A stretch of DNA of 64,000 bases from Caulobacteraceae bacterium (GTDB taxonomy: Bacteria; Pseudomonadota; Alphaproteobacteria; Caulobacterales; Caulobacteraceae), in assembly GCA_947476555.1 (NCBI GenBank), contig CANJRI010000003.1, positions 22,536 through 86,535 on the forward strand, given 5' to 3'. This document shows, piece by piece, positions 1-64,000 of the stretch; within the stretch, counting starts at the first letter, position 1, and every line of letters starts with the position of its first letter. A program made the position numbers and the translations under genes. The notes beneath the pieces are model-generated. The model did not search any database. It was not told where the DNA came from and saw only the letters and a program-made list of their open reading frames with translations.

Positions 1-452
1 AGATCAAGGACCTGTTTCGCGAGTGGCTGGAGACCGACCACCCCGACCGGGCCCGCAAGGTGATGTCCCTGGTCCGCCAGATGCGGGGCGGGAAGGACTA
101 CGACGCCCAGTGGGGCCGGCGCATGACCGGCGAGGGGCCGATCGGCGAGCTGATGAACGCCCGCTTCAAGGCCGCCAAGGCGCGGTACGGCCTGGGCCGG
201 GGATGGGGCGAGGTCGACGCCACGAAGTTCCGCGTGCCGCCCAAGCCCGGCGACCAGATCGACCTGTTCGGAGAGGGCGCGGGTTGTTCCTTACCGGCTA
301 AACACGCCCACCAACTCCATGTGGGGCGACCACAGGAACTGGTCCACGGGGAGCACCCGATCCAGCCGGAAGCCGGCGTCGATGAGCATGCGGGCGTCGC
401 GCGCGAAGGTGGCCGGGTTGCAGGAGATGCCGATCACCCGGGCCACGCGTGA
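1..452 (+). CDS. Radical SAM protein (PA0069-like), C-terminal part
   Basis: The gene enters from the left edge in the frame whose first complete codon is at position 3, so only the last 150 codons are visible. The stretch through GDQIDLFG resembles the C-terminal tail of PA0069-type radical SAM proteins, which usually stop soon after a similar ...LF ending; the iron-sulfur CxxxCxxC motif would lie outside the window. Here no stop follows the LF and the frame runs about 60 more codons to a TGA at 450-452, overlapping the end of the opposite-strand rRNA methyltransferase gene by 162 nt. The extra tail is rich in His, Gly and Glu and looks like an antisense shadow rather than a domain. The family call rests on a short C-terminal piece only. 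Confidence 0.5.
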   Translation, partial: IKDLFREWLETDHPDRARKVMSLVRQMRGGKDYDAQWGRRMTGEGPIGELMNARFKAAKARYGLGRGWGEVDATKFRVPPKPGDQIDLFGEGAGCSLPAKHAHQLHVGRPQELVHGEHPIQPEAGVDEHAGVAREGGRVAGDADHPGHA

Positions 453-1565
453 GCGCGCCAGCTCGGCGGCCTGTTCGGCCGCGCCCGCGCGGGGTGGGTC
501 GAAGACGGCGACGTCGGTCTTGCGCAACTCCTCGGCCAGCATCGGACGGCGGACCAGGTCCCGGGCGTCGGCCGCGATATCCTTCAGGCCCGGCGCGCTG
601 GCCCGGGCCGCGATCAGGGCGGCGATGGCCGCCGGAGCGAAGTCGGCGGCCTGGACCGGGGCGATGGCCGCAAGCCGGAAGGTGAAGGTCCCCACCCCGC
701 AGTAGAGGTCGGCGATGCGGGTCGCGCCCCCCGCGGCCTCGGCGACGAAGGCCGCCATGGCCGCTTCGGCGCCAGGGGTGGCCTGCAGGAAGGCGCCCGG
801 CGGCAGCGACACCCGCGCCGGCCCCAGGCGCACGCTGGGCGCGCGGGCCAGGAACGCCATGTCCCCGGCCAGGGTGACCCGCGCCAGGTCTGCGGCCGCC
901 GCGCGTTCGGCCAGTTGCATCCGGGCGTCGGCGGAAAGCCCACCGCTCTTGGCCTCCACCCCGGTGATGTCGATATCGAGGCCGGTGTCGGTGAGCGTGA
1001 CGTGCAGGGTCGGGGCCGACTTGGGATGCTCGAAGAGCGGCGCCGCCAGACGCTTCAGGGCCGGCAGGGCCGCCTCGATGGCCGGATCGGCGATGGGGCA
1101 GACGGCGATGTCCACCAAGTCCCACGACTTGCGGGACTTGTAGCCCAGGCGCGCCACGCCACGGCTCCCGCTACGGGCGTGCAGGGCGACGCGGCGGCGG
1201 CTCGCGGGGGCGGCGGCGAAGGCCGGCAGGATCTCGGTCTCGATATGCTGGCGGGCCAGGGTGTCCCGCAGGCGCTCCACCTTCCAGTCGAGGTACGGCG
1301 CGTGGTCCCAATGCTGCAGGGCGCAGCCGCCGCAGGCGTGGAAGTGCGGGCAAGGCGGCTCGATCCGTTCGGGGCTGGCCTGAAGCACCTCCAGCAGCCG
1401 CAGGCGGTCACCGCCGCCCTCGGCGCGCACGCGCTCGCCGGGCAGGGTGAAGGGCACGAAACGGGGACCAGCGGCGACGCCGTCGCCCTCTCCCCCGACC
1501 GCCTCGATAAGGAGTTCAACCGGCGGACCGGCTTTGGCCTGGGGACGGGGAGGAGGACGACGCAT
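291..1565 (-). CDS. Class I SAM-dependent RNA m5U methyltransferase (RlmD/RumA/TrmA family)
   Basis: Predicted to methylate C5 of a uridine in 23S rRNA or tRNA using S-adenosylmethionine. Of the 424 residues, the N-terminal part (about 12-65) fits a TRAM RNA-binding domain. It is followed by a cysteine cluster CPHFHACGGC and a later Cys in IAVCPIA that would hold the family's 4Fe-4S cluster. The C-terminal half carries the SAM motif DLYCGVGTFTF, the FDPPRAG motif and the catalytic-cysteine motif SCNPATFARD. Length and motif order are normal for RumA/RlmD proteins. Which uridine is modified cannot be told from sequence. Its last 54 codons overlap the extended end of the opposite-strand radical SAM gene. 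Confidence 0.85.
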   Translation of the reverse strand: MRRPPPRPQAKAGPPVELLIEAVGGEGDGVAAGPRFVPFTLPGERVRAEGGGDRLRLLEVLQASPERIEPPCPHFHACGGCALQHWDHAPYLDWKVERLRDTLARQHIETEILPAFAAAPASRRRVALHARSGSRGVARLGYKSRKSWDLVDIAVCPIADPAIEAALPALKRLAAPLFEHPKSAPTLHVTLTDTGLDIDITGVEAKSGGLSADARMQLAERAAAADLARVTLAGDMAFLARAPSVRLGPARVSLPPGAFLQATPGAEAAMAAFVAEAAGGATRIADLYCGVGTFTFRLAAIAPVQAADFAPAAIAALIAARASAPGLKDIAADARDLVRRPMLAEELRKTDVAVFDPPRAGAAEQAAELARSRVARVIGISCNPATFARDARMLIDAGFRLDRVLPVDQFLWSPHMELVGVFSR

Positions 1566-1678
1566 CCCCTCCCATAGCAGAGGCCGGCGTCGTTCAAGCG
1601 CCGTTCAGCTTCGTGCGGCCAAGTTTCGACCCAACGCGGCCGGCAGGGTCGTGATTCAAATTCGAGACGAGGGATTTC

Positions 1679-2317
1679 ATGTCGAACCGCTCCACCTTCG
1701 CCAAGGCGGGCCTGGCCACGCTGGCCGGCGTCCTGGCGCTGGCCTCCGCCGCCCAGGCCCAGCCCTACGGGTCCCATGGCTACTACGGCTCGGGCCCGAA
1801 CTATTCCTACGACGCCTGCAAGCGCGAGAAGACTGGCCGTGGAACCATCGGGGCCCTGATCGGAGGCGCCATGGGCGCGGTGATCGGCTCCCAGGCCGCG
1901 GCCCGTGGCCACCGCACGGACGGCTCGATTCTGGGCGGCGCGGTCGGCGCGGCGGTGGGCGCCGGGGTCGGCAATTCGGCGGCCGCCTGCACCAACGGCC
2001 AGATGGTCGAGCCGATGGCTCCGCCTCCGCCGGCCCCCCTGCCCCCGCCGGCCGCCTACAACGACCGCTATGACCGCTCCGGCGATCGCTACGATCGCTA
2101 TGGCCAAGGCTACGGACGCGACGCCTACCGATACGAAGAGCGCGACTACGCCTATGGCCGCCGCGGCGAGCGCTTCCGGATGGCCGAGGGCCAGGGGATC
2201 GACGCGGCCGGCTGCACCCTGGCGGAAAGCCCGATCTACATGCCGGACGGGCGCACCCAGACCCGCTTCGTGCGCGTCTGCCGCGACCCCACCGGCCGGT
2301 ACCAGGTCGTCGACTAA
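1679..2317 (+). CDS. Exported glycine-zipper (17 kDa surface antigen-like) protein
   Basis: Protein of 212 residues with a signal peptide of about 27 residues (hydrophobic core ending ASAAQAQ). It is followed by a glycine-zipper two-helix segment at about 55-105 with repeated GxxxG spacing (GALIGGAMGAVIG, GGAVGAAVGAGVG), as in the Rick_17kDa_Anti/YMGG families that insert in or span the envelope. A Pro-rich linker and a Tyr/Arg/Asp-rich low-complexity region (YDRYGQGYGRDAY) follow, then a conserved-looking C-terminal module with two cysteines. There is no lipobox, so a periplasmic or outer-membrane location is inferred. The start is set by GAGGG about 8 nt upstream of ATG. It is transcribed alone and is followed by a strong terminator. 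Function unknown. Confidence 0.8.
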   Translation: MSNRSTFAKAGLATLAGVLALASAAQAQPYGSHGYYGSGPNYSYDACKREKTGRGTIGALIGGAMGAVIGSQAAARGHRTDGSILGGAVGAAVGAGVGNSAAACTNGQMVEPMAPPPPAPLPPPAAYNDRYDRSGDRYDRYGQGYGRDAYRYEERDYAYGRRGERFRMAEGQGIDAAGCTLAESPIYMPDGRTQTRFVRVCRDPTGRYQVVD

Positions 2318-2336
2318 AAGCTCTCTCTAGTGAACT

Positions 2337-2364
2337 AGGCCGCCCTTCACGGGGCGGCCTTTTT
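2337..2364 (+). terminator. Rho-independent terminator after the glycine-zipper gene
   Basis: A perfect 9-bp stem (AGGCCGCCC with GGGCGGCCT) and a 6-nt loop are followed by five Ts on the plus strand. It begins 20 nt after the stop at 2317. The stop codon of the convergent tlyA gene lies in the loop; there is no good T run for the minus strand. Confidence 0.85.
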
Positions 2365-3087
2365 CTTTGTGGCCCAGAGCAGGAACTCGCGATTGCCGTC
2401 GCCGCCGGCGATGGGGCTGTCGGTCGTTTCGCGGACCAGCCAGCCAGCCTCGGCCAGGAAGCCCTTCACCGCCTCCAGCGCGTCCAGCCGGGCCGCCTCG
2501 TCCGAAACGACGCCGCCCTTCCCCACCCGCTCGGGTCCGACCTCGAACTGCGGCTTCACCAGGATGACGAGGTCGGCGCAGTCCGCCGCCAGGGCCAGGG
2601 CCGCCGGCAGCGCCTTCGCAAGGCCGATGAAGGAGAGGTCGCCGACGATCAACTCTGGCGCGTCGGGGATCAGGGCCGGCGACAGGCTCCGGGCGTCGGT
2701 GGCCTCCAGGCTGACGATGCGCGGATCGGCGGCGAGCGTGGGATGCAGCTGGCCCCGGCCCACGTCCACCGCATAGACCCGTGTGGCGCCCTTCGAGAGG
2801 CAGACTTCGGTGAACCCGCCCGTTGAGGCGCCCAGGTCGACGACGACCCGTCCCGCCACCGCCACCGGCCAGGTCTCCAGGGCATGCAAGAGCTTCAGCG
2901 CGCCGCGCCCAACCCAGGGATGGGCCGGGACCGCCTCCAGACCAACATCGGCGTCCAGCAGCTCCGCCGGCTTCAGCACCGGCCGGCCGGCCGCCATCAC
3001 CCCGCCGGCTTCGATGGCGGCGCGGGCCTTGGCGCGGCTCTCGAACAGGCCGCGCTCGACGAGCAGGATGTCCGCCCGGACCTTCAG
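2347..3087 (-). CDS. tlyA: TlyA-type 16S/23S rRNA (cytidine-2'-O)-methyltransferase / hemolysin A family
   Basis: An N-terminal S4 RNA-binding domain ([20 protein letters not shown]) is followed by an FtsJ-like Rossmann methyltransferase core: a WVGRGALKL element, SAM motif [11 protein letters not shown], the catalytic-type Asp in VGDLSFIGL, and LVKPQFE. TlyA proteins 2'-O-methylate rRNA cytidines. The first ATG/GTG (GTG at 3000) would remove the S4 domain. Reading upstream in frame, no ATG, GTG or TTG occurs before the frame runs deep into valS, but a CTG at 3087-3085 gives [13 protein letters not shown] and overlaps the valS stop as CTGA. I therefore place the start at CTG 3087 (246 residues, usual for the family). 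Translational coupling to valS is inferred. Confidence 0.8.
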
Positions 3088-5750
3088 GCCACCGCGCCCA
3101 GGCGGGCCAGGGCGCTCTCCAGCTTGGCCTTGGCGGCCTCGGCCTCGGCCAGGCGCTCGCGGTTCTCCTCCACCACCTCCTCGGGGGCGCGGGAGACGAA
3201 GTCGGGGTTGTTCAGCTTGCCGGCCGTGCGCGCGATGTCGGAGGCCAGAGCGGCGACCTCCTTGGCCAGGCGGGCGCGCTCGGCGGCGAGATCGATGAAC
3301 TCGGCGACCGGCAGGGCCAGCGTCGCGCCCTCCACCACGTAGGGGATCGAGCCCTCGGGGGCGGCGTCCACGAACCGGACCTCGGAGACCCGCAGCAGGC
3401 GGGCGACCAGGGGGGCGTTGGCCTTGAGCACATTTCGCTGGGCCTCGCTGGCCTCCACCACCAGCAGCGGCGGCTGGGCCTGCGGCGGCACGTTCAGCTC
3501 CTGGCGCACCGACCGGCCTTCGGAGATGGCCTCGATGATCAGGGCGATCTCGGCGTCGGCGACGGGATCGACCAGGCTGGCCGGAAGTTCGGGCCAGGGC
3601 GCGGTCATCAGGAAGCCGTCATGGGCGCGCGGCGCGCCCAGGCCGGCCGTCTGGCCCCACAGCTCCTCGGTGACGAAGGGCATGACCGGGTGGAGCAAGG
3701 CCAGGATCACGTCCAGCGCCCAGGCGGCGGTGGCCTGGGTCTCGACCTTGGCGGCTTGGTCCTCGCCGGTGAGCAGCGGCTTGGCCAGCTCCACGTACCA
3801 GTCGCAGAAGCGGTTCCAGATGAAGCGGTAGAGGGTGTTGGCCGCCTCGTCGAAACCGCAGTCCGCCAGGGCCGCCGTGACGGCGGCGGAGGTGCGCTGG
3901 GTCTCGCCGACGATCCAGCGGTTGAGCGGCGCCTTCACGGCGGCCGGATCGAACCCCGGCGCGCGGGCGCAGCCGTTCATCTGGGTGAACCGGGTGGCGT
4001 TCCACAGCTTGGTGCCGAAGTTGCGATAGCCCTCGATGCGCGGGCGCGAGAGCTTGATGTCCCGCGCCGCGCCGGACATCGCCGTCAGGGTGAAGCGCAG
4101 GGCGTCGGCGCCGAAGTCGTCCACCAGTTCGAGCGGGTCGAGGACGTTGCCCTTGGACTTGGACATCTTGGCGCCCGAGGCGTCGCGCACCAGGGCGTTG
4201 ATGAACACCCGCTTGAACGGGACCTCGTCCATGAAGTGCAGGCCCTGCATCATCATCCGGGCGACCCAGAAGAAGATGATGTCGAAACCGGTGATGAGGG
4301 TGTGGGTCGGATAGAACCGGGCGAGGTCGTCGGTCTTCTCCGGCCAGCCGAGCGTCGAAAACGGCCACAGCGCGGATGAGAACCAGGTGTCGAGGACGTC
4401 CTCGTCCTGGGTCAGCGGCTCGTCACGGCCGTAGTGCTCCAACGCCTTGGCTTTCGCGCCCTCTTCCGTTTCCTCGACGAAGACCGTCCCGTCCGGCCCG
4501 AACCAGGCCGGGATGCGGTGGCCCCACCAGAGCTGGCGCGAGATGCACCACGGCTGGATGTTCCGCATCCACTCGAAATAGGTCTTCTCCCAGTGCTTGG
4601 GGACGAAGACCGTGCGGTCGGTCTCGACGGCGGCGATGGCCTCGCGGGCCAGGTGCTCGGCGTTAACGTACCACTGGTCGGTCAGGTAGGGCTCGACGAC
4701 GACGCCCGAGCGATCCCCGTGCGGGACCATGTGCCGGGTCTTCTCGACGCCGCGCAGCAGCTCCAGCGCCTCGAATTCCTCGATCACCCTCTTGCGGGCG
4801 ACGGACCGGTCCAGGCCCCTGTAGGCTTGCGGAACCGCGTCGTTCAGGCGCCCGAAATCGTCGAGGATGTTGATCATCTCCAGGCCGTGGCGCTTGCCGA
4901 CCGTGAAGTCGTTGAAGTCGTGGGCGGGCGTGAGCTTCACCGCGCCGGTGCCCTTCTCCGGATCGGCGTATTCGTCGGCCACGATGGGGACCAGGCGCCC
5001 GACGATCGGCAGGCGCACCTTCTTGCCGACGAGGTGCTTGTACCGCTCGTCGGAGGGATGCACCGCCACGGCGGTGTCGCCCAGCATGGTCTCAGGTCGG
5101 GTGGTGGCCACGACGATCTCGCCGGAGCCGTCCTCCAGCGGATAGGCGAAGTGCCAGAAGTGGCCGTCCACCTCCCGCTGCTCGACTTCCAGGTCCGAAA
5201 TCGCGGTCTGGAAGTGCGGGTCCCAGTTCACCAGCCGCTTGTCGCGATAGATGAGCTTTTCCCGGTGAAGGGTCACAAAAACCTTGCGAACCGCCGCGCT
5301 CAGGCCCTCGTCCAGCGTGAACCGCTCACGGCTCCAGTCGCAGGACGCACCCAGCCGGCGCAGCTGGTTGACGATGGTCCCGCCGCTCTGCGCCTTCCAT
5401 TCCCAGACCTTGGCGACGAAGGCCTCGCGGCCCATTTCCCGCCGACCCACATTGCCCTCGGACGCCAGCTGGCGCTCCACCACCATCTGGGTGGCGATGC
5501 CGGCGTGGTCGGTGCCGGGCAGCCAGAGCGCCGCCTTGCCGCGCATCCGCTCGAAGCGGATCAGCACGTCCTGCAGGGTGTTGTTCAGCGCATGGCCGAT
5601 GTGCAGCGAGCCGGTGACATTCGGCGGCGGGATGACGATCGAGAACGGCTCGGCGGCCGGATCGTCCACGGGCGCGAAACGGCCCGAGGCCTCCCAGGCG
5701 GCGTAGAGGCGTGGTTCGGCGGTCTTGGGGTCGAAGGTTTTTTCGAGCAT
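3084..5750 (-). CDS. valS: Valyl-tRNA synthetase
   Basis: Class I aminoacyl-tRNA synthetase that charges tRNA-Val in the cytosol. The 888-residue protein shows the ATP-site motifs HIGH ([14 protein letters not shown]) near the N terminus and KMSKS-type MSKSKGN near residue 540. Between them lies the CP1 editing domain that hydrolyses mischarged Thr-tRNA, followed by an anticodon-binding helical domain and a C-terminal coiled coil (about 820-885, rich in Ala/Glu/Arg). The start is set at the ATG giving [10 protein letters not shown], by resemblance to Caulobacter ValS. In-frame ATG 5762 and TTG 5777 lie upstream, but none of the three has a clear ribosome site. It is the first gene before tlyA, whose start overlaps its stop. 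Confidence 0.95.
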
Positions 5751-5813
5751 GGGGCCGGTCATGGTGAGCGGGTGCAATACAATCCCGCCTGCTGTGGCGG
5801 AAGCGCCGAGTTG

Positions 5814-5962
5814 CCTTCTCCCCTCGCGGGAGAAGGTAGCCCGCGTCAGCGGGTCGGATGAGGGGTCGCTGAGACCTGCCGATGGAACGGTGATCTAGGG
5901 CAAGCGTCCCGCCCTCATCCGTCGGCCTTCGGCCGCCACCTTCTCCCACGAGGGGAGAAGGG
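5814..5962. repeat. Composite intergenic inverted repeat (CTTCTCCC/GGGAGAAGG family)
   Basis: The segment between valS and popZ starts with a 23-bp palindrome (CCTTCTCCCCTCGC followed by GGGAGAAGG) and ends with a related palindrome at about 5940-5962. Internal inverted pieces are GGATGAGGG near 5858 and CCCTCATCC near 5920. The whole can fold as a long hairpin. Shorter relatives occur at 12742-12765 and 36451-36510. It is a dispersed non-coding element; no gene is visible in it. Confidence 0.75.
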
Positions 5963-5973
5963 CTCCCGCATCC

Positions 5974-6540
5974 CTACCGTACTCGGCCGCGGGCGATGCG
6001 CTCGACTTCGGTGTCGACGGCTTCCTTGACGATGCGCGGCAGGTTCTCGTTGAGCCACTGCTGGAGCAGCGGGTTCAGCAGCTCCCGCACCACATCCTCC
6101 AGCGTGCGGCCCTCGCGCGGCATGGCGATGCTCGCAGTGAGCGCGCCGAACGCTGAGGCGGCGGCGGCGGCCGAAGCGGCGCTCACCAAGGTCTGGGCCG
6201 GCGCTGGCGCGGCCACCGGCTCCGGCGGCCCGGCGGGGGCCAGGATATCGAGGTCCCCGTGGGTCTCGACCTTCTGGGTGAGCTCCAGCGGCTCGTCATC
6301 GTCCTCCTCGACCACCGGCTCAGGAGCGGGGGGGGGCGGCGCTACGGCCACCGGCGCCGGCGCGGCGGCCGGCGATGGCGCCGCGGCCTGGACGGGCTCG
6401 GGCTCGGGCTCGGGCTCCGGTTCCGGCGACGCCACAGCGGCCGCGGGCGCGTCAGCAGGCGCGTCGTCCTCGGAGATGATCCGCCGGATGGAGGCGAGAA
6501 TCTCCTCCATCGTCGGTTCCTGGGAGGTCTGTTCGGACAT
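5974..6540 (-). CDS. popZ: Polar organizing protein PopZ
   Basis: PopZ forms a self-assembled matrix at the cell poles that anchors ParB-parS and recruits cell-cycle regulators. This 188-residue protein has the family's three parts. The N-terminal helix MEEILASIRRIISEDD is the partner-binding motif. A disordered Pro/Glu/Ala-rich spacer follows, at about 28-115, including an EP dipeptide run. The C-terminal oligomerisation region contains AASAFGALTASIAMPREGRT and LEDVVRELLNPLLQQWLNENLP, ending in VERIARGR. The C terminus closely matches Caulobacter PopZ as remembered. The spacer is slightly longer than the Caulobacter one. Position next to valS and a TolC gene also matches Caulobacter. Confidence 0.95.
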   Translation of the reverse strand: MSEQTSQEPTMEEILASIRRIISEDDAPADAPAAAVASPEPEPEPEPEPVQAAAPSPAAAPAPVAVAPPPPAPEPVVEEDDDEPLELTQKVETHGDLDILAPAGPPEPVAAPAPAQTLVSAASAAAAASAFGALTASIAMPREGRTLEDVVRELLNPLLQQWLNENLPRIVKEAVDTEVERIARGRVR

Positions 6541-6650
6541 GGGCCGTTACCGCCGGAGATAGAATCTGGACGCCAAGCCTAAGCGCGCCCGGACGATCCT
6601 GCAATTTCCGCTAGCGTAAGGCAGGCAGGAAATCGCCCGAGAGGCGAGTT

Positions 6651-8195
6651 TTAACGTGCCGGCGGCGGCGTCAGGCCCGGCGGGATCGGCGATTCCCCCG
6701 GCATCTCGCCTGGGTTCGGGGCCGGGAACGGCGTCAGGACGTGGTCGATGATCGCGATCGGCTCTTCCCACGGCACCCAACCCCAGGTGATCCGCAGGTT
6801 CCGGAAATGCCGCGCGGCGTCGTACTGCGGGATGGCCGGGACAAGGTTCCGGCCTTCCAGTCGGCCCATCAGGGCCAGCACGTTGGTGGCGGCCACATAT
6901 TCGTCTCTGCGGGCGCTGACCTGGGACAGCTCGGCGGCGCGCAGCTCCTGCTCGGCGTTCAGCACGTCGATGGTGGTGCGCAGGCCCACCTGCTGCTCCT
7001 CGCGCGTGCCGGTGGCCGCGATGGTGGCGGCCCGCACCTGCTCGTCGGAGGAGGCGATGTTCGACCGGGCGGCGAGCAGCGAGCTCCAGAACTGGGTCAC
7101 GCCCTGCATCACGCTGCGGCGCACGCCTTCGATGCCGATCCGGTCGGCGGTGTTGCGGTCCGCGGCGGCGCGGATCCGCGATGAGGTCAGGCCGCCGTTG
7201 AACAGCGGCACGGTGACGTTGACGCCCAGGCTCGAGCCGCGGGTGTAGAACTCGCGTTCCCAGACCTCTTCCCGGACCTGGTTGCGGAAATCGAGCGTCG
7301 CCTGGGCGGTGACGTTCGGCATCCGGTCGGCACGGGCGCCAGCCAGCCGCGCGCGGCTGGCTATTTCCGTGAATTTCTGGGCCCGAAGCTGCGGGTTGAA
7401 TTTCTCGGCCAGGTCGAAGGCCTGGTCCGGATCGCTCGGCAACAGGTGGGCGAGCGACGGTTCGGGCGCCAGTTCCCCGGGGTTCTGGCCCACCACGGTC
7501 GCATAGGCGGCCCGGCTGATCGCCAGCTGCGACTGGGTGCTCTGCAGCAGCGACCGGGCGGCGGCGAGGCGGGACTGCGACTGGGCGACGTCGGTGCGGG
7601 TGATCTCGCCCACGTCGAAGCGGGCCTGGGTCTCCTCCACCTGGCGGCCCAGGACCTGGACGTTGGCCTCGCGGATGCGCACCGCTTCCTGGTCGCGGCG
7701 GACATCCACATAGAACTGGATTACGTTGGTCAGCACCTGGGCCTCGATGCGGCGCAGGTTCTCGTGGCCGGCCAGGACCTCGGCGTGGGCCGCCGAGACC
7801 GAGGCGGCGACGCGGCCGCCGGTCCACAGGGGCTGGGTGAGATTGAGGGTGGCGCGGCTGTTGGCGGTGTCCACGCGTCCACGACCGTCAATGACGCCGT
7901 CGCCGTTGCGATCGACCGCGCCCAGGGCCCGGGCGACCACGTCCGGCGTCGCGTTCTCGGAATAGGCCCAGCCGGCGCCCAGGCTGAGCGTCGGTCGCCA
8001 GCCGCTGCGGGCCTGGACATAGTTCTCGTCGAGGGCGCGCTGGCTGGCGCGGGCGGCCTGCAGGGTCGGATTGGTCTCGTAGGCGAGCGCGATGGCGTCG
8101 GCCAGGGTCTCGGCGCCGGCCGGCGCCGCCGCACCAAACCCGACGCTTACGCTGAAGACCGCGGCCAGTAGCCGGCCGCGCAGACTGATCGACAT
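6651..8195 (-). CDS. TolC/RsaF-like outer-membrane efflux protein
   Basis: Outer-membrane channel component of type I secretion or tripartite efflux. A signal peptide (about 1-27, ending AGAE) precedes a TolC fold with the usual internal duplication: ALAYETNPTLQAARA near the start of repeat 1 and a corresponding helix-strand-helix in repeat 2 (about 265-440). The C-terminal tail is proline-rich (PGLTPPPAR). The start is the ATG at 8195 with GGGG about 9 nt upstream; an upstream in-frame start would add 37 residues without signal-peptide character. In Caulobacter the equivalent gene next to popZ encodes an S-layer exporter subunit (RsaF), but no S-layer gene is in the window, so the substrate is unknown. 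It is 110 bp from popZ and the same orientation as pcm upstream. Confidence 0.85.
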   Translation of the reverse strand: MSISLRGRLLAAVFSVSVGFGAAAPAGAETLADAIALAYETNPTLQAARASQRALDENYVQARSGWRPTLSLGAGWAYSENATPDVVARALGAVDRNGDGVIDGRGRVDTANSRATLNLTQPLWTGGRVAASVSAAHAEVLAGHENLRRIEAQVLTNVIQFYVDVRRDQEAVRIREANVQVLGRQVEETQARFDVGEITRTDVAQSQSRLAAARSLLQSTQSQLAISRAAYATVVGQNPGELAPEPSLAHLLPSDPDQAFDLAEKFNPQLRAQKFTEIASRARLAGARADRMPNVTAQATLDFRNQVREEVWEREFYTRGSSLGVNVTVPLFNGGLTSSRIRAAADRNTADRIGIEGVRRSVMQGVTQFWSSLLAARSNIASSDEQVRAATIAATGTREEQQVGLRTTIDVLNAEQELRAAELSQVSARRDEYVAATNVLALMGRLEGRNLVPAIPQYDAARHFRNLRITWGWVPWEEPIAIIDHVLTPFPAPNPGEMPGESPIPPGLTPPPAR

Positions 8196-8305
8196 TCCGT
8201 ATCCCCGGTTGCGAGAGACGCACCTGTTTGTCCGCGCCCGCTCGGACGGGGCGGCGCCAGGCGAGTTTATGCCACCGCCCGGTTTCGAAGGTGTTTCAAC
8301 CATCA

Positions 8306-8866
8306 TCAGAAGGCGAAACCGTGTTCTGGCGCGAAGCCTTCCATGACCGGCGGGAAGGAATCGAACAGTTCGCGCCGCCCGGCGCCATCGTCGCCGCGTA
8401 TGTAGAGACAGGCCTTGCCGACCGGCCCATCGCGCTCGACGAGCCCCAGACGGCCTTTCGGCGCCAGGGCGGCCAGCCAGGCCGCCGGCGCCCGGGCCAC
8501 CGCGCCTTCACAGACGACGATATCGAATTCCCCCGCCGGCGCCTGACCGGCGTCGATGCGGGTCACGTCAGCGCCCAGCGCCTCGATCACCGCCGCCGCA
8601 TAGGGCGCGGCGATGGCCAGGGCCCGCTCGCCCGGCATGGGCCGCAGGGCCTGCAGCAACTTGGCCACGTCGCGGGGCTTCAGCAGGTAGCGGCCGGGTG
8701 CGTGCTCGACCTCAAGGTCGGCGTAGGCCAGGAACGCCTTGCTCGGCGCCACGAAGGTCTCGCGCAGCAGGGCGCGCATGGCGTCATGGATCCGGATGTC
8801 GGTGACGTCCTGGGTGCGCACCTGGCTTTCCACCATGTTCAGGCGGGCGGCGGCGAAATCGGCCAT
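8306..8866 (-). CDS. Protein-L-isoaspartate O-methyltransferase family protein
   Basis: The N-terminal MVESQVRTQDVTDIRIHDAM helix segment and the RYLLKPRDVAKLLQAL segment are diagnostic of the PCMT family, which repairs isoaspartyl residues with SAM. However, the SAM-binding glycine motif is weak: the usual GxGxG loop reads LAIAAPYAAAVIEALG. The protein is also slightly short at 186 residues, so activity may be lost or altered. The start at 8866 is chosen for GAGGA about 5 nt upstream; an in-frame ATG 18 nt further upstream is less likely. It lies 110 bp upstream of the TolC gene in the same orientation and is likely co-transcribed. Confidence 0.75.
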   Translation of the reverse strand: MADFAAARLNMVESQVRTQDVTDIRIHDAMRALLRETFVAPSKAFLAYADLEVEHAPGRYLLKPRDVAKLLQALRPMPGERALAIAAPYAAAVIEALGADVTRIDAGQAPAGEFDIVVCEGAVARAPAAWLAALAPKGRLGLVERDGPVGKACLYIRGDDGAGRRELFDSFPPVMEGFAPEHGFAF

Positions 8867-9029
8867 CGAATCCTCGGCAAACACTCAGGGGGCTCGGCTC
8901 GGGGCTTATAGCCCACGGGCGTTAAACGCAATTGGCGCCCGGTTCCGGCGATTGCCGGAGCGGTAGGCTTCTGCTAGCCAGCGCCCTCGCCGGAACGCGA
9001 CACACCGCAGCGTTCCTTCGACTATCGGC

Positions 9030-9103
9030 GGCCTGATGGCGGAGTGGTGACGCAGCGGACTGCAAATCCGCGCACCCGGGTTCGATTCCCGGTCAGGCCT
9101 CCA
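9030..9103 (+). tRNA. tRNA-Cys (GCA)
   Basis: Acceptor stem GGCCTGA pairs with TCAGGCC, and the anticodon loop CTGCAAA gives anticodon GCA. The T arm is CCGGGTTCGATTCCCGG. The discriminator is T, as expected for tRNA-Cys, and CCA is encoded. Confidence 0.97.
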
Positions 9104-9113
9104 GACCTCCTCC

Positions 9114-11201
9114 TCAATCCATCAGCCGCTGGAACAGATAGGTGTATTCGAGCGCCTGGCGCATGGCCCGCTCGTTGAGGTTAGCCGCCGCGGCGTGGCC
9201 GCCGTCGATGTTCTCGTAATAGAGGTAGTCGTAGCCGAGCTCCTTCAGCCGCGCGGCCGCCTTGCGGGCGTGGGCCGGATGGACCCGGTCGTCCTTGGTG
9301 GAGGTCTCGATGAAGGCCTTCGGATAGTTCTGGCCAGCCCTCAGGTTCTGGTAGGGCGAATAGCTCATCAGCATCGCCCGCTCCTCGGGGATCGCCGGAT
9401 CGCCGTATTCGCCAACCCAGGACGCGCCCGCGCCGATGCTGGTGTAGCCGATCATGTCGAACAGCGGCACCTGGATGACCACGGCGTTGTAGAGCTCCGG
9501 CCGCTTGGTGAGCGCCACCCCCATCAAGAGGCCGCCGTTGGAGCCGCCCATGATCCCCAGCCGGCGCGGGCTGGTGATCTTCCGCGCGATCAGGTCCTCG
9601 GAGACCGCGAAGAAGTCGTCGTAGACCGCGTTGCGCTTCAGCTTCAGGCCGGCGTTGTGCCACCTCGGGCCGAACTCCCCGCCGCCGCGGATGTTGGCGA
9701 CCACATAGACCCCGCCCTTCTCCAACCAGAGCTTGCCCACCGTCGCCGCGTAGCCCGGCGTCTGGCTGACCAGGAAGCCGCCATAGGCGTAGAGCAGCGT
9801 GGGGTTGGAGCCGTCGAGCTTCAGGTCCTTGGGGCGGACCACGAAATACGGGACCTTCGTTCCATCCCGAGAGGTGGCCCAGAACTGCTCCACCAGGTGC
9901 TTGGAGGCGTCGAAGCGGGCCGGCAGGGTGCGCAGGCGTTCAGGGGCGCCGGCCGCGGCGTCGGCGATCCACTGGCTGGACGGCGTCAGGTAGCCGGTGA
10001 CGCTGAGGATAACCCGGTCATCGTGGGTGGAGGCCGAGGACACGCTGATCGACGAATCCGCCGGCAGGTCGAGCCGCGTGGACGTCCAGGCGTCGCCACG
10101 CCGGGAATAGCTGAGCACCTGGCCCTTCACGTTCTCATAGAGCGCCACCACCAGCCGCCCGCGGGTGGTCGCCACCTGTTCCACCGACTGGCTCTCGCTG
10201 GGCCGCAGGATCAGGCTGGGGTTCAGATCGGCGGGCCGGGCCTTGAGCGCGGCCAGGTCGAAGTCGATCAGGTCGCCTTCCCTCAGCGACTTGGCGGGCC
10301 AGTCTTCTTCCAAGGTGACGATCAGGCGGCCGGCCACATAGCCCTGGATGGTGGACTTGGTGGGGATGGCCAGCTTCACCGCACCGGCCGGGGTGATCAG
10401 GTTGTGCTCGACGTTGAAGAAATCCACCGCCCGCTCGGCGAAGGTGGCGGCCGGCCGGCCATCGGGCTCGCGCAGCACCATCACATCGACGCTGACGTCC
10501 TTGCGCTCGCCCCGGAATATCTCGCGGGCGGCCGAGAGCGGACGGCCCCGCTCCACCACCTTCAGCACGAAGGGATAGCCGGACTCGGTGAGTTCGCCCT
10601 CCTCCCACTCGGTGCCGACGATCAGCGAGCCCTGGTCGAGCCAGGTGAGGTTGTGCTTGCCCTCCGGAAGGTGGAAGCCGCCCTCCACGAAGCGACCGGC
10701 GGCGGCGTCGAACTCGCGCACCGTGAACGCATCCTTGCCGCCGTCCGAAAGCGAGACCAGGCAAAGCCGGTCGTCCGGCTCCAGACAGCGGACGCCGGAC
10801 CAGACCCAGTTGGCCTTCTCCGCCGTGGCGAGGGCGTCCATGTCCAGCAGGGTGCGCCAGGCCGGGGTTCCCGACCGGTAGCTGGCGACGGTGGTGGCCC
10901 GCCAGACGCCCCGCACGTGATCGGCGTCCTGCCAGAAATCGCGCAGCATCCCCTCGCCGGCGAAACCCACACCGGGAATCCGGTCGCTGGCCGTGGCGAT
11001 GGCCAGGGCGTCGGCGTAGAGGCCCTTGTAGCGGGCGTCGTCCTGCAGCACCGGCAGCGATCGGGCGTTCTCGGCCCGCGCCCAGTCCAGCGCGCGCTGG
11101 CTCTCGATCTCCTCCATCCAGGCAAAGGGGTCGTCGTTAGGGGCGGCGCCCATCAGCAAGGCTCCGGCGAGAAGGGTGACCAGGGGACGAAGGATCTTCA
11201 T
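9114..11201 (-). CDS. Exported prolyl oligopeptidase family serine peptidase (S9A)
   Basis: Cleaves short peptides, usually after proline. The 695-residue precursor has a signal peptide (MKILRPLVTLLAGALLMGAAP), an N-terminal segment typical of S9A (DDPFAWMEEIES), a seven-bladed propeller region at about 70-410, and a C-terminal alpha/beta-hydrolase domain. The catalytic triad is visible as Ser in GGSNGGL (about 537), Asp in KDDRVHP (about 622) and His in GGHAA (about 657). A periplasmic location is inferred from the signal. It ends 11 bp from tRNA-Cys on the other strand and is transcribed alone or after the 47-residue gene upstream. Confidence 0.9.
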   Translation of the reverse strand: MKILRPLVTLLAGALLMGAAPNDDPFAWMEEIESQRALDWARAENARSLPVLQDDARYKGLYADALAIATASDRIPGVGFAGEGMLRDFWQDADHVRGVWRATTVASYRSGTPAWRTLLDMDALATAEKANWVWSGVRCLEPDDRLCLVSLSDGGKDAFTVREFDAAAGRFVEGGFHLPEGKHNLTWLDQGSLIVGTEWEEGELTESGYPFVLKVVERGRPLSAAREIFRGERKDVSVDVMVLREPDGRPAATFAERAVDFFNVEHNLITPAGAVKLAIPTKSTIQGYVAGRLIVTLEEDWPAKSLREGDLIDFDLAALKARPADLNPSLILRPSESQSVEQVATTRGRLVVALYENVKGQVLSYSRRGDAWTSTRLDLPADSSISVSSASTHDDRVILSVTGYLTPSSQWIADAAAGAPERLRTLPARFDASKHLVEQFWATSRDGTKVPYFVVRPKDLKLDGSNPTLLYAYGGFLVSQTPGYAATVGKLWLEKGGVYVVANIRGGGEFGPRWHNAGLKLKRNAVYDDFFAVSEDLIARKITSPRRLGIMGGSNGGLLMGVALTKRPELYNAVVIQVPLFDMIGYTSIGAGASWVGEYGDPAIPEERAMLMSYSPYQNLRAGQNYPKAFIETSTKDDRVHPAHARKAAARLKELGYDYLYYENIDGGHAAAANLNERAMRQALEYTYLFQRLMD

Positions 11202-11211
11202 TCCTGAAGTG

Positions 11212-11355
11212 TTAGCGCCGCTCGCGCAGGATCGCGAGGGCCAGACGCGGCCGGATCAGGAACAGCCCGGCCCACACCACGCGGGCGAGGGTCCGGGTCA
11301 GACGACGGCGGGGACGAAACTCGGTCTCGAAGAGGTTGGCGTAGTCGGCGGTCAT
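11212..11355 (-). CDS. Small basic protein of 47 residues, function unknown
   Basis: This short reading frame (MTADYANLFETEFRPRRRL...) sits between the peptidase and the WYL regulator. It ends LAILRERR with one hydrophobic stretch VVWAGLFLI. A strong GGGAGAG ribosome site lies about 8 nt before the ATG. The Arg-rich middle plus a short hydrophobic stretch resembles the small DUF-type membrane-associated proteins of alphaproteobacteria, but I do not recognise a family. The downstream peptidase start is only 10 bp away, so co-transcription is likely. Confidence 0.55.
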   Translation of the reverse strand: MTADYANLFETEFRPRRRLTRTLARVVWAGLFLIRPRLALAILRERR

Positions 11356-11384
11356 GGCGGCTCTCCCGTTGCGATGAGAGAGAC

Positions 11385-12383
11385 CTAGGCGCTACCTGCG
11401 ACAGAATCGGACGCAAGGGCCCGGCGGGCGACCTCCAGCTCCGCCGCCATCATGTCCCGCAGCGCCTGCGGCGCCACGATCCGGACCTTGTCGCCCCAGG
11501 TGAACAGGTGCCACGCCAGCTCGCGCATGCCGCTGGCCCGGAAACGGACGAGAACCCCGCCGCCGGCCTGCGCCTCCAGCGTCTGCCCGGTGTGGAAACG
11601 CCAACGCAGGGCGTCCTCAGCCCCTTCCGGGGTCACGGCCAGCACCACGTCATGGGTGTCGTCCTGATAGATGCCGAAGCTCTCGTCGGCATAGGCCTGC
11701 AGGGAGAAATCCTCCGGACGGGCGGCGGCGCGGTCCAGGATCTCCACGTCCAGCATGCGGTCCAGCCGCCAGTTGCGGGGGCCGGCCTTGCCTTCCGCCG
11801 CCACCAGGTAGTTCGACCGCCCGAACAGGATCCCGTAGGGCGTGACCTCGCGGGTCCGGCCGGGATTGGAGCCCCCCTGATAGCGGAAGCGCAGGGCGCG
11901 CATCGCCTTCACCGCTTCGCGGATGCTGGCCAGGATGGCGTCTTCCTCGAACGGCCGGGGGCCGGCCTGAACGGCGATGGCCTCGGCCTGCAACAGGGCC
12001 TCCAGGTCGGGGGCCAGCTTGCGGCGGGCGGCCGCCCGCGTGGCCGACAGCACCTTCTGCTCCAGCGAGCGCAGGGCCTGGGCCCGGCCCTTGGCCCCCT
12101 CCTTGGTCAGCATATCCGCGGCGGCCGACAGGGCCGCCAGCTCCTCGGCGGTGGGCGCCTGGAAGAGGCCATCCAAGCCCGCCGGAATGCGGAACCGGCG
12201 GGTCGGCGGGTCGTCCACCTCCTCCATCTGCGGGAACATCTCACGGACCGCGCCGCGCATGCGCTCGGCCGTCCGCCGGCCAACGCCCATCCGATCGGCC
12301 ATCTCGTCGAGGGTCAGCCCCTCGGCGTTGGAGGCGAGGAGCCGGGCCATCTCCAGCAGTCGGCCGGCCTTTTCGTGGCGCAT
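11385..12383 (-). CDS. WYL-domain transcriptional regulator with N-terminal HTH (YafY type)
   Basis: Of the 332 residues, 1-60 form a DeoR-like winged helix-turn-helix (LTLDEMADRMGVGRRTAERM), followed by a linker and a WYL ligand-binding domain at about 155-240 (core MRALRFRYQG, then RTREVTPYGILFGRSNYLVA and RNWRLDRMLDVEIL) and a C-terminal extension domain. WYL regulators sense nucleic acid or nucleotide-like ligands, often in DNA-damage or phage responses. It is divergent from the 92-residue gene that starts 74 bp away, an arrangement that would allow shared control, but no operator was identified. Confidence 0.85.
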   Translation of the reverse strand: MRHEKAGRLLEMARLLASNAEGLTLDEMADRMGVGRRTAERMRGAVREMFPQMEEVDDPPTRRFRIPAGLDGLFQAPTAEELAALSAAADMLTKEGAKGRAQALRSLEQKVLSATRAAARRKLAPDLEALLQAEAIAVQAGPRPFEEDAILASIREAVKAMRALRFRYQGGSNPGRTREVTPYGILFGRSNYLVAAEGKAGPRNWRLDRMLDVEILDRAAARPEDFSLQAYADESFGIYQDDTHDVVLAVTPEGAEDALRWRFHTGQTLEAQAGGGVLVRFRASGMRELAWHLFTWGDKVRIVAPQALRDMMAAELEVARRALASDSVAGSA

Positions 12384-12457
12384 TTCCAGCTACGTCCGTT
12401 TCTGTCGCAGCGCCCATTGAGAAGGGAGTCACAGCAACCCGCAACGGAGTTCTTCCG

Positions 12458-12736
12458 ATGGCCCAATACCGCAGCTTCCAGCCCCGCCCCGTCCGCCCCT
12501 GGCCGGCCCTGCGTCCCCTGCCCCTCCTGCCCGGCTCGGTGGTCGACGCGGTGCTGCGCTTCCACGATCAGGCCCTCGACCAGGGCGGCGGCCGCACTCT
12601 GCTGCGCCTGTCCGACGCCGCGCTCGAGCGGCCGGAAGTCAAGCAAGCCCTGGGCGATCTGACCCGTAGAGCCGCCGGTGTCTCGATCCTCTGGAACGAG
12701 CGCGAGGGCGAGATCATCCGGGTGCTGGCGGCCTAG
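12458..12736 (+). CDS. Hypothetical protein, 92 residues
   Basis: A small protein with a Pro/Arg-rich N terminus (RPVRPWPALRPLPLLPGS) and a predicted alpha/beta C-terminal part (VVDAVLRFHDQALDQGGGRT, VSILWNEREGEIIRVLAA). No family is recognised. It diverges from the WYL regulator and is followed directly by a short CTTCTCCC-type repeat. Codon usage is like its neighbours, which supports a real gene. Confidence 0.6.
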   Translation: MAQYRSFQPRPVRPWPALRPLPLLPGSVVDAVLRFHDQALDQGGGRTLLRLSDAALERPEVKQALGDLTRRAAGVSILWNEREGEIIRVLAA

Positions 12737-12741
12737 CGCGC

Positions 12742-12765
12742 CCTTCTCCCCCTCGCGGGAGAAGG
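12742..12765. repeat. Short CTTCTCCC/GGGAGAAGG palindrome
   Basis: The palindrome CCTTCTCCCCCTCGC followed by GGGAGAAGG is a one-arm relative of the element at 5814-5962. It lies between two convergent genes and could act as a weak bidirectional terminator. Confidence 0.6.
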
Positions 12766-12771
12766 ATCTCG

Positions 12772-14169
12772 CTACCCGTACAAACGCTCGAACACCGCCG
12801 GCAGGCTGTCGGGCAGGCCGAGCAGCGGCCCTGACGACAGCAGCAGCACCGCCTCAGCGCCCGAAAGGTCGCCCAACGCCGCGGTCACCTCTTCCGCCGA
12901 CCGGCGCCCCTCCGTCGCGACCCCCGTCGCCCCGACCCTCTCCAGGATCTCCTCGAAGCTCGACTGGTCGTGGCTGGCCGCGCCATACGCCGGCGGCGGG
13001 ATGACGATCACCCGCGCCGCGCCGTCGAACACCGTGTCGTACCAGGAGAGCGCCTCGCGATTGCGCCAGGAAAAGGTGTGCGGCTCGAAGACCACCGTGA
13101 GCGGCCGCTCGGGATAGTGCAGCCGCATGGCCTCGATGGCCGAGCGGGCCTTCTCGTAGGATGAGCCGAAACCCTCGATGAGCGGGATGGAAGAGCCCGG
13201 CGCCAGCCGGTCCAGGCGCCGGCGGATCCCCGCGAACCTCTCGACGCCGGCGGCCAGCGCCGCCTCATCCACCAGGCCACGTTCCAGCAGGTAGGCGGCG
13301 ACCCCGACGATGTTCTCGATGTTGTGCTCGCCCAGCAGGGTGGTCGCGAGCGCCAGCCGCCGGCCGTCCGGCCCAACGAGGGTGAACCGGCTGGTCTCTC
13401 CGAAGCTGACGCCTTCCGAATACCAGCCGTCGCAGGGCGCGGTGTCGTACCAGACGAGGCGGCAGCCCGCCTCGCCGGCGATGGCGCGGATCGCCGGATG
13501 GTCGCGGGCCACCAGCAGGCCGTCAGCCGGCAACAGACGCATCAGCTCGCCGAACGGCTTCTCGTAGTCGGCGAAGGTGGGGAAGACGTTGACGTGGTCG
13601 TGGATCAGCGAGGTCAGCAGCACGTCCCGGGGGTGGTAGACCACGAACTTCGAGCGCGGGTCGGCCTCGGCGATGATGTACTCGTCACCCTCCAGCACCA
13701 CCTCGGGCGCGCTGCCCCAGTGGCCGGTGTCGGGCAGCGAGGGGGAGATGGCGCCCACCATCCAGCCGACGTCGCGCCCGGCCTGGCGCAGGACCTGGGC
13801 CATCAGCGCCGTGCAGGTGGACTTGCCGAAGGAGCCCGCCACCACCGTGTTCAGGCGGGCGGCCGTGGCCTCTCCCACCATCTCCGGGAAGGTCGTGACC
13901 CGCACCCCGCGCCGGCGCGCCTCCACCACCTCCGGGTTGGCCTCGCCGCCCAGCTTGGCGCTGGCCCCCAGCACCAGGGCGTCCAGGTGTTCCGGCAGAT
14001 TGGCGGCGTCGAACCGGCGGAAGAACGGGAATCCGAGCCCCTCCACGTAGGTCGACATCGGGGGGAAGACGTCCTGGTCCGAGCCGGACACATCCGCGCC
14101 GGCCTGGCGCATCATCAAGGCCGCGGCCGCCATGCCCGCGCCGGCGATTCCCGTGAAATGGATGCGCAT
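12772..14169 (-). CDS. mpl: Mpl-like UDP-N-acetylmuramate:tripeptide ligase (Mur ligase family)
   Basis: Mpl re-ligates the recovered L-Ala-gamma-D-Glu-mDAP tripeptide to UDP-MurNAc in peptidoglycan recycling. The protein is 465 residues, a normal length. It has an N-terminal Rossmann domain starting MRIHFTGIAGAGMAAAALM with SGSDQDVFPPMS, a central ATP domain with the P-loop GSFGKST and the EGDEYIIAEADPRSKF element typical of Mpl, and a C-terminal domain with EGFGSSYEKARSAIEAM and FEPHTFSWRN. The P-loop has Phe where most Mur ligases have His (GTHGKTT). A perfect CtrA-type box lies 40 bp upstream of the start. Confidence 0.85.
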   Translation of the reverse strand: MRIHFTGIAGAGMAAAALMMRQAGADVSGSDQDVFPPMSTYVEGLGFPFFRRFDAANLPEHLDALVLGASAKLGGEANPEVVEARRRGVRVTTFPEMVGEATAARLNTVVAGSFGKSTCTALMAQVLRQAGRDVGWMVGAISPSLPDTGHWGSAPEVVLEGDEYIIAEADPRSKFVVYHPRDVLLTSLIHDHVNVFPTFADYEKPFGELMRLLPADGLLVARDHPAIRAIAGEAGCRLVWYDTAPCDGWYSEGVSFGETSRFTLVGPDGRRLALATTLLGEHNIENIVGVAAYLLERGLVDEAALAAGVERFAGIRRRLDRLAPGSSIPLIEGFGSSYEKARSAIEAMRLHYPERPLTVVFEPHTFSWRNREALSWYDTVFDGAARVIVIPPPAYGAASHDQSSFEEILERVGATGVATEGRRSAEEVTAALGDLSGAEAVLLLSSGPLLGLPDSLPAVFERLYG

Positions 14170-14208
14170 GGACCCTGGTTAGCCGATCCCGCGCGCCCGT
14201 CCAGCCGG

Positions 14209-14223
14209 TTAAGGCCGCATTAA
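14209..14223. promoter_or_regulatory. CtrA-type box TTAA-N7-TTAA
   Basis: TTAAGGCCGCATTAA followed by CC matches the Caulobacter CtrA consensus TTAA-N7-TTAAC exactly and matches it on both strands. It is centred about 47 bp upstream of the mpl start (minus) and about 70 bp before an orphan plus-strand terminator, so it could control either. This is a sequence match only. Confidence 0.55.
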
Positions 14224-14285
14224 CCAACGCACCGGATTCTCAGGGGCGTCTTCCTTGAAGACATCCACCATCACAGACTTTGTAC

Positions 14286-14313
14286 AGCCCGGCGCTCGCG
14301 CCGGGCTTTTTTT
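14286..14313 (+). terminator. Orphan rho-independent terminator upstream of tRNA-Asn
   Basis: A perfect 9-bp stem AGCCCGGCG/CGCCGGGCT with a CTCG loop and seven Ts on the plus strand. The nearest plus-strand coding gene upstream ends at 12736 on the far side of mpl, so the terminator must end some unannotated short transcript, or shield tRNA-Asn from antisense readthrough of mpl. Confidence 0.85.
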
Positions 14314-14394
14314 CAAAGGGCGCGATACGCGGCTCCGCGCCGCGCTTGCACCCCCCGGCGGGCACGCGTATATGCCCGGCCCTCGACGGCCTGA

Positions 14395-14470
14395 TCCCGG
14401 ATAGCTCAGTTGGTAGAGCAGTCGGCTGTTAACCGACTTGTCGCAGGTTCGAGTCCTGCTCCGGGAGCCA
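14395..14470 (+). tRNA. tRNA-Asn (GTT)
   Basis: Acceptor stem TCCCGGA/TCCGGGA, D arm AGCTCAGTTGGTAGAGC, anticodon loop CTGTTAA (anticodon GTT) and T arm GCAGGTTCGAGTCCTGC. The discriminator is G and CCA is encoded. The last 14 nt plus the next base are repeated at 15476-15490. Confidence 0.97.
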
Positions 14471-14471
14471 T
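14457..14471 (+). repeat. 15-bp direct repeat, copy 1 (tRNA-Asn 3' end; candidate att site)
   Basis: TGCTCCGGGAGCCAT covers the tRNA-Asn 3' end and the next base. An identical copy lies at 15476-15490 just after the methyltransferase stop. tRNA 3' ends are standard integration sites, so the pair looks like att boundaries of a 1,019-bp insert. Confidence 0.6.
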
Positions 14472-14743
14472 CGAGGCGAATAGGGCTCGCGCGTCACACG
14501 CGCCCTAGATCGCGCGCGGGTTTGCGGCCTAGGCGTAGGAGCAAGCCGACGCCGTCGGCCCGCAGGGCCTCGGAAAACCTGGCCGAATCACCGCGTCCAC
14601 GTCGGATCGGCTCGCCCCCCTGGTCAAGAATGCGCCCTGAGCATCTCATGCTAGCGGGAGGCTGAAACTCGTAGGCCGCGCCAAGCCAAAGGGTGTGCCG
14701 ACCGCCGGCTAGAGGATGGTTGGCGTCGGTGATAAGGGACGGC

Positions 14744-15475
14744 ATGCGCTACCCCAGCTTCCGGATCGACTCCCACTACGGGGTCAAGCAACCCGAGTTC
14801 AACTTGGCTGTTCAGGCCTTGGTCAAGGCCTTGGAGGATGACCGCGGCGTGTTCATCGCGGACAACCTGATCACCTTCGGCCGGAACCTCGGGTTTCTGG
14901 ACGACGAGCCCTTGATGAAAGCATGGAAAACCCACTGCGAGGGCCGGGAACGCGCCGTGCTGTGGCGCACCGCGAACCTCGCCTGGGCCGCCCGACACGC
15001 CGCCCGGTTGGAGGGAGATTTCGTCGAGTGCGGCGTCTTCAGGGGCGTGACGGCCAGTATTGTCGCCGACCTCGTCGACCTATCCGGCCGGACCTTCTGG
15101 CTTTACGACGCCTTCGGCGATGTACCCGGACAGAAGACCCTGGAAGGGATGCATGAGGGTCGCGAGGCGGAGGTCCGCGAGAGGTTTGCCAACATGCCGC
15201 AAGTGAAGGTTATCAAGGGGATCGTGCCGGATAGCTTCGCCCAAGGCCTGCCCGACAAGGTCGCCTTCGCGCATATCGACATGAACAATCCGGATCCGGA
15301 GATCGCAGCGCTGGAGGCCCTGGCGACCCGCCTCGTTCCGGGCGCGGCCATCGTGCTCGACGACTACGGCTGGTTTGCCTACGGCAAGCAGTTCTTGGCC
15401 GAGCGGGACTGGTTTGCGGCTCGGGGCCGCTCGGTGATGGAAATGCCAACTGGCCAGGGGTTGGTAATCTGGTGA
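14744..15475 (+). CDS. TylF/MycF-type class I SAM-dependent methyltransferase
   Basis: 243 residues with a SAM-binding core GDFVECGVFRGVTASIVADL, WLYDAFGDVPG, and a metal-binding type acidic pair in FAHIDMNNPDPE and IVLDDYGWFAYG, as in TylF/MycF sugar O-methyltransferases. The substrate is unknown; relatives act on macrolide sugars or on surface polysaccharide. The start is ATG 14744 with AAGGGA about 6 nt upstream. It lies alone between tRNA-Asn and a 15-bp copy of the tRNA end, without an integrase. Use of TTG codons and of less GC-rich wobble bases is somewhat above that of its neighbours, which fits acquisition by transfer. Confidence 0.8.
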   Translation: MRYPSFRIDSHYGVKQPEFNLAVQALVKALEDDRGVFIADNLITFGRNLGFLDDEPLMKAWKTHCEGRERAVLWRTANLAWAARHAARLEGDFVECGVFRGVTASIVADLVDLSGRTFWLYDAFGDVPGQKTLEGMHEGREAEVRERFANMPQVKVIKGIVPDSFAQGLPDKVAFAHIDMNNPDPEIAALEALATRLVPGAAIVLDDYGWFAYGKQFLAERDWFAARGRSVMEMPTGQGLVIW

Positions 15476-15490
15476 TGCTCCGGGAGCCAT
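15476..15490 (+). repeat. 15-bp direct repeat, copy 2 (tRNA-Asn end copy)
   Basis: TGCTCCGGGAGCCAT is identical to 14457-14471 and begins directly after the TGA of the methyltransferase gene. It is the right boundary of the putative islet. Confidence 0.6.
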
Positions 15491-15499
15491 GGTGACTCC

Positions 15500-15940
15500 C
15501 TACCAGACCCCAACGTTCGGCGCCGACGCCCAGGGCTCGGCCGGTGGTAGAGCATCTCCCATCTGCAGCAGTTCGATCGAGATGTTGTCCGGCGAGCGGA
15601 CGAAGGCCATCCGCCCGTCCCGCGGCGGCCGGTTGATGACCACGCCGGCGTCCTTGAGCCGCTGGCAGACCGCGTAAATGTCCTTCACCGCATAGGCCAG
15701 GTGGCCGAAGTTGCGGCCGCCCTCATAGGCTTCCGGGTCCCAGTTGTGGGTGAGTTCGACCATCGGCGCCTGGCCCTCGCGGGCCGCCGCCTCGTCGTCC
15801 GGCGCGAAGAGGAACACCAGGGTGAAGCGGCCGGCCGGGACGTCGCGCCGCGACACTTCCTTAAGCCCCAGCTTGCTACAGTAGAAATCCAACGAATCCG
15901 CCAGATCGGTCACGCGAACCATGGTGTGCAGGTATTTCAT
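15500..15940 (-). CDS. gloA: Lactoylglutathione lyase / VOC family protein (glyoxalase I)
   Basis: Converts the methylglyoxal-glutathione hemithioacetal to S-lactoylglutathione. The 146-residue protein has the two beta-alpha-beta-beta-beta modules of the VOC fold. Metal ligands are at the expected places: His in KYLHTMVRV, Glu in MVELTHN, His in GHLAYAV and Glu in SIELLQM. Also conserved is the segment LDFYCSKLGLKE. It is transcribed alone, opposite to the islet on its right. Confidence 0.85.
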   Translation of the reverse strand: MKYLHTMVRVTDLADSLDFYCSKLGLKEVSRRDVPAGRFTLVFLFAPDDEAAAREGQAPMVELTHNWDPEAYEGGRNFGHLAYAVKDIYAVCQRLKDAGVVINRPPRDGRMAFVRSPDNISIELLQMGDALPPAEPWASAPNVGVW

Positions 15941-16126
15941 GACGGACTGGTCCTCCCGGGTGGCGCCTGTGCTGCAATGCCGCCACGCGCCAGAACGACT
16001 AGTCCCCTAAGACCATGGGTGACCGCAATTTCATTTGCGCTCGACTTGGGCGGGTAGCACAACCGGCATACAGCCTTGGGGGGCGTCCTGGGGCAGGCCT
16101 AGGGCCGGACGCTCCAGGATACCGTG

Positions 16127-17182
16127 ATGCGACTTAAACCTCCTCAGGTGTTCGTGCTCGTCGTGGTCGGCGTGCTGGCCGTCTACTTCCTGTTCTCCAG
16201 CCTGTTCCGAGGCGACAAGGCCGCCCAGGCCAAGGCCGGGCCCGAGCCCGCGCCCAGCGTCCAGGTGCAGACGATCCCGGAATCGGTGCGCGAGGTGCGG
16301 GTCACCCTGCGCGGCCGCACCGAGGCGGCGCGTTCGGTCTCTGTGCGCTCGGAGACCTCGGGCGTGGTCGCCGCGACCCCGACGCCCGAGGGCGCCGCCG
16401 TCCGCCAGGGCCAGATCCTGTGCCGCCTCGCCGTCGACGCCCGCCAGGCCGCGCTCGACCAGGCCAGGGCCAATCTCCGTTCCCGCCAGTTGCAGCACCA
16501 GGCGTCCGCCGAACTGGCCGCCAAGGGCTACCGCTCGCAGACCCAGGTGCTTGAGAGCCAGGCGGCGCTGGATGGCGCCCAGGCCGCCACGCGCGGCGCC
16601 GAGATCGCCCTCGCCCAGGTCAATATCCGCGCGCCCTTCGCCGGCGTGTTCGACCGCCGGGAGGCCGAGGTCGGCAGCTACCTTGCCCCAGGCCAGCCCT
16701 GCGGGACGCTGATCGAACTCAATCCGCTGGTGGTCTATGGCGACGTCGCCGAGACCGAGGCCGGCCGGCTGAAGATCGGGGCGCCCGCCACCGCCCGCCT
16801 CGTCTCCGGCGAGATGCTGAATGGCCGCGTGCGCTATGTGGCTCGCGACGCCGACCCCGCCACCCGCACCTATCGGGTCGAGGTGACGGTGGCCAATCCC
16901 AGCCTCGCTTTCCGCTCCGGCCTCTCGGCCGAGGTCAAGATCGGCGTCGGCGCCAGCCGGGCGCACCTGGCGCCGCTGTCGTCTCTGGTTCTGGACGCCG
17001 CCGGCCGCCAGGGTGTCCGCTACGTGCTGCCGGACCAGAGGGTGGCCTTCGCCCCTGTCACGGTGCTTGAGGAAACCCCTGAAGGTGTCTGGGTCAGCGG
17101 CCTTTCTGGCGCCGTGCGGCTGATCACCGTCGGCCAGTCCTACGTCGCCGAGGGGCAGAGGGTGCGGGTCGCCGCGCGATGA
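16127..17182 (+). CDS. RND efflux periplasmic adaptor (membrane fusion protein)
   Basis: An inner-membrane anchored periplasmic adaptor of 351 residues that links an RND pump to an outer-membrane channel. One N-terminal transmembrane segment (VFVLVVVGVLAVYFLF) is followed by a lipoyl-like half-motif (VSVRSETSGVVAATPTPEGA), a coiled-coil hairpin (about 105-165), the second lipoyl half (VNIRAPFAGVFDRREAEVG), and beta-barrel and membrane-proximal domains. GTG at 16124 in the same frame directly precedes the ATG and either could be used. It overlaps the pump gene by 4 nt (ATGA). No outer-membrane channel gene follows; the TolC at 6651-8195 or another could serve. Confidence 0.9.
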   Translation: MRLKPPQVFVLVVVGVLAVYFLFSSLFRGDKAAQAKAGPEPAPSVQVQTIPESVREVRVTLRGRTEAARSVSVRSETSGVVAATPTPEGAAVRQGQILCRLAVDARQAALDQARANLRSRQLQHQASAELAAKGYRSQTQVLESQAALDGAQAATRGAEIALAQVNIRAPFAGVFDRREAEVGSYLAPGQPCGTLIELNPLVVYGDVAETEAGRLKIGAPATARLVSGEMLNGRVRYVARDADPATRTYRVEVTVANPSLAFRSGLSAEVKIGVGASRAHLAPLSSLVLDAAGRQGVRYVLPDQRVAFAPVTVLEETPEGVWVSGLSGAVRLITVGQSYVAEGQRVRVAAR

Positions 17183-20100
17183 TCGGGTCCCTGATCGATG
17201 GCGCGATCCAGAGGCGCAAGGTCGTCCTCGGCGTCGCCCTGATCGCCACCCTGTTCGGCTTCTTCGCCTATCTGGCGGTCCCCCGGGAGGCCGAGCCCAG
17301 CATCGACGTGCCCTTCATCGCCGTGACCGTCCCCTACCCCGGCGTCAGCCCGGAGGACGCCGAGCGGCTGCTGGTCAAGCCGCTTGAGTTGGAATTGCAG
17401 AACATCGAGGGGGTCAAGCTGATGACCTCGGTGGCGCGCCAGAACATGGCCGCCGTCAGCCTGGAGTTCGACCCCAGCTTCGACAAGGACAAGGCCCTGG
17501 CCGACGTCCGCGCCCAGGTGGACCTGGCCCGCGGCCGCTTCCCGCCCGACGCGGAGGAGCCGCTGATCCAGGAAGCCAATATCGCCGAGGAGCCGGTGAT
17601 CGGCGTCGAGATCTCCGGCCAGGCCCCGGAGCGCGAACTCAACGCCGTGGTCCGCTCGCTCCGCGACCGCCTGGAGAACCTCCCTGGCGTGTTGGAAGTG
17701 CAGCTGAACGGCGTCCGCGACGAGGTGCTCGAGGTCACCATCGATCCGCTGCGGATGGAGGCCTACAACGTCACCACCGGCGAACTCGCCCAGGTGATCG
17801 GCCGCAACAACCAGCTGGTGCCGGCCGGCGCCCTGCGTTCCGGCACGGGGCAGTTCGCGGTGAAGGTTCCCGGCGTGGTGGAGCGCCCGCAGGACATCCT
17901 CTCCCTGCCGATCAAGAAGAACGGCGACCGGCTGGTCACCGTCGGCGACATCGGCGACGTGCGCCGCACCTTCAAGGAGCCCAGCTACATCACCCGCTTC
18001 AACGGCGAGCCGGTCCTGTCCCTGGCGGTCTCCAAGCGTGGCGGCGCCAACATCCTGGAGACCGCGGCCCAGGTCCGTCAGACGGTGGCGCAGGAGCAGA
18101 AGCGCTGGCCGCCCGGCATCAAGGCCGCCTTCACCTTCGACGAGTCCGAGGGCATCGGCCGCCGGATGAGCGTCCTGGAGAGCGGCCTCTTGATGGCCAG
18201 CCTCCTGGTGATGATGATCGTCGTCCTGTCGCTGGGCATCCGCCAGGGCCTGATCGTCGGAGTGGCGATCCCGGTCTGCTTCATGCTGACCTTCCTGATG
18301 CTCTACGCCTTCGGCGTGACCCTCAACATGATGGTCATGTTCGGTCTCGTCCTGGCGGTGGGCATCCTGGTGGACGGCGGCATCGTGGTGGTCGAGTACG
18401 CCGACCGGAAGATGGCCGAGGGCCTTCCCCGCGAAGCCGCCTTCGCCGCCGCCGGAAAACGCATGTTCTGGCCGGTGGTGAACGGCACCCTGACCACCCT
18501 CTGCGCCTTCCTGCCGTTCCTGTTCTGGAACTCGATCCCCGGCAAGTTCATGAGCTACCTGCCGCTCACCCTGTTCTTCGTGCTGGGCGCCTCGATCTTC
18601 GTGGCCCTGCTATTCACGCCCGCCCTGGGCTCGGTGTTCGGGCGCGCCACCGCCGTTGACGCCGCCCACCTGGCGGAGATCGAGAAATCCGAACACGGCG
18701 ATCCGACCCAGATGACCGGATTCATGGGCCGGTATGCGCGCACGCTCGCCTGGCTCGGGGATCACCCGACCCGAACCATGGGCGTCGCCTTCGCGGTCGT
18801 CATCGGGATCATCGTCCTGTTCGCGGCGACCCCGCGCGAGACCGAGTTCGCCGTGCGGGAGGACCCGGAATCGGTGGCGATCTTTGTGAAGGGGCGCGGC
18901 AATCTCTCCCCTGAGGCGCACTACGGACTGGTCAGCCAGGTGGCCAGCCGGCTGCAGGGGATGAAGGGCGTGGAGTCGCTCTACCTGCGGGCCGGCGCCT
19001 TCAGCCCCGGCGGCGGACCGAACGCGGCGCCCAACGACACCATCGGCCGGCTGCAGGTGGATTTCGTCTCCTACGAGGAACGCCGCCGCCTGGGCCTGGA
19101 GGGCCGGGACATCGAGGCGGATATCCGTCGCCGCGTGGCCAACGTGCCCGGCTTGCAGGTCGAGGTGCGTCCGCCCCAGGCCGGCCCGCCGGTCGGCAAG
19201 GACGTGCAGGTCGAGCTGCTGAGCACCGACCCGGCCGCGCTGGGCAGAGCCGCCGACCTGGTCAAGGCCAAGCTCGCCGCCGACCGCGACATCATCGAGC
19301 TGGAGGACAACCGCACCTCCCCGGGCATCGAATGGAACCTGGTGGTCGACCGTGAGGCGGCCGGCCGTTACGGCGTCGACGTGGTCTCGGTGGGCCAGGC
19401 GATCCAGTTCGTCACCGGCGGGGTGCTGATGGGCCGTTTCCGCCCCGACGACACCGACGAGGAACTGGACATCCGGGTGCGCTTCCCCCTCGAGGCGCGC
19501 AACACCCAGGCCTTCGAGCAGCTGAAGATCTCCACCCCCCAGGGGCCGGTCCCGGCCAGCTACTTCATCAAGCAGGTCCCCGGCCAACAGGTGACCACCA
19601 TCCTGCGCCGCGATTCCCAGCGGCTGGTGGTGGTGCAGGCCAACACCGTCGAGGGCGTGGCCGCTAACCGCAAGATCGCCGAGTTGCGGCCCTGGCTGGA
19701 GAGCGCGCCCCTCGACCCTTCCGTGACCTGGAAGTTCACCGGCGCCGACGAGGAAGGCCAGAAGGCGGCCGCCTTCTTCATGATCGCCATGGCCATTTCG
19801 CTGTTCCTGATGGGCGTGATCCTGCTCTGGCAGTTCAACAGCTTCTATGGGGTAGCGGTGACGCTCTCGGCCGTGCTGCTGTCCACGGCCGGCGTCCTGC
19901 TGGGCGTGCAGGTCAACCTGTTCGGCGCCTTCGAATATCTCAGCGTCATCTTCCTCGGCACCGGCGTGGTCGCCCTGGCCGGCGTCGTCGTCGGCCACAA
20001 CATCGTGCTGGTGGACACCTTCTACCGCCTGCTGCGCGACGGCATGGACCGCCAGGACGCGGCCGTGCGCGCCGCCACCCAGCGGTTCCGGCCGGTTATG

Positions 20101-20382
20101 CTCACCACCCTGGTGACGGTGGTGGGCCTGCTGCCCCTGATGCTGCAGATCCACCCCAACTTCCGCACCGGCCACCTGGAGTTTAAGGCGCCGGGCTCCG
20201 ACTGGTGGGTTCAGCTTTCCGCCGCCGTGGTCTGGGGCCTGTCCTTCGCCACCTTGCTGACCCTGCTGGTGACCCCGGTGATGCTAGCCGCGCCCGCGGT
20301 TTACCGACGCCGCCTCAACAAACGGTTCGGCCGCAAGCCCCAACACACTGACCTGGAAAGCTTTCCCCGCGCCGCGGAATAG
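17179..20382 (+). CDS. RND efflux pump inner-membrane transporter (AcrB/HAE family)
   Basis: 1067 residues with the RND layout: TM1 near 15-35 (KVVLGVALIATLFGFFAYLA), a large periplasmic loop, TM2-6 at about 335-490, a second periplasmic loop and TM8-12 in the last 200 residues. Segments such as VPYPGVSPEDAERLLVKPLE, FGLVLAVGILVDGGIVVVEY (with the TM4 acidic residue pair replaced by a single D) and VVLVQANT-like elements fit the proton-driven drug or solvent pumps. Its start overlaps the adaptor stop. It ends exactly where the convergent ABC exporter gene ends: the two stop codons abut at 20382/20383. The substrate is unknown. Confidence 0.92.
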   Translation: MIGSLIDGAIQRRKVVLGVALIATLFGFFAYLAVPREAEPSIDVPFIAVTVPYPGVSPEDAERLLVKPLELELQNIEGVKLMTSVARQNMAAVSLEFDPSFDKDKALADVRAQVDLARGRFPPDAEEPLIQEANIAEEPVIGVEISGQAPERELNAVVRSLRDRLENLPGVLEVQLNGVRDEVLEVTIDPLRMEAYNVTTGELAQVIGRNNQLVPAGALRSGTGQFAVKVPGVVERPQDILSLPIKKNGDRLVTVGDIGDVRRTFKEPSYITRFNGEPVLSLAVSKRGGANILETAAQVRQTVAQEQKRWPPGIKAAFTFDESEGIGRRMSVLESGLLMASLLVMMIVVLSLGIRQGLIVGVAIPVCFMLTFLMLYAFGVTLNMMVMFGLVLAVGILVDGGIVVVEYADRKMAEGLPREAAFAAAGKRMFWPVVNGTLTTLCAFLPFLFWNSIPGKFMSYLPLTLFFVLGASIFVALLFTPALGSVFGRATAVDAAHLAEIEKSEHGDPTQMTGFMGRYARTLAWLGDHPTRTMGVAFAVVIGIIVLFAATPRETEFAVREDPESVAIFVKGRGNLSPEAHYGLVSQVASRLQGMKGVESLYLRAGAFSPGGGPNAAPNDTIGRLQVDFVSYEERRRLGLEGRDIEADIRRRVANVPGLQVEVRPPQAGPPVGKDVQVELLSTDPAALGRAADLVKAKLAADRDIIELEDNRTSPGIEWNLVVDREAAGRYGVDVVSVGQAIQFVTGGVLMGRFRPDDTDEELDIRVRFPLEARNTQAFEQLKISTPQGPVPASYFIKQVPGQQVTTILRRDSQRLVVVQANTVEGVAANRKIAELRPWLESAPLDPSVTWKFTGADEEGQKAAAFFMIAMAISLFLMGVILLWQFNSFYGVAVTLSAVLLSTAGVLLGVQVNLFGAFEYLSVIFLGTGVVALAGVVVGHNIVLVDTFYRLLRDGMDRQDAAVRAATQRFRPVMLTTLVTVVGLLPLMLQIHPNFRTGHLEFKAPGSDWWVQLSAAVVWGLSFATLLTLLVTPVMLAAPAVYRRRLNKRFGRKPQHTDLESFPRAAE

Positions 20383-22224
20383 CTAGGCCTGGCGCGTCTG
20401 GCGCCGCCACAGGGCCGCGTACTCCCCACCCTTGGCCAACAGCGCCTCGTGGGTCCCGCACTCGACGATGCGGCCGCGCCGCAGCACCACGATCTGGTCG
20501 GCGTCGACGATGGTGGAGAGCCGGTGCGCCACCACCAGGGTGGTGCGGCCGGCCCGGACCTTGCGCAGGGTGGCCTGGATCGCCGCCTCGGTGGGGCCAT
20601 CCAGGGCGCTCGTCGCCTCATCGAGGATCAGCAGGCGCGGACCGGCCAGCAGCGCCCGGGCGATCCCCACCCGCTGCCGCTCGCCGCCGGAAAGCTTCAG
20701 CCCCCGCTCGCCCACCCGCGTGGCCATGCCGTCCGGCAGGCTGTCGATGAACGGCCCGAGCTCGGCGGCGTCGGCGGCGGCGCGCACTTCCTCGGGCGTG
20801 GCGTCCGGACGGGCGAAGGCGATGTTGGTCTGCAGGGTGTCGTTGAACAGCGCCACGTCCTGCGGCACCAGGGCCACGGCCCGACGCAGGTCGGCCTGCT
20901 TCACCTGGCGCATGTCGAGACCGTCGATGGTCACCCGCCCGTCCTGCGGATCGATCAGCCGCATGGCCAGCCGCACCGCCGTGGTCTTGCCGGCGCCCGA
21001 CGGACCCACCAGGGCGGTGGTGGTCCCTGGCCGTGCCCGGAAACTCACGCCCAGCAGGCCGATCGACCGCGCGTCGTGCCGGAAGGTCACCTCCTCGAAG
21101 GCGATCTCGGCCCCTGCCCCGCCTGCCGGCGGCAGGGTGACAGCGTCCGGCGCGTCGACGATGTCGGGCGCGGTGGCGCGCAGGGCCACCATCTGCTCCA
21201 TGTCGATGAAGGCCTGGCGGATTTCCCGGTAATTGAACCCCAGGATCGCCAGCGGGGCGTAGATCGAGGTCAACAACAGGACCGCCATGGTGACGTCGCC
21301 GATCCGCATCCGGCCGGCCAGCACCTCGTAGCCGGCCATCACCGTCATCGCCGCCAGGGCGAGGCTGAGGATCACCGCCTGGACGGCGTTCAGCAGGTTC
21401 AGCGAGGTGGTGGCGGTGACGTTGGCCCGCACCAGGTCGCCCATGGCCGCGCCGTACTGTCCGACCGTTCGGGTCTCGTGCCCGAAGGTCTTCACCGTCT
21501 CGTAGTTGATCAATGCGTCGACCGCGACGCCCGCCGAGCGGCTGTCGGCCTCGTTCAGCGCCCGGCGGTGGGCCAGCCGCCAGTCGGTGATCTTGAACGT
21601 CACCACGACGTAAAGAACGACGCTCACCAGGGCGACCGCCGCGAACCGCCAGTCGAGGCGGATGGCCAGCACCGCCATCGCCAGCACCAGCTCCACCGCC
21701 GTGGGGCCGAGGTTGAAGACCACGCTGCGCATCAGGAAATCGGTGGCCCGCGAGCCCCGGTCGATGACCCTCGACAGCGAGCCGGTTTGTTTGGACTGAT
21801 GGAAATCCATGGAAAGCGACAGGGCATGGCCAAAGGTCTCGGTCGCCGCCTTGGCCACCGTGTGCTGCGAGACCACCGTGAAGATCGCGTCCCGGGCATA
21901 GGGGGCGCAGGAGGCGATCATCCGCAGGCCGGCAAAGGCCAGGGCAAGCGTCAGAAAACCGGCGCCAAGCTGCGCCGCTCCGTCGGGAACGAGGCGGTTG
22001 ATGGCGTCCCCCAGGGCCACCGGCGCGGCCACGCTGGCCAACTTGCCGACAACCACCAGCACAAGCGCCGCGCCGATCCGCCAGGCCAAGCCCGGCGCGC
22101 CGGAGCGCAGCACCAACTGGCCGAGGTCCGCCATCGCCTGGCCGAACCGGAATTTCCCCTCGGCGGCGGACTCGGCGCCGCCCCGTTCATGCATGCGCCC
22201 GCGCGCCATGTGGGCGTGGGTCAT
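20383..22224 (-). CDS. Atm1/HMT1-type ABC exporter (fused TMD-NBD)
   Basis: A half-transporter of 613 residues that would work as a homodimer. The membrane domain spans about 50-330 with six predicted helices, and the NYETVKTFGHE motif is typical of the Atm1 family, which exports glutathione-linked sulfur or heavy-metal compounds. The nucleotide-binding domain has Walker A GPSGAGKTT, Q-loop LVPQDVALFNDT, signature LSGGERQRVGIARAL, Walker B LLILDEATSALD and H-loop VVAHRLSTI. In-frame ATGs at codons 6 and 11 make the exact start uncertain. It converges with the RND pump with no spacing and is divergent from the LOG gene. Confidence 0.88.
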   Translation of the reverse strand: MTHAHMARGRMHERGGAESAAEGKFRFGQAMADLGQLVLRSGAPGLAWRIGAALVLVVVGKLASVAAPVALGDAINRLVPDGAAQLGAGFLTLALAFAGLRMIASCAPYARDAIFTVVSQHTVAKAATETFGHALSLSMDFHQSKQTGSLSRVIDRGSRATDFLMRSVVFNLGPTAVELVLAMAVLAIRLDWRFAAVALVSVVLYVVVTFKITDWRLAHRRALNEADSRSAGVAVDALINYETVKTFGHETRTVGQYGAAMGDLVRANVTATTSLNLLNAVQAVILSLALAAMTVMAGYEVLAGRMRIGDVTMAVLLLTSIYAPLAILGFNYREIRQAFIDMEQMVALRATAPDIVDAPDAVTLPPAGGAGAEIAFEEVTFRHDARSIGLLGVSFRARPGTTTALVGPSGAGKTTAVRLAMRLIDPQDGRVTIDGLDMRQVKQADLRRAVALVPQDVALFNDTLQTNIAFARPDATPEEVRAAADAAELGPFIDSLPDGMATRVGERGLKLSGGERQRVGIARALLAGPRLLILDEATSALDGPTEAAIQATLRKVRAGRTTLVVAHRLSTIVDADQIVVLRRGRIVECGTHEALLAKGGEYAALWRRQTRQA

Positions 22225-22348
22225 GGCGACGGGGATACGGACATTGGGAACACGCTTGCTTGAATCGACTTAACCCTGACCATAGCTAGTTGGGCTTTCG
22301 CCGGGCGCTGGCAAGCGCCCACCTCGAAGTTTCCCGGAGCCAGCGCCA

Positions 22349-22945
22349 ATGGGGCCTGAGACCCGCCTGAAATCCGCCTGCGTCTTCTGCGGCTCGTCCG
22401 ACGCCGCCGATCCGGCCTTCATCGTCGCGGCCGGCGACCTCGGCCGCGCCCTCGCGGCCGCCCGGATCAAGCTGGTCTACGGCGGCGGCGGCGTGGGCCT
22501 GATGGGCGCCACCGCCCGCGCGGCCGACGCGGCCGGCGGCGAGGTGCTGGGCATCATTCCGACCTTCCTGGTGGGTCGCGAACGGGCGCTGGAAAGCGTC
22601 GAGCATGTGGTCGTCAACTCCATGCACGAACGAAAGATGATGATGTTCGAGAAGTCGGACGGCTTCGTCATCCTGCCGGGCGGCGTGGGCACCCTGGAGG
22701 AGGTCGTGGAGCTCTTGTCCTGGCGCCGCCTCGACCTGCACGCCAAGCCGGTGGTCTTCTACAACCCGCGGAATTTCTGGAAGACCCTGTTCGACCTCTT
22801 CCAGCACACCGTCGACGAGAATCTGACGCCGCCCAGCTTCATGGACGCCTGGACCGTGGTCGACCGCATCGAGGATGTGGTCCCGGCCCTGCTCGGCGAA
22901 CCGACCGACAACCAGTCGGAGGTCAGGGTCCTCAAGCGCAGCTAA
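22349..22945 (+). CDS. LOG-family (TIGR00730) nucleotide 5'-monophosphate phosphoribohydrolase
   Basis: The 198-residue Rossmann-like protein has the family motifs PGGVGTLEE (about 111) and an RKMMMFEKSDGFVILPGG segment preceding it, plus the N-terminal VFCGSS element and VYGGGGVGLMG. Members remove ribose-5-phosphate from nucleoside monophosphates, including cytokinin precursors in plants and pathogens. In bacteria the role is often nucleotide salvage. It is transcribed divergently from the ABC exporter. A 7-bp hairpin at 22304-22321 precedes it without a T run. Confidence 0.85.
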   Translation: MGPETRLKSACVFCGSSDAADPAFIVAAGDLGRALAAARIKLVYGGGGVGLMGATARAADAAGGEVLGIIPTFLVGRERALESVEHVVVNSMHERKMMMFEKSDGFVILPGGVGTLEEVVELLSWRRLDLHAKPVVFYNPRNFWKTLFDLFQHTVDENLTPPSFMDAWTVVDRIEDVVPALLGEPTDNQSEVRVLKRS

Positions 22946-23004
22946 GCTTGCCCTTGCATCAAAATGCAGTTGTCGAACGCCGCGTCACAGGGGATCATAG
23001 AGCA

Positions 23005-23334
23005 ATGACGGCGCTCATCAGCCTCATCGCCGCCCTGGCGGTCCAAGCCGCTCCAGCTACGGGCCAATGTAGCTTTGCCTACACTCAGGCGTTCCGGGCC
23101 CGCACCATCGAGCCGGAGCTGACCGACTACTACCCCGACATATTTCAGTGGAACGCGGCCGAACCGATCATAAGGATTCGGGGATCGAGCGTGGAGCTCG
23201 TGTTCCTCGCGACGAACCTCGACCTCGTTGATGCACCGCAACTCCTTGTCGTGGTTGAGCAGTGCGGTGCGGGGCCGGTTCGCAGCCGGTTGCTGAGAAC
23301 CAGGCCCGCGGACCGCTTGACGACAGAGAGCTAG
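23005..23334 (+). CDS. Small exported hypothetical protein
   Basis: 109 residues beginning with a signal peptide ([18 protein letters not shown]) and two cysteines in the mature part (QCSFAY and VEQCGAG) that could form a disulfide. A longer frame extends upstream, but the internal ATG at 23005 fits the signal peptide. No ribosome site is clear and no family is recognised. It overlaps the end of nadE, on the other strand, by 4 nt. Confidence 0.5.
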
Positions 23335-25376
23335 GGAACGTTCGCCTCCAGCTCGTCCAACCACACCCGCGACGTGCCATCGGACGGCGCGCGCCAATCC
23401 CCTCTGGGCGACAGCGCGCCGCCTGAGACCACCTTTGGGCCATTCGGCATGGCCGAACGCTTGAACTGGCTGGTCTCGAAGAAGCGGTGCAGGAATTCGC
23501 CGAGCCAGCGCTTGATGGTGGGCAGGTCGTAGGCGTTGCGGGTCCCTTCCGGGAAGTTCGGCGGCCAGGCGCCTTCCGCCACGTCCCGCCAGGCGTGCCA
23601 AGCCAGGAACGCCACCTTCGACGGCGGCAGGCCGTAGCGGGTGATGTGGTAGAGGTTGAAGTCCTGCAACTCGTAGGGGCCGACCTTGGCCTCGGTGCTC
23701 TGGATGGCGCCCTCGGCGTCCGCGGGCACCAGCTCCGGCGAGATTTCGGTGCCCAGCACCGACAGCAGGGTGCGCGACGCCGGCCGGTCGAGCTGGCCGC
23801 TCTCCGCCACCCAGCGGATCAGGTGCTGGATCAGGGTCTTCGCCACCGAGCCGTTGACGTTGTAGTGGCTCATGTGGTCGCCGACGCCGTAGGTCTGCCA
23901 GCCGAGCGCGTTCTCTGAGAGGTCGCCGGTCCCCAGCACCATGCCCCCGTGCTTGTTGGCGAGCCGGAACAGGTAGTCGGTGCGCAGGCCCGCCTGCACA
24001 TTCTCGAAGGTGATGTCGTAGACCGGCTGGCCCTCGGCGTAGGGGTGGCCGATCTCCTGCAGCATCCGCCGGGCGGTCGGGCGGATGTCGATCTCCTTGC
24101 CGGTGACGCCTAGGGCCCGCATCAGGCGCCAGGCGTTGGACTTGGTCCCCCGGCTGGTGGCGAAACCCGGCATGGTGAAGCCCAGAATCTCGGACCGCGG
24201 GCGCCCCAGGGTGTCGAAGGCCTTGGCCGCCACGATCAGGGCATGGGTGGAATCCAGGCCGCCGGAAACACCGATCACCAGGGCCTTGCTCTTGGTGTGC
24301 TGCAGCCGCTTCACCAGGCCGTGGACCTGGATGTTGAAGGCCTCGTAGCAGTCCTTGTCCAACCGCGCGGGATCGTCGGGCACGAAGGGGAAGCGATCGA
24401 GCGGCCGGACCAGGCCGATGTCGTCGAACGCCGGCCGATGCTCGAACCGGACCCGGCGGTAGTCGTGCTCGGGGTCGCCCGCCGCCACCGCGCCATTGTT
24501 GAAGGTGGGCGTGCGCAACCGCTCCAGGCGCAGGCGCTGTACGTCGATGTCCGCGACCGCCATCTGGCTGTCGGCCGGAAACCGCGCCGTCTCGGCCAGC
24601 AGGCGGCCCAACTCGTGGATGCTGGCCTGTCCGTCCCAGGCAAGGTCCGTGGTGCTCTCCCCCGGACCGGCCGCGGAATAGAGGTAGGCGGCGTTGCAGC
24701 GCATGGACTGCGAGGCGCACAGGATGGCCCGCTCGTCCGACTTGCCCACCAGGACGTTGGAGGCCGAGAGGTTGCAGAGGATCAGCGCCCCGGCCAGGGC
24801 CGCGCGGGTCGAAGGGGGCTCGGGCGCCCAGAAGTCCTCGCAGATCTCGGCGGCGAAGATGAAGTCCGGCAGGTCGGCCGCTTCGAACAGGATGTCCGTC
24901 CCGAAAGGCGCTTCCTGGCCGGCGACGGTGATCTCCAGGCCCACGACCCCCGCCCCGGCGGCGAACCAGCGGTTCTCGTAATACTCCCGGTAGTTGGGCA
25001 GGAAGCTCTTGGGGACTACACCCAGGATCCGGCCCCGCGAGATCGCCACGGCGCAGTTGTACAGCCGCCCATTGCGGCGCAGCGGCGCGCCGACCAGCAG
25101 GACCGGCTTAAGGGCCGCGCTCGCCTTCGCCAGGCCAGCCAGCTCGTCCTCCACGCGCTGCAGCAGGGCGTCCTGCAGGAACAGGTCGTCGATGGCGTAG
25201 GCGCTGAGCCCGAGTTCGGGGAAGACCATCAGGTCGACGCCTTGGGCGTGACCCTCGCGAGCCATCTCCAGGGTCTCGGCGGCGTTGAACCCGGGATCGC
25301 CCACGCCGACCCGCGGGGTGCAGACAGCCGTCCGGACGAAGCCGTGGCTATGGATCGAATAGAACGCCTTGCTCAC
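23331..25376 (-). CDS. nadE: Glutamine-dependent NAD(+) synthetase
   Basis: Amidates deamido-NAD to NAD using glutamine-derived ammonia. The 681-residue, two-domain enzyme has an N-terminal nitrilase-type glutaminase (Glu in [10 protein letters not shown], Lys in [10 protein letters not shown], Cys in AAEICEDFW) and a C-terminal synthetase with the P-loop ATP-pyrophosphatase motif [12 protein letters not shown]. Length is normal for the long glutamine-dependent type found in actinobacteria and alphaproteobacteria. The start codon is GTG. The frame is closed by a TAG overlapping the stop of the small exported gene. Confidence 0.95.
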
Positions 25377-25467
25377 CGTCGGCTCCAGCCCGGAGAAATG
25401 CTCACTTTGAGCATATAGCTCCGCAAGAGCTTAGGAGCAAAGGGCGTGCGCCCCAACCGTCGAAGGA

Positions 25468-25896
25468 TCAGTCGTCGCGGTGGACGCGTTCGCGGCGCTC
25501 GTGGCGCTCCTGGGCCTCGAGGCTCAGGGTGGCGATCGGGCGGGCGTCGAGCCGGGCCACGCCGATCGGCTCACCAGTCTCTTCGCAGTAGCCGTAGGAG
25601 CCGTCCTCGATCCGCCGCAGAGCCTCGTCGATCTTGGAGATCAGCTTCCGTTGGCGGTCGCGGGTGCGAAGCTCAAGAGCCCGATCGGTTTCCGAGGTGG
25701 CCCGATCGGCCAAGTCGGGATGGTTCTCGGTCTCGTTCTGGAGATGGGACAGCGTCTCGCGAAATTCGCGGAGAATGTCTTCTTTCCACTGCAAGAGTTT
25801 TTGCTTGAAATACTCAAGCTGGCGCTCGTTCATGAACTCTTCGTCCTCGGAAGGACGATATTCAGGACTGTCAGCCAGAACTGCGGCTGTCTTCAT
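25468..25896 (-). CDS. dksA: RNA polymerase-binding transcription factor DksA
   Basis: Binds the RNA polymerase secondary channel and works with ppGpp. The protein is 142 residues. An N-terminal part is followed by the coiled coil (about 35-105, containing ELRTRDRQRKLISKIDEALRRIEDGSYGYC) with acidic tip residues in the NHPDLADRATSE loop, and the finger YCEETGEPIGVARLDARPIATLSLEAQERHER. Only one of the four zinc cysteines of E. coli DksA is present, as usual for alphaproteobacterial DksA. The start is chosen at ATG 25896 with GAGG 6 nt upstream; an upstream GTG is less likely. Confidence 0.92.
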   Translation of the reverse strand: MKTAAVLADSPEYRPSEDEEFMNERQLEYFKQKLLQWKEDILREFRETLSHLQNETENHPDLADRATSETDRALELRTRDRQRKLISKIDEALRRIEDGSYGYCEETGEPIGVARLDARPIATLSLEAQERHERRERVHRDD

Positions 25897-25988
25897 GAAA
25901 GCCTCACGCCCCTTGCCCACCTTCAGACACGCGCCGGGTGTATAGCAAATAGTTCGACGGTTTCAACGTCATCGCTGAAGTCGTGCAA

Positions 25989-26411
25989 TTACGCCGCACG
26001 CCCCATTTCCAGCTTGGCCAGTTCGACCTCGGCGCGGGTCTCGATCTCGTCGAGCAGACCCTCCAGTTTGGGGTCCTCGGTGGCCGCCCGCTCCTCACGC
26101 ACCGCCTTGCGCAGGGCCTCGAGGTCGGCGGGCCCTATCTCGCCATCCAGCAGCGCGATCTTGAGGCCTTCCAGCACGTCCAGGATACGGCCGGCGCGGC
26201 CCACGGAACGGCGGCGACGCTCGGTCGCCGAGCGCACATCCTGCAGTGCGATCAGGGCCGCGACGCCCACCACCCCGGAGGAAGCCCAGGTGGCCGCGAC
26301 CTGGCCGGGACCAGCCTCGGGGCCCGCGATCCGGAACCCCTGCCCTTCCGCTGGCCGGCTCGCCTTCGAATTGCCTGGCTGCGAGACCCCGCCCGTGCCG
26401 TTGACCTTCAT
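25989..26411 (-). CDS. fliX: Flagellar assembly regulator FliX
   Basis: FliX couples early flagellar assembly to activation of the sigma-54 regulator FlbD in Caulobacter. The 140 residues match FliX: MKVNGTGGV start, a Gly/Ala-rich N-terminal region, VVGVAALIALQDV, ERRRRSVGRAGRILDVLEGLK and a helical C terminus ending LAKLEMGRAA. Position divergent from flgI is as in Caulobacter. A partial CtrA-type site is seen upstream at 26474-26488. The N-terminal Gly/Pro-rich region is probably disordered. Confidence 0.92.
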   Translation of the reverse strand: MKVNGTGGVSQPGNSKASRPAEGQGFRIAGPEAGPGQVAATWASSGVVGVAALIALQDVRSATERRRRSVGRAGRILDVLEGLKIALLDGEIGPADLEALRKAVREERAATEDPKLEGLLDEIETRAEVELAKLEMGRAA

Positions 26412-26473
26412 GGCGATACGCCGAACCCCTCACAACTTCAGGTTCAGCATCGGGGGCCAAACTTGCAGTATGG

Positions 26474-26488
26474 TTAATAGGCGGCAAT
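26474..26488. promoter_or_regulatory. Partial CtrA-type site between fliX and flgI
   Basis: TTAA at 26474-26477, then a 7-bp spacer and CAAT: one perfect half and one weak half of TTAA-N7-TTAA. It lies about 65 bp upstream of the fliX start. CtrA control of early flagellar genes is known in Caulobacter; here it is an inference from a weak match. Confidence 0.3.
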
Positions 26489-26559
26489 TTCTGCCGGCCC
26501 GGTTTCGCGGCGCAGCTTCTCTCCATGCTGTTTTCGTTGATTTTTCTGCATCATTCAGC

Positions 26560-26576
26560 TTGGCACGGAGATCGCA
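26560..26576 (+). promoter_or_regulatory. Sigma-54 promoter for flgI
   Basis: TTGGCACGGAGATCGCA matches the -24/-12 consensus TGGCACG-N4-TTGC at all but one base (TCGC instead of TTGC), with the exact 12-bp register. The predicted start of transcription is about 26587, only 2 nt before the flgI ATG at 26589. Confidence 0.7.
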
Positions 26577-26588
26577 TGGCCGCGGGCG

Positions 26589-27689
26589 ATGAAACGCCAC
26601 CTCCGTTCCTTCGCCCTGATCGCCGCCGCCGCGCTGGCCGCGTCTCCGGCCTTCGCGAAGTCCCGCATCAAGGACATCGTCGAATTCGAGGGCGTCCGTG
26701 AGAACCAGCTGGTCGGCTACGGCATCGTCGTCGGCCTGAACGGCACCGGCGACGCCCTGCGCAACGCCCCCTTCACCCAGCAGAGCCTGGAAGCCATGCT
26801 GGAGCGCCTGGGGGTCAACACCCGCGACGCCCAGCTGAACACCAAGAACGTGGCCGCGGTGATGGTCACAGCCAAGCTGCCGCCGTTCGCGGCCACCGGC
26901 TCGCAGATCGACGTCTCGGTCTCGGCCCTGGGGGACGCCAAGAGCCTGCTGGGCGGCACCTTGCTGGTGACCCCTCTCCTGGGGGCCGATGGCAATACCT
27001 ACGCGGCGGCGCAAGGCACCGTGCAGACCGGCTCGGTCAGTGCGTCCGGCGCCTCGGGCTCCACCGTCTCCAAGGGCGTGCCCACCGCGGGCCGCATCGC
27101 CGGCGGGGCCAGTGTCGAACGTGAGGTCGGCTTCCAGCTGGCCCGCATGGACCAGATGCGTCTGACCCTGCGCAATCCCGACTTCACCACCGCCCGCCGG
27201 GTCGCCGAGGCGGTGAACGCCAGATATCCGGGCACGGCTGTCGCCGAGAACCCCACCATCGTCAGCCTCACGCCCGGGCGCGACGTGATCGGCTTCATGG
27301 CCCAGATCGAGAACCTCACCGTCGAGCCGGACTCCCCCGCCAAGGTGGTGATCGACGAGGTGGCCGGGGTCATCGTCATGGGTGAGGCGGTGCGCGTCTC
27401 CACCGTGGCGATCCAGCAGGGCAACCTGACCATCACCGTGCGCGAGCAGCCGGCCGTCAGCCAACCGCCGCCCTTCGCCCGCACCGGCCAGACCACCGTG
27501 GTCCCGCAGAGCGACATCGCCGTGGACGAGGAAACCGGTCGCCAGTTCTTGACCGTCGGCTCGGGCGCCTCGCTGGCGAGCCTTGTAAACGGCCTGAACG
27601 CCCTGGGCGTGACCCCGCGCGACATGATCTCGATCCTGCAGACCATCAAGGCGGCCGGCGCCCTGCAGGCCGAGATCGAGGTGATGTGA
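26589..27689 (+). CDS. flgI: Flagellar P-ring protein FlgI
   Basis: FlgI polymerises into the periplasmic P-ring around the flagellar rod. It has 366 residues with a Sec signal peptide (about 1-23, ending SPAFAKSRIKD). Family signatures include EFEGVRENQLVGYGIVVGLNGTGDALRNAPFTQQS near the N terminus, NTRDAQLNTKNVAAVMVTAKLPPFA, and the C-terminal NALGVTPRDMISILQTIKAAGALQAEIEVM. It is the first gene of flgI-cheL-flbY and is divergent from fliX. A sigma-54 promoter abuts its start. Length and motifs are normal. Confidence 0.97.
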   Translation: MKRHLRSFALIAAAALAASPAFAKSRIKDIVEFEGVRENQLVGYGIVVGLNGTGDALRNAPFTQQSLEAMLERLGVNTRDAQLNTKNVAAVMVTAKLPPFAATGSQIDVSVSALGDAKSLLGGTLLVTPLLGADGNTYAAAQGTVQTGSVSASGASGSTVSKGVPTAGRIAGGASVEREVGFQLARMDQMRLTLRNPDFTTARRVAEAVNARYPGTAVAENPTIVSLTPGRDVIGFMAQIENLTVEPDSPAKVVIDEVAGVIVMGEAVRVSTVAIQQGNLTITVREQPAVSQPPPFARTGQTTVVPQSDIAVDEETGRQFLTVGSGASLASLVNGLNALGVTPRDMISILQTIKAAGALQAEIEVM

Positions 27690-27976
27690 GCATGGATCCG
27701 CTCGCCGCCCTCGCGCCGAACACCGATCCCGCCGCCTTTCAGCGCGCGCGCATCCACAAGGCCGCCCAGGATTTCGAAGCGCAGTTCATGTCGATCATGC
27801 TGCAGCCGATGTTCGAGGGCCTCGACGCCGAGGGCCCGTTCGGCGGCGGGGCCGGCGAGAAGATGTTCCAGTCTGTGATGACCGAGGCGCTCGGCAAGCA
27901 GATGACCCGCTCGGGCGGGATTGGCTTGGCCGACACCGTCCAGCGCGAGATGCTCAAGATGCAGGGACTTTCCTGA
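27686..27976 (+). CDS. cheL: Rod-binding protein FlgJ N-terminal type (CheL)
   Basis: The 96 residues correspond to the FlgJ rod-cap domain only, without the muramidase domain, as in the Caulobacter CheL protein downstream of flgI. The core QDFEAQFMSIMLQPMFEGLD and the C-terminal GIGLADTVQREMLKMQ are characteristic. The start is the GTG at 27686 overlapping the flgI stop (GTGA); ATG at 27692 is possible. It is the middle gene of the flgI operon. FlgJ-type proteins assist rod assembly in the periplasm. Confidence 0.88.
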   Translation: MSMDPLAALAPNTDPAAFQRARIHKAAQDFEAQFMSIMLQPMFEGLDAEGPFGGGAGEKMFQSVMTEALGKQMTRSGGIGLADTVQREMLKMQGLS

Positions 27977-28419
27977 TGGCCTTGGCCGCCCTCAATCCCC
28001 AGGACCGGGTCGAGCAACTGATCGTGCTCACCGAACGCCTCACCCAGCTGATGGTCGAACAGGCCCTGGCTTTCGAGGGTCGTCGCCCGCAGGACGCCGC
28101 CGACGGCCTGGAGGAGACCCAGCGCCTCGCCAACCTCTACCGCCACGAATCCAGCCGCGTGCGGGCCGATCCCGCCCTGATCGGCGGGGTCCCCAACGAG
28201 CTGCGCGGCCGCCTGGTGCGCGCCACCGAGGCCTTCGACGCCGTCCTCGCCCGCCAGGGCCGGGCCCTGAACGCCGCCAAGACCGTCACCGAGGGCCTGG
28301 TGCGCGCCATCGCCGACGAGGTCTCCGTCCAGCGCGGCAAGGGCAACGCCTATGGCGCCGACGGCGCCGCCCCCGCCGCCGGTTCGGCGACGGCGATCAC
28401 CCTGAACAAGCGGGCCTGA
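27976..28419 (+). CDS. flbY: FlbY-like flagellar protein
   Basis: A 147-residue protein in the third place of the flgI operon, where Caulobacter has flbY. It is largely helical (EQLIVLTERLTQLMVEQALAFEG, GLEETQRLANLYRHESSRVR) and resembles FlgN-like export chaperones in pattern, though no strict motif is seen. Its ATG overlaps the cheL stop by one base (TGATG). The C-terminal 25 residues are Gly/Ala-rich (GADGAAPAAGSATAIT). Gene naming rests on position plus overall shape. Confidence 0.7.
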   Translation: MALAALNPQDRVEQLIVLTERLTQLMVEQALAFEGRRPQDAADGLEETQRLANLYRHESSRVRADPALIGGVPNELRGRLVRATEAFDAVLARQGRALNAAKTVTEGLVRAIADEVSVQRGKGNAYGADGAAPAAGSATAITLNKRA

Positions 28420-28425
28420 GCCCCC

Positions 28426-30570
28426 TCAGTTCGACGCCCGCTGGGTGGTCGCCCCCGCCTTGGCCTGCAATTCCGTCTCGCAGGTGCGCACATCCGCGCA
28501 GTAGTTCGGCGGCTCGCGCCCGCTGACCGGGTTCTTGTAGTGGAACCACATCGGCTTGATGTTCGGCCACTCGATCAGCTCGGGGCCGGGCACGAAACCG
28601 CGCTGGCGAAGCTTCATGGCGGCGATCGGCAGGGTCGGCTTGATGACGTCGGTCATCTTCTTGAAGATCCCCGTCGTTCCCGGCGGCGGCGCGTTCGGGT
28701 CGAGCGGCCGCGGCGGGGCGGGCCGCGACCAGCCGCCCTTCCAGCCGTTCGACGGCAGATAGGGCTCGTCGATCGCCAGGGTCCAGACCTTCCACGTCCC
28801 GTTTTCGAGCCTCGCCCCATCGTTCGGATACATGCCCGCCATGAACACCCCGGCCTCCCCGCCCCAGCGATGCCCGATGTTCATCAGGCGGGCGCGGACG
28901 TCGGCATGGGTGCCGTCCTCGTTGACGGTGATCACCGGCTGCGGGCGGTAGTGCAGGGCCGCGCCGGTGCGGGTCGGCGAGGTCTTCCCGTACATCGCCG
29001 TCTCGGCGGTCAGGATGTTCTCGGGGCCCTCGTAGAAGCCCACCATGTACTTCCCGCGCCAGCCCTTGGCGTGGAACAGGGCCGAGGCCTTGTCCCAGGC
29101 GAAATCGTCCAGCCACCAGCTGAAGGCGTTGGTGACGTTCTCGGCGCCTTGATAGGCGAGCGCGACCCTGAGCCCGCGGCGCGCCTCGGCGATGCGCTGT
29201 TCCAGGCTGCCCGTCGGAGCGGCGGGCGGCGTGGCCAGAGCGGGCGTCAGCCGGGTCCGTCCCACGACCTTCACGCCAGCGGGATAGGCCGTCGGGCGCC
29301 CCGTCACCGGGTGCGTGTAGAAGATATCCGCGACCGCGCCGCCCGCCTTCACGGCGGCGGCGTCCGGCGAACCGCGGTCCGGCCGGGCGTCCGCCGGCGG
29401 CGTCGGCGCGGCCAAGCGGCTCTTGTTGAAGCCCTGATAGTAGTCGGTGTTCATCACCGGGAAGGTGCGCATCTCGCGGATGCGCCAGATTCCGCCCTGC
29501 TTCACGAAGCGGCCTTCCAGCACCTGGAAGCCGAGCGACGCCTCGCCGGTGTCGACGCTGCCCAGCTGGGTCATCTGGATGCCGCGGGTGCGGGCCTCGA
29601 TCCCGTTCGGCGCGACATCGACGATGAAGCCAAACTGCGGCCGGTCGTTGGCCTCGCCGCGCTTCAGGCCGGCGGGGCCCATGGTGGCCAGCCAGCGACG
29701 GACGCCGGACGCGCCCTGATAGATGCCGATCTCCGCGTCCTCGATCACCGCGTCGGCGGTGAACAGGTCGGCGACGTCGTCCCACATCTTGCGGTCCAGA
29801 TAGTAGCCGTAGGCGCTTTGCAGATTGAGGACCTTGTCCTCGTCGACCATGGCGCTGATCCGGCGCTCAAGGGTCTGCAGGCGCGCGCCGGCCTGCGCCG
29901 GGCTCACCGCCGCCACCGCCGGATAGATCGGATTGGCGGACAAGGGCTCGCCGGCCGTTTTCGGGCCGAAGCTATAGTCGATGATCGGCGACGTCGGCTT
30001 GAGGCTGCGCCACCCGTCCTCGTAGCTGCCGCCGAAGATGGCGTTGTAGTGCAAGGTGGCGAACTTCCAGACGCCGCCCTCCTTGACGTATTTGTTCTCC
30101 TGGATGCCGCCGCTCCAGGTCGCCTTGCCGCCGTAGCGGCCATCGATTCCGAAGTCGTGGTAGCGCGCCGTGGCGCGCATGCCATCGGCGGACAGGATCA
30201 CCACCGGCGTGCTCAGCAGCCGGGTATTGAAGGCTGCGTTTGGCAGGCCCTCCTGCCCTTCGCCGTAGGTGTTACGGATCAGCTGGTGGATGCCGTTGAC
30301 GCCGCTCGCGCGGTTGTCGCCGTGTACCATCTCGCCCGAGGTCGAGAACAGGCCCGCCATCTCGCGCCACATGCCGGCCTGGGCGTACTGCCCGTAGACC
30401 ATCGTCAGCCGCTTGACCGCTCGCAGGGATTCCGCCCGTTCCACTTCCTGGGCGAGGCGCGCCACCTGCATGGCCGGCGCGGGCGCCTGGGCTGTGACCG
30501 TCGCGCCGGGAGCGATCAAAAGCCCCGCGATCGAGAGGCCGATGCAAAGCCGGCGTCGTGAGCTTTTCAT
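28426..30570 (-). CDS. Exported protein with three SnoaL-like (NTF2-fold) domains
   Basis: The 714-residue protein has a signal peptide (about 1-28, ending VTAQA) and three SnoaL/NTF2-type modules. The first, at about 45-185, contains LTMVYGQYAQAGMWREMAGLFS. The second, at about 225-385, contains LQSAYGYYLDRKMWDDVADLFTADAVIED. The third, at about 455-640, contains NAFSWWLDDFAWDKASALFHAKGW. Such domains bind small hydrophobic ligands or act as isomerases or dehydratases. Here three in one exported chain is unusual. Start ATG 30570 has AGGGG 9 nt upstream. It follows the LctP permease and iron-alcohol dehydrogenase genes on the same strand, which suggests uptake and oxidation of a hydroxylated substrate. 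Its role is unknown. Confidence 0.75.
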   Translation of the reverse strand: MKSSRRRLCIGLSIAGLLIAPGATVTAQAPAPAMQVARLAQEVERAESLRAVKRLTMVYGQYAQAGMWREMAGLFSTSGEMVHGDNRASGVNGIHQLIRNTYGEGQEGLPNAAFNTRLLSTPVVILSADGMRATARYHDFGIDGRYGGKATWSGGIQENKYVKEGGVWKFATLHYNAIFGGSYEDGWRSLKPTSPIIDYSFGPKTAGEPLSANPIYPAVAAVSPAQAGARLQTLERRISAMVDEDKVLNLQSAYGYYLDRKMWDDVADLFTADAVIEDAEIGIYQGASGVRRWLATMGPAGLKRGEANDRPQFGFIVDVAPNGIEARTRGIQMTQLGSVDTGEASLGFQVLEGRFVKQGGIWRIREMRTFPVMNTDYYQGFNKSRLAAPTPPADARPDRGSPDAAAVKAGGAVADIFYTHPVTGRPTAYPAGVKVVGRTRLTPALATPPAAPTGSLEQRIAEARRGLRVALAYQGAENVTNAFSWWLDDFAWDKASALFHAKGWRGKYMVGFYEGPENILTAETAMYGKTSPTRTGAALHYRPQPVITVNEDGTHADVRARLMNIGHRWGGEAGVFMAGMYPNDGARLENGTWKVWTLAIDEPYLPSNGWKGGWSRPAPPRPLDPNAPPPGTTGIFKKMTDVIKPTLPIAAMKLRQRGFVPGPELIEWPNIKPMWFHYKNPVSGREPPNYCADVRTCETELQAKAGATTQRASN

Positions 30571-30697
30571 CCCTGTCATCCCCTGTTCTCTTCGCGGCGG
30601 TCGCCGGTGGTTGGTAAGACAATCGGCGACAAGGTGCGGCGGTAGCGCCGTTATTTCAATCGAATTCCCGGCAGAGCCGGACAAGTGCCCGCGCCTG

Positions 30698-32299
30698 TCA
30701 GTGCGGGACCATCCAGGTCAGCACGTACTGCTGCAGCATCACCAACAGCCCCAGCAGGAAGGTGAGGAAGATGCTGTGCTTGAAGGTCTTCGCCAGCACC
30801 TCGCCTTCGCGGCCCTTCAGATTGGTGACGGCCGTACCCGTCGCGATGTTCTGGGGCGAGATCATCTTGCCCATGACGCCGCCCGATGAGTTCGTCGCCG
30901 CCATCAGCACCGGGTCGAGGCCGAGCTTGTTCGCGGCCACCACCTGGAGATTGCCGAACAGCGCATTTCCCGAGGTGTCGCTGCCGCTCAGGAAGACCGC
31001 GGCCCATCCGAGAAACGCCGAGACGAGCGGGAATATGGGTCCCACGGAGGCGACGCCCATCCCCAGGGTATAGGTCATTCCCGAGTAGTTCATCACATAG
31101 GCGAGGGCGACGATCACCGTCACTGTCAGCGCGGCCAGCCTGACCTGGACGAGGGTTTCCTTCACGCAGGCGAGGTAGCCGCGCAAGCCGATGCGGACCC
31201 AGAGCCCGATGAGGATGCTGGTCAGCAGGATCGCCGTGCCGGCGGCCAGCGGCTGGAAGTTCCAGATCGCCGCGTAGGGCCGGTCGTAGATGGTGATGAA
31301 CACCGCGTTGTGGAGCCCGGGCCATTCCACGGGTGTCTGGCCAATGAGGTTGATCGCCAGGGTGGTCCAGACGATCACGATCGCCGACAGCGCGATCCAT
31401 GGCACCCACCCCTGCCAGGTCGGCACGGGCGATTGCTCGGCCCGCAGCTCCGGCGAAAGGTCCAGCGCGAAGGCCGGATCGTGGGGAAGCTTCCAGACCT
31501 TCAGGAACGCCAGGGTGCAGATCAGGCAGCCGAGCGCCGAGATCACGTCCGTCAGCTCGTAGCCAAGATAGTTGGACGCCAGGAACTGGGCGAACCCGAA
31601 GGAGCCGCCGGCGACCAGCAGCACGGGCCACAAGGTCTTCAGCGAGCGCCAGCCGGCGTAGATCCCGACCACATAGAACGGCAGCAGCAGCGCCAGGAAC
31701 GGCAGCTGGCGGCCGATCATCGACGCCAGGTCGTGGACCGGCAGCTGGGTCACGGCCGCCAGGGTCGTCACGGGCGATCCCAAGGCCCCGAAGGCCACGG
31801 GCGCGGTGTTGAAGATCAGCGTGAACATCAGCGCTTCCAGGACCGGGAAGCCGAGGGCGATCAGCAGGGCGCTGGTGATGGCGACCGGTGTTCCGAAGCC
31901 GGCCACCCCTTCGAGCAGGCATCCCAGGCAAAAGCCGACGACGACCAGGACGACCCGGCGGTCATTGGGCAGGTGCTGGACGACCCAGATCCGGAAGGCC
32001 GTGAAACGTCCGCTCTTCTGGGTGATGTTGTAGAGGACGAGGGCGTTGAACACGATCCACAGGACCGGCCAGAGCGCGAACGTTGCGCCCGCGGCGGCGC
32101 TGTTCAGGGCCAGCGGGACGGGAAACTTCCAGACAAGAGTCGCCACGACGAGGCCGGTCGCCAGGCCCGCCAGCGAGGCCTGCCACGCCGGGCGGCGAAG
32201 TATGCCCAGCATCACCAGCACAACGGCCAGCGGCAGCGCAGCGACGAGAAATGATAGCGCCAGCGATTCACCGACCGGCGTCACAAGCTGATTGAACAT
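30698..32299 (-). CDS. L-lactate permease (LctP family)
   Basis: Inner-membrane proton symporter for lactate, glycolate or related hydroxyacids. 533 residues, 12-14 predicted transmembrane segments, with the LctP segments GCLLEGVAGFGTPVAITSALLIALGF, TAPVAFGALGSPVTTLAAVTQLP, WAAVFLSGSDTSGNALFGNLQVV and SSGGVMGKMISPQNIA. Start ATG has GGGGGAAA 5 nt upstream. It lies between the iron-alcohol dehydrogenase and the SnoaL-like gene. No lactate dehydrogenase is nearby, so the substrate may be another hydroxyacid. Confidence 0.92.
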   Translation of the reverse strand: MFNQLVTPVGESLALSFLVAALPLAVVLVMLGILRRPAWQASLAGLATGLVVATLVWKFPVPLALNSAAAGATFALWPVLWIVFNALVLYNITQKSGRFTAFRIWVVQHLPNDRRVVLVVVGFCLGCLLEGVAGFGTPVAITSALLIALGFPVLEALMFTLIFNTAPVAFGALGSPVTTLAAVTQLPVHDLASMIGRQLPFLALLLPFYVVGIYAGWRSLKTLWPVLLVAGGSFGFAQFLASNYLGYELTDVISALGCLICTLAFLKVWKLPHDPAFALDLSPELRAEQSPVPTWQGWVPWIALSAIVIVWTTLAINLIGQTPVEWPGLHNAVFITIYDRPYAAIWNFQPLAAGTAILLTSILIGLWVRIGLRGYLACVKETLVQVRLAALTVTVIVALAYVMNYSGMTYTLGMGVASVGPIFPLVSAFLGWAAVFLSGSDTSGNALFGNLQVVAANKLGLDPVLMAATNSSGGVMGKMISPQNIATGTAVTNLKGREGEVLAKTFKHSIFLTFLLGLLVMLQQYVLTWMVPH

Positions 32300-32337
32300 G
32301 CGTTTCCCCCTGGCCTACGCGGACGCCCGCGAAGCTG

Positions 32338-32415
32338 TTATTTCATTGTCGGCATCACGAACTCGGCGCCGGAACGGATGCCTGTCGGCCGCTGGATCGG
32401 CGGGGCGGCGTTCAT
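32338..32415 (-). CDS. Short 25-codon frame coupled to the alcohol dehydrogenase gene
   Basis: MNAAPPIQRPTGIRSGAEFV... starts with an ATG overlapping the dehydrogenase stop (ATGA) and ends at a TAA 38 bp before the permease start. It could be a translated spacer peptide, the remnant of a lost gene, or nothing. The ATGA overlap is the only support. Confidence 0.25.
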   Translation of the reverse strand: MNAAPPIQRPTGIRSGAEFVMPTMK

Positions 32416-33587
32416 CGCATTGCTCCGGCGGACCACACCTGGCGATACATCCCTATGATTTCGCCGACGCTCGGCACGCGAGGATTGTTGCCGGGAGACC
32501 CGGAGGCAAGCGCCTGTTCGGCCATCACGGGAAGGACAGAGTTCCACTTGGACTCATCGATCCCGTAGGCCTGCGGCGTCGGGACCTCCAGATCCCGGTT
32601 GATCTGAGCCAGCTCGGCCAGCAACCGGGCGACGCTGGACTGATCCCCCTCCTCCCCCTTCGCCACGCCCATGACGCGGGCGCAATCGGCGTAGCGGCGC
32701 AGCGCGCTTGGCGCGGAGAACTCGGTCACCGCGGGAAGCAGCATCGCGTTCGACAGGCCGTGCGGGACATGGAAATGGGCGCCGATCGGCCGGCTCATCC
32801 CATGCACCAGCGCGACCGAGGAATTGGAGAAGGCGATCCCGGCCAGGGTGGCGCCCAGCATCAGCGCCTCACGCCCCTCGCGGTGCGAACCGTCCCGGTA
32901 GACCAGCCGCAGATTGGGCGCGATCGCTCGCATCGCGGCCAGCGCCATCTGGTCCGAGAACGGATTGGCCCGGCGCGAGACATAGGCCTCGATCGCGTGG
33001 GTCAGGGAATCGATCGCCGTGTCGGCCGTCAGCCGCCTGGGCTTGGTGAGGGTGAGTTCGAAGTCCACCAGCGCCGCCACCGGCAGGTAGCCCACGCCGG
33101 GACAGAGCATCTTCTCGTCCGTCGCCTCGTCGGTGATGATCGTGAAGCGCGTGGCCTCCGACCCCGTGCCCGCCGTGGTCGGGATCGCGATGATCGGCAG
33201 GCCCGGCTCGTTCTGCAGGTGCGGGGTCTTGTAGTCGGCGACCCGGCCGCCGAACGCGCTCACCACCGCGATGGCCTTGGCGCTGTCGATGGGGCTGCCG
33301 CCGCCGAAGGCGACGACGCAGTCGTGATCCCCCGCCTTCAGGAATTCGACGCCCGCCTCGATCGAGGCCACCGTCGGGTCGGGCACGGTTTCGGAGAACA
33401 CCCGCGCCGCGATCCCGGCCTTCTCCAGGCTGTCGGTGATCGGCTCCAGCCGCCCGGTGTCCACCAGGAAGGCGTCGGTGACGATCAGCGGCCGGCTCAG
33501 TCCGAGGCGCTCCAGGACCTGCCCGATCTCTTGCGAGGCGCCGCCGCCGATGCGCAGCAGACGCGGCAAATCAATCGCGGCCGCCAT
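32412..33587 (-). CDS. Iron-containing alcohol dehydrogenase
   Basis: NAD(P)-dependent oxidation of an alcohol, group III metal enzyme. 391 residues with the NAD motif VVAFGGGSPIDSAKAIAV, the phosphate loop IPTTAGTGSEATRF and the Fe/Zn-binding signature LTHAIEAYVSRRANPFSD (His) with the later VHGMSRPIGAHFHVPHGLSNA carrying further His ligands. The start at 33587 has GGGGAG just upstream. It is first in a minus-strand cluster with LctP and the three-domain SnoaL protein. The substrate is unknown. Confidence 0.9.
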   Translation of the reverse strand: MAAAIDLPRLLRIGGGASQEIGQVLERLGLSRPLIVTDAFLVDTGRLEPITDSLEKAGIAARVFSETVPDPTVASIEAGVEFLKAGDHDCVVAFGGGSPIDSAKAIAVVSAFGGRVADYKTPHLQNEPGLPIIAIPTTAGTGSEATRFTIITDEATDEKMLCPGVGYLPVAALVDFELTLTKPRRLTADTAIDSLTHAIEAYVSRRANPFSDQMALAAMRAIAPNLRLVYRDGSHREGREALMLGATLAGIAFSNSSVALVHGMSRPIGAHFHVPHGLSNAMLLPAVTEFSAPSALRRYADCARVMGVAKGEEGDQSSVARLLAELAQINRDLEVPTPQAYGIDESKWNSVLPVMAEQALASGSPGNNPRVPSVGEIIGMYRQVWSAGAMR

Positions 33588-33731
33588 CACTCTCCCCAGG
33601 ACTTTTCGTTGGCTGCAACATCGGCGATCAAGGTTCTGCGTCAATGGCCAATTTGGCTTGGACGTCCCACAGCCGCTCCAAGGACCTCTAAGGCTGGCTA
33701 GCGGGCCATCGCGGACGTACTAGGCTAGCTT

Positions 33732-34166
33732 ATGGACCTTGGGCGGCGGCTTGATCGGCTCCGTACGCGGCGGCGGGCTTCGTTGCTGCTATTCCTCGCG
33801 GTGCTCGTGCACAACGCCGAGGAGGGCGTCAGCTATCCGTTCAGCCGACTGGAGGCGATGCAGCTGGCTCAGTTGACCTGGCCTGCGCTGCAGTTCCCGA
33901 CGGTTATCGAGTTTCAGATGGCGCTCGTGCTTTTGACAGCGGCCGTCGGCGCAGTGCTGGCTTGGGCGGCCAATACTCGGCGCGAGCCGCAGGGGTGGCT
34001 GGCCCTGAAGTTGCTGGCCTCGGTTTTCCTGGCGAACGTGATCGTCCCCCACGTTCCCGCCGCTATCCTGTTAGGTGGATATGCGCCCGGCGTGATCACA
34101 GCCGTGGCTATCAATCTGCCCCTGAGCCTGTGGATTCTGAAACACCGGCGGGAGCCCTCCTCGTGA
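33732..34166 (+). CDS. HXXEE-domain membrane protein
   Basis: 144 residues with the family motif HNAEE at about 27-31 and three or four hydrophobic segments (LLLFLAVLVHNAEE, ALVLLTAAVGAVLAWA, LKLLASVFLANVIVPHVPAAIL, GVITAVAINLPLSLWIL). The HxxEE, glutamate in VIEFQM and HVP residues may form a metal site. Function unknown. No clear ribosome site is seen. It is followed directly by a dispersed GTCCGC-type repeat. Confidence 0.75.
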   Translation: MDLGRRLDRLRTRRRASLLLFLAVLVHNAEEGVSYPFSRLEAMQLAQLTWPALQFPTVIEFQMALVLLTAAVGAVLAWAANTRREPQGWLALKLLASVFLANVIVPHVPAAILLGGYAPGVITAVAINLPLSLWILKHRREPSS

Positions 34167-34174
34167 GACGAGCA

Positions 34175-34209
34175 AGGTCCGCAATGGGTGGATTGCGGAC
34201 ATTGGACCT
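34175..34209. repeat. Dispersed GTCCGCAATGGGTGG-type intergenic repeat, complete copy
   Basis: GGTCCGCAATGGGTGG, then ATTGCGGACATTGG: a near-perfect inverted repeat with TCCGCAAT and ATTGCGGA arms around GGGTGG. Related copies are at 34460, 35166, 35779, 58379, 61499 and, degenerate, at 54966 and 58131. Confidence 0.7.
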
Positions 34210-34230
34210 CGATCCCGCTACGGTCGCAAC

Positions 34231-34455
34231 ATGTGGTGGCGCAAACCCAAACCGGAGCTTCCGCTTCGCGATCAGCTGCTGGCAGCTAAAGCGGACCTCG
34301 TGCGCCAGCTTGAAATCCTGAGTGTTCCGCCAAGCTCCATCGGAAAAGGCGGAGCATTCATCGACAACACGCGTCTGATCGCCCAGCTGCAAGAAACGCT
34401 CCGGGAAGTTGAGCACCAGCTCGCCAGCTTCGGTCACGGCGACCCGATACCCTGA
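34231..34455 (+). CDS. Small helical hypothetical protein
   Basis: 74 residues, with a charged N terminus (MWWRKPKPELPLRDQ) and two helices (LLAAKADLVRQLEIL, RLIAQLQETLREVEHQLASF) that could form a coiled coil. No ribosome site is visible and no family is recognised. It lies between two copies of the dispersed repeat, in a stretch of small accessory genes. Confidence 0.5.
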   Translation: MWWRKPKPELPLRDQLLAAKADLVRQLEILSVPPSSIGKGGAFIDNTRLIAQLQETLREVEHQLASFGHGDPIP

Positions 34456-34459
34456 ACGC

Positions 34460-34482
34460 CTGCAATGGGTGGGAAGCGGACC
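34460..34482. repeat. Dispersed GTCCGC/CCCATTGC repeat, partial copy
   Basis: TGCAATGGGTGGGAAGCGGA followed by CC; the same core as at 34175 and 35166. Found directly after the 74-residue gene. Confidence 0.6.
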
Positions 34483-34534
34483 TACGCCGCCGGTGCCCCT
34501 GACCTGTGACCCGAACGCCGCGCGACCGTCGCTC

Positions 34535-35086
34535 CTAAGCGGCCCTTGGACTGTTGGTAAGTGGGCCCGCGCCAAGCGCTCTTAGGCGGCCGTAGACGAA
34601 TGGCGCGCCGATAACGAGATAGAGCAGCGCAAGAAAGGTACCGATGGCGGCGTGTGATGGAGCGCCGCTCTCAACCTCGGCGTCGCAAACCGTGCGTGCT
34701 GCGCACCAAGCGAGCATGAAGAACCCAACGACCATTGCAAAGATGAGGAACGGCTCGACAGCGGCCAGCCATTCCGGTCCGAGGGGCGCTAGTGGGGGGA
34801 CTAGCCAAGCGATAGCGAAGACGAGGACCGTCGCCAGAGCGACGGCGAGCGCTAGTGGGCGGGCCCTGGCAAGTCGGCGCGGACCTCTCGTAGGGTCATG
34901 GCCCGCAGCGAAAGCCAAAGCCCGCCAAATCCACGTCACGTGAAGCAGCGTGCACACAAATATCGCGGCCATCGCCAGGGAGAGGGCGTCGATACCCCCG
35001 GTGTTGACGGCGTAGGCCGGCACGAAGAAGCCGAGCGCGATGTAGATGGGTATGAATACCAACGGTCGTAGCGGCAATCGTCGCAT
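34535..35086 (-). CDS. Four-helix integral membrane protein, hypothetical
   Basis: 183 residues with about five hydrophobic segments (LVFIPIYIALGFFVPAYAV, LAMAAIFVCTLLHVTWIWRALAFAA, ALAVALATVLVFAIAWLVPP, PFLIFAMVVGFFMLAWCAAR, AIGTFLALLYLVIGAPFVYG). GGAGG lies 7 nt before the ATG at 35086, which decides the start over a longer upstream frame. No family is recognised. Confidence 0.65.
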   Translation of the reverse strand: MRRLPLRPLVFIPIYIALGFFVPAYAVNTGGIDALSLAMAAIFVCTLLHVTWIWRALAFAAGHDPTRGPRRLARARPLALAVALATVLVFAIAWLVPPLAPLGPEWLAAVEPFLIFAMVVGFFMLAWCAARTVCDAEVESGAPSHAAIGTFLALLYLVIGAPFVYGRLRALGAGPLTNSPRAA

Positions 35087-35165
35087 CGGTAGTCCTCCCA
35101 CAAGCCAGACTGACGGGCGATTGGCGCATCGACGAGAATGCCTCTGCCGGGAGGGCTCTTCCAAC

Positions 35166-35192
35166 GACCGCAATGGGTGGGAAGCGGACATC
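35166..35192. repeat. Dispersed GTCCGC/CCCATTGC repeat copy
   Basis: GACCGCAATGGGTGGGAAGC, then GGACATC; found between the membrane protein gene and the response regulator. Confidence 0.65.
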
Positions 35193-35250
35193 AGCATCTC
35201 GATCGTCGCGGCCCAAAGGCGTGGAAGCCGAACTCAGGCGAATTGGCCGA

Positions 35251-35637
35251 TCAGCCCGCCGCGTCCACGTTCTCGTTCCGGGGCTGCACAAGCGCTACGA
35301 CCGTCTCGGCGAATTCGTCGGGAGCGAACGGTTTTTCAATCAGCAACGCCCCGTCCACCCCATAGCGTTTCACCGGCTCAGGGTTGCCGGTTATGTACAC
35401 CACCTTCAGGCTCGGATTGATTTCACGCGCTTTGCGAGCCAGATCGAAGCCGGTTACGCCAACGCCAAGATTTATGTCGGTGACCAGGACGGCCATTTCC
35501 CTCGCCTCCTGCTCAAGGAGCGCTAGGGCCTCCTGGTCATCCAGCGCCGCCTTCACTTGCACCCCTCGCGACTGGAGCGCCTCCTGGATGATCTCCAGAA
35601 TCTCCGGCTCGTCGTCCACGATGAGTACTTGGGGCAT
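35251..35637 (-). CDS. Single-domain response regulator (CheY-like)
   Basis: 128 residues, only a receiver domain. The acidic pair is in LIVDDEPE, the phospho-acceptor Asp is in VTDINLG (about 53), the Thr is in YITGNPE and the Lys is in EKPFAPDEF. It has no output domain, so it acts by protein contact or as a phosphate sink. A cognate kinase is not adjacent; the hybrid kinase at 56290 is 20 kb away. GGAAA precedes the ATG. Confidence 0.9.
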   Translation of the reverse strand: MPQVLIVDDEPEILEIIQEALQSRGVQVKAALDDQEALALLEQEAREMAVLVTDINLGVGVTGFDLARKAREINPSLKVVYITGNPEPVKRYGVDGALLIEKPFAPDEFAETVVALVQPRNENVDAAG

Positions 35638-35778
35638 CGCATTTCCGCGCAGGCAGCATCAAGCGCCCGAGTTCTGGAGTGTCGGACTTCCGACATAACG
35701 TGCCATTTCCGCTCAGGTTCCCGGCCAGAAACCAGGCGCGGGTGGTTGTTGGAACGCCTACAGAACTGCCGTTATCCC

Positions 35779-35852
35779 CAAAATGAGTGGGCTCTCTCAT
35801 AAGCGGACCTTCCCAACGTCGCCCAAGGGTCGAAAGCCGACGTTCGCCGACC
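35779..35852. repeat. Degenerate GTCCGC-type repeat upstream of the SOS-type gene
   Basis: AAAATGAGTGGGCTC... AAGCGGACCTTCC is a divergent copy of the family, followed by an inverted ACGTTCGCCGACC-type tail. The rest of the 260-bp gap (35638-35899) shows only the promoter of the next gene. Confidence 0.45.
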
Positions 35853-35863
35853 CACCAAAAACC

Positions 35864-35899
35864 TTGACTCCCGCCCCGCTCTATGTTCTCGTTTTGTTC
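35864..35899 (+). promoter_or_regulatory. TTGAC promoter with a perfect LexA (SOS) box
   Basis: A -35 like TTGACT (35864-35869), 17-bp spacer and -10 region TCTCGT (35887-35892) are overlapped by GTTC-TCGTTTT-GTTC (35885-35899), an exact alphaproteobacterial LexA box GTTC-N7-GTTC. The box ends directly at the GTG start of the next gene. The same layout precedes the paralogue near 54543. Confidence 0.75.
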
Positions 35900-36445
35900 G
35901 TGTCCAACGCCGCCCCAGACCGCAACAGCGGAATCCTCCGCGAGCTGGCCGAGCTTGGCCTCTCGGTGGCGCGCGATCTGCAGGCCAGGGTGGCGGCGGC
36001 CGAAGACGACGCCACAGCCAACCAGCTCGCCCGCAGCTTCGAGCGAGTCTCGCGCTCCGTCCGCCATTGCCTGGCCCTGGAGGCCCGCCTGCTGGACGGC
36101 TTCCGCCGGCGCCTCGTCGAGGATCGCGAGCAGGTGGCCGAGGGGCGCCGCGCCGAGATAAGCCAACATCGCCACCGCGTCCGCGAGGCGATGGAGCATT
36201 TCGCCTTTACGGACCCCGAGGTCGGCGACACCGAGGTCGATTACATCCTGGAGCGGGCCGGCGCGTGGCTGGAGCGCGAGGTCGAGGCCCCGGACTTCCT
36301 CGACCTGCCCGTCGAGCAGCACATCGCCCGCCTGCGCCGCGCCCTGGGTCGCGACGGCGCCGCCGAGGAGGAAGAGGCCGAGGGCGACCCCGTTCCCGAA
36401 ACGGGGCCCAGCCTCTCGGACCTCCCCTGGCGAAGCTCGGCCTGA
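35900..36445 (+). CDS. SOS-type gene A: helical protein of unknown function (paralogue of 53986-54543)
   Basis: 181 residues, cytosolic and mostly helical: N-terminal LRELAELGLSVARDLQARVAAAEDD, the block LARSFERVSRSVRHCLAL, then EVGDTEVDYILERAGAWLERE and a C-terminal acidic tail ending SLSDLPWRSSA. About 48 of the first 60 residues are identical to the product of 53986-54543, and the tail SLxDLPWR is shared. I place the start at GTG 35900, the position matching the paralogue's ATG. A LexA box ends at the preceding base, so the mRNA is predicted to be leaderless and LexA-repressed. No domain family is recognised. Confidence 0.8.
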   Translation: MSNAAPDRNSGILRELAELGLSVARDLQARVAAAEDDATANQLARSFERVSRSVRHCLALEARLLDGFRRRLVEDREQVAEGRRAEISQHRHRVREAMEHFAFTDPEVGDTEVDYILERAGAWLEREVEAPDFLDLPVEQHIARLRRALGRDGAAEEEEAEGDPVPETGPSLSDLPWRSSA

Positions 36446-36450
36446 AGGAC

Positions 36451-36510
36451 CCTTCTCCCCTCGTGGGAGAAGGTGGACGCGAAGTGGCCGGATGAGGGGT
36501 CGCGCTCCCC
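36451..36510. repeat. CTTCTCCC/GGGAGAAGG repeat with GGATGAGGGG tail
   Basis: CCTTCTCCCCTCGTGGGAGA, then AGG and, 10 nt later, GGATGAGGGGTCGCG. It matches the left half of the element at 5814-5962. Confidence 0.7.
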
Positions 36511-36568
36511 CATCGACCCCGCCCAAGCTCCACTCTAGAACTCTCCCGACACTGCTTCGGAGAGCCCG

Positions 36569-37777
36569 TTGACGCGCGCCCTGATCCTCGCGGCCCTGAT
36601 CGCCGCCACCCCCCTGCCCGCCCTGGCCCAGGCCATCTCGCCAGCGGCCCGCGCCGCGCACCGCGACGCCGTCGTCATGGACAGCCATTTCGACACCCCG
36701 GCCCTGCTCGGCCGGCCGGGCTGGAGCATACTTGACCGTCACAGCCCCGAGATGGACGGCAGCCAGGTGGATTACCCGCGCATGGTCGAGGGCGGGGTGG
36801 ACGGGGGCTTCTTCGCGGTGTTCACCCCTCAGGGGCCGCGGACGCCGGAGGGCTATGCGGCGGCGCGGGACTTCGCGCTCTACCGGCTGACCGAGATCCG
36901 CGAGATGGCGGCGCGGCACAGCAAGGAATTCGCCCTCACCCTGACCGCCGACGAGGCCTTGGCGGCGGCGAAGGCGGGACGGAAATTCGTGATCCCGTCG
37001 ATGGAGAACAGCTATCCGGTGGGCAAGGACCTCAGCCTGATGCGGACCTTCCATCGACTGGGCGTGCGGGTGATGAGCCCGGCGCACCAGACCAACAACG
37101 ACCTGGCGGACAGCTCCACCGACCCCAAGGGGACCGAGTGGGGCGGCCTCTCGCCGCTGGGACGCCAATGGGTGGAGGAGGCCAACCGCCTGGGCGTGTT
37201 GATCGACGGCTCACACGCCACCGACCTCGCGGCCGAGCAAATGGCCGCCTATTCCCGCACGCCGATCATCATGACCCACTCGGGGGTGAAGGCGGTGTTC
37301 GACCACCCGCGCAACATCTCCGACCTGTTGCTCCGCTTCATCGCCCGGCGCGGCGGGGTGGTGCAGATCAACGTCTTCTCCAGCTACATGGTCGAGGGCG
37401 CGCCCGATCCCGCGCGAGCGGCGGCCCTGGCCGAGCTCAACCGCAAATATCCCGGCCCGCGCAATCAGGCCCGGCAGGTCGCCTATATCGCCGAGCGCGA
37501 GGCGATCGACCGGCGGCTGCCCGCGGCCCGCGCCAACATCGACCAGGTCATGGAGCACATCTTCCACGCCATCACCGTAGGCGGCATCGACGCCGTGGGC
37601 CTCTCGGGCGACTTCGACGGCGGCGGCGGGGTGGAGGGCCTCAACGACGTCACCGCCTATCCGATGGTGACGCAGAAGCTGATGGACGCCGGCTACACCA
37701 AGGAGGACGTGGCGAAATTCTGGGGCGGAAACGCCCTGCGTGTGCTGCGCCAGGCGCAGGAGGCTGCGGCCAAGTAA
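36569..37777 (+). CDS. Exported dipeptidase (membrane dipeptidase, peptidase family M19)
   Basis: 402 residues with a signal peptide (TRALILAALIAATPLPALAQA). Zinc ligands of the renal dipeptidase family are visible: HFD in MDSHFDTPAL, Glu in SMENSYP, His in DGSHATD and His in MTHSGVKAVFDHPRN, with Asp in GLSGDFDGGGG. Members cleave dipeptides, including D-amino acid or dehydro-dipeptides. The start is TTG at 36569 with GGAGAG about 5 nt upstream; no better start keeps the signal peptide. A periplasmic or lipid-anchored location is inferred. Confidence 0.9.
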   Translation: MTRALILAALIAATPLPALAQAISPAARAAHRDAVVMDSHFDTPALLGRPGWSILDRHSPEMDGSQVDYPRMVEGGVDGGFFAVFTPQGPRTPEGYAAARDFALYRLTEIREMAARHSKEFALTLTADEALAAAKAGRKFVIPSMENSYPVGKDLSLMRTFHRLGVRVMSPAHQTNNDLADSSTDPKGTEWGGLSPLGRQWVEEANRLGVLIDGSHATDLAAEQMAAYSRTPIIMTHSGVKAVFDHPRNISDLLLRFIARRGGVVQINVFSSYMVEGAPDPARAAALAELNRKYPGPRNQARQVAYIAEREAIDRRLPAARANIDQVMEHIFHAITVGGIDAVGLSGDFDGGGGVEGLNDVTAYPMVTQKLMDAGYTKEDVAKFWGGNALRVLRQAQEAAAK

Positions 37778-37834
37778 GAACTATCCGACGCTTCAGGAGT
37801 TTGTGACCGGCAGATCCACCGGGAGACCTCCTTC

Positions 37835-38500
37835 TTGCGTCAGCACGCCCTCGCCCTCGCGGCCGTCGTCAGCCTGTGCGCCGGCTCGGCCTTCGCCCAA
37901 TCCACCGGGGTGGCGGTGGGTGCCCAACTGGGCACGCCGGGCGTCGGCGCCTCGGTCCAGATGAAGGCCTCGGAGAGCCTGGTGCTGCGTGGCGACCTCG
38001 ACTGGATGCGGTTCGGTTACGACCGCGACTATTCGGGCGTGGAATACGACAGCAAGCTGAAGTCCTTCACCGGCGGCGCCTTCGCCGACTTCCATCCCGG
38101 CGGCGGGCCGCTGATGGTCAGCGCCGGCGCCTATTACGGCACGCGGAAACTGGACTTGGACGCCCGGCCCACGGGCACTGTGGACATCGGCGGCCAGAGC
38201 TTCACCCCCGCCCAGATCGGCGAGATCACGGGCGAGGCCAGGATGTCCAAGCTGCAGCCCTTTCTCGGCCTCGGCTACGACAACACCTTCTCCGGAACCG
38301 GTGGCTGGGGCTTCCGGGCCGTGGCCGGCGTCGCCTTCTCCAAGGATCCGAGCGTCGATCTGATCGCCAGCGGCGGGACGCTCGCCACCGACCCCAACTT
38401 CCAGGCCCGTCTGGCACAGGAGGAGGCCGACGTCCGCGACGACGCCCGCAGGCTGCGCTACTTCCCGGTGGTGCAGGTGGGGATCACCCGTCAGTTCTAG
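37835..38500 (+). CDS. Small outer-membrane beta-barrel protein
   Basis: 221 residues with a signal peptide (RQHALALAAVVSLCAGSAFAQ) and alternating amphipathic strands (VAVGAQLGTPGVGASVQM, LVLRGDLDWMRFGYD, LMVSAGAYYGTRKLDL, LQPFLGLGYDNTF, FRAVAGVAFS) ending VVQVGITRQF. The final Phe is typical of Bam-assembled barrels. The start is TTG with GGGAGA about 10 nt upstream. The gene is alone and its function is unknown. Confidence 0.75.
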   Translation: MRQHALALAAVVSLCAGSAFAQSTGVAVGAQLGTPGVGASVQMKASESLVLRGDLDWMRFGYDRDYSGVEYDSKLKSFTGGAFADFHPGGGPLMVSAGAYYGTRKLDLDARPTGTVDIGGQSFTPAQIGEITGEARMSKLQPFLGLGYDNTFSGTGGWGFRAVAGVAFSKDPSVDLIASGGTLATDPNFQARLAQEEADVRDDARRLRYFPVVQVGITRQF

Positions 38501-38764
38501 CCGAGAATCCCTGCCAGGTTTGACCGTTTGCGTACGGATTACGCTGTAAGCGCGCACGGGTGCGGCGCCGGACCTATCGCGCTCCCCTTCCCCGACTACA
38601 ACCAGTACTCCCCGACAGCGCCGGCGGCGGCTTCTGCTACGCTACGGTCAAGGTGACGTTCTGAGGCCAAGAAGGTATCCCTGGTCGCCCGCCATCATGG
38701 AACCTCGCATAGCGCGGACGATCCCAAGCCGCCGGCGGCCAAAGTTGAACCGGAGGAGAGCCCA

Positions 38765-41749
38765 GTGAAGCGTCCCGAACTCTTCATATCGCTCGCCATG
38801 GCCGTCGCGCTGGGCGCGAGCGGCGCGTCGGGGGCTCAGACCCCGCCGGACCCGCCCAGGCTTTCGCCCGGCGACGTCCGCGTCGATGTCACCGTCACCG
38901 AGGGCACGTCCATGGCGGTGTCGATCTCGCCGGACGGCGCCTGGGTGGTGAGCGATCTGGTGGGCAGCCTTTGGGTCACCCCGGCGGCAGGGGGTCCGTC
39001 GCGCCGCATCACCGATCTGTTCAGCGACGCCCGCCAGCCGGTGTGGTCGCCGGACGGGAAGACCATCGCCTATTTCGCCTTCAGCGACGGCGGCTACGAC
39101 CTTTGGACGATCAAGCCCGACGGCTCGGACAACAGGAAGCTGACCACGGGCGCCTACGACGACCGCGATCCGGCCTGGTCCCCCGACGGGACCAAGATCG
39201 CCTTCGCCTCGGACCGGGGCGAACCGGGCAAGGACAGCTACAATATCTGGACCCTGGAGGTCGCCACCGGGCGGCTGGCGCGGGTGACGAACAACGCCTT
39301 CGAAAATCGCCTGCCAACCTGGTCGCCGGACGGCAAGGAGATCGCCTACGCCAGCGCCCGCGGCCAGGTGTCGGCCATCTACGCGACTGCGCTGGGATCG
39401 CCGCAGGAGCGCGAGATGCGTCGTGTGGCGGGGGCGGTGACTGCGCCGTCCTGGGGACCATCAGGCCAGTTGGCCTATGTGGCGGCCGACGCCAAGTCCA
39501 GCCGTCTGGAGATCGACGGCAAGACCGTCTCGGGCGCCGAGAACGTCTTTCCGTTCCGCGTCTCGTGGCTGCCGAACGACGGCGGATTCTATTACGTGTC
39601 CGACGGCAAGATCCGAAAGCGCTCGGCCGGCGGCGCCGCGCCGAAGACGGTGGCGTTCTCCGCCGCGCTGGAGGTCACGCGGCCGGTCTACGACAAGGTC
39701 AAACGCGATTTCGACTCCACCGCCCCACGCAAGGTGCTGGGCATCCAGCGCCCGGCCCTGTCACCGGACGGAACCAAGATCGCCTTCGCGGCAGTCGGCG
39801 ACATCTACCTGGCCCCCGTGGCCGGCGGCGCGCCCGCCGAGAACCTGACCCGCGACGCGGCCGCCGATGAGGATCCCGCCTGGTCGCCGGACGGCTCGAA
39901 GCTGGTCTATTCGTCGGACAAGGGCGGCGGGTTCCTGCAGCTCTGGATTCGGGATGTCGTGTCCGGCAGGGACGCCCGGCTAACCAACCTCGATCTCCAG
40001 CCCCTGGAAGCGGTCTGGTCGCCGGACGGGACGCGGATCGCCTTCATCGCCGTCGACGGCATGTGGGGCGTTGGGCGGCTGGCGGTCGTCCAGGTGGCCG
40101 GCGGCGAGGTCACCTTCCTGAGCCCCAGCCTGGACCAGCCCGGCCGTCCGACCTGGTCGGCCGACGGCAAGCACGTGGCGGTAGGCCTGACGCTGCCGTT
40201 CTCGAAGAGCTTCCGGGAAGGCACCAACCAGATCGCGGTCTATCCCTCGGACCGGGCAGCCGACCCCATCTGGCGGGTTCCCGTCGAGAACCTTTCCATC
40301 GACACGCGGGGCGGCGGCGGCCCGGCCTGGTCGCCCGACGGCCAGAAGATGGCGGCGATCTACGAAGGCGTCCTGCGGATCTGGCCGGTATCGCCCGACG
40401 GCGCGCCGCTGGGGCCCCCTCGCAGCCTGACCTCGGAGATCGCCCACTCGCCTTCCTGGTCGGGAGATTCCAGGACCATCCTCTTCCAGTCGGACGCCAA
40501 GCTGAAGAGGGTCGATGTCGAGACCGGCCAGATCACCGAGGTCCCGCTGGATCTGACCTACACCCTGGCCAAGCCCGCGGGGCGGGTCGTCGTCCATGCC
40601 GGCAAGATGGTGGATTCGATCACCGACAGGACCCAGGCCAACGTCGACATCGTCATCGACGGCAACCGCATCGCCTCCGTCGGACCGCACGATCCGGCGC
40701 TTCACGCCGGCGGCGCCAAGGTGGTGGATGGCTCGAACCTGACGGCCATTCCCGGCCTGATCGAATTCCATACCCACACGCAGAAGGACTTCGGCGCAAA
40801 CTACTACAAGGCCTGGCTGGCCTACGGCGTCACCACCCTCCGCACCCCCGGCAACCAGGTCTACGAAGGGGTCAAGAACCGTGAGGAGAGCGAGGCCGGC
40901 GTCCTGATCGCCCCGCGCATCTACGCCACCGGCCAGCTGATGGAATGGCAGCGCGTCTACTACAAGATGGGCGTCGCCATCTCCGGGCCCGCCCACCTCG
41001 AACTCGAACTGAAGCGCGCCGCGGCGCTGAAGTATGACCTGCTGAAAAGCTACGTTCGCATGACGGACGTGGGGCAGCGCCGCATCACCGAGTTCGCCCA
41101 CAACGAGATGGGAGTCCCCGTGACCACCCACGAAATCTACCCGGCCGCGTTCACCGGCGTGGACTCCACCGAACACGTCGGCGCCACCAGCCGGCGCGGC
41201 TATTCGCCGAAGCAGGGGCCGCAGGGGCGCTTCTACCAGGATATGGTGGCGCTGTTCGGCGAGAGCCGGCGCGTGATCTCGCCCACCATTTTCGGCGGGG
41301 GCTTCGCTTTCATGCAGCGGCCTCCTGGGGGTGACGACGACCCACGACTGTCGCTCTATCCCGCGTGGGCCCGGGCCTTCGTGTACGGTGACATCGCGCC
41401 GGGGATCGCGGTCAGCCGCGCCGCCAACGCCGAGGCCGTCCACCGCATCCATGCGGCCGGAGCCCAGATCGTGGCCGGCACCGACACGTCGCTCGCGATC
41501 AAGATGCACGCCGAGATCGCCACCTATGTGCAGGGGGGGCTGACGCCCTTCCAGGCCCTGCAGTCGGCGACGGTCACCCCTGCGCAGGTCCTGGGCCTGG
41601 ACGCGGGCGTGATCGCAGCGGGCAAGCTTGCCGACATCATCCTGGTGGCCGGCGATCCTCGCCGGGACATCTCGGCGACCGCCAACGTCCGCAAGGTGAT
41701 CTCCAACGGACGGGTGTTCGACGTGGAGGACCTGATCGCCGGCAAGTAG
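38765..41749 (+). CDS. Exported amidohydrolase with N-terminal TolB-type beta-propeller
   Basis: 994 residues. A signal peptide (about 1-24) precedes a WD40-like PD40 propeller with many copies of WSPDGxxIA (for example PVWSPDGKTIAYF, PAWSPDGTKIAFA, PTWSPDGKEIAYA) over about 30-600. The C-terminal amidohydrolase domain follows, with NVDIVIDGNRIASVGPHD, the metal-site HTHT in IPGLIEFHTHTQKD, later His in VTTHEIYPAAF, Asp in VAGTDTSLAIK, and the terminal GKLADIILVAGDPRRDIS. The substrate is unknown; imidazolonepropionase- or prolidase-like roles are seen in relatives. GTG start with GGAGGAG upstream. Confidence 0.85.
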   Translation: MKRPELFISLAMAVALGASGASGAQTPPDPPRLSPGDVRVDVTVTEGTSMAVSISPDGAWVVSDLVGSLWVTPAAGGPSRRITDLFSDARQPVWSPDGKTIAYFAFSDGGYDLWTIKPDGSDNRKLTTGAYDDRDPAWSPDGTKIAFASDRGEPGKDSYNIWTLEVATGRLARVTNNAFENRLPTWSPDGKEIAYASARGQVSAIYATALGSPQEREMRRVAGAVTAPSWGPSGQLAYVAADAKSSRLEIDGKTVSGAENVFPFRVSWLPNDGGFYYVSDGKIRKRSAGGAAPKTVAFSAALEVTRPVYDKVKRDFDSTAPRKVLGIQRPALSPDGTKIAFAAVGDIYLAPVAGGAPAENLTRDAAADEDPAWSPDGSKLVYSSDKGGGFLQLWIRDVVSGRDARLTNLDLQPLEAVWSPDGTRIAFIAVDGMWGVGRLAVVQVAGGEVTFLSPSLDQPGRPTWSADGKHVAVGLTLPFSKSFREGTNQIAVYPSDRAADPIWRVPVENLSIDTRGGGGPAWSPDGQKMAAIYEGVLRIWPVSPDGAPLGPPRSLTSEIAHSPSWSGDSRTILFQSDAKLKRVDVETGQITEVPLDLTYTLAKPAGRVVVHAGKMVDSITDRTQANVDIVIDGNRIASVGPHDPALHAGGAKVVDGSNLTAIPGLIEFHTHTQKDFGANYYKAWLAYGVTTLRTPGNQVYEGVKNREESEAGVLIAPRIYATGQLMEWQRVYYKMGVAISGPAHLELELKRAAALKYDLLKSYVRMTDVGQRRITEFAHNEMGVPVTTHEIYPAAFTGVDSTEHVGATSRRGYSPKQGPQGRFYQDMVALFGESRRVISPTIFGGGFAFMQRPPGGDDDPRLSLYPAWARAFVYGDIAPGIAVSRAANAEAVHRIHAAGAQIVAGTDTSLAIKMHAEIATYVQGGLTPFQALQSATVTPAQVLGLDAGVIAAGKLADIILVAGDPRRDISATANVRKVISNGRVFDVEDLIAGK

Positions 41750-41760
41750 GCGCGGTGATG

Positions 41761-42213
41761 CTAGACGCCGACGCTGAAGATCGCTTGCCCACCGTCGGTT
41801 GCGACAAGCGACCAGCCATCCCGCGCCAGCAGGCCGGCGGCCGTGGAGGTGGCGGCATAGAGCCATCGGTAGCCCATCTGGGCCGCCGCCGGGCGGGACG
41901 CCATGATGAGCGCTGCGCCGATCCCCCGCCGCCGCAGAGGCGGGTTGGTCCACAAGCCCACCAGCCACGGCGTCAGGTGTGCGTAGCTGGCGATGGAGGT
42001 CGGCGCGATGGCGCAGGCGCCGACCGCCCTTCCCTCGGTTAGCGCGATCAGGCCGAGCGGCAATCCCTCGCCCGCCGCCCGCGCGGTCAGATCGGCCAAA
42101 GCATCGCCCGGACCCCCCGGCCCGTACCACTCGGGCCACTCCGCGAGGTAGCCCTCGGCGATCTCCGCGACCCGGTCAGGATGCCGATGAAGCAGGGCGA
42201 TCTCGAAACTCAT
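41761..42213 (-). CDS. GNAT family N-acetyltransferase
   Basis: 150 residues with a degenerate GNAT core: LAEWPEWYGPGGPG, LGLIALTEGRAVGACAI, the acetyl-CoA loop in NPPLRRRGIGAALIMA and WLYAATSTAAGLLARDGW. The substrate is unknown. I place the start at ATG 42213 because the LexA box at 42229-42243 would otherwise overlap the alternative ATG at 42237. The gene is divergent from uvrA and could share its SOS control. Confidence 0.75.
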   Translation of the reverse strand: MSFEIALLHRHPDRVAEIAEGYLAEWPEWYGPGGPGDALADLTARAAGEGLPLGLIALTEGRAVGACAIAPTSIASYAHLTPWLVGLWTNPPLRRRGIGAALIMASRPAAAQMGYRWLYAATSTAAGLLARDGWSLVATDGGQAIFSVGV

Positions 42214-42228
42214 CGCCGCACGGCCTTT

Positions 42229-42243
42229 GTTCCCCATGCGTTC
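42229..42243 (+). promoter_or_regulatory. LexA (SOS) box upstream of uvrA
   Basis: GTTC-CCCATGC-GTTC is an exact match to GTTC-N7-GTTC. It is 85 bp from the uvrA start and 16 bp from the divergent GNAT start. uvrA is a classical SOS gene, which makes the site credible. Confidence 0.8.
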
Positions 42244-42327
42244 TCGTGGTATCCACGACTTGCATGACTACATTAGCCCGTCCCGCCCCCGGACCTTCCG
42301 GCGGCGGCTGATTGTTTCCGGGACAAG

Positions 42328-45219
<2,892 letters not shown>

Positions 45220-45238
45220 ACTCCTTCCGAAAGGGAGG

Positions 45239-45850
45239 ATGCGGATGCTAATCTCTCGAAGGGGCCTCACGGCCGGGATCGGGCTGTCGCTGGCCGCGCC
45301 CCACGTCCTGGCGGCCGAGCTTACGCCCCGCCAGACCGAAGGGCCCTACTACCCCCTCACCCGCCCCGCCGATCAGGACTGGGACCTCACCCGCCTGCCG
45401 GGCCGCAGCGCCCGGGCGGAGGGCCAGGTGATCGAGGTGACCGGCCGGGTGCTGGATATCCAGGGCCGGCCGGTGGCGCGCGCCAAGCTGGACCTCTGGC
45501 AGGCCAACAGCCGGGGCCGGTACATGCATCCCGGCGACGGCGGCAACAGCGCGCCTCTCGACCCGAACTTCCAGGGCTCGGCGGTGATCCTCGCGGACGC
45601 CCAGGGCCGCTACCGGTTCCGGACCATCAAGCCGGCCCCCTACAGCGGGCGAACGTCGCACATCCATTTCATGATCTCTGGACGCGGCCGGCCGCTGACC
45701 ACGCAGATGTACTTTCCGGGAGAGCCGCTGAACGCACGCGACGGGATCCTGCGCGGATCGGGCGCGGAGGCGCGCGCCCTGATCGCTCTCGCGCAGCCCA
45801 GGACCGCTGACGGCGCCCTGGCCTATGCGTGGGACGTGCGGCTGGCCTAG
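45239..45850 (+). CDS. Exported intradiol ring-cleavage dioxygenase-like protein
   Basis: 203 residues of the protocatechuate/catechol intradiol dioxygenase fold with a short N-terminal signal (SRRGLTAGIGLSLAAPHVLA, Tat-like). Fe(III) ligand candidates are Tyr in GRYMHPGD and GRYRFR and His in RTSHIHF. The N-terminal TEGPYYP and DLWQANSRG segments are family marks. Activity on catechols outside the cytoplasm is inferred; lignin-type secreted dioxygenases have a similar domain. An in-frame ATG lies 6 nt after the first. Confidence 0.8.
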   Translation: MRMLISRRGLTAGIGLSLAAPHVLAAELTPRQTEGPYYPLTRPADQDWDLTRLPGRSARAEGQVIEVTGRVLDIQGRPVARAKLDLWQANSRGRYMHPGDGGNSAPLDPNFQGSAVILADAQGRYRFRTIKPAPYSGRTSHIHFMISGRGRPLTTQMYFPGEPLNARDGILRGSGAEARALIALAQPRTADGALAYAWDVRLA

Positions 45851-46761
45851 GCGGCTGTGGCCGGCGGCGACGTGCTGGGATCCTTCAGCGCCCGATAGGC
45901 GAAGGCGCCGGGCGCCGCGAGGACCGCGTAATACATGGCGGTGAAAAGGCTACCGATCAGCACGTAGGCGATCATGAACGGGCTGGCGTAGCTACTTGCC
46001 GTAACCTCCCGCGCACGCAGGATAGCCACGAGATCAGCAACCTCGCCCCCCGTGGCCATCATGGCCGCCAAGGAGAGGCAGAAGAACACCACCAGGGTGA
46101 CGACAGCCAGCACGACCAGGCAGCAAACCGCCAGGAGATACGCCCCCCCGAGCCGCCAGAATTGCCCACGTGTCATCGCCCAGGACTCGAATACCGCCAG
46201 CTTGCCCCGATCAAAGGTGATCACCGGCGCCAGGGACATCCTGATGCCAACGAAGATGAGCAGGCCGAGGGAAAACAGTTCAGCGACGGCAAGGACGAAC
46301 GTCGTCGCCGCCTCGCCGGCGATCGAGGCCAGCAAGCCAAGGAGCGCCACGCCAAGCTGCACGATGGCGATCAGGAAGACGGCGAGTACGAGGTAGATCA
46401 GGGTCAATCCCATCAGCCGGAGTTCGTCGCCGCCGAACCTCAGATAGCTGAACCTGTCGCCCACCGGCCTTAGCAGTATGCGGTAGACGGCGGCCGCCAT
46501 CATGCATTGGACGGACAGGCCGAAGACGAGGAGCGGAGAAAGCACGAGAAGCGCTTGCATCAGCGCGCCAGGATCGATCGCGCCGTCGGCCTCCAGCGAC
46601 TGCAGGGCAGCCCTGCCATCGGCCGGCATGTTGATCGTGATCACCGCCCCGGCGACGCTGATCAGCAAGGCGAACAGCGTCCAGGCGAGCAGCGCCTTGG
46701 GACGTTCGCGCGTCAGGCGGAAGCCCTCGAGGGCGGCGTCGCTCGGAGAAAATCCAGCCAT
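45847..46761 (-). CDS. Integral membrane protein, six-helix, hypothetical
   Basis: 304 residues with about six hydrophobic segments ([124 protein letters not shown]). It resembles the YciC/DUF-type membrane proteins in topology, without a named family. The last codons overlap the dioxygenase gene end by 4 nt on the other strand. Confidence 0.7.
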
Positions 46762-46888
46762 TCAAGTCCCTTGGGCCGCGCGCCTCAGGCGGCGACTCGT
46801 ACGGCCCCGGGGGTCAAATTGGGGCGCCGTCCCGGCACCGGCAAGGCCCCGCTCGCGATTGTCGGCGATCGTTGCTAATCAGCCGCCC

Positions 46889-48319
46889 ATGACAACAAAC
46901 CCCGTGCATGTGGTGGGCGGCGGCCTGGCCGGTTCCGAGGCCGCCTGGCAGATCGCCCAGGCCGGCGTGCCCGTGATCCTCCACGAGATGCGACCGGTGC
47001 GCGGCACCGACGCCCACCAGACCGACGGCCTGGCCGAACTGGTCTGCTCCAACTCGTTCCGCGCCGATGACTGGACGGGGAACGCGGTGGGCCTGCTGCA
47101 CGCCGAGATGCGGGCGCTCTCGTCGATCATCATGGCCTGCGGCGACGCCTGCCAGGTGCCGGCCGGCGGGGCGCTGGCGGTCGACCGGGACGGCTTTTCC
47201 CAGGCCGTCACCGCGCGGCTGGAGGCCCATCCGCTGGTCACCATCGCCCGCGAGGAGATCGCCGGCCTGCCGCCGCCGGACTGGGACAGCGTGATCCTGG
47301 CCACCGGCCCTCTCACCTCGCCTGCCCTGGCCCAGGCCATCCTGACCCTGACCGGCGAAGACGAGCTGTCGTTCTTCGACGCCATCGCCCCCATCGTGCA
47401 CCTGGAGTCCGTGGACTTCGGCGTGGTCTGGCGCCAGTCCCGCTACGACAAGGAAGGTCCGGGCGGCGACGCGGCCGCCTACATCAATTGCCCGATGGAC
47501 AAGGCCCAATACGACGCCTTCATCGACGCCCTACTGGCCGGGCCCAAGTCGGAGTTCAAGGACTGGGAGCACGTGCCCTATTTCGACGGCTGCCTGCCGA
47601 TCGAGGTGATGGCCGAGCGAGGCCGCGAGACCCTGCGCCACGGGCCGATGAAGCCGGTGGGCCTGACCAACGCCCACAAGCCCACCGAGAAGGCCCATGC
47701 GATCGTCCAGCTGCGCCAGGACAACGCGCTCGGCACGCTGTGGAACATGGTCGGCTTCCAGACCAAGCTGAAGCATGGCGCCCAGACCGAGATCTTCCGG
47801 ATGATCCCGGGGCTGGAGAAGGCGATGTTCGCGCGTCTGGGCGGGCTGCACCGCAACACCTTCATCAACTCGCCACGCCTGCTGGACGCCTCGCTGCGGC
47901 TGAAGGTCCAGCCGCGCCTGCGCTTCGCCGGCCAGGTGACCGGGGTCGAAGGCTATGTGGAAAGCGCCGGGGTGGGCCTGATGGCGGGCCGCTTCGCCGC
48001 CGCGGAGCGCCTGGGTCGGCCGCTCTCCCCGCCGCCGGCGACCACCGCCCTGGGCGCCCTGATCGGTCACATCACCGGCGGCCACCTGGAAGGCGGCAAG
48101 GGCTCGTTCCAGCCGATGAACATCAACTACGGCCTGCTGCCGCCGCTGGAGGCGCCGAAGCACGACGCCGAAGGCCGCAGGCTGCCCAACAAGGAACGCG
48201 GCCGGGCCAAGAAGCGGCTGATGGGCGAGCGGGCGCTGGCCGACCTCAAGGCGTGGTCAGATGCGGCCCAGGGCGACGGCGAGCAGCAGGCGCAGGCGCT
48301 TACCGAACTCGGAGTCTGA
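46889..48319 (+). CDS. trmFO: Methylenetetrahydrofolate-tRNA-(uracil-5-)-methyltransferase TrmFO
   Basis: Makes m5U54 in the tRNA T loop using methylene-THF and FAD. 476 residues: N-terminal FAD motif [43 protein letters not shown] with the catalytic cysteine, and C-terminal [35 protein letters not shown] and [20 protein letters not shown] at 46889. The last 63 nt overlap the opposite-strand synthase-like gene. Confidence 0.96.
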
Positions 48320-48889
48320 CCGGCCCGCCAGCGTCGCGTGCGCCACAGCCGGGAAGGCGGCGGCGCTAAGCTTGCGAGCGCCTGCGCGCGCCGCGGCCAT
48401 ATCAGGAGCCTGACCGCGCCGGGCGAGCATCCAGGCGGCGCCGGCCGCTTCGGCCGCCGACGGATCCGAGGTGGGATCGAGGATACGGGCGGCGACGGCG
48501 GCAGCCTGTCCGGCGGTTCCCCTTGCCCACTCGGCGGCTTCGGCCGCGCTCATCGGTGTGGGGTCGAGTTCCCGGTAGCGTGCGTCGATCATCGCCTCCA
48601 GGGCCGCGCGCGGCAGGCCGTGGTGGGCGACAGCGGCGGCCAGGGCCTGGGCGGTGGGGTGGTGGCGGACCGGCCGGCCCTCGAACACCTCATCCAGCAC
48701 CTCGCGCCACCAGGTCAGGCGGATTTCCCCCAGCAGGGCGTTCGAAGCCACCTTCGGCGCACGGGCCAGTTCATGGTCGAAGGCGTAGAGCGCGATGACG
48801 TCGGCGCGCGCCTGTGCGTCGCCGACGAACCGGCTGGAAAGCCAGCGGTCCGGATCCACGCGGCGGATCAAGGCGTCGAGGTCGTCCAT
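48257..48889 (-). CDS. Short squalene/phytoene synthase-like protein (NDUFAF6-like)
   Basis: 210 residues, shorter than the usual 270-300. It has the family's [20 protein letters not shown] start and [36 protein letters not shown], which belongs to the squalene/phytoene synthase fold. The first metal motif is replaced by DHELAR. In other alphaproteobacteria and mitochondria such degenerate members (NDUFAF6) help complex I assembly. The C-terminal part overlaps trmFO. Transcribed after the PuuD-N-like gene but behind a terminator. Confidence 0.75.
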
Positions 48890-48899
48890 CGTCCCAACG

Positions 48900-48926
48900 A
48901 AAAGGGCCCGCCTGATCGGCGGGCCC
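48900..48926 (-). terminator. Terminator after the PuuD-N-like gene
   Basis: A perfect 9-bp stem GGGCCCGCC/GGCGGGCCC with a 5-nt loop is followed by a short T run on the minus strand (AAAA on the plus strand). It separates the gene at 48953-49552 from the synthase-like gene. Confidence 0.7.
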
Positions 48927-48952
48927 CTCAGAAGCAGAAAACCGCCCCGGCG

Positions 48953-49552
48953 TCAGCCGAAGATGGTCTGGTTCATGGTCATGGTGGCCAGCATTGGCAC
49001 CGACAGCAGGGTGTTGATACGCGAGAAGATCATCGCCTTGCGCCCGGCAGCGGCCTTGGCGTCGGCGTCGCCTTCCTTGATGCCGAGGGCGATCTTCTGC
49101 GCCGGCCAGATGAAAGCCCAGACGTTGATGAACATGATCGTGGCGAGCCACATGCCCAGCCCGATGAAGGCCGTGCGGCCGTCCTGGAAGCCGTTGCCCA
49201 GGGTGAGGGCTTCGACAAGGAAGCCCCGGTTGAAGGCCAGGATCACGCCCATCACCCAGGTGACCAACGCCGCCCAACGGAACCAGAACAGCGCCTCGGG
49301 CGCGATGAAGCGGGACACCGCAGGCTTAAGCTCGGCCGGAATCTCCGGCATCTTCCGGATCTGCACGAAGTTGAAGTAGTAGAGCAGCCCGATCCACAGA
49401 ATGCCCGCCAGCGTATGCAGCCAGCGGAACACCGCCTGCCAGAAGATCGCGTCGGTGGATCCGTAGTGCATCTGGTAGCCAGCGATCACGGCGAGCGCGA
49501 TCACGAAGCTGACGATCAGCGTGTTGCGGAGATTGGAAAGAAGTCCGGCCAT
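48953..49552 (-). CDS. Urate hydroxylase PuuD N-terminal-like membrane protein
   Basis: 199 residues, with several hydrophobic segments and the family block FRWLHTLAGILWIGLLYYFNFVQ, then ALFWFRWAALVTWVMGVIL. The His-containing helices resemble PuuD, an integral-membrane oxidase of urate, but here the C-terminal cytochrome c domain is missing. Whether it acts on urate cannot be told; no other purine-breakdown gene is close. The gene ends at a hairpin terminator. Confidence 0.7.
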   Translation of the reverse strand: MAGLLSNLRNTLIVSFVIALAVIAGYQMHYGSTDAIFWQAVFRWLHTLAGILWIGLLYYFNFVQIRKMPEIPAELKPAVSRFIAPEALFWFRWAALVTWVMGVILAFNRGFLVEALTLGNGFQDGRTAFIGLGMWLATIMFINVWAFIWPAQKIALGIKEGDADAKAAAGRKAMIFSRINTLLSVPMLATMTMNQTIFG

Positions 49553-49616
49553 GGAAGCGCCCTCTGAGTCCTGCCTTTGGCGGAGGTATAGGGCGGTTTG
49601 ACGCAGGGAGTAAGTC

Positions 49617-49976
49617 TCAGACAGCGATCAGCGCGCACGCCAACCGCCGGCCCTCCGATGTGAGGACGTTGTAGAGGCGGGCGGCCGCTGGAGTGTCCAT
49701 GAATTCCAGGCCGACCCCGGCGGCCTGCAGGGCCTCCCTCACCGCCCGCGGTGGTTGCGCGTTCCGTGCGCCGACGCCCAGCAGCAGGAACTCCACCTCC
49801 GCGGGACCCGCGGAGATCACCGGGGCGAGCGCGTCCACGGTGAGCTCGGCAAGGTCAGCCACGGGCCAGGCGCGGACTTCATCGCCGACGATCAGCACCG
49901 ACCCCTCGCGGCGCTCGCCGGACAGGCGGAAACCGCCGCCGCCGTAGGCGTCCACCGAGGGCGCGTCCCGGGCCAC
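49617..49976 (-). CDS. Mth938-like (NDUFAF3/DUF498) protein
   Basis: 119 residues with the Mth938 fold: VDAYGGGGFRLSGERREGSVLI, VRAWPVADLAELTVDAL and LLGVGARNAQPPRAVREALQAAGVGLEFMDTPAAARLYNVL. In alphaproteobacteria this gene often follows secF, and the mitochondrial homologue NDUFAF3 helps complex I assembly. Start GTG abuts the secF TAG. It is the last gene of the yajC-secD-secF operon. Confidence 0.88.
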   Translation of the reverse strand: MARDAPSVDAYGGGGFRLSGERREGSVLIVGDEVRAWPVADLAELTVDALAPVISAGPAEVEFLLLGVGARNAQPPRAVREALQAAGVGLEFMDTPAAARLYNVLTSEGRRLACALIAV

Positions 49977-50960
49977 CTAGGCCCGGGCGGGTTTGAGCGG
50001 CTCGGCCTCTTCCTCCCCGCGCCGCACCCCAAGACCCATCAGGACCGAGGCGGCGACGAAGAACGAGGAATAGGTGCCGACGACGATCCCGAAGATCATC
50101 GCGACGGAGAAGCCGAACAGGGCCTCGCCGCCAAACGCGGCCAGGACGCCCAGGGCCATCATGCCGGTGACGCCGGTGATCGCGGTCCGTGAGAGGGTCT
50201 CGTTGATCGACAGATCGATCACCTGGCCCAGCGGCATGCGCTTGTACTTACGCAGGTTCTCACGGATCCGGTCGAGCACCACGACGGTGTCGTTCACCGA
50301 ATAGCCGATGATGGTCAGGATGGCGGCGATGGAGGTGAGCGTGAACTCCATGCCGGTGACGGCGAACAGGCCGAAGGTCAGCAGGACGTCGTGCAGCAAC
50401 GCGGCGGCCGCGCCCAGGCCGAAGGTCAGGCCGAACCGGAACCAGATGTAGGTCATCATCATCAGGACCCCGAGCCCGAGGGCCAGGAAGCCGTTGCGGA
50501 ACAGCTCGCCCGAGACCTTCGGGCCCACCACTTCGGTACGCTTGAAGGTCAGGGGCCCGAGCGCCTTCACCAGCTCCGCCTTGGCAGACTCGACGGCTTG
50601 CGCCGGGTTGGCCGATTCCGGTGTCTCGAAGCGAACCATCGCGTCGTTGGGCGAGCCAAAGGCCTGGGGCTGCACGTCGCCCATGCCGATCCCGCTGAGG
50701 GTCGTACGAACCCGCTCCAGGTCAATCGGGCGCGGGGAGCTGAGCTCCAGCACCGTGCCGCCGCGGAAATCGACGCCGCAGTTCAGGCCGCCGCAGGGCG
50801 GAGTAAATGGCCACACGGTGAGGAAGACCGCCGCGACGGTGGCCGTGCCTGACAGCAGGGCCCAGAGCCAGGCCAGGTGCATGAACCGGAAATTGGTCTG
50901 GACTGGCAGCACCTTGATCATCGGCCACCACCCAGCACTCTTGGGAGGACGCTGGCTCAT
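49977..50960 (-). CDS. secF: Protein translocase subunit SecF
   Basis: Helps Sec translocation using the proton-motive force. 327 residues, six transmembrane segments, periplasmic domain with CGVDFRGGTVLELSS, and the TM4 motif SVNDTVVVLDRIRENLRK with GYSVNDT. Its start overlaps the secD stop by 4 nt. Part of yajC-secD-secF. Confidence 0.96.
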   Translation of the reverse strand: MSQRPPKSAGWWPMIKVLPVQTNFRFMHLAWLWALLSGTATVAAVFLTVWPFTPPCGGLNCGVDFRGGTVLELSSPRPIDLERVRTTLSGIGMGDVQPQAFGSPNDAMVRFETPESANPAQAVESAKAELVKALGPLTFKRTEVVGPKVSGELFRNGFLALGLGVLMMMTYIWFRFGLTFGLGAAAALLHDVLLTFGLFAVTGMEFTLTSIAAILTIIGYSVNDTVVVLDRIRENLRKYKRMPLGQVIDLSINETLSRTAITGVTGMMALGVLAAFGGEALFGFSVAMIFGIVVGTYSSFFVAASVLMGLGVRRGEEEAEPLKPARA

Positions 50961-52564
50961 GCGATCGGCAACCTTTTCGGCTTGGTGGTTCGCAACCAGA
51001 TGGTCAGCAGGATCTGGGTGACCATCACGGCGGTGAAGACCGAGGTGAAGACCCCGATCGCCAGGGTCCAGGCGAAGCCTTTCACCGGTCCGGCGCCGAG
51101 GGAGAACATGATCAACGCCGCGCCCAGGTGGGTGATGTTGGCGTCGAAGATCGTCAGCATGGCCCGGCTGAATCCCGCCTCCATGGCCGCGATCACGGTG
51201 CGGCCGTTGCGGACCTCCTCGCGCATGCGCTCGTAGATCAGCACGTTGGCGTCCACCGCCACCGCGAGGGTGAGGATCAGGCCGGCGATGCCGGGGAGGG
51301 TGAGCGTGGCCTGGGTTAGCGACATGGCCCCGACGATCAGCAGGCCGTTGACCAGCAGGGCGATGATCGAGACCCCGCCGAACAGGAAGCCGTAGGTGAG
51401 CACCATGAAGATCAGCACCAAGACAATGGCGATCACGGCGGATATCTGCCCGGCGACCACGGCGTCCGCGCCAAGTTCGGCGCCGACGGTGCTCTGCTGC
51501 TCGACCTTCAGCGGCGCCGGCAGGGCCCCGGCGCGCAGCAGGATCGCCAGGTCGTTGGCGGTCTGGGCCGTGTAGTTGCCGGTGATCCGGCCGCTGCCCC
51601 CGGTGATCGCGGTCTGGATGGTGGGCGCCGAGATGACCTTGCCATCGAGGACGATGGCGAAGCGCTTGCCGATGCTCTGGGTGGTCACGTCGGCGAAGCG
51701 GCGGGCGCCCTGGCCGTTCAGGCGGAACGACACTTCCGGCGACCCGGTCTGCTGATCGAAGGACTGCGCCGCGTGCACCAGCATCTCGCCGGTCACCTGG
51801 GCGCGGCGCTGGACCACGTAGAAGGGTTGGTAGTCGTCGCCGGGCAACAGCTGGGTGCCCGGGGGCAGGCGGCCTGCCTGGGCCTCGGCGAGGTTGGCGG
51901 TCTCGTCCACCATCTGGAAGGTCAGCTTGGCGGTCTGGCCGATGATGTCCTTCAGGCGTTGTGGGTCGCTCTCGCCCGGCGCCTGGACAACGATCCGGTT
52001 GGAGCCCTGGCGGATGATGGTCGGCTCACGGGTCCCCAGCTCATCGATCCGTCGCCGGATGATCTCGATGGACTGCTCCACCGCACGCGAAGCCTCGGTC
52101 TGCAGGGCCGCCGGCGGCGTGGAGACACGGATCAGCGCGCCGTCGGTGGTGACATTGAGCGTCCGCCCGCCGCCGCCGCCGGGCTGGGCGGAGGCCGGGT
52201 CGGTGAGGCTGTTGCGCAGCTGCGTGGCCGCGGTCTGGACCTGGGCCGGGTCGGTGACGCGGACGGTGATGTCCCCGCCCACCACACCGAGGTCGGCGAA
52301 GGCGATCTGCGCGTCCCGGAACTGTGTGCGGATATCCTCGACGGTGTTGGTCAGCTGCTCCTTGCGCAGGGCGGCCGTGTCAACTTCGAGCAGCAGATAG
52401 GAACCGCCCTGGAGGTCCAGGCCGAGGTTCATCGTGTTCTTGGGCATGAAGCCCGGCAGGCTCTCGCGGACGCTGGGCGACAGGGCGTTGGGCAGCGAAA
52501 AGATCGCCCCAAGCACCGCCGACAGCACGACGAGCAGGACCTTCCAGCGGGAGAGGCTCAGCAT
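50957..52564 (-). CDS. secD: Protein translocase subunit SecD
   Basis: 535 residues: N-terminal membrane anchor (KVLLVVLSAVLGAIFSLPNAL), GLDLQGGSYLLLEVD, the P1 head with conserved proline-rich loops, and six C-terminal transmembrane segments with AVAVDANVLIYERMREE. Works with SecF. Normal length for alphaproteobacteria. 18 bp separate it from yajC. Confidence 0.96.
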   Translation of the reverse strand: MLSLSRWKVLLVVLSAVLGAIFSLPNALSPSVRESLPGFMPKNTMNLGLDLQGGSYLLLEVDTAALRKEQLTNTVEDIRTQFRDAQIAFADLGVVGGDITVRVTDPAQVQTAATQLRNSLTDPASAQPGGGGGRTLNVTTDGALIRVSTPPAALQTEASRAVEQSIEIIRRRIDELGTREPTIIRQGSNRIVVQAPGESDPQRLKDIIGQTAKLTFQMVDETANLAEAQAGRLPPGTQLLPGDDYQPFYVVQRRAQVTGEMLVHAAQSFDQQTGSPEVSFRLNGQGARRFADVTTQSIGKRFAIVLDGKVISAPTIQTAITGGSGRITGNYTAQTANDLAILLRAGALPAPLKVEQQSTVGAELGADAVVAGQISAVIAIVLVLIFMVLTYGFLFGGVSIIALLVNGLLIVGAMSLTQATLTLPGIAGLILTLAVAVDANVLIYERMREEVRNGRTVIAAMEAGFSRAMLTIFDANITHLGAALIMFSLGAGPVKGFAWTLAIGVFTSVFTAVMVTQILLTIWLRTTKPKRLPIA

Positions 52565-52582
52565 CGGATTTGGGCTCTGGTC

Positions 52583-52927
52583 CTAGACCTTGTCGTTGGC
52601 GGGCGCGGGTTCGCCCTTGGTGCGCACGTCCGAGATCATGGTCTTGACCACCTTCACGGTGACGCCGGTGGCGATCTCGACGCCGACTTCCTTGTCCTCG
52701 ACGCGGACCACCTTGCCGATCACGCCGGACGGCAGGACCACGGTGTCGCCGCGCTTGATCGCGGCCAGCAGGGCTTGATGCTGCTTCATGCGGGTCTGCT
52801 GCGGGCGGATGAGCAGGAAGTAGAACAGCACCACGAGGGCGACCAGCGGCAGGAACTGGATCAGCATGGCCTGGGGCCCGGCTGGGGCGGCGCCAGCGGC
52901 TTGAGCGTAGGCAGGTGTGGCGAACAT
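52583..52927 (-). CDS. yajC: Preprotein translocase accessory subunit YajC
   Basis: 114 residues with a single transmembrane segment MLIQFLPLVALVVLFYFLLIRPQQ and the cytoplasmic family block RPQQTRMKQHQALLAAIKRGDTVVLPSGVIGKV, plus ANDKV at the end. It is the first gene of the secDF operon. ATG 52927 with GGAGAGGCC about 7 nt upstream. Confidence 0.94.
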   Translation of the reverse strand: MFATPAYAQAAGAAPAGPQAMLIQFLPLVALVVLFYFLLIRPQQTRMKQHQALLAAIKRGDTVVLPSGVIGKVVRVEDKEVGVEIATGVTVKVVKTMISDVRTKGEPAPANDKV

Positions 52928-53044
52928 GGCCTCTCCGGAGGTGGCGTCCGGACCCGTTTCGGGGGGCCCGGTTTCAGGGTGGCCGGAAGCTAGGCGCTGA
53001 GACCGGGTTTTGCAATGGAACCCGGGGCGGTCTAAGCGGGCCCC

Positions 53045-53872
53045 ATGAAAACGGTGCTCACCCGCATCGCCGAAGCCCTTGAACGGCTGGCGCCGCCGGC
53101 CCGCGAAGGCGCTGACTTCGGCCAGGCCCGCCTGTTCCGGCACGATCCGGCGACCGGCGCCTTCCACCCGGCGCCTGACTATCCCCTGCCCCTGGAAAGC
53201 CTGGTGGGCGTCGATCGCCAGAAGGCGAGCGTGTTGGGCAACCTGGAACGGTTCGCCGCCGGCCTGCCCTACAACCATGTCCTGCTGTGGGGCGTGCGGG
53301 GAACCGGCAAGAGCTCGCTGGCCAAGGCCGCCTTCATGGCGATCGCAAAAGACGCCGCCGCGCTCAAGCTGGTGGAGGTGGACCGGGACGAGGTGGCCGC
53401 CCTGCCCGCCCTGTTCGACGAATTGCGCGGGCGGCCCGAGCGGTTCGTGGTGCTCTGCGACGACCTTTCCTTCGAGGAGGGGGCGGCCGCGGCCAAGGCG
53501 CTGAAGTCGGCCCTGGAGGGGGGCGTCTCCGGCCCGCCGGCCAATGTGCTGTTCCTGGCCACCTCCAACCGCCGGCACCTGATGCCCCGGGGCCACGGGG
53601 AGGACCGGGGCTTGGTGGCCGCGCACGAAGACGCCGAGGAGGAGGTCAGCGTCTCCGACCGCTTCGGCCTGTGGATCGGCTTCCCGCCCATGGACCAGCC
53701 AACCTATCTGGCGGCCGTCGCGGCCTATGCGGCGCGGTTCGGCCTCGCCGTCCCCGACCTGGAGCGGCGGGCGCTGCAATGGTCACAGCTACGCGGCGGC
53801 CGGTCCGGGCGGGTCGCGTGGCAGTTCATCCGCGACCTGGCGGGCGAACTCGGCAAGCCGCTGCCGCTCTGA
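53045..53872 (+). CDS. DUF815 AAA+ family ATPase
   Basis: 275 residues with Walker A GVRGTGKSSLAKA, Walker B VLCDDLSFEEG and a sensor region PANVLFLATSNRRHLMP. The N-terminal part (PDYPLPLESLVGVDRQKASVLGNLERF) is typical of DUF815. The role is unknown; relatives are cytosolic. Divergent from yajC. A long inverted repeat follows. Confidence 0.88.
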   Translation: MKTVLTRIAEALERLAPPAREGADFGQARLFRHDPATGAFHPAPDYPLPLESLVGVDRQKASVLGNLERFAAGLPYNHVLLWGVRGTGKSSLAKAAFMAIAKDAAALKLVEVDRDEVAALPALFDELRGRPERFVVLCDDLSFEEGAAAAKALKSALEGGVSGPPANVLFLATSNRRHLMPRGHGEDRGLVAAHEDAEEEVSVSDRFGLWIGFPPMDQPTYLAAVAAYAARFGLAVPDLERRALQWSQLRGGRSGRVAWQFIRDLAGELGKPLPL

Positions 53873-53890
53873 GCGTTTTCGGACATCACT

Positions 53891-53979
53891 CCGCTCGTCC
53901 CCGCGAAGGCGAGGATCCAAGCGGGGGTTGCGACTAGCTCGGATTCGGCTTGGGTCCCCGCCTGCGCGGGGATGAGCGG
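53891..53979. repeat. Inverted repeat of the GTCCCCGC/GCGGGGATGAGCGG family
   Basis: Two 32-33 bp arms: CCGCTCGTCCCCGCGAAGG... and ...CCTGCGCGGGGATGAGCGG, with AAGC/GCTT inner ends, around a short AT-richer core. It lies between two convergent genes. A relative lies at 63829-63860. Confidence 0.75.
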
Positions 53980-53985
53980 GGTTGT

Positions 53986-54543
53986 TCAGGCCGAGCTTTC
54001 GTGGCGCCAGGGTAGATCGTCGAGGCTGTGCCCCTCGCCAGGCCCGTCCTCGTTGTCGGCCTCGGCCTCCTCATCGTCGGCGGCCCCGGTACGGCCCAGG
54101 GCGACGCGAAGGCGGTCGATATGCTGTTCGGGCGTGAGGTCCAGGAAGGCCGGCCGCTCGGTCTCGCGCTCCAGCCATTCGCCGGCCCGGCGCAGGACGT
54201 AGTCCACCTCGCTGTCGCCGACCTCCGGATCCTCGTCCGCGTACCGCTCTATGGCCTCGCGGACCCGGGCGCGGTGCTGGGCGACCACGGCGCGCCGCGC
54301 CTCGGCGACCTGCTCGCGCGCCTCGACGACGCGGCGGCGCTCGCCGTCCTTCAGGCGGACGATCAGAGCCAGACAGTGACGGACCGAACGGGAGACCCGC
54401 TCGAAGCTGCGGGCGAGGTTGTTCGCGACCGCGTCATCCTCGGCGGCGGCGCTGCGGGCGGCGAGGTCGCGCGCCATCGCCAGGCCGAGCTCGGCCAGCT
54501 CCCGGAGCATTTCGCTGTCACGATCTGCGGCTTCGGCGGACAT
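53986..54543 (-). CDS. SOS-type gene B: helical protein of unknown function (paralogue of 35900-36445)
   Basis: 185 residues: LRELAELGLAMARDLAARSAAAEDD, LARSFERVSRSVRHCLAL, DSEVDYVLRRAGEWLERE, LTPEQHIDRLRVALG and an acidic tail ending SLDDLPWRHESSA. It matches the product of 35900-36445 along its length. ATG 54543 directly follows a perfect LexA box, so the gene is likely LexA-controlled with a leaderless mRNA. Alternative upstream starts would place the box inside the gene. Function unknown. Confidence 0.8.
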   Translation of the reverse strand: MSAEAADRDSEMLRELAELGLAMARDLAARSAAAEDDAVANNLARSFERVSRSVRHCLALIVRLKDGERRRVVEAREQVAEARRAVVAQHRARVREAIERYADEDPEVGDSEVDYVLRRAGEWLERETERPAFLDLTPEQHIDRLRVALGRTGAADDEEAEADNEDGPGEGHSLDDLPWRHESSA

Positions 54544-54579
54544 GAACAAAACAGGAACATGTTCACGCTGCAGGGTCAA
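54544..54579 (-). promoter_or_regulatory. TTGAC promoter with a perfect LexA (SOS) box
   Basis: On the minus strand: TTGACC (54579-54574), 17-bp spacer, TCCTGT (54556-54551), and GTTC-CTGTTTT-GTTC (54558-54544), ending against the ATG at 54543. Same geometry as the promoter at 35864-35899. Confidence 0.75.
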
Positions 54580-54660
54580 GGCTTTTAGAAGCTCGCGGGG
54601 GCGCGGTTAAGCATTTCGTTGAAGAGATCGCGCCGCCTGCTCAGTACTAGAGCGTAAGCC

Positions 54661-54858
54661 TTACGGTAGACGATTGCCGGCGCAATCGACCGAGAACAGC
54701 CGCGTCACACCCATCATCACCACCACGCGCTCGCAGCCGTCATGCTCGGCCAGAACCTTCGGAATCGTATCCACGATAGCTTTGGGATCACGCGCCTCGA
54801 TTCGCTGTGAAGGCCTGTGGGCAGGGTCCCCCGGATAGTAGATCAGCAAATGATACAC
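54661..54858 (-). CDS. Small hypothetical protein
   Basis: 65 residues, starting MYHLLIYYPGDPAHRPSQRI and ending VDCAGNRLP. An alpha/beta pattern is plausible (AIVDTIPKVLAEHDGCERVVVMMGVTRLFSVD). No family is recognised. The gap on its right (54859-55132) holds only a degenerate repeat and the next gene's promoter. Confidence 0.45.
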   Translation of the reverse strand: MYHLLIYYPGDPAHRPSQRIEARDPKAIVDTIPKVLAEHDGCERVVVMMGVTRLFSVDCAGNRLP

Positions 54859-54965
54859 ACGCGCTCCCTGCGTCCTGCTAACCGACGCACTCGCCGCCCG
54901 TTCCGCCTCCCGCGCGAACGGGGATACCCGAAATGGGGGTTCTAAAGGTCTGATCGGGCATACGG

Positions 54966-54992
54966 CTGTCCGCCCGGCCCGTTGCGGACACC
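54966..54992. repeat. Degenerate GTCCGC/GCGGAC repeat
   Basis: CTGTCCGCCCGGCCCGTTGC, then GGACACC: outer arms match the family at 34175, while the core differs. Confidence 0.4.
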
Positions 54993-55132
54993 ATCACTCC
55001 GGCGCGAACGTGCGTCGCTGCCCTTGAGCCATTCAAATCGGTCGGAACTTTGCGCAGCCGCAGCCGTTTGGCCCCAGTGCCAGCGGCCACGGCGAAGCCG
55101 TTGAAAAACTCGGCGGTGCGGGGGAAGCAGAC

Positions 55133-56293
55133 ATGAAAACGGCCACAGCGTCCACTGACGCGCTCGACTCCGCGGAAGCGGGGCGACGCCTCGCAGAGGA
55201 GATTCAGCACGGACTGGGGGGCCAGCCTAAGGCCATCATGATCTTCGCCGCGCCCTCGTACGATCACGAAGCGCTTCTGGCGGCCCTCGCCGCACGGTGC
55301 CCCGATGCTTTGATCGTGGGGGCCTCGTCGGCGGGCGAATTCCTAAACCAGCAACGCGGTGAAGGCTTGGCTTGCGCCCTGGGTTTGACCGGCGAGGACG
55401 TCCGCTTTGGAGTTGGGGTGACGCGCGAAATCACCTCCGACGCCGCCGCAGCGGCTCGGCAGATCGTCTCCGGTTTTAGCGGACTTGCCGACTACACCTT
55501 CCCCTACCGGTCCGCCCTCGTGATGGCTGACGCGCTGGCTGGACACGCTGACGTCCTGGTTGACGAGCTGACCCTTGCAACGGCAGGCCAGTACCAGTTC
55601 TTTGGTGGCGGCGCGGGAGACAATGCGCAGTTCCAGCGCACGTCGGTTTTCTGCGGGCGCGAAGTGCTAAATGGCGCGGCCGTCGCCCTGGAAATACTGA
55701 CGGAAAAGCCGATTGGTGTCGGCGTCCGTCACGGCTGGGCTCCGGCGTCTGCTCCCTTCCGAGTCACTCAGGCCGACGGGATGCGACTCGTCAGCCTCAA
55801 CGGACTGCCGGCGGCCGAGGCTTTCGAAGCGCACGCCAGGACCACAGCACAGACCTTGGACAGAGCGGCGCCGATCCCCTTCTTCCTGCACAACATCCTT
55901 GGGATAGAGGCAGGAGACGCCCACCGGCTCCGCGTCCCGCTCGCCATTCTCGCGGACGGATCGGTGCTGTGCGCAGCGGAGGTGCCCCAGGGCTCGGTCG
56001 TCTACATCATGCGCGCTTCGGCCGCCTCGGCTGTGGAGGCCGCGCAGGAAGCGACGCAGGCTGCGTTGGCGGCCCTCGGTGAGCATAAGCCGCAGGCCGC
56101 TCTCTTCTTCGACTGCGTGGCTACCCGGCTTCGGATGGGTGATCAATTCGGCGAGGAAGTCGGGGTCGTGCGAGACCAACTTTCCGGCGCAGACCTGCTC
56201 GGCTGCAATACCCATGGCCAGATCGCTCGGGCGGAAGGCCAGTTTGAGGGCTTCCACAACTGCACAGCGGTCGTGGCGGTGCTCCCGGAGTGA
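55133..56293 (+). CDS. FIST sensory-domain protein
   Basis: 386 residues, with a FIST_N domain (about 15-215; PDALIVGASSAGEFL, YQFFGGGAGDN) and a FIST_C domain (about 225-380; FLHNILGIEAGD, LFFDCVATRLRMGDQF, DLLGCNTHGQIARAEGQFEGFHNCTAVVAVL). FIST domains are found in signal transduction proteins and are thought to bind small ligands such as amino acids. No signal peptide or membrane segment is seen. GGGGGAAG precedes ATG. Its stop overlaps the kinase start (GTGA), so the two are coupled. Confidence 0.88.
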   Translation: MKTATASTDALDSAEAGRRLAEEIQHGLGGQPKAIMIFAAPSYDHEALLAALAARCPDALIVGASSAGEFLNQQRGEGLACALGLTGEDVRFGVGVTREITSDAAAAARQIVSGFSGLADYTFPYRSALVMADALAGHADVLVDELTLATAGQYQFFGGGAGDNAQFQRTSVFCGREVLNGAAVALEILTEKPIGVGVRHGWAPASAPFRVTQADGMRLVSLNGLPAAEAFEAHARTTAQTLDRAAPIPFFLHNILGIEAGDAHRLRVPLAILADGSVLCAAEVPQGSVVYIMRASAASAVEAAQEATQAALAALGEHKPQAALFFDCVATRLRMGDQFGEEVGVVRDQLSGADLLGCNTHGQIARAEGQFEGFHNCTAVVAVLPE

Positions 56294-58122
56294 TCTCGAC
56301 AAGCGCCCGCGATCTGGGTGGGCTCCTCTCGGCCCTCGCCGATCGGCGAACAAGGGCCGCTCAGGCTACGGCCGTCGCGCGGCAACTCGGTTCAAAAGAC
56401 CTCCTCGTGCTCCTGCGCGACCCGGAACTGGGCGTGCTCCGTCCCGCGCCCGGCTTCCCGCAGACGCTCGCAGGCGGCCCGACCTGGTCCGCACTTTTGG
56501 CGAGGTGCGATCAAGTCGGCGCTTTTCGGACAGAGGTGCATCATCCCGATCCCCAACATCTTCAAGCGGCCGACGTCTGGGCTGGGCAAGAGGGGACGGT
56601 GCTGCTGCTCATCGGCGGAGAACACCGGGTCCGGGCCGAGGAGGTCGCCGAGGCTGCGGGACTGTTGATCGCCTTACTGCAGTCTGAAGCGCGTGAGGAG
56701 GCTGCGGCGGCCAGCGCCCGCTCGGCCGGGGACGCAACACGCCGCGCCCTCGCCCTTGCTTCCTCTCTTGATCAAGCGCGGTCTCAGCTGGCGTCGAATG
56801 CGCGAAGCTTGCGGGAGGCGCTGGCCGAGGCGGCCCGCCTCAACCGGGAGCTTCGGGCCTTGAACGAGACGCTGGAGCAGCGGGTACAAGAGGAAATCGC
56901 GGAGCGCATGAAGGCAGAAAGCGCTCTGCGGCAGGCACAAAAGATGGAAGCCATCGGACAGCTGACGGGTGGCGTCGCTCACGACTTCAACAACCTGCTG
57001 ACCGTGATAATGGGCGGACTCGACAACATTGCCCGCCAGCTCGATGCAGGCTCCGCTGACCGGGATGACGCTCGCCTGCGCCGGGCGGTGGAGATGGCGA
57101 CCCAGTCCGCCGAGCGGGCCGCGACGCTAACTTCCCGCCTGCTCGCCTTCTCCCGCCGACAAGCGCTGGATCCCAAGCCTTTGAAGGCCGACCGACTGGT
57201 TCATGACATCGGCGAGCTCCTACAGCGCTCAATCGGCGAGCATATTATCCTCGAGCTCGTGGCCTCTGCCGGTCTTTGGCCGGCATTCGCGGATCCTAAC
57301 GAGCTGGAGCAGGCGCTCCTCAACCTCGCCGTCAATGCTCGGGACGCGATGCCAGAGGGCGGCAAACTCACGATCGAGACCCAGAATGTCTTCCTGGACG
57401 ATGCGTACCTGTCGACGGTGCCCGAGCCTGTTTCCCCAGGCCAGTATGTGATGCTCGCCGTATCTGACACGGGACATGGGATGGACGGCGACACCCTGTC
57501 CCGCGTGTTTGAACCGTTCTTCACGACGAAAGAAACCGGCAAGGGGACCGGTCTAGGCCTGAGCCAAGTGTACGGGTTCTTGCGCCAGTCAGGCGGTCAC
57601 GTACGGGTCTATAGCGAGTTAGATCAGGGTACGACCGTGAAACTGTACCTTCCACGCTTCCATGGCGAGGTGGCCTCTCCCGGAGTGGCGCCGGAACCTC
57701 CTGATATGTCGCTGCTCCGCGGGAAGGAGCTCGTGCTCCTCGTAGAGGACGATGACGGAGTACGCACCTACTCCAGCGGCGTTCTGCGGGAACTGGGCTA
57801 CACGGTCATCGAGGCAGGCGACGCCGCGAGCGCGTTGGCGGCTTTGGAAGAACACCCCCGAGTAGACCTATTGTTCACCGACGTCGTCCTTCCGGGCGGA
57901 GTTCACGGTCACAAGCTGGCGGCCCAGGTGCGAGAGCGCCGGCCGGGGGTCCAGGTGCTCTTCACCAGCGGCTACACGCGAAACGCAATCGTTCATAATG
58001 GCCGGCTCGATCCCGGAGTGCAGCTGATCACCAAGCCTTTTACCTACGAGGACCTGGCGCTGCGTGTCCGGCGTCTGCTGGACGCCTCCGGCCCGAGGAG
58101 CGACGGCGAAGCCAAGAGCTGA
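56290..58122 (+). CDS. Soluble hybrid histidine kinase with C-terminal receiver
   Basis: 610 residues. An N-terminal region (1-140) of uncertain fold is followed by a coiled coil (about 160-215), the HisKA H-box GGVAHDFNNLL with H231, HATPase N-box near N349, G1 DTGHGM (393-398), G2 GTGLGL (419-424), and a receiver domain with VEDDDG and phospho-acceptor D531 (LLFTDVVLPGG) plus K in ITKPFTYEDL. No membrane segment is seen. It is coupled to the FIST gene, whose product may feed ligand signals to it. Start GTG 56290 overlaps the FIST stop. Confidence 0.9.
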   Translation: MISTSARDLGGLLSALADRRTRAAQATAVARQLGSKDLLVLLRDPELGVLRPAPGFPQTLAGGPTWSALLARCDQVGAFRTEVHHPDPQHLQAADVWAGQEGTVLLLIGGEHRVRAEEVAEAAGLLIALLQSEAREEAAAASARSAGDATRRALALASSLDQARSQLASNARSLREALAEAARLNRELRALNETLEQRVQEEIAERMKAESALRQAQKMEAIGQLTGGVAHDFNNLLTVIMGGLDNIARQLDAGSADRDDARLRRAVEMATQSAERAATLTSRLLAFSRRQALDPKPLKADRLVHDIGELLQRSIGEHIILELVASAGLWPAFADPNELEQALLNLAVNARDAMPEGGKLTIETQNVFLDDAYLSTVPEPVSPGQYVMLAVSDTGHGMDGDTLSRVFEPFFTTKETGKGTGLGLSQVYGFLRQSGGHVRVYSELDQGTTVKLYLPRFHGEVASPGVAPEPPDMSLLRGKELVLLVEDDDGVRTYSSGVLRELGYTVIEAGDAASALAALEEHPRVDLLFTDVVLPGGVHGHKLAAQVRERRPGVQVLFTSGYTRNAIVHNGRLDPGVQLITKPFTYEDLALRVRRLLDASGPRSDGEAKS

Positions 58123-58130
58123 ACAGAGGC

Positions 58131-58160
58131 GATGTCCGCTAACTACCCTTCGCAGACGTT
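58131..58160. repeat. Degenerate TGTCCGC repeat
   Basis: GATGTCCGCTAACTACCCTT follows the kinase stop; a weak member of the GTCCGC family. Confidence 0.35.
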
Positions 58161-58346
58161 TCAAGCGATCCAGAACCAAACGACATTAAGCAGGCCGCCT
58201 ACTAGGATACCTAGCGCCGCAGAATTGATGAGGTCCTGGCCTGCCAGCACCGCGGAGACGGCAATTACCGCCGCAAAAACCACCCATCGCATTAGGACGA
58301 TCGGCCAATGCCGTTTCAGCCAAGCCGCATCATACCCACCTGCCAT
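58161..58346 (-). CDS. Small membrane protein (61 residues)
   Basis: Two hydrophobic segments (IVLMRWVVFAAVIAVSAVLA and AALGILVGGLLNVVWFWIA). No family is recognised and the ribosome site is weak. It converges with the kinase gene. Confidence 0.45.
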   Translation of the reverse strand: MAGGYDAAWLKRHWPIVLMRWVVFAAVIAVSAVLAGQDLINSAALGILVGGLLNVVWFWIA

Positions 58347-58378
58347 CGCTGGATGGTCAGGTTTATTGTTTAGGGGGT

Positions 58379-58406
58379 CAATGTCCGCTCCCGACCCATT
58401 GCTGAC
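58379..58406. repeat. GTCCGC/CCCATTGC repeat, reverse orientation
   Basis: CAATGTCCGCTCCCGACCCA, then TTGCTGACC; lies in the 225-bp gap before the TonB receptor. Confidence 0.6.
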
Positions 58407-58571
58407 CTTCGGCAGGTCCGCTTCCAGGCAGTGGCGACGGCCTCTCCTGAGATAGGTTGATCTTCCCCGCCGAGGGGATAGTTTCCTTCCAGTCCACGCG
58501 TTCAGCGATGCAACATTTCGCGATCAACGGGCAGTCACGTCGCCCGTCAATGATATGGGGGAGATTTGGAC

Positions 58572-61361
58572 ATGCTCAGGGACCGGTTTCGGACGCTGCT
58601 TCTGGCGACATCGATTTTTGGCCTCAGTGGCTATGCTCATGCTCAAGAGGCGACGGGCGAAGTTGAGGCCGTTGTCGTGACAGGCTCTCGCCTGCAAACC
58701 GGCTTCCAGGCCCCTACACCCGTTACGGTGCTCGGCGAGCGGCAGCTAGAGCAACGGGCGGTGACCACCATAGCCGAGGCGGTCAACGAGTTACCCTCTT
58801 TCCGACAGACGGTGACCAATACCCAAACCCAGCGCGGCAACGGTAACGGCGGACAGAACGGCGTCGATTTGAGGGGCTTGGGCCGCAACCGCACCTTGGT
58901 CCTACTGGATGGACACCGCGTTGTGCCAACCAACATCGGCGGCACACTCGACATCAACCAGATTCCGACGCCGCTGATTTCGCGCGTCGAGGTGGTCACC
59001 GGCGGCGCGTCGGCGGCCTACGGATCGGACGCGGTTTCGGGCGTGGTCAACTTTATAGTCAAGGATCGTATCGAGGGTATTGAGGGGACGATCCAGTACG
59101 GACAGACCTTCCGCAGCGACTCTGAGGAGCCGGGCGTCAGCCTTGCGGCAGGGACTACCTTCCTTGGCGGCAAAGGACGCATCGTTGTCGGCGGCGACTG
59201 GTCCGACAACAAGGGCCTCGGGACCATCTATACCCGCGACTACGGTCGCGAGCAGTGGGGTCTAGTCAATTTCGGCACGGTCGCGACACGGGGAGGCCTG
59301 CCGGCGCAAGGTCTCGCCCCCAACGTGACCCGTTGGGGCCAGACCGACGGCGCGACGATCATCTCCGGGCCCTTGAGAGGCACGGCGTTCGGCGCGGGCG
59401 GCCAGCCCTTCCAGATGCAGTACGGCGAAATCTACTCAGATCTGATGATCGGGGGCGTCAATGGCCCCGACGCCAGTCCGTTCGGCCGCTGGCTGATGGC
59501 GGCCCCGAGCCGCCGCCACAACTTCCTCGGCCGGGTGACCTATGACTTCAGCGATAATCTCACGGCCTGGGCGGAGTACGGCTACGCCTACCAGCAGTCC
59601 GACACGGAAATCACCTATCACCAAACCCCAAGTTTGATTGTACCGATCACCAATCCCTTCATTCCCGCGGCGACGCGGGCGGCGATGGTGGCCAACAATC
59701 TGACGCAGATCACCGTTGGACGCTACGACACTGAACTCAACGGTTACTTGTTCGATATCCACGACACGACCCATCGAGGCGTCGGCGGGATCAAGGGCGA
59801 CTTCGGCGGGGTCAAGTGGGACCTGTCCTACGGCCACGGCGTGGCGAAGGGCCACTCGATCCTGTTCACCAACATCGCGGAGGGCAACTGGTTAGCGGCG
59901 ACCTACGTGGTTACCGGACCGAATGGACAGCCGGCCTGTGGTCCCCTGGGCACAAATCCCAATATCGGCGCCCGCACGAGCCAGGTCGAGCCGGGCTGCG
60001 TGCCGTTCAATATCTTTGGGCGTAATTCCGCCAGCCAAGAGGCGAAAGACTATATCCAGTTCACGTCGGATACGGCCACACGCGTAGCGCAAGATGTGGT
60101 GCAGGGTAACGTCAGCTTCGAGCCTTTATCGACTTGGGCGGGGCCAGTGGCGGTCGCGGCAGGCGGCGAATGGCGCAAGGAAACCGGGGCCAGCCAGCAG
60201 GCTCCGCAGAACCTCCTTACGCCCGGCCTGTCGAATGGCGGGTCAACCTACGCCGGCGCCATAACGGTCAAGGAAGGCTACCTCGAGGTCGGCGTTCCGC
60301 TGGCTCGCGACACCTCTTTCGCTCAGGCGCTGGACTTGAATGGCGCGGTGCGGCGCACCGATTACTCCACCTCTGGGGCGGTCACGACTTGGAAAGTCGG
60401 AGCGACATGGGACATCAATGATGTAATCCGGTTGCGTGGCACGCGATCACGCGACATTCGGGCTCCCAACATCACCGAATTGTTTGCCTCTGGCGCCCGT
60501 GGCATCACCGCCTCAGCCACCAATCCGATCAAGGGCACTTCAGGAGCACTGTTCACCCAAAGCGGTGGCAACCCTAACTTGACCCCGGAGGTCGCCGACA
60601 GCTTCACCGGGGGGGTGGTCCTGCAACCCGGCGGAGCTCTTCAAGGCCTGCGGGTGGCCGTCGATTACTTCTCCGTCAACATCGAGGATGTAATATCGTC
60701 CGTATCCGCTGCCAACATTCTCAATCGCTGCGCTTCCGGGTTGCAGGATTACTGCGCCCTCATCGACTTTGACAACTCCGCCTTTGGCATTGCGCAGGTC
60801 CGGACGACTCCTGCCAACTTGGATCGCCTAAAGACGGAAGGTATCGACTTCGAGCTTGCCTACCGAGTTCCGCTTGATAACTGGAATATCCCAGGCGACC
60901 TGACCATCCAAAACTTCACCACCTGGGTGGGTACGCTTGCTACGACCGACGCGGTCGGCACGATCGACCGCGCGGGCGCGGCGACGGGCGGGGTGCCGGA
61001 GTGGACCAGCAATCTCAATCTCACCTATCGGATCAATAAATTCACGAATGCTCTGCAGTTCCGATACAATTCGTCAGTCCTTGGAAACGCAGAGTTCATC
61101 GGCCCTGAGCAGGATGGCTATAATCCGGCGCTGCCCAACAGTATAAACAAAAACCTGTGGCCGGGGATGGTCTACGTATCCTGGTCAGGCAGCTATGACA
61201 TTATCGACGAGGGCGGAAGGCGGCTGCAGCTATTCGCTGTTGTCAATAATCTACTTGATCAGGATCCTCCTGCGGCGACCCTGATCGGGCTGCTCAATGG
61301 GGGCAATCCCTACGACCTCTACGGACGCCGTTGGCGCCTTGGCGTCCGCTTCGGCTTCTAA
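58572..61361 (+). CDS. TonB-dependent outer-membrane receptor
   Basis: 929 residues: signal peptide (ending SGYAHAQ), a TonB box-like EAVVVTGSR, plug domain with DLRGLGRNRTLVLLDGHRVVPTNIGG and VEVVTGGASAAYGSDAVSGVVNFIVKD, and a 22-stranded barrel ending WRLGVRFGF. The plug subtype with long loops and a VTGSRL motif is typical of Caulobacteraceae/sphingomonad receptors for sugars or siderophores. ATG 58572 is preferred for GGGGGAG 9 nt upstream; a TTG lies 6 nt earlier. GC content is visibly lower than in the housekeeping genes of the window. The substrate is unknown. Confidence 0.9.
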   Translation: MLRDRFRTLLLATSIFGLSGYAHAQEATGEVEAVVVTGSRLQTGFQAPTPVTVLGERQLEQRAVTTIAEAVNELPSFRQTVTNTQTQRGNGNGGQNGVDLRGLGRNRTLVLLDGHRVVPTNIGGTLDINQIPTPLISRVEVVTGGASAAYGSDAVSGVVNFIVKDRIEGIEGTIQYGQTFRSDSEEPGVSLAAGTTFLGGKGRIVVGGDWSDNKGLGTIYTRDYGREQWGLVNFGTVATRGGLPAQGLAPNVTRWGQTDGATIISGPLRGTAFGAGGQPFQMQYGEIYSDLMIGGVNGPDASPFGRWLMAAPSRRHNFLGRVTYDFSDNLTAWAEYGYAYQQSDTEITYHQTPSLIVPITNPFIPAATRAAMVANNLTQITVGRYDTELNGYLFDIHDTTHRGVGGIKGDFGGVKWDLSYGHGVAKGHSILFTNIAEGNWLAATYVVTGPNGQPACGPLGTNPNIGARTSQVEPGCVPFNIFGRNSASQEAKDYIQFTSDTATRVAQDVVQGNVSFEPLSTWAGPVAVAAGGEWRKETGASQQAPQNLLTPGLSNGGSTYAGAITVKEGYLEVGVPLARDTSFAQALDLNGAVRRTDYSTSGAVTTWKVGATWDINDVIRLRGTRSRDIRAPNITELFASGARGITASATNPIKGTSGALFTQSGGNPNLTPEVADSFTGGVVLQPGGALQGLRVAVDYFSVNIEDVISSVSAANILNRCASGLQDYCALIDFDNSAFGIAQVRTTPANLDRLKTEGIDFELAYRVPLDNWNIPGDLTIQNFTTWVGTLATTDAVGTIDRAGAATGGVPEWTSNLNLTYRINKFTNALQFRYNSSVLGNAEFIGPEQDGYNPALPNSINKNLWPGMVYVSWSGSYDIIDEGGRRLQLFAVVNNLLDQDPPAATLIGLLNGGNPYDLYGRRWRLGVRFGF

Positions 61362-61498
61362 CCCGTGAATTCCGGCCCTGGCGCAGAGATGCGCGCGGTG
61401 GGTGATAGAAGCAGCTTCAATATGTGGAGCGCCGCCGACCGTCCCAAAGTTTCAGCCAGGCTTGTGAGTGGAGGCTAGGCTGTCAACGTCTCGATCAG

Positions 61499-61530
61499 TG
61501 GGGGCCACTAACCACCCATTGCGGAAATTG
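61499..61530. repeat. GTCCGC-family repeat, diverged copy
   Basis: GGGGGCCACTAACCACCCAT, then TGCGGAAATTGC; lies in the 270-bp gap after the TonB receptor, which holds no other feature. Confidence 0.5.
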
Positions 61531-61632
61531 CTTCGGGACCTCGTGAGATCGGCGCCCTAAGCCAAGCGGCGGCGCGCGGAGATGTACCGGGGGTGGTCGC
61601 TATGCTCGGTCATCCGCTTGGCCCTGATGGGG

Positions 61633-62343
61633 CTATCGCTTCCACGCGTTCAGATACTTGCGCACCGTTGGCCCGGAGTGAGCGCGGCCGTAGAGCGGGG
61701 TATCCGGGGCGAACGCCATCGCCTTGTTCAGCGGCGCGGTCACTGGTTCGAAGCCCGCCTCCCGCACCAGGGCGGTGGCTAGGTCTACGGCGCCCTTATC
61801 GTCGCCGAACACGGGGATACCGACTTTCGGCTCCGGCCGATGCGCTTCACTTTTCAGGAGAGCGTAACTCACGGGGTTGAAGGCGCGGACGTAGCGCACG
61901 CCTAGCAGATACTTTGTCGATGTCGGTCCCACGCCCCTGTCGAGCGCCTCCTGAGCCACAGGCCCGTCCCGCGCCGGATACGGATTGCTGGCGTCGATCA
62001 CGACCTTGCCTTTCAGCGTGGCGCCGTGCTCCTGGCCGATGGCTGGCAGGGCGCTGTACGGAACCGCCAGGAACACCACCGGTCCGAAGGCGGCGGCCTC
62101 GGCCACCGTGCCAACGCGCGCCCTAGGGCCCAGCCTGGCTGCCATCGGCCTTAATTCTTCGGGATGGCGGGAAGAGAACATCACCTCGTGCCCGGCCTTT
62201 ATCCACAACTCGCCGGCGGCGGAGCCGATCCGGCCAGAGCCGATGATACCGATCCTGATCGGCCGCGTTGCCTTGACCTGAGCTTGCGCGGCTACGGGGA
62301 CGGCCAGGGAAACTGCGATGAGACGGCGGCGAGTCCAGGACAT
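61633..62343 (-). CDS. Exported F420-type NAD(P)-binding reductase
   Basis: 236 residues. A twin-Arg type signal (TRRRLIAVSLAVPVAAQAQ) precedes a Rossmann fold typical of the NADP-dependent F420 oxidoreductase family: IRIGIIGSGRIGSAAGELWIKAGHEVMFSSRH, VVFLAVPYSALPAIG and VVIDASNPYP. Members transfer hydride between NADPH and F420 or reduce other substrates in the cytosol. Export of such an enzyme is odd and implies a tightly bound cofactor or a changed role. Converges on the TonB gene's end across a 270-bp gap. Confidence 0.75.
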   Translation of the reverse strand: MSWTRRRLIAVSLAVPVAAQAQVKATRPIRIGIIGSGRIGSAAGELWIKAGHEVMFSSRHPEELRPMAARLGPRARVGTVAEAAAFGPVVFLAVPYSALPAIGQEHGATLKGKVVIDASNPYPARDGPVAQEALDRGVGPTSTKYLLGVRYVRAFNPVSYALLKSEAHRPEPKVGIPVFGDDKGAVDLATALVREAGFEPVTAPLNKAMAFAPDTPLYGRAHSGPTVRKYLNAWKR

Positions 62344-62555
62344 GGCTGACTCCCATTAAGGTGGTAAGACAAGCTTAGCCGAGATCTGCCGGTAGCTCCA
62401 ATCAACGGCGTCGGTTGCTCAGAATATTGGTTTGGCTGATCAGCCGTCCCCTTTCCACCCTTAGGGGACGTTAGGTACCTCGGCTTTGCGGCTCGCCCGG
62501 CCGGGAGATCGGCCCCATATGGCGCAACGGGTCGGCTCGAAAACGCCCCCGCGAT

Positions 62556-63671
62556 CTACTTGCGCGAAGCGAGCTTCTTGTCCGGGTGGACCAAGTAGGC
62601 CGGCACCGCACGCGCCAGGTAGGTCATGGAGATCCGGGTCCGTTGGCCGTTCACCGCGTCCATATCGGTGTCCGCCATCCGCTTCAGGGCATAGTAGGCG
62701 CCCGCCGCGTCCAGGCCGCCGTTGTACTCGCCCGACGTGCCGTAATCACCGAAGGGGAAGTAAACCATGTTGATCGGCAGGTAGCCGCCCACAAAGGCTT
62801 CCATGTCTCCGTTCGGCTTGAAGGTGGCCCGCATCAGGGCGGACTTGAAGTCAAAGACCGGTTGGACGCGCGCGCTGGCGATCATCCGGAACTGGTTCGT
62901 CCGCTCGGAAACGAACTGGCCGCCCACGATCTTGCCCTTGAACGCATTGGCTTGGCGCAACGCGATTTGTGGGTCGATCGTATAGCTCACGTTCCGCTGG
63001 TGCCCCGCCGCGCCCATCAGCGGGACCTGCTGGCCACGATAGAACTTGATCGTCACGTGGTCGTCGTTCTGCCAGTTGATCGGCCGGTCGCTGTCGTTGG
63101 TGACTTCCATCAGCCACGAGGCGCCGGCGCTGTAGTGGGTCTGCCAACGGAACGACTGGTTGCCGGGAGGAGCCTCATAGGTGCCGCGGGTCCGGTCGAA
63201 GCAGCCGAACACCCGGGCCGCGTTGTTGTCGACTCCAGCTTCCTTGGTCAGCGGGTCGGTGTAGTCGAACTCGTCGACCTTGCCGTCCAGGTTGAAGCCG
63301 AAGCCCTCCGAACTCTGGTCGAGCTGGATGCTCGGATCCGGCACCGACAGCGGGTGCATGTAGACGTTGACCGGCTTGCCGTCCTTGCGGCCACGCGCGC
63401 CGATCAACTCTTCGAAGGTGCTCCGCGTCATCTCCGGCGTGACGATCTTGTCGATGTCCGCCCTGGACATGCCATTATTGGCTAGGCTGTACGCCAGGAT
63501 CTCGGGACCCGAGGCGTTCTTGCCCTTGGGGCACTCGAGCTTCTCGTTCGGATTGTTCATCGCCGGCACCCAGAGGCTGACAATATAGCCCCTGCTCTCG
63601 GCCTGCGCGGTCTGGCTCGCGCTGACTGCAAGGGCCGCCACCAGAGACGCCGTCGCGATCTGCTTCCTCAT
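62556..63671 (-). CDS. Secreted hypothetical protein
   Basis: 371 residues with a signal peptide (MRKQIATASLVAALAVSASQTAQAES). The mature part has no domain I recognise: ASGPEILAYSLANNGMSRADIDKIVTPEM is helix-rich, then DYTDPLTKEAGVDNNAARVFGCFDRTRGTY, and a C-terminal beta-rich region. The Asp/Asn-rich pieces might bind metal. It is transcribed alone, with GGGAG about 8 nt before ATG 63671. The earlier in-frame start is less likely. 62344-62555 upstream of the reductase gene's start region shows no feature. Confidence 0.65.
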   Translation of the reverse strand: MRKQIATASLVAALAVSASQTAQAESRGYIVSLWVPAMNNPNEKLECPKGKNASGPEILAYSLANNGMSRADIDKIVTPEMTRSTFEELIGARGRKDGKPVNVYMHPLSVPDPSIQLDQSSEGFGFNLDGKVDEFDYTDPLTKEAGVDNNAARVFGCFDRTRGTYEAPPGNQSFRWQTHYSAGASWLMEVTNDSDRPINWQNDDHVTIKFYRGQQVPLMGAAGHQRNVSYTIDPQIALRQANAFKGKIVGGQFVSERTNQFRMIASARVQPVFDFKSALMRATFKPNGDMEAFVGGYLPINMVYFPFGDYGTSGEYNGGLDAAGAYYALKRMADTDMDAVNGQRTRISMTYLARAVPAYLVHPDKKLASRK

Positions 63672-63828
63672 TCCGTACTCTCCCAAGGCTAGAATTTTTT
63701 TATTCTGGCGCTGCTGATGCCTATCAGAATGTTCGGCCTAACAGCATGCGCGCGACAACTGCCGCGGGAGGCTGTCAAACTACTGTAACGCTCTTCCGCA
63801 ATCACCCCTAGGGGCTTTTGAGGTTCCA

Positions 63829-63860
63829 TCTGGGTCCCGGCATTCGCGGGGATGAGCGGT
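63829..63860. repeat. Partial GTCCC...GCGGGGATGAGCGG repeat
   Basis: TCTGGGTCCCGGCATTCGCG, then GGGATGAGCGGT, matches one arm of the inverted repeat at 53891-53979. Confidence 0.65.
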
Positions 63861-63889
63861 ATTGGGTGCGGACGCCAGGCTCTGCAGCG

Positions 63890-63940
63890 GCCCCCCTCCA
63901 CCGCTTCGCGGTCCCCCTCCCCCTGAGGGGGAGGAATTGG
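63890..63940. repeat. CCCCCTCC/GGGGGAGG palindromic repeat
   Basis: CCCCCCTCCACCGCTTCGCG and then GTCCCCCTCCCCCTGAGGGG, GAGGAATTGG: a palindrome CCTCCCCCTGAGGGGGAGG within a tandem-like frame. A dispersed intergenic element of the same general type as the CTTCTCCC repeat. Confidence 0.55.
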
Positions 63941-63950
63941 AGGGTAGCTG

Positions 63951-64000
63951 TCAGCCTTGGCCGGCTTGAACAGCCTGGTTGGCGCGGCTGATGGCCATGG
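63951..64000 (-). CDS. C-terminal end of a gene entering from the right edge
   Basis: A minus-strand frame ends with MAISRANQAVQAGQG and a TGA at 63951-63953. Only about 16 codons are in the window, so the product cannot be named. Support is limited to an open frame that reaches the edge. Confidence 0.3.
   Translation of the reverse strand, partial: MAISRANQAVQAGQG

Follow-up and report, generated by a model that had tools for sequence, protein, structure and literature searches.

A multicopy gene family of Caulobacteraceae carrying LexA-type or DriD-type promoters, with a predicted helical product

Two paralogs with operators touching their start codons

The stretch of DNA analysed here, 64,000 nucleotides of a Caulobacteraceae contig (the window), carries two related genes, A and B, each of which begins directly at a GTTC-N7-GTTC repeat, together with an ortholog of the regulator gene driD. 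The features discussed below are the following, with the basis of each call in brackets.

35864..35869, + strand: -35-like TTGACT of gene A (sequence; common family layout)
35885..35899, + strand: LexA-type operator GTTCTCGTTTTGTTC of gene A, touching the start codon (pattern scan, family comparison)
35900..36445, + strand: gene A, GTG start, 181 aa, candidate for leaderless translation, predicted helical protein (ORF, family alignment, fold model)
36428..36442, + strand: coding sequence of WRSSA, the conserved C-terminal tip of gene A (family tip pattern)
53986..54543, - strand: paralog B, 185 aa from an ATG start, sharing 72% identity with gene A (similarity search with gene A)
54544..54558, - strand: LexA-type operator GTTCCTGTTTTGTTC of paralog B, touching the start (pattern scan)
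54574..54579, - strand: -35-like TTGACC of paralog B (36 nt from the start codon, the distance also seen in gene A)
11385..12383, - strand: driD ortholog, WYL activator (the genome has no other PF13280 match; phmmer hits to WYL chains in the PDB)
12391..12409, + strand: DriD-type box TACGTCCGTTTCTGTCGCA, divergent from driD (pattern scan)

A preliminary description of gene A, made from the letters of the DNA, had placed TTGACT at 35864 and a perfect GTTC-N7-GTTC at 35885-35899 directly against a GTG codon, and all of these elements are found there. The gene runs from the GTG at 35900 to a TGA stop at 36443-36445; 15 nt separate TTGACT from the operator, whose N7, TCGTTTT, is T-rich. Given a 17-nt spacer, the -10 hexamer is TCTCGT (35887-35892), which lies inside the box and agrees with TATAAT at 3 of 6 positions. 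A sigma-70 consensus scan with stricter rules yields no promoter over 35640-36600, so that family comparison, not the consensus, is the basis of the promoter call. The frame of gene A stays open in the 5' direction as far as an ATG at 35783, and an automatic caller may therefore place the start at that codon; the conserved first residue of the family and the layout of paralog B support the start at 35900. An Rfam search over 35000-37000 gave no match. Directly 3' of both genes (36450-36505 and about 53880-53985) lie intergenic palindromic repeats that occur in high copy in the genus. A further GTTC-N7-GTTC with a GC-rich spacer, on the minus strand at 35752-35766 and 114 nt 5' of a response regulator gene, looks like a chance occurrence.

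Control of gene A by LexA, proposed in the preliminary description, gains support from three sides. The genome encodes lexA (a PF01726 match over the cut-off) with a box of its own 39 nt upstream; paralog B, at a distance of 18 kb within the window, repeats the layout, its ATG immediately preceded by a perfect box; and the box is kept in 53 of 85 family members. GTTC-N7-GTTC, the published Caulobacter LexA motif, occurs five times in the window where 1.65 occurrences would be expected, and none of 100 shuffles reaches five. Genome-wide there are 68 occurrences against 23 of the reversed pattern, several of the 68, GC-rich ones, probably arising by chance. Boxes with T-rich spacers like that of gene A precede imuA-, ssb-, comM- and SPL-like (radical SAM) genes of the same genome, and a radC-like ORF carries the box GTTCCTTAAATGTTC; all of these gene names were assigned by eye.

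LexA and DriD boxes across the family

By sequence comparison, gene A and paralog B are members of an undescribed multicopy family restricted to Caulobacteraceae. BLAST among 199 genomes of this bacterial family returned 111 matches in 24 of them, up to 13 per genome, in Phenylobacterium and some other Caulobacteraceae; separately collected named loci are mostly Phenylobacterium. Searches at the level of the order (299 genomes) and the class (two sets of 385 each) gave no strong match outside Caulobacteraceae except one degraded copy, an absence that is soft because only the best 8-14 candidates per genome were scored. The degraded relative (L154, from genome G680 in a different family of the class) has in-frame stops and GTTC words upstream. 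No description of the gene family was found in the main texts of the open papers searched. The preliminary view of gene A as one SOS gene thus stands as far as the LexA box and the want of a recognised domain are concerned, but the gene is not single: it belongs to a family of many copies, part of which is wired to DriD, and this makes the link to DNA damage stronger than gene A alone would.

Ninety of the 111 matches were read, and 85 remained for classification after five had been set aside, two (L101, L113) for which the script gave no start and three (L099, L105, L125) with edge or doubtful starts. Among the five, L099 has a DriD-like site, L113 is cut by a contig end, and L101, L105 and L125 show no visible box; the upstream regions of L101 and L105 have AAGTATATAA in common. 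Alignments A1, A4, A5 and A6 contain paralog B in a version lacking the four C-terminal residues.

A LexA box is present in 53 of the 85 copies (one of them, L024, assigned by hand), a DriD-type site in 28, and neither in four. The exact GTTC-N7-GTTC lies within 70 nt upstream of 52 of the 85, where shuffled sequences average 0.1 with a maximum of 2, and it abuts the start codon exactly in 34. The LexA-type promoters have a full TTGAC (5/5) in 36 of 51 cases, most often 15 nt before GTTC (31/51).

The second promoter class has TACGWCCGNTTCTGNCGYA-like sites, which match the DriD box. DriD is the WYL activator of the SOS-independent damage response of Caulobacter, and its box consensus, ATACGAC-N7-GTCGTAT, has been published together with the didA, driD and bapE promoter DNAs (PMC12340889). 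When these published C. crescentus sites alone served as queries for mismatch scoring, all 28 DriD-type copies lay within 6 mismatches of the 19-bp didA site (range 2 to 6) and 22 within 4, a threshold passed by 5 of 17,000 shuffled upstream regions; no LexA-type copy, gene A and paralog B included, was closer than 8. The bapE site discriminates less well, with 4-9 mismatches in the DriD class and at least 6 in the LexA class. Family copies contributed in part to the pattern with which the genomes were scanned, but this pattern also matches beside driD in several genomes. Of the DriD regulon of C. crescentus (didA, bapE, CCNA_03891) the 28 copies thus share a didA-like site with a set spacing to the start, whereas gene A and paralog B have LexA boxes and the family products are unlike the small membrane protein DidA.

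LexA-type copies occur in 17 of the 24 family-bearing genomes and DriD-type copies in eight, four genomes having both. Among 20 separate named loci, 18 are readable, 17 of LexA type and one of DriD type, at least six of which repeat loci or genomes of the first set. Among named carriers, Phenylobacterium deserti YIM 73061 has LexA-type copies and P. kunshanense BUT-10 a DriD-type copy. Orthologs of driD were found in 22 of the 24 genomes, and a DriD match is present in all eight with DriD-type copies, in one of them split over two overlapping frames (G006, contig C36), which may reflect a frameshift or a sequencing error. Three of the copies with neither box, L018, L019 and L016 of another genus, have TTGCA-N3-TGCAA-like or TTAG-N3-CTAA palindromes near the -10, and a third regulator may act on them.

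The driD ortholog of the window (phmmer E about 1e-140 to the PDB WYL chains 8tp8 and 9pfq) would be the regulator of the other, DriD-type arm of the family; we claim no role for it at gene A. The box at 12391-12409 stands divergent from the gene, the arrangement reported for C. crescentus driD (PMC12340889). Several smaller observations concern this locus. A second DriD-type box lies at 11397-11415 (- strand) in the 3' end of driD, and paired DriD-type sites also flank driD in three other genomes (G074, G169, G113). Just 3' of this second box is a 47-aa ORF with one hydrophobic stretch (11212-11355, - strand), perhaps didA-like, and 3' of the divergent box is a 92-aa ORF (12458-12736, + strand) in the position of C. 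crescentus CCNA_03891.

Gene A is likely translated leaderless: with a 17-nt spacer and the -10 within the box, its transcription start would coincide with its start codon. Shine-Dalgarno-like words (AGGA, GGAG or GAGG within the last 20 nt) are found in none of the 53 LexA-type copies and in one of the 28 DriD-type copies, and in 26 of these 28 the start codon lies 21-25 nt from the box, a spacing that, judged by the published DriD layout, would leave them almost without a leader as well. In C. crescentus, 375 leaderless mRNAs have been reported, and Shine-Dalgarno sites are absent from 75.4% of genes (PMC4117421); gene A would resemble those mRNAs in pairing the absence of such a site with a spacing that puts the predicted transcript start on the start codon. 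Two arrangements with a leader keep a real, if minor, chance. TATGTT (35882-35887) might serve as the -10 and leave a leader of about 6 nt, as the conservation of the AT before GTTC among LexA-type promoters would allow (T in 48, A in 36 of 51), or translation might start upstream in the frame that is open to the ATG at 35783. Comparison of gene A with paralog B, however, reveals no conserved coding stretch 5' of their starts, and the DriD-type copies likewise have their start codon 21-25 nt from their own box, both of which favour the leaderless arrangement.

How are the two promoter classes distributed over the family? On a quick tree of 85 proteins and 185 columns the LexA and DriD labels need six changes, at least four of them forced by strongly supported branches, the count being approximate because many branches are weak and some are long. 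Shuffled labels need about 24 (DriD label), and the labels are thus inherited, yet have switched several times. Selection for damage-induced expression would leave just this pattern of repeated switching between LexA and DriD with few copies (4 of 85) outside both. The repeated wiring of the family to two unrelated damage regulators is, in our view, strong comparative evidence of damage-induced expression, which we infer for gene A too; and since nearly every readable copy has one of the two damage switches, the product very probably acts at times of DNA breakage.

Dispersal of the copies

A different account of the promoters is that promoter and ORF together constitute a selfish or self-dispersing unit that has spread within genomes, the damage promoters timing its expression to break repair, when copying is possible. 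We regard this as rather unlikely. The copy numbers (up to 13 BLAST matches per genome) would fit it, as would the fact that near-identical copies of one genome often have just promoter and ORF in common and little else: L003 and L026 share 92% identity between -46 and the stop codon, L015 and L119 have a common stretch from -47 to +8, and ten near-identical copies of genome G108 match from the DriD box on while their upstream flanks are largely unrelated (pairwise identity falls from 1.00 in the box to 0.28 between -100 and -81). Moreover, the conserved neighbour gene of paralog B, found in most of 101 genomes of the genus, has no B aligned beside it there. Yet gene conversion between old paralogs gives the same homology limits, and some pairs share flanks as far as -417 or +235. 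Among 80 members there is no transposase or recombinase domain above chance (one IS481 match, E 0.007, is at chance level). No terminal inverted repeats were seen around A or B, no signal of target-site duplication emerged from 84 units with approximate ends, and no family member was found in phages, plasmids or viral contigs with one query each. L003 of P. deserti and L076 of G074 have the same conserved gene downstream but are only 31% identical, each closely resembling paralogs of its own genome. Such dissimilar copies at one site in two species speak for gene conversion between dispersed paralogs, which we take as the sober reading.

A right unit boundary fixed at the stop codon was rejected, as some pairs extend beyond it. 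No empty insertion site was found at base level for A, B or one P. deserti copy, the relatives being too distant. Of the ten G108 copies (L208-L216, L218), nine lie at the beginning of a contig and one at the end, so that assembly breaks inside the copies lead to an underestimate of copy number in that genome. A reading that combines dispersal with a damage function, namely a self-dispersing, fast-diversifying single-gene family that is kept on damage promoters by either LexA repression or DriD activation as its product acts at broken DNA, possibly aiding its own copying by break repair, strikes us as speculative and improbable.

The predicted protein and its part in the damage response

The expectation of a 181-residue helical product agrees with a confident AlphaFold2 model of gene A (80 family rows, mean pLDDT 89), with predicted helices at residues 6-33, 37-104, 110-127 and 138-148; the model of a DriD-type member has a similar plan (pLDDT 86.7). 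The product also proves to be, as described initially, without a recognised domain: Pfam and NCBIfam searches for gene A and for 80 members, and PHROGs and PADLOC searches for A and B, returned nothing significant. The best PDB sequence-profile match has an E-value of 0.62, which is not significant, and PDB fold searches gave no significant match. Against encapsulated ferritin-like and other solved helical hairpins the best Z is about 9, within the chance range for long helices, and matches to a ferritin-like hairpin, an SMC coiled coil, BAR and toxin-segment folds were rejected on the same ground. The exonuclease VII large subunit (PF02601) was likewise discarded, with 13.6 bits for gene A against a cut-off of 35.9 and no match in 80 members.

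Beyond residue 100 the family proteins have a tail with a median net charge of -13, against +1 for the core, and the tails cannot be aligned. They end, however, in a recurrent tip, [DNSRG][ST][AGS], in 58 of 88 members where 0.6 would be expected from composition if positions were independent; after removal of the set-aside rows the pattern holds in 56 of 85, and 29 lack it. SSA and DTG dominate. The tip is encoded by many synonymous codons, which indicates selection on the protein and was the ground for rejecting a C-terminal DNA end signal. In SSB-type proteins, which serve here as no more than an analogy, an OB fold is joined to an acidic tail whose C-terminal tip is conserved. The gene A family resembles them in its acidic tail and conserved tip, but the tip is SSA or DTG rather than the SSB tip, and the core is helical with no OB fold. 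Gene A is thus predicted to encode a soluble protein, a helical hairpin followed by an acidic tail that ends in the conserved tip. Tail and tip together suggest a docking or turnover signal. An adaptor in the damage response is consequently our best guess for the family protein, a tentative one, drawn from a predicted fold without a significant match and a tip of three residues absent from 29 of 85 members.

Could the product instead be a damage-induced division inhibitor in the manner of SidA or DidA, with targets differing between copies? Both sidA and didA are among the LexA- and DriD-controlled genes of Caulobacter, but the literature describes both of their products as small transmembrane proteins (PMC4211646), and the family is without a membrane segment: one of 85 members has a hydropathy stretch over 1.6, and the best 19-residue value of gene A is 0.72. 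This makes a division inhibitor a poor prospect. A genuine box bound by a regulator other than LexA is very unlikely, for although Caulobacter has LexA-like repressors such as RogA, the bound promoter in the RogA work has GGAA-N4-TTCC repeats (PMC9632790), whereas the gene A motif is that published for Caulobacter LexA and precedes lexA in this genome.

With the Caulobacter SOS regulon, then, gene A has in common a GTTC-N7-GTTC operator that overlaps the promoter, in a genome whose lexA and imuA-, ssb- and radC-like genes are boxed too. It departs from that regulon in belonging to a multicopy, lineage-restricted family, in a box set against the start codon, and in relatives that swap LexA for DriD. 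The operator, the layout, the family, its double wiring and the presence of lexA and driD are matters of observation. We put at roughly 0.75 the probability of the reading that joins them: gene A would be LexA-repressed and damage-induced and its family wired to LexA or DriD, with the product guessed, at clearly lower confidence, to be a soluble adaptor or scaffold. LexA on GTTC-N7-GTTC would cover the -10 region and hold gene A off, and DNA damage would induce the gene by lifting this hold; other members would answer to one of the group's two known damage regulators, LexA and DriD. In the protein, the helical hairpin core would bind or oligomerize, and the acidic, flexible tail would present the conserved tip to a partner.

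LexA is a repressor and DriD an unrelated activator, and a family rewired between the two points to a selected function in the damage response with no need of homology. In its copies, promoter exchange and leaderless genes abutted by their operators could be studied as natural experiments. For the Caulobacteraceae, the gene A family may provide a new handle on SOS genes without known function and on the DriD arm, of which few targets are known.

Follow-up and report, generated by a model that had tools for sequence, protein, structure and literature searches.

What keeps the same LexA-type promoter in front of two paralogous genes of one bacterial genome, and what do their products do when DNA is damaged? 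The question comes from a stretch of 64,000 nucleotides of a Phenylobacterium genome (hereafter the window), in which the paralogues, here called gene A and gene B, had been read as a duplicated family of unknown function under selected SOS control. The wider evidence supports that reading and enlarges it. The damage control stands, but the picture of two copies under LexA does not: genomes carry up to 26 copies, about half of the family is under a different damage regulator, DriD, and the operators have been exchanged repeatedly.

Paralogues A and B and the LexA operator

Gene B occupies positions 53986 to 54543 of the window on the minus strand; it starts with an ATG at 54543, encodes 185 residues and matches the family profile. 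Gene A, its paralogue, lies on the plus strand at 35900 to 36445, starts with a GTG at 35900 and encodes 181 residues. The two products are 72% identical over 180 residues (BLASTP, E 6e-79), with the 48 identities among the first 60 residues and the common C-terminus (SLxDLPWR...SSA in both) that had been claimed for them. Gene B had been drawn from 53986 to 54579; the stop side is correct, but the upper end falls on the leading T of the -35 hexamer TTGACC, where a TTG chances to be in frame, and not on the start.

The likeness of the two promoters is as predicted, with TTGAC, a 17-bp spacer and GTTC-N7-GTTC ending exactly at the start codon in both. In gene B, the -35 hexamer TTGACC (54574 to 54579, minus strand) is followed after a 17-base spacer of conserved length by TCCTGT (54556-54551), and the operator GTTCCTGTTTTGTTC (54544 to 54558, minus strand) abuts the ATG. 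In gene A, TTGACT (35864 to 35869, plus strand) also has a 17-base spacer, and the operator GTTCTCGTTTTGTTC (35885 to 35899, plus strand) abuts the GTG. In both genes, TTGAC(C/T) begins 21 bases upstream of the operator, equivalent to a 17-base spacer to the presumed -10.

Several lines of evidence bear on the identity of this operator. GTTCN7GTTC is found at five sites in the window against 1.65 expected, a number reached in none of 100 shuffles, and at 68 sites in the whole genome against 23 for a reversed control. Genes with such a site upstream in the genome include lexA, ssb, an imuA-like gene, ku, yifB/comM, radC and uvrA, so GTTCN7GTTC is taken to be the working LexA operator here. The lexA gene of the source genome (NCBIfam TIGR00498, E 8.7e-54) is preceded by GTTCTCTAGGTGTTC, and ssb, the imuA-like gene, radC and ku likewise have a LexA-type operator upstream. 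In genes A and B, GTTCN7GTTC overlaps the promoter, the arrangement of putative members of the LexA/SOS regulon. The Caulobacter crescentus regulon has the same operator, a lexA gene under its own operator, and ssb, imuA and uvrA among its members (PMC4211646, PMC12700426). It differs in that the family is not found in most Caulobacter-type genomes sampled, whereas here the operator abuts a putatively leaderless start in dozens of paralogues, and half of the family has left for DriD. C. crescentus NA1000 itself appears to be without the family.

Two further LexA-type sites lie in the neighborhood. One, GTTCCCCATGCGTTC at 42229-42243 of the window (plus strand), stands between a divergent GNAT gene and uvrA. 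The other, GTTCTTGTTTTGTTC at G000:C3:21696-21710, some 840 bases outside the left end of the window, precedes a 417-aa ORF that resembles a PA0069-type radical SAM protein as judged by eye. Genes A and B had also been said to flank the uvrA region, and this is a coincidence. The gene B site is empty in 29 of 29 relatives examined, none of which has a family gene beside the same neighbor, and any importance of a location beside uvrA was rejected on these grounds.

Distribution and duplication of the family

Searches with a profile built from the first 24 members found the family in 45 of 101 Phenylobacterium genomes, with 1-26 copies each; many of these genomes are MAGs, and their copy numbers are lower bounds wherever contigs break at near-identical copies. 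A full scan of the bacterial family Caulobacteraceae extended this to 64 of 390 genomes and 5 of 22 genera, overturning the idea of a family confined to one genus that had been suggested by searching 200 genomes of the order with one protein, together with order and class samples. Profile searches of the order and class samples outside Caulobacteraceae found no family member, searches of plasmids, phages and viral contigs found no relatives, and a search for related loci with one family alignment gave no match.

Family members have no match over the curated cut-off, or no significant match, in Pfam, NCBIfam, PHROGs and PADLOC, and no match in a search of PDB sequences; the sporadic hits seen in these searches fall far under the cut-offs, are inconsistent among members and were discarded. 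A literature search found no publication on the family. These sequence searches place gene B in an undescribed, lineage-specific, amplified Caulobacteraceae gene family. Its complete absence from about half of the genus and its high copy number in some genomes would be unusual for a core checkpoint.

Homology between duplicated copies extends from about -40 (in some from -70 or further upstream) to the gene end or some 100 bp past it, and no outer flank common to paralogues was found outside the promoter, the ORF and these 100 bp at most. Taken with the empty gene B site in 29 relatives, this bounded homology suggests that copies move or duplicate as promoter-plus-gene units. Many copies have long inverted repeats in their 3' regions. 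These were set aside, since they vary and resemble ordinary intergenic repeats or terminators. In the MAG HRS-HS9-bin-180 of Phenylobacterium deserti, near-identical family genes are cut off after 50-140 bases at the ends of many contigs (loci L193, L195, L217, L225, L237, L238, L245 and L250), and this MAG thus holds recent copies that break its assembly. In 14 pairs of related copies, dN/dS is 0.1-0.5, which indicates purifying selection and hence functional genes; most pairs have a lower value for the core than for the tail.

Two damage operators on a shared core promoter

DriD is a WYL-domain activator that senses ssDNA in the SOS-independent damage response of C. crescentus; its published consensus, ATACGAC-N7-GTCGTAT, overlaps the -35 element, and a G at -14 is conserved in its promoters (PMC12340889). 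The known regulon comprises didA, bapE, recJ, dnaG and CCNA_03891/CCNA_01149, of which bapE encodes a death-promoting endonuclease (PMC12340889). The window holds a driD orthologue at 11385 to 12383 on the minus strand, a 332-aa WYL activator with a WYL hit and a match over its full length to the C. crescentus DriD structures 9pfq and 8tp8 (E 1.6e-140); full-length identity was checked for this copy only. A DriD box, ACGTCCGTTTCTGTCGCA, at 12392 to 12409 on the plus strand, lies upstream of a 92-aa gene divergent from driD (12458-12736, plus strand). By position, the 92-aa gene is the counterpart of C. crescentus CCNA_03891 (PMC12340889), and its relatives occupy the same place in genomes G086 and G022.

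In the four genomes examined, recJ, dnaG and the driD-divergent gene have a tight DriD pattern upstream, with no matches in the reversed control. All three are known DriD targets, so the assignment rests on more than the consensus, and the second operator of the family is, on this comparative evidence, the DriD operator. Genes A and B have no DriD box; the source genome has four sites of the tight pattern, all elsewhere. About half of the relatives appear to belong to the DriD regulon, having a box over the -35, an orthologue of the regulator and the same motif at known targets. Likenesses to the C. crescentus DriD regulon include the consensus, its position over the -35, the G at about -14, the DriD orthologue and the targets recJ and dnaG (PMC12340889). 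The difference lies in Phenylobacterium kunshanense and others, where most strong DriD boxes drive family copies; in P. kunshanense BUT-10, every member found belongs to the DriD class. A regulon so far described at only a few Caulobacter promoters would in these relatives be dominated by a family absent from most Caulobacter genomes sampled.

A 47-aa ORF (MTADYANLFETEFRPRRRLTRTLARVVWAGLFLIRPRLALAILRERR) directly follows driD at 11215-11355 on the minus strand, with a DriD box at 11414-11397, 41 bases ahead of it. Its product is basic and has a single hydrophobic helix, which makes it a candidate for a small membrane protein of the DidA type, and a 52-aa relative stands in the same place in genome G181 (L160), likewise behind a DriD box.

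The two operators are found on the family in nearly equal shares. When members are chosen solely by protein similarity (58 in all), 27 have a LexA operator, 25 a DriD operator, 4 both and 2 only near-matches, counts that depend on the motif definitions used; members recruited by promoter pattern were left out of this count because they had been selected by promoter, and members in the four other genera were left out of the promoter inspection. The chance of finding either motif in a random 205-bp upstream stretch is estimated here at less than 1%. In the LexA class, TTG(A)C is followed after 21 bases by TGTTCN7GTTC and then directly by the start codon. In the DriD class (47 members), a palindrome with the consensus CTACGTCCGCTTCTGACGCA replaces the -35 and is followed by TGTTCCACTCCCGCCC and the ATG; the match to TACGWC-N7-GWCGTA over the -35 ends 22-27 nt before the start codon. 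In both classes a TG lies 14-15 bases ahead of the start codon, where the extended -10 belongs, and the geometry is preserved among proteins that are only about 25-30% identical.

The original prediction had staked selected SOS control on orthologues keeping the LexA box and its spacing. That expectation is borne out: in the LexA class, no base separates the operator from the start codon in 45 of 49 members, and about 43 of the 49 have TTG(A)C 21 bases ahead of the operator. The relatives with no LexA box leave selection unrefuted, because the operator of the other damage regulator is present in its place.

Promoter patterns are also informative when searched without reference to the proteins. 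The LexA pattern TGTTCNNNTTTYGTTCATG (TGTTCN3TTTYGTTCATG) is found in 34 of the 101 genomes of the genus, 32 of which carry the family, and gives no match in the reversed control. Thirty sites were sampled: a family gene begins at 22 of them, and among the rest are a contig end, two IS1595-like insertions right behind the ATG, a frameshifted relic, and YcaQ-like and DnaQ-like genes. The two insertions (L265 in G230 and L282 in G273) have identical terminal sequence, and in one case an IS1595-like transposase ORF starts behind it; this may be a target preference for family promoters of the LexA type. The DriD promoter pattern was run on one genome per species for 84,980 named species. Its Phenylobacterium sites are followed by a family gene or by a contig end within the first codons, with rare exceptions such as L231; in other taxa, sites stand mostly before unrelated genes.

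Exchange of operators is evident on a tree of 90 members. At least about 11 changes of operator class are needed, against 30 with shuffled labels, and at least 6 of them are forced by well-supported branches; the tree was made by a quick method, and the exact counts are approximate. In one pair, L091 (LexA operator, genome G286) and L241 (DriD operator, a Caulobacteraceae MAG), the proteins are 95% identical with a dN/dS of 0.18. Repeated exchange is the expectation if damage inducibility is selected and the choice of regulator is secondary, and these promoter comparisons argue that damage control is selected, whichever regulator supplies it. Such pairs of near-identical proteins under LexA or DriD offer a natural test of why two parallel damage sensors are kept.

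Protein architecture and possible roles

An AF2 model of the protein is all-helical (mean pLDDT 88), with helices at residues 3-33, 37-104 (68 residues), 110-127 and 138-148, after which comes a tail modelled with low confidence. All 89 members compared have L13, R52 and R55, and E105 is present in 93%. The proteins are acidic (median pI 4.7), and nearly all lack a membrane-like stretch, as only 2 of 90 exceed a 19-residue hydropathy of 1.6. The predicted product is a soluble, all-helical hairpin with a disordered tail. The tail is variable, of low complexity and partly derived from intergenic repeats; most full-length members end in S/T then A/G/S, often with a nearby W, and some have a different C-terminal tip. 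Foldseek found no match to the family model under E 1, VIA Z scores of up to 10.4 on the bare hairpin are below the level trusted for long helices, and fold searches with the whole protein and with residues 84-160 alone gave generic helical matches only. Ferritin-like, ESCRT-III and BAR-like folds among these matches were discounted, since long helices commonly adopt such an arrangement.

The explanation favored here, with a probability of roughly 0.6, is an amplified, damage-induced family with two switches and an adaptor or checkpoint effector as its product. The part that concerns regulation is highly likely. It draws on the family, its operators and their geometry, operator exchange and purifying selection, all of them read from sequence comparison. 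Each family copy would be an autonomous unit of about 0.7 kb, made up of a core promoter whose TG precedes the start codon by 14-15 bases, a damage operator and an ORF; the geometry suggests that the mRNA of this ORF has no leader or almost none. In the LexA version, represented by genes A and B, LexA would cover the -10 and start codon of a promoter with a good -35 until RecA-ssDNA triggers LexA self-cleavage. In the DriD version, the DriD box replaces a poor -35, and ssDNA-bound DriD would recruit RNA polymerase. Either way, ssDNA derived from damage would be expected to switch the gene on. With a LexA or DriD switch at nearly every inspected copy, the proteins are very probably damage-response effectors, and two known damage regulators of Caulobacteraceae would be tied to one common output family that no database names.

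The role of the protein as an adaptor or checkpoint effector is a tentative, rather doubtful part of this explanation. Architecture and regulation together suggest a soluble, tethered adaptor or checkpoint effector. The helical hairpin with invariant R52 and R55 might bind a conserved cellular target, while a variable acidic or proline-rich tether links it to a conserved C-terminal tip (W..S-S/T-A/G) that might dock on, or be recognized by, a common partner. SspB and SSB are tethered in a similar manner, with a folded N-terminal part, a long variable tether and a short conserved C-terminal motif. Only the architecture is alike, as no sequence or fold relationship to them was found, and it is from architecture alone that the adaptor role is argued because no relative of known function emerged from the fold or sequence searches. 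The target of the R52/R55 hairpin could reveal a new step of the damage response.

Alternatively, the family may act as division-checkpoint proteins in the manner of SidA (SOS) and DidA (DriD). In Caulobacter, these same two regulators each drive a division inhibitor (PMC4211646), and family members bear the same two operators; SidA and DidA are also lineage-restricted. This is unlikely, given that SidA and DidA are small single-pass membrane proteins, whereas the family consists of soluble, multi-copy helical hairpins of about 200 aa with 2 of 90 members over the hydropathy threshold, and that the 47-aa ORF beside driD, with its own DriD box, is a separate DidA-like candidate. A similarly low likelihood attaches to effectors of damage-induced self-killing or growth arrest, at the population level or against phage, with ssDNA acting through LexA or DriD to release many related toxins at once. 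Variation in copy number, fast evolution of the tail and presence in only about half of the genus resemble conflict genes, and DriD drives bapE in Caulobacter (PMC12340889). However, the family has no toxin, nuclease or membrane-pore domain and no PADLOC match, its copies have differing flanks with no common partner or antitoxin gene, and its core is under purifying selection.

Two further alternatives give the host a smaller part. The promoter and ORF may form a selfish, mobile-like cassette that exploits damage or recombination for its own duplication and does little for the cell, an idea that is consistent with the bounds of paralogue homology, the near-identical copies at many contig ends of one MAG, the gene B site empty in 29 relatives and the intergenic repeat sequence in the tails. 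It is quite improbable, as no transposase was seen, nor any consistent terminal repeats in a non-exhaustive look at the ends, no copy was found on plasmids, phages or viral contigs, dN/dS between copies is well below 1, and repeated operator exchange that always retains damage control argues for a function at the level of the host. The likeness of the two promoters could also be mere inheritance through recent duplication, with no selection for damage control, as genes A and B are close paralogues whose homology extends into the promoter. This has very little probability left, since the geometry is kept at about 25-30% protein identity, copies that have lost LexA control have the other damage operator, and a check for decayed operators found only 2 of 58 members lacking an exact match, both of them near-matches.

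A broader view can also be entertained, although its chances fall somewhat short of even. In many Phenylobacterium species, most of the damage response may consist of this family, with dozens of paralogous effectors per cell and interchangeable LexA and DriD operators, in some copies both, on a shared leaderless core promoter. Two independent ssDNA sensors would then feed into one protein family that acts by a new mechanism.

Some promoters may receive both inputs. The members L057, L085, L086, L088, L094 and L268 form a clade that has a LexA operator and, some 54-72 bases upstream, an inverted DriD-like box, a possible dual-input promoter. In single genomes, DriD boxes are also found upstream of recA (L148, G181) and dnaB (L149, G022). 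Neither gene is among the known Caulobacter DriD targets, and DriD boxes at these positions would couple the two damage responses.
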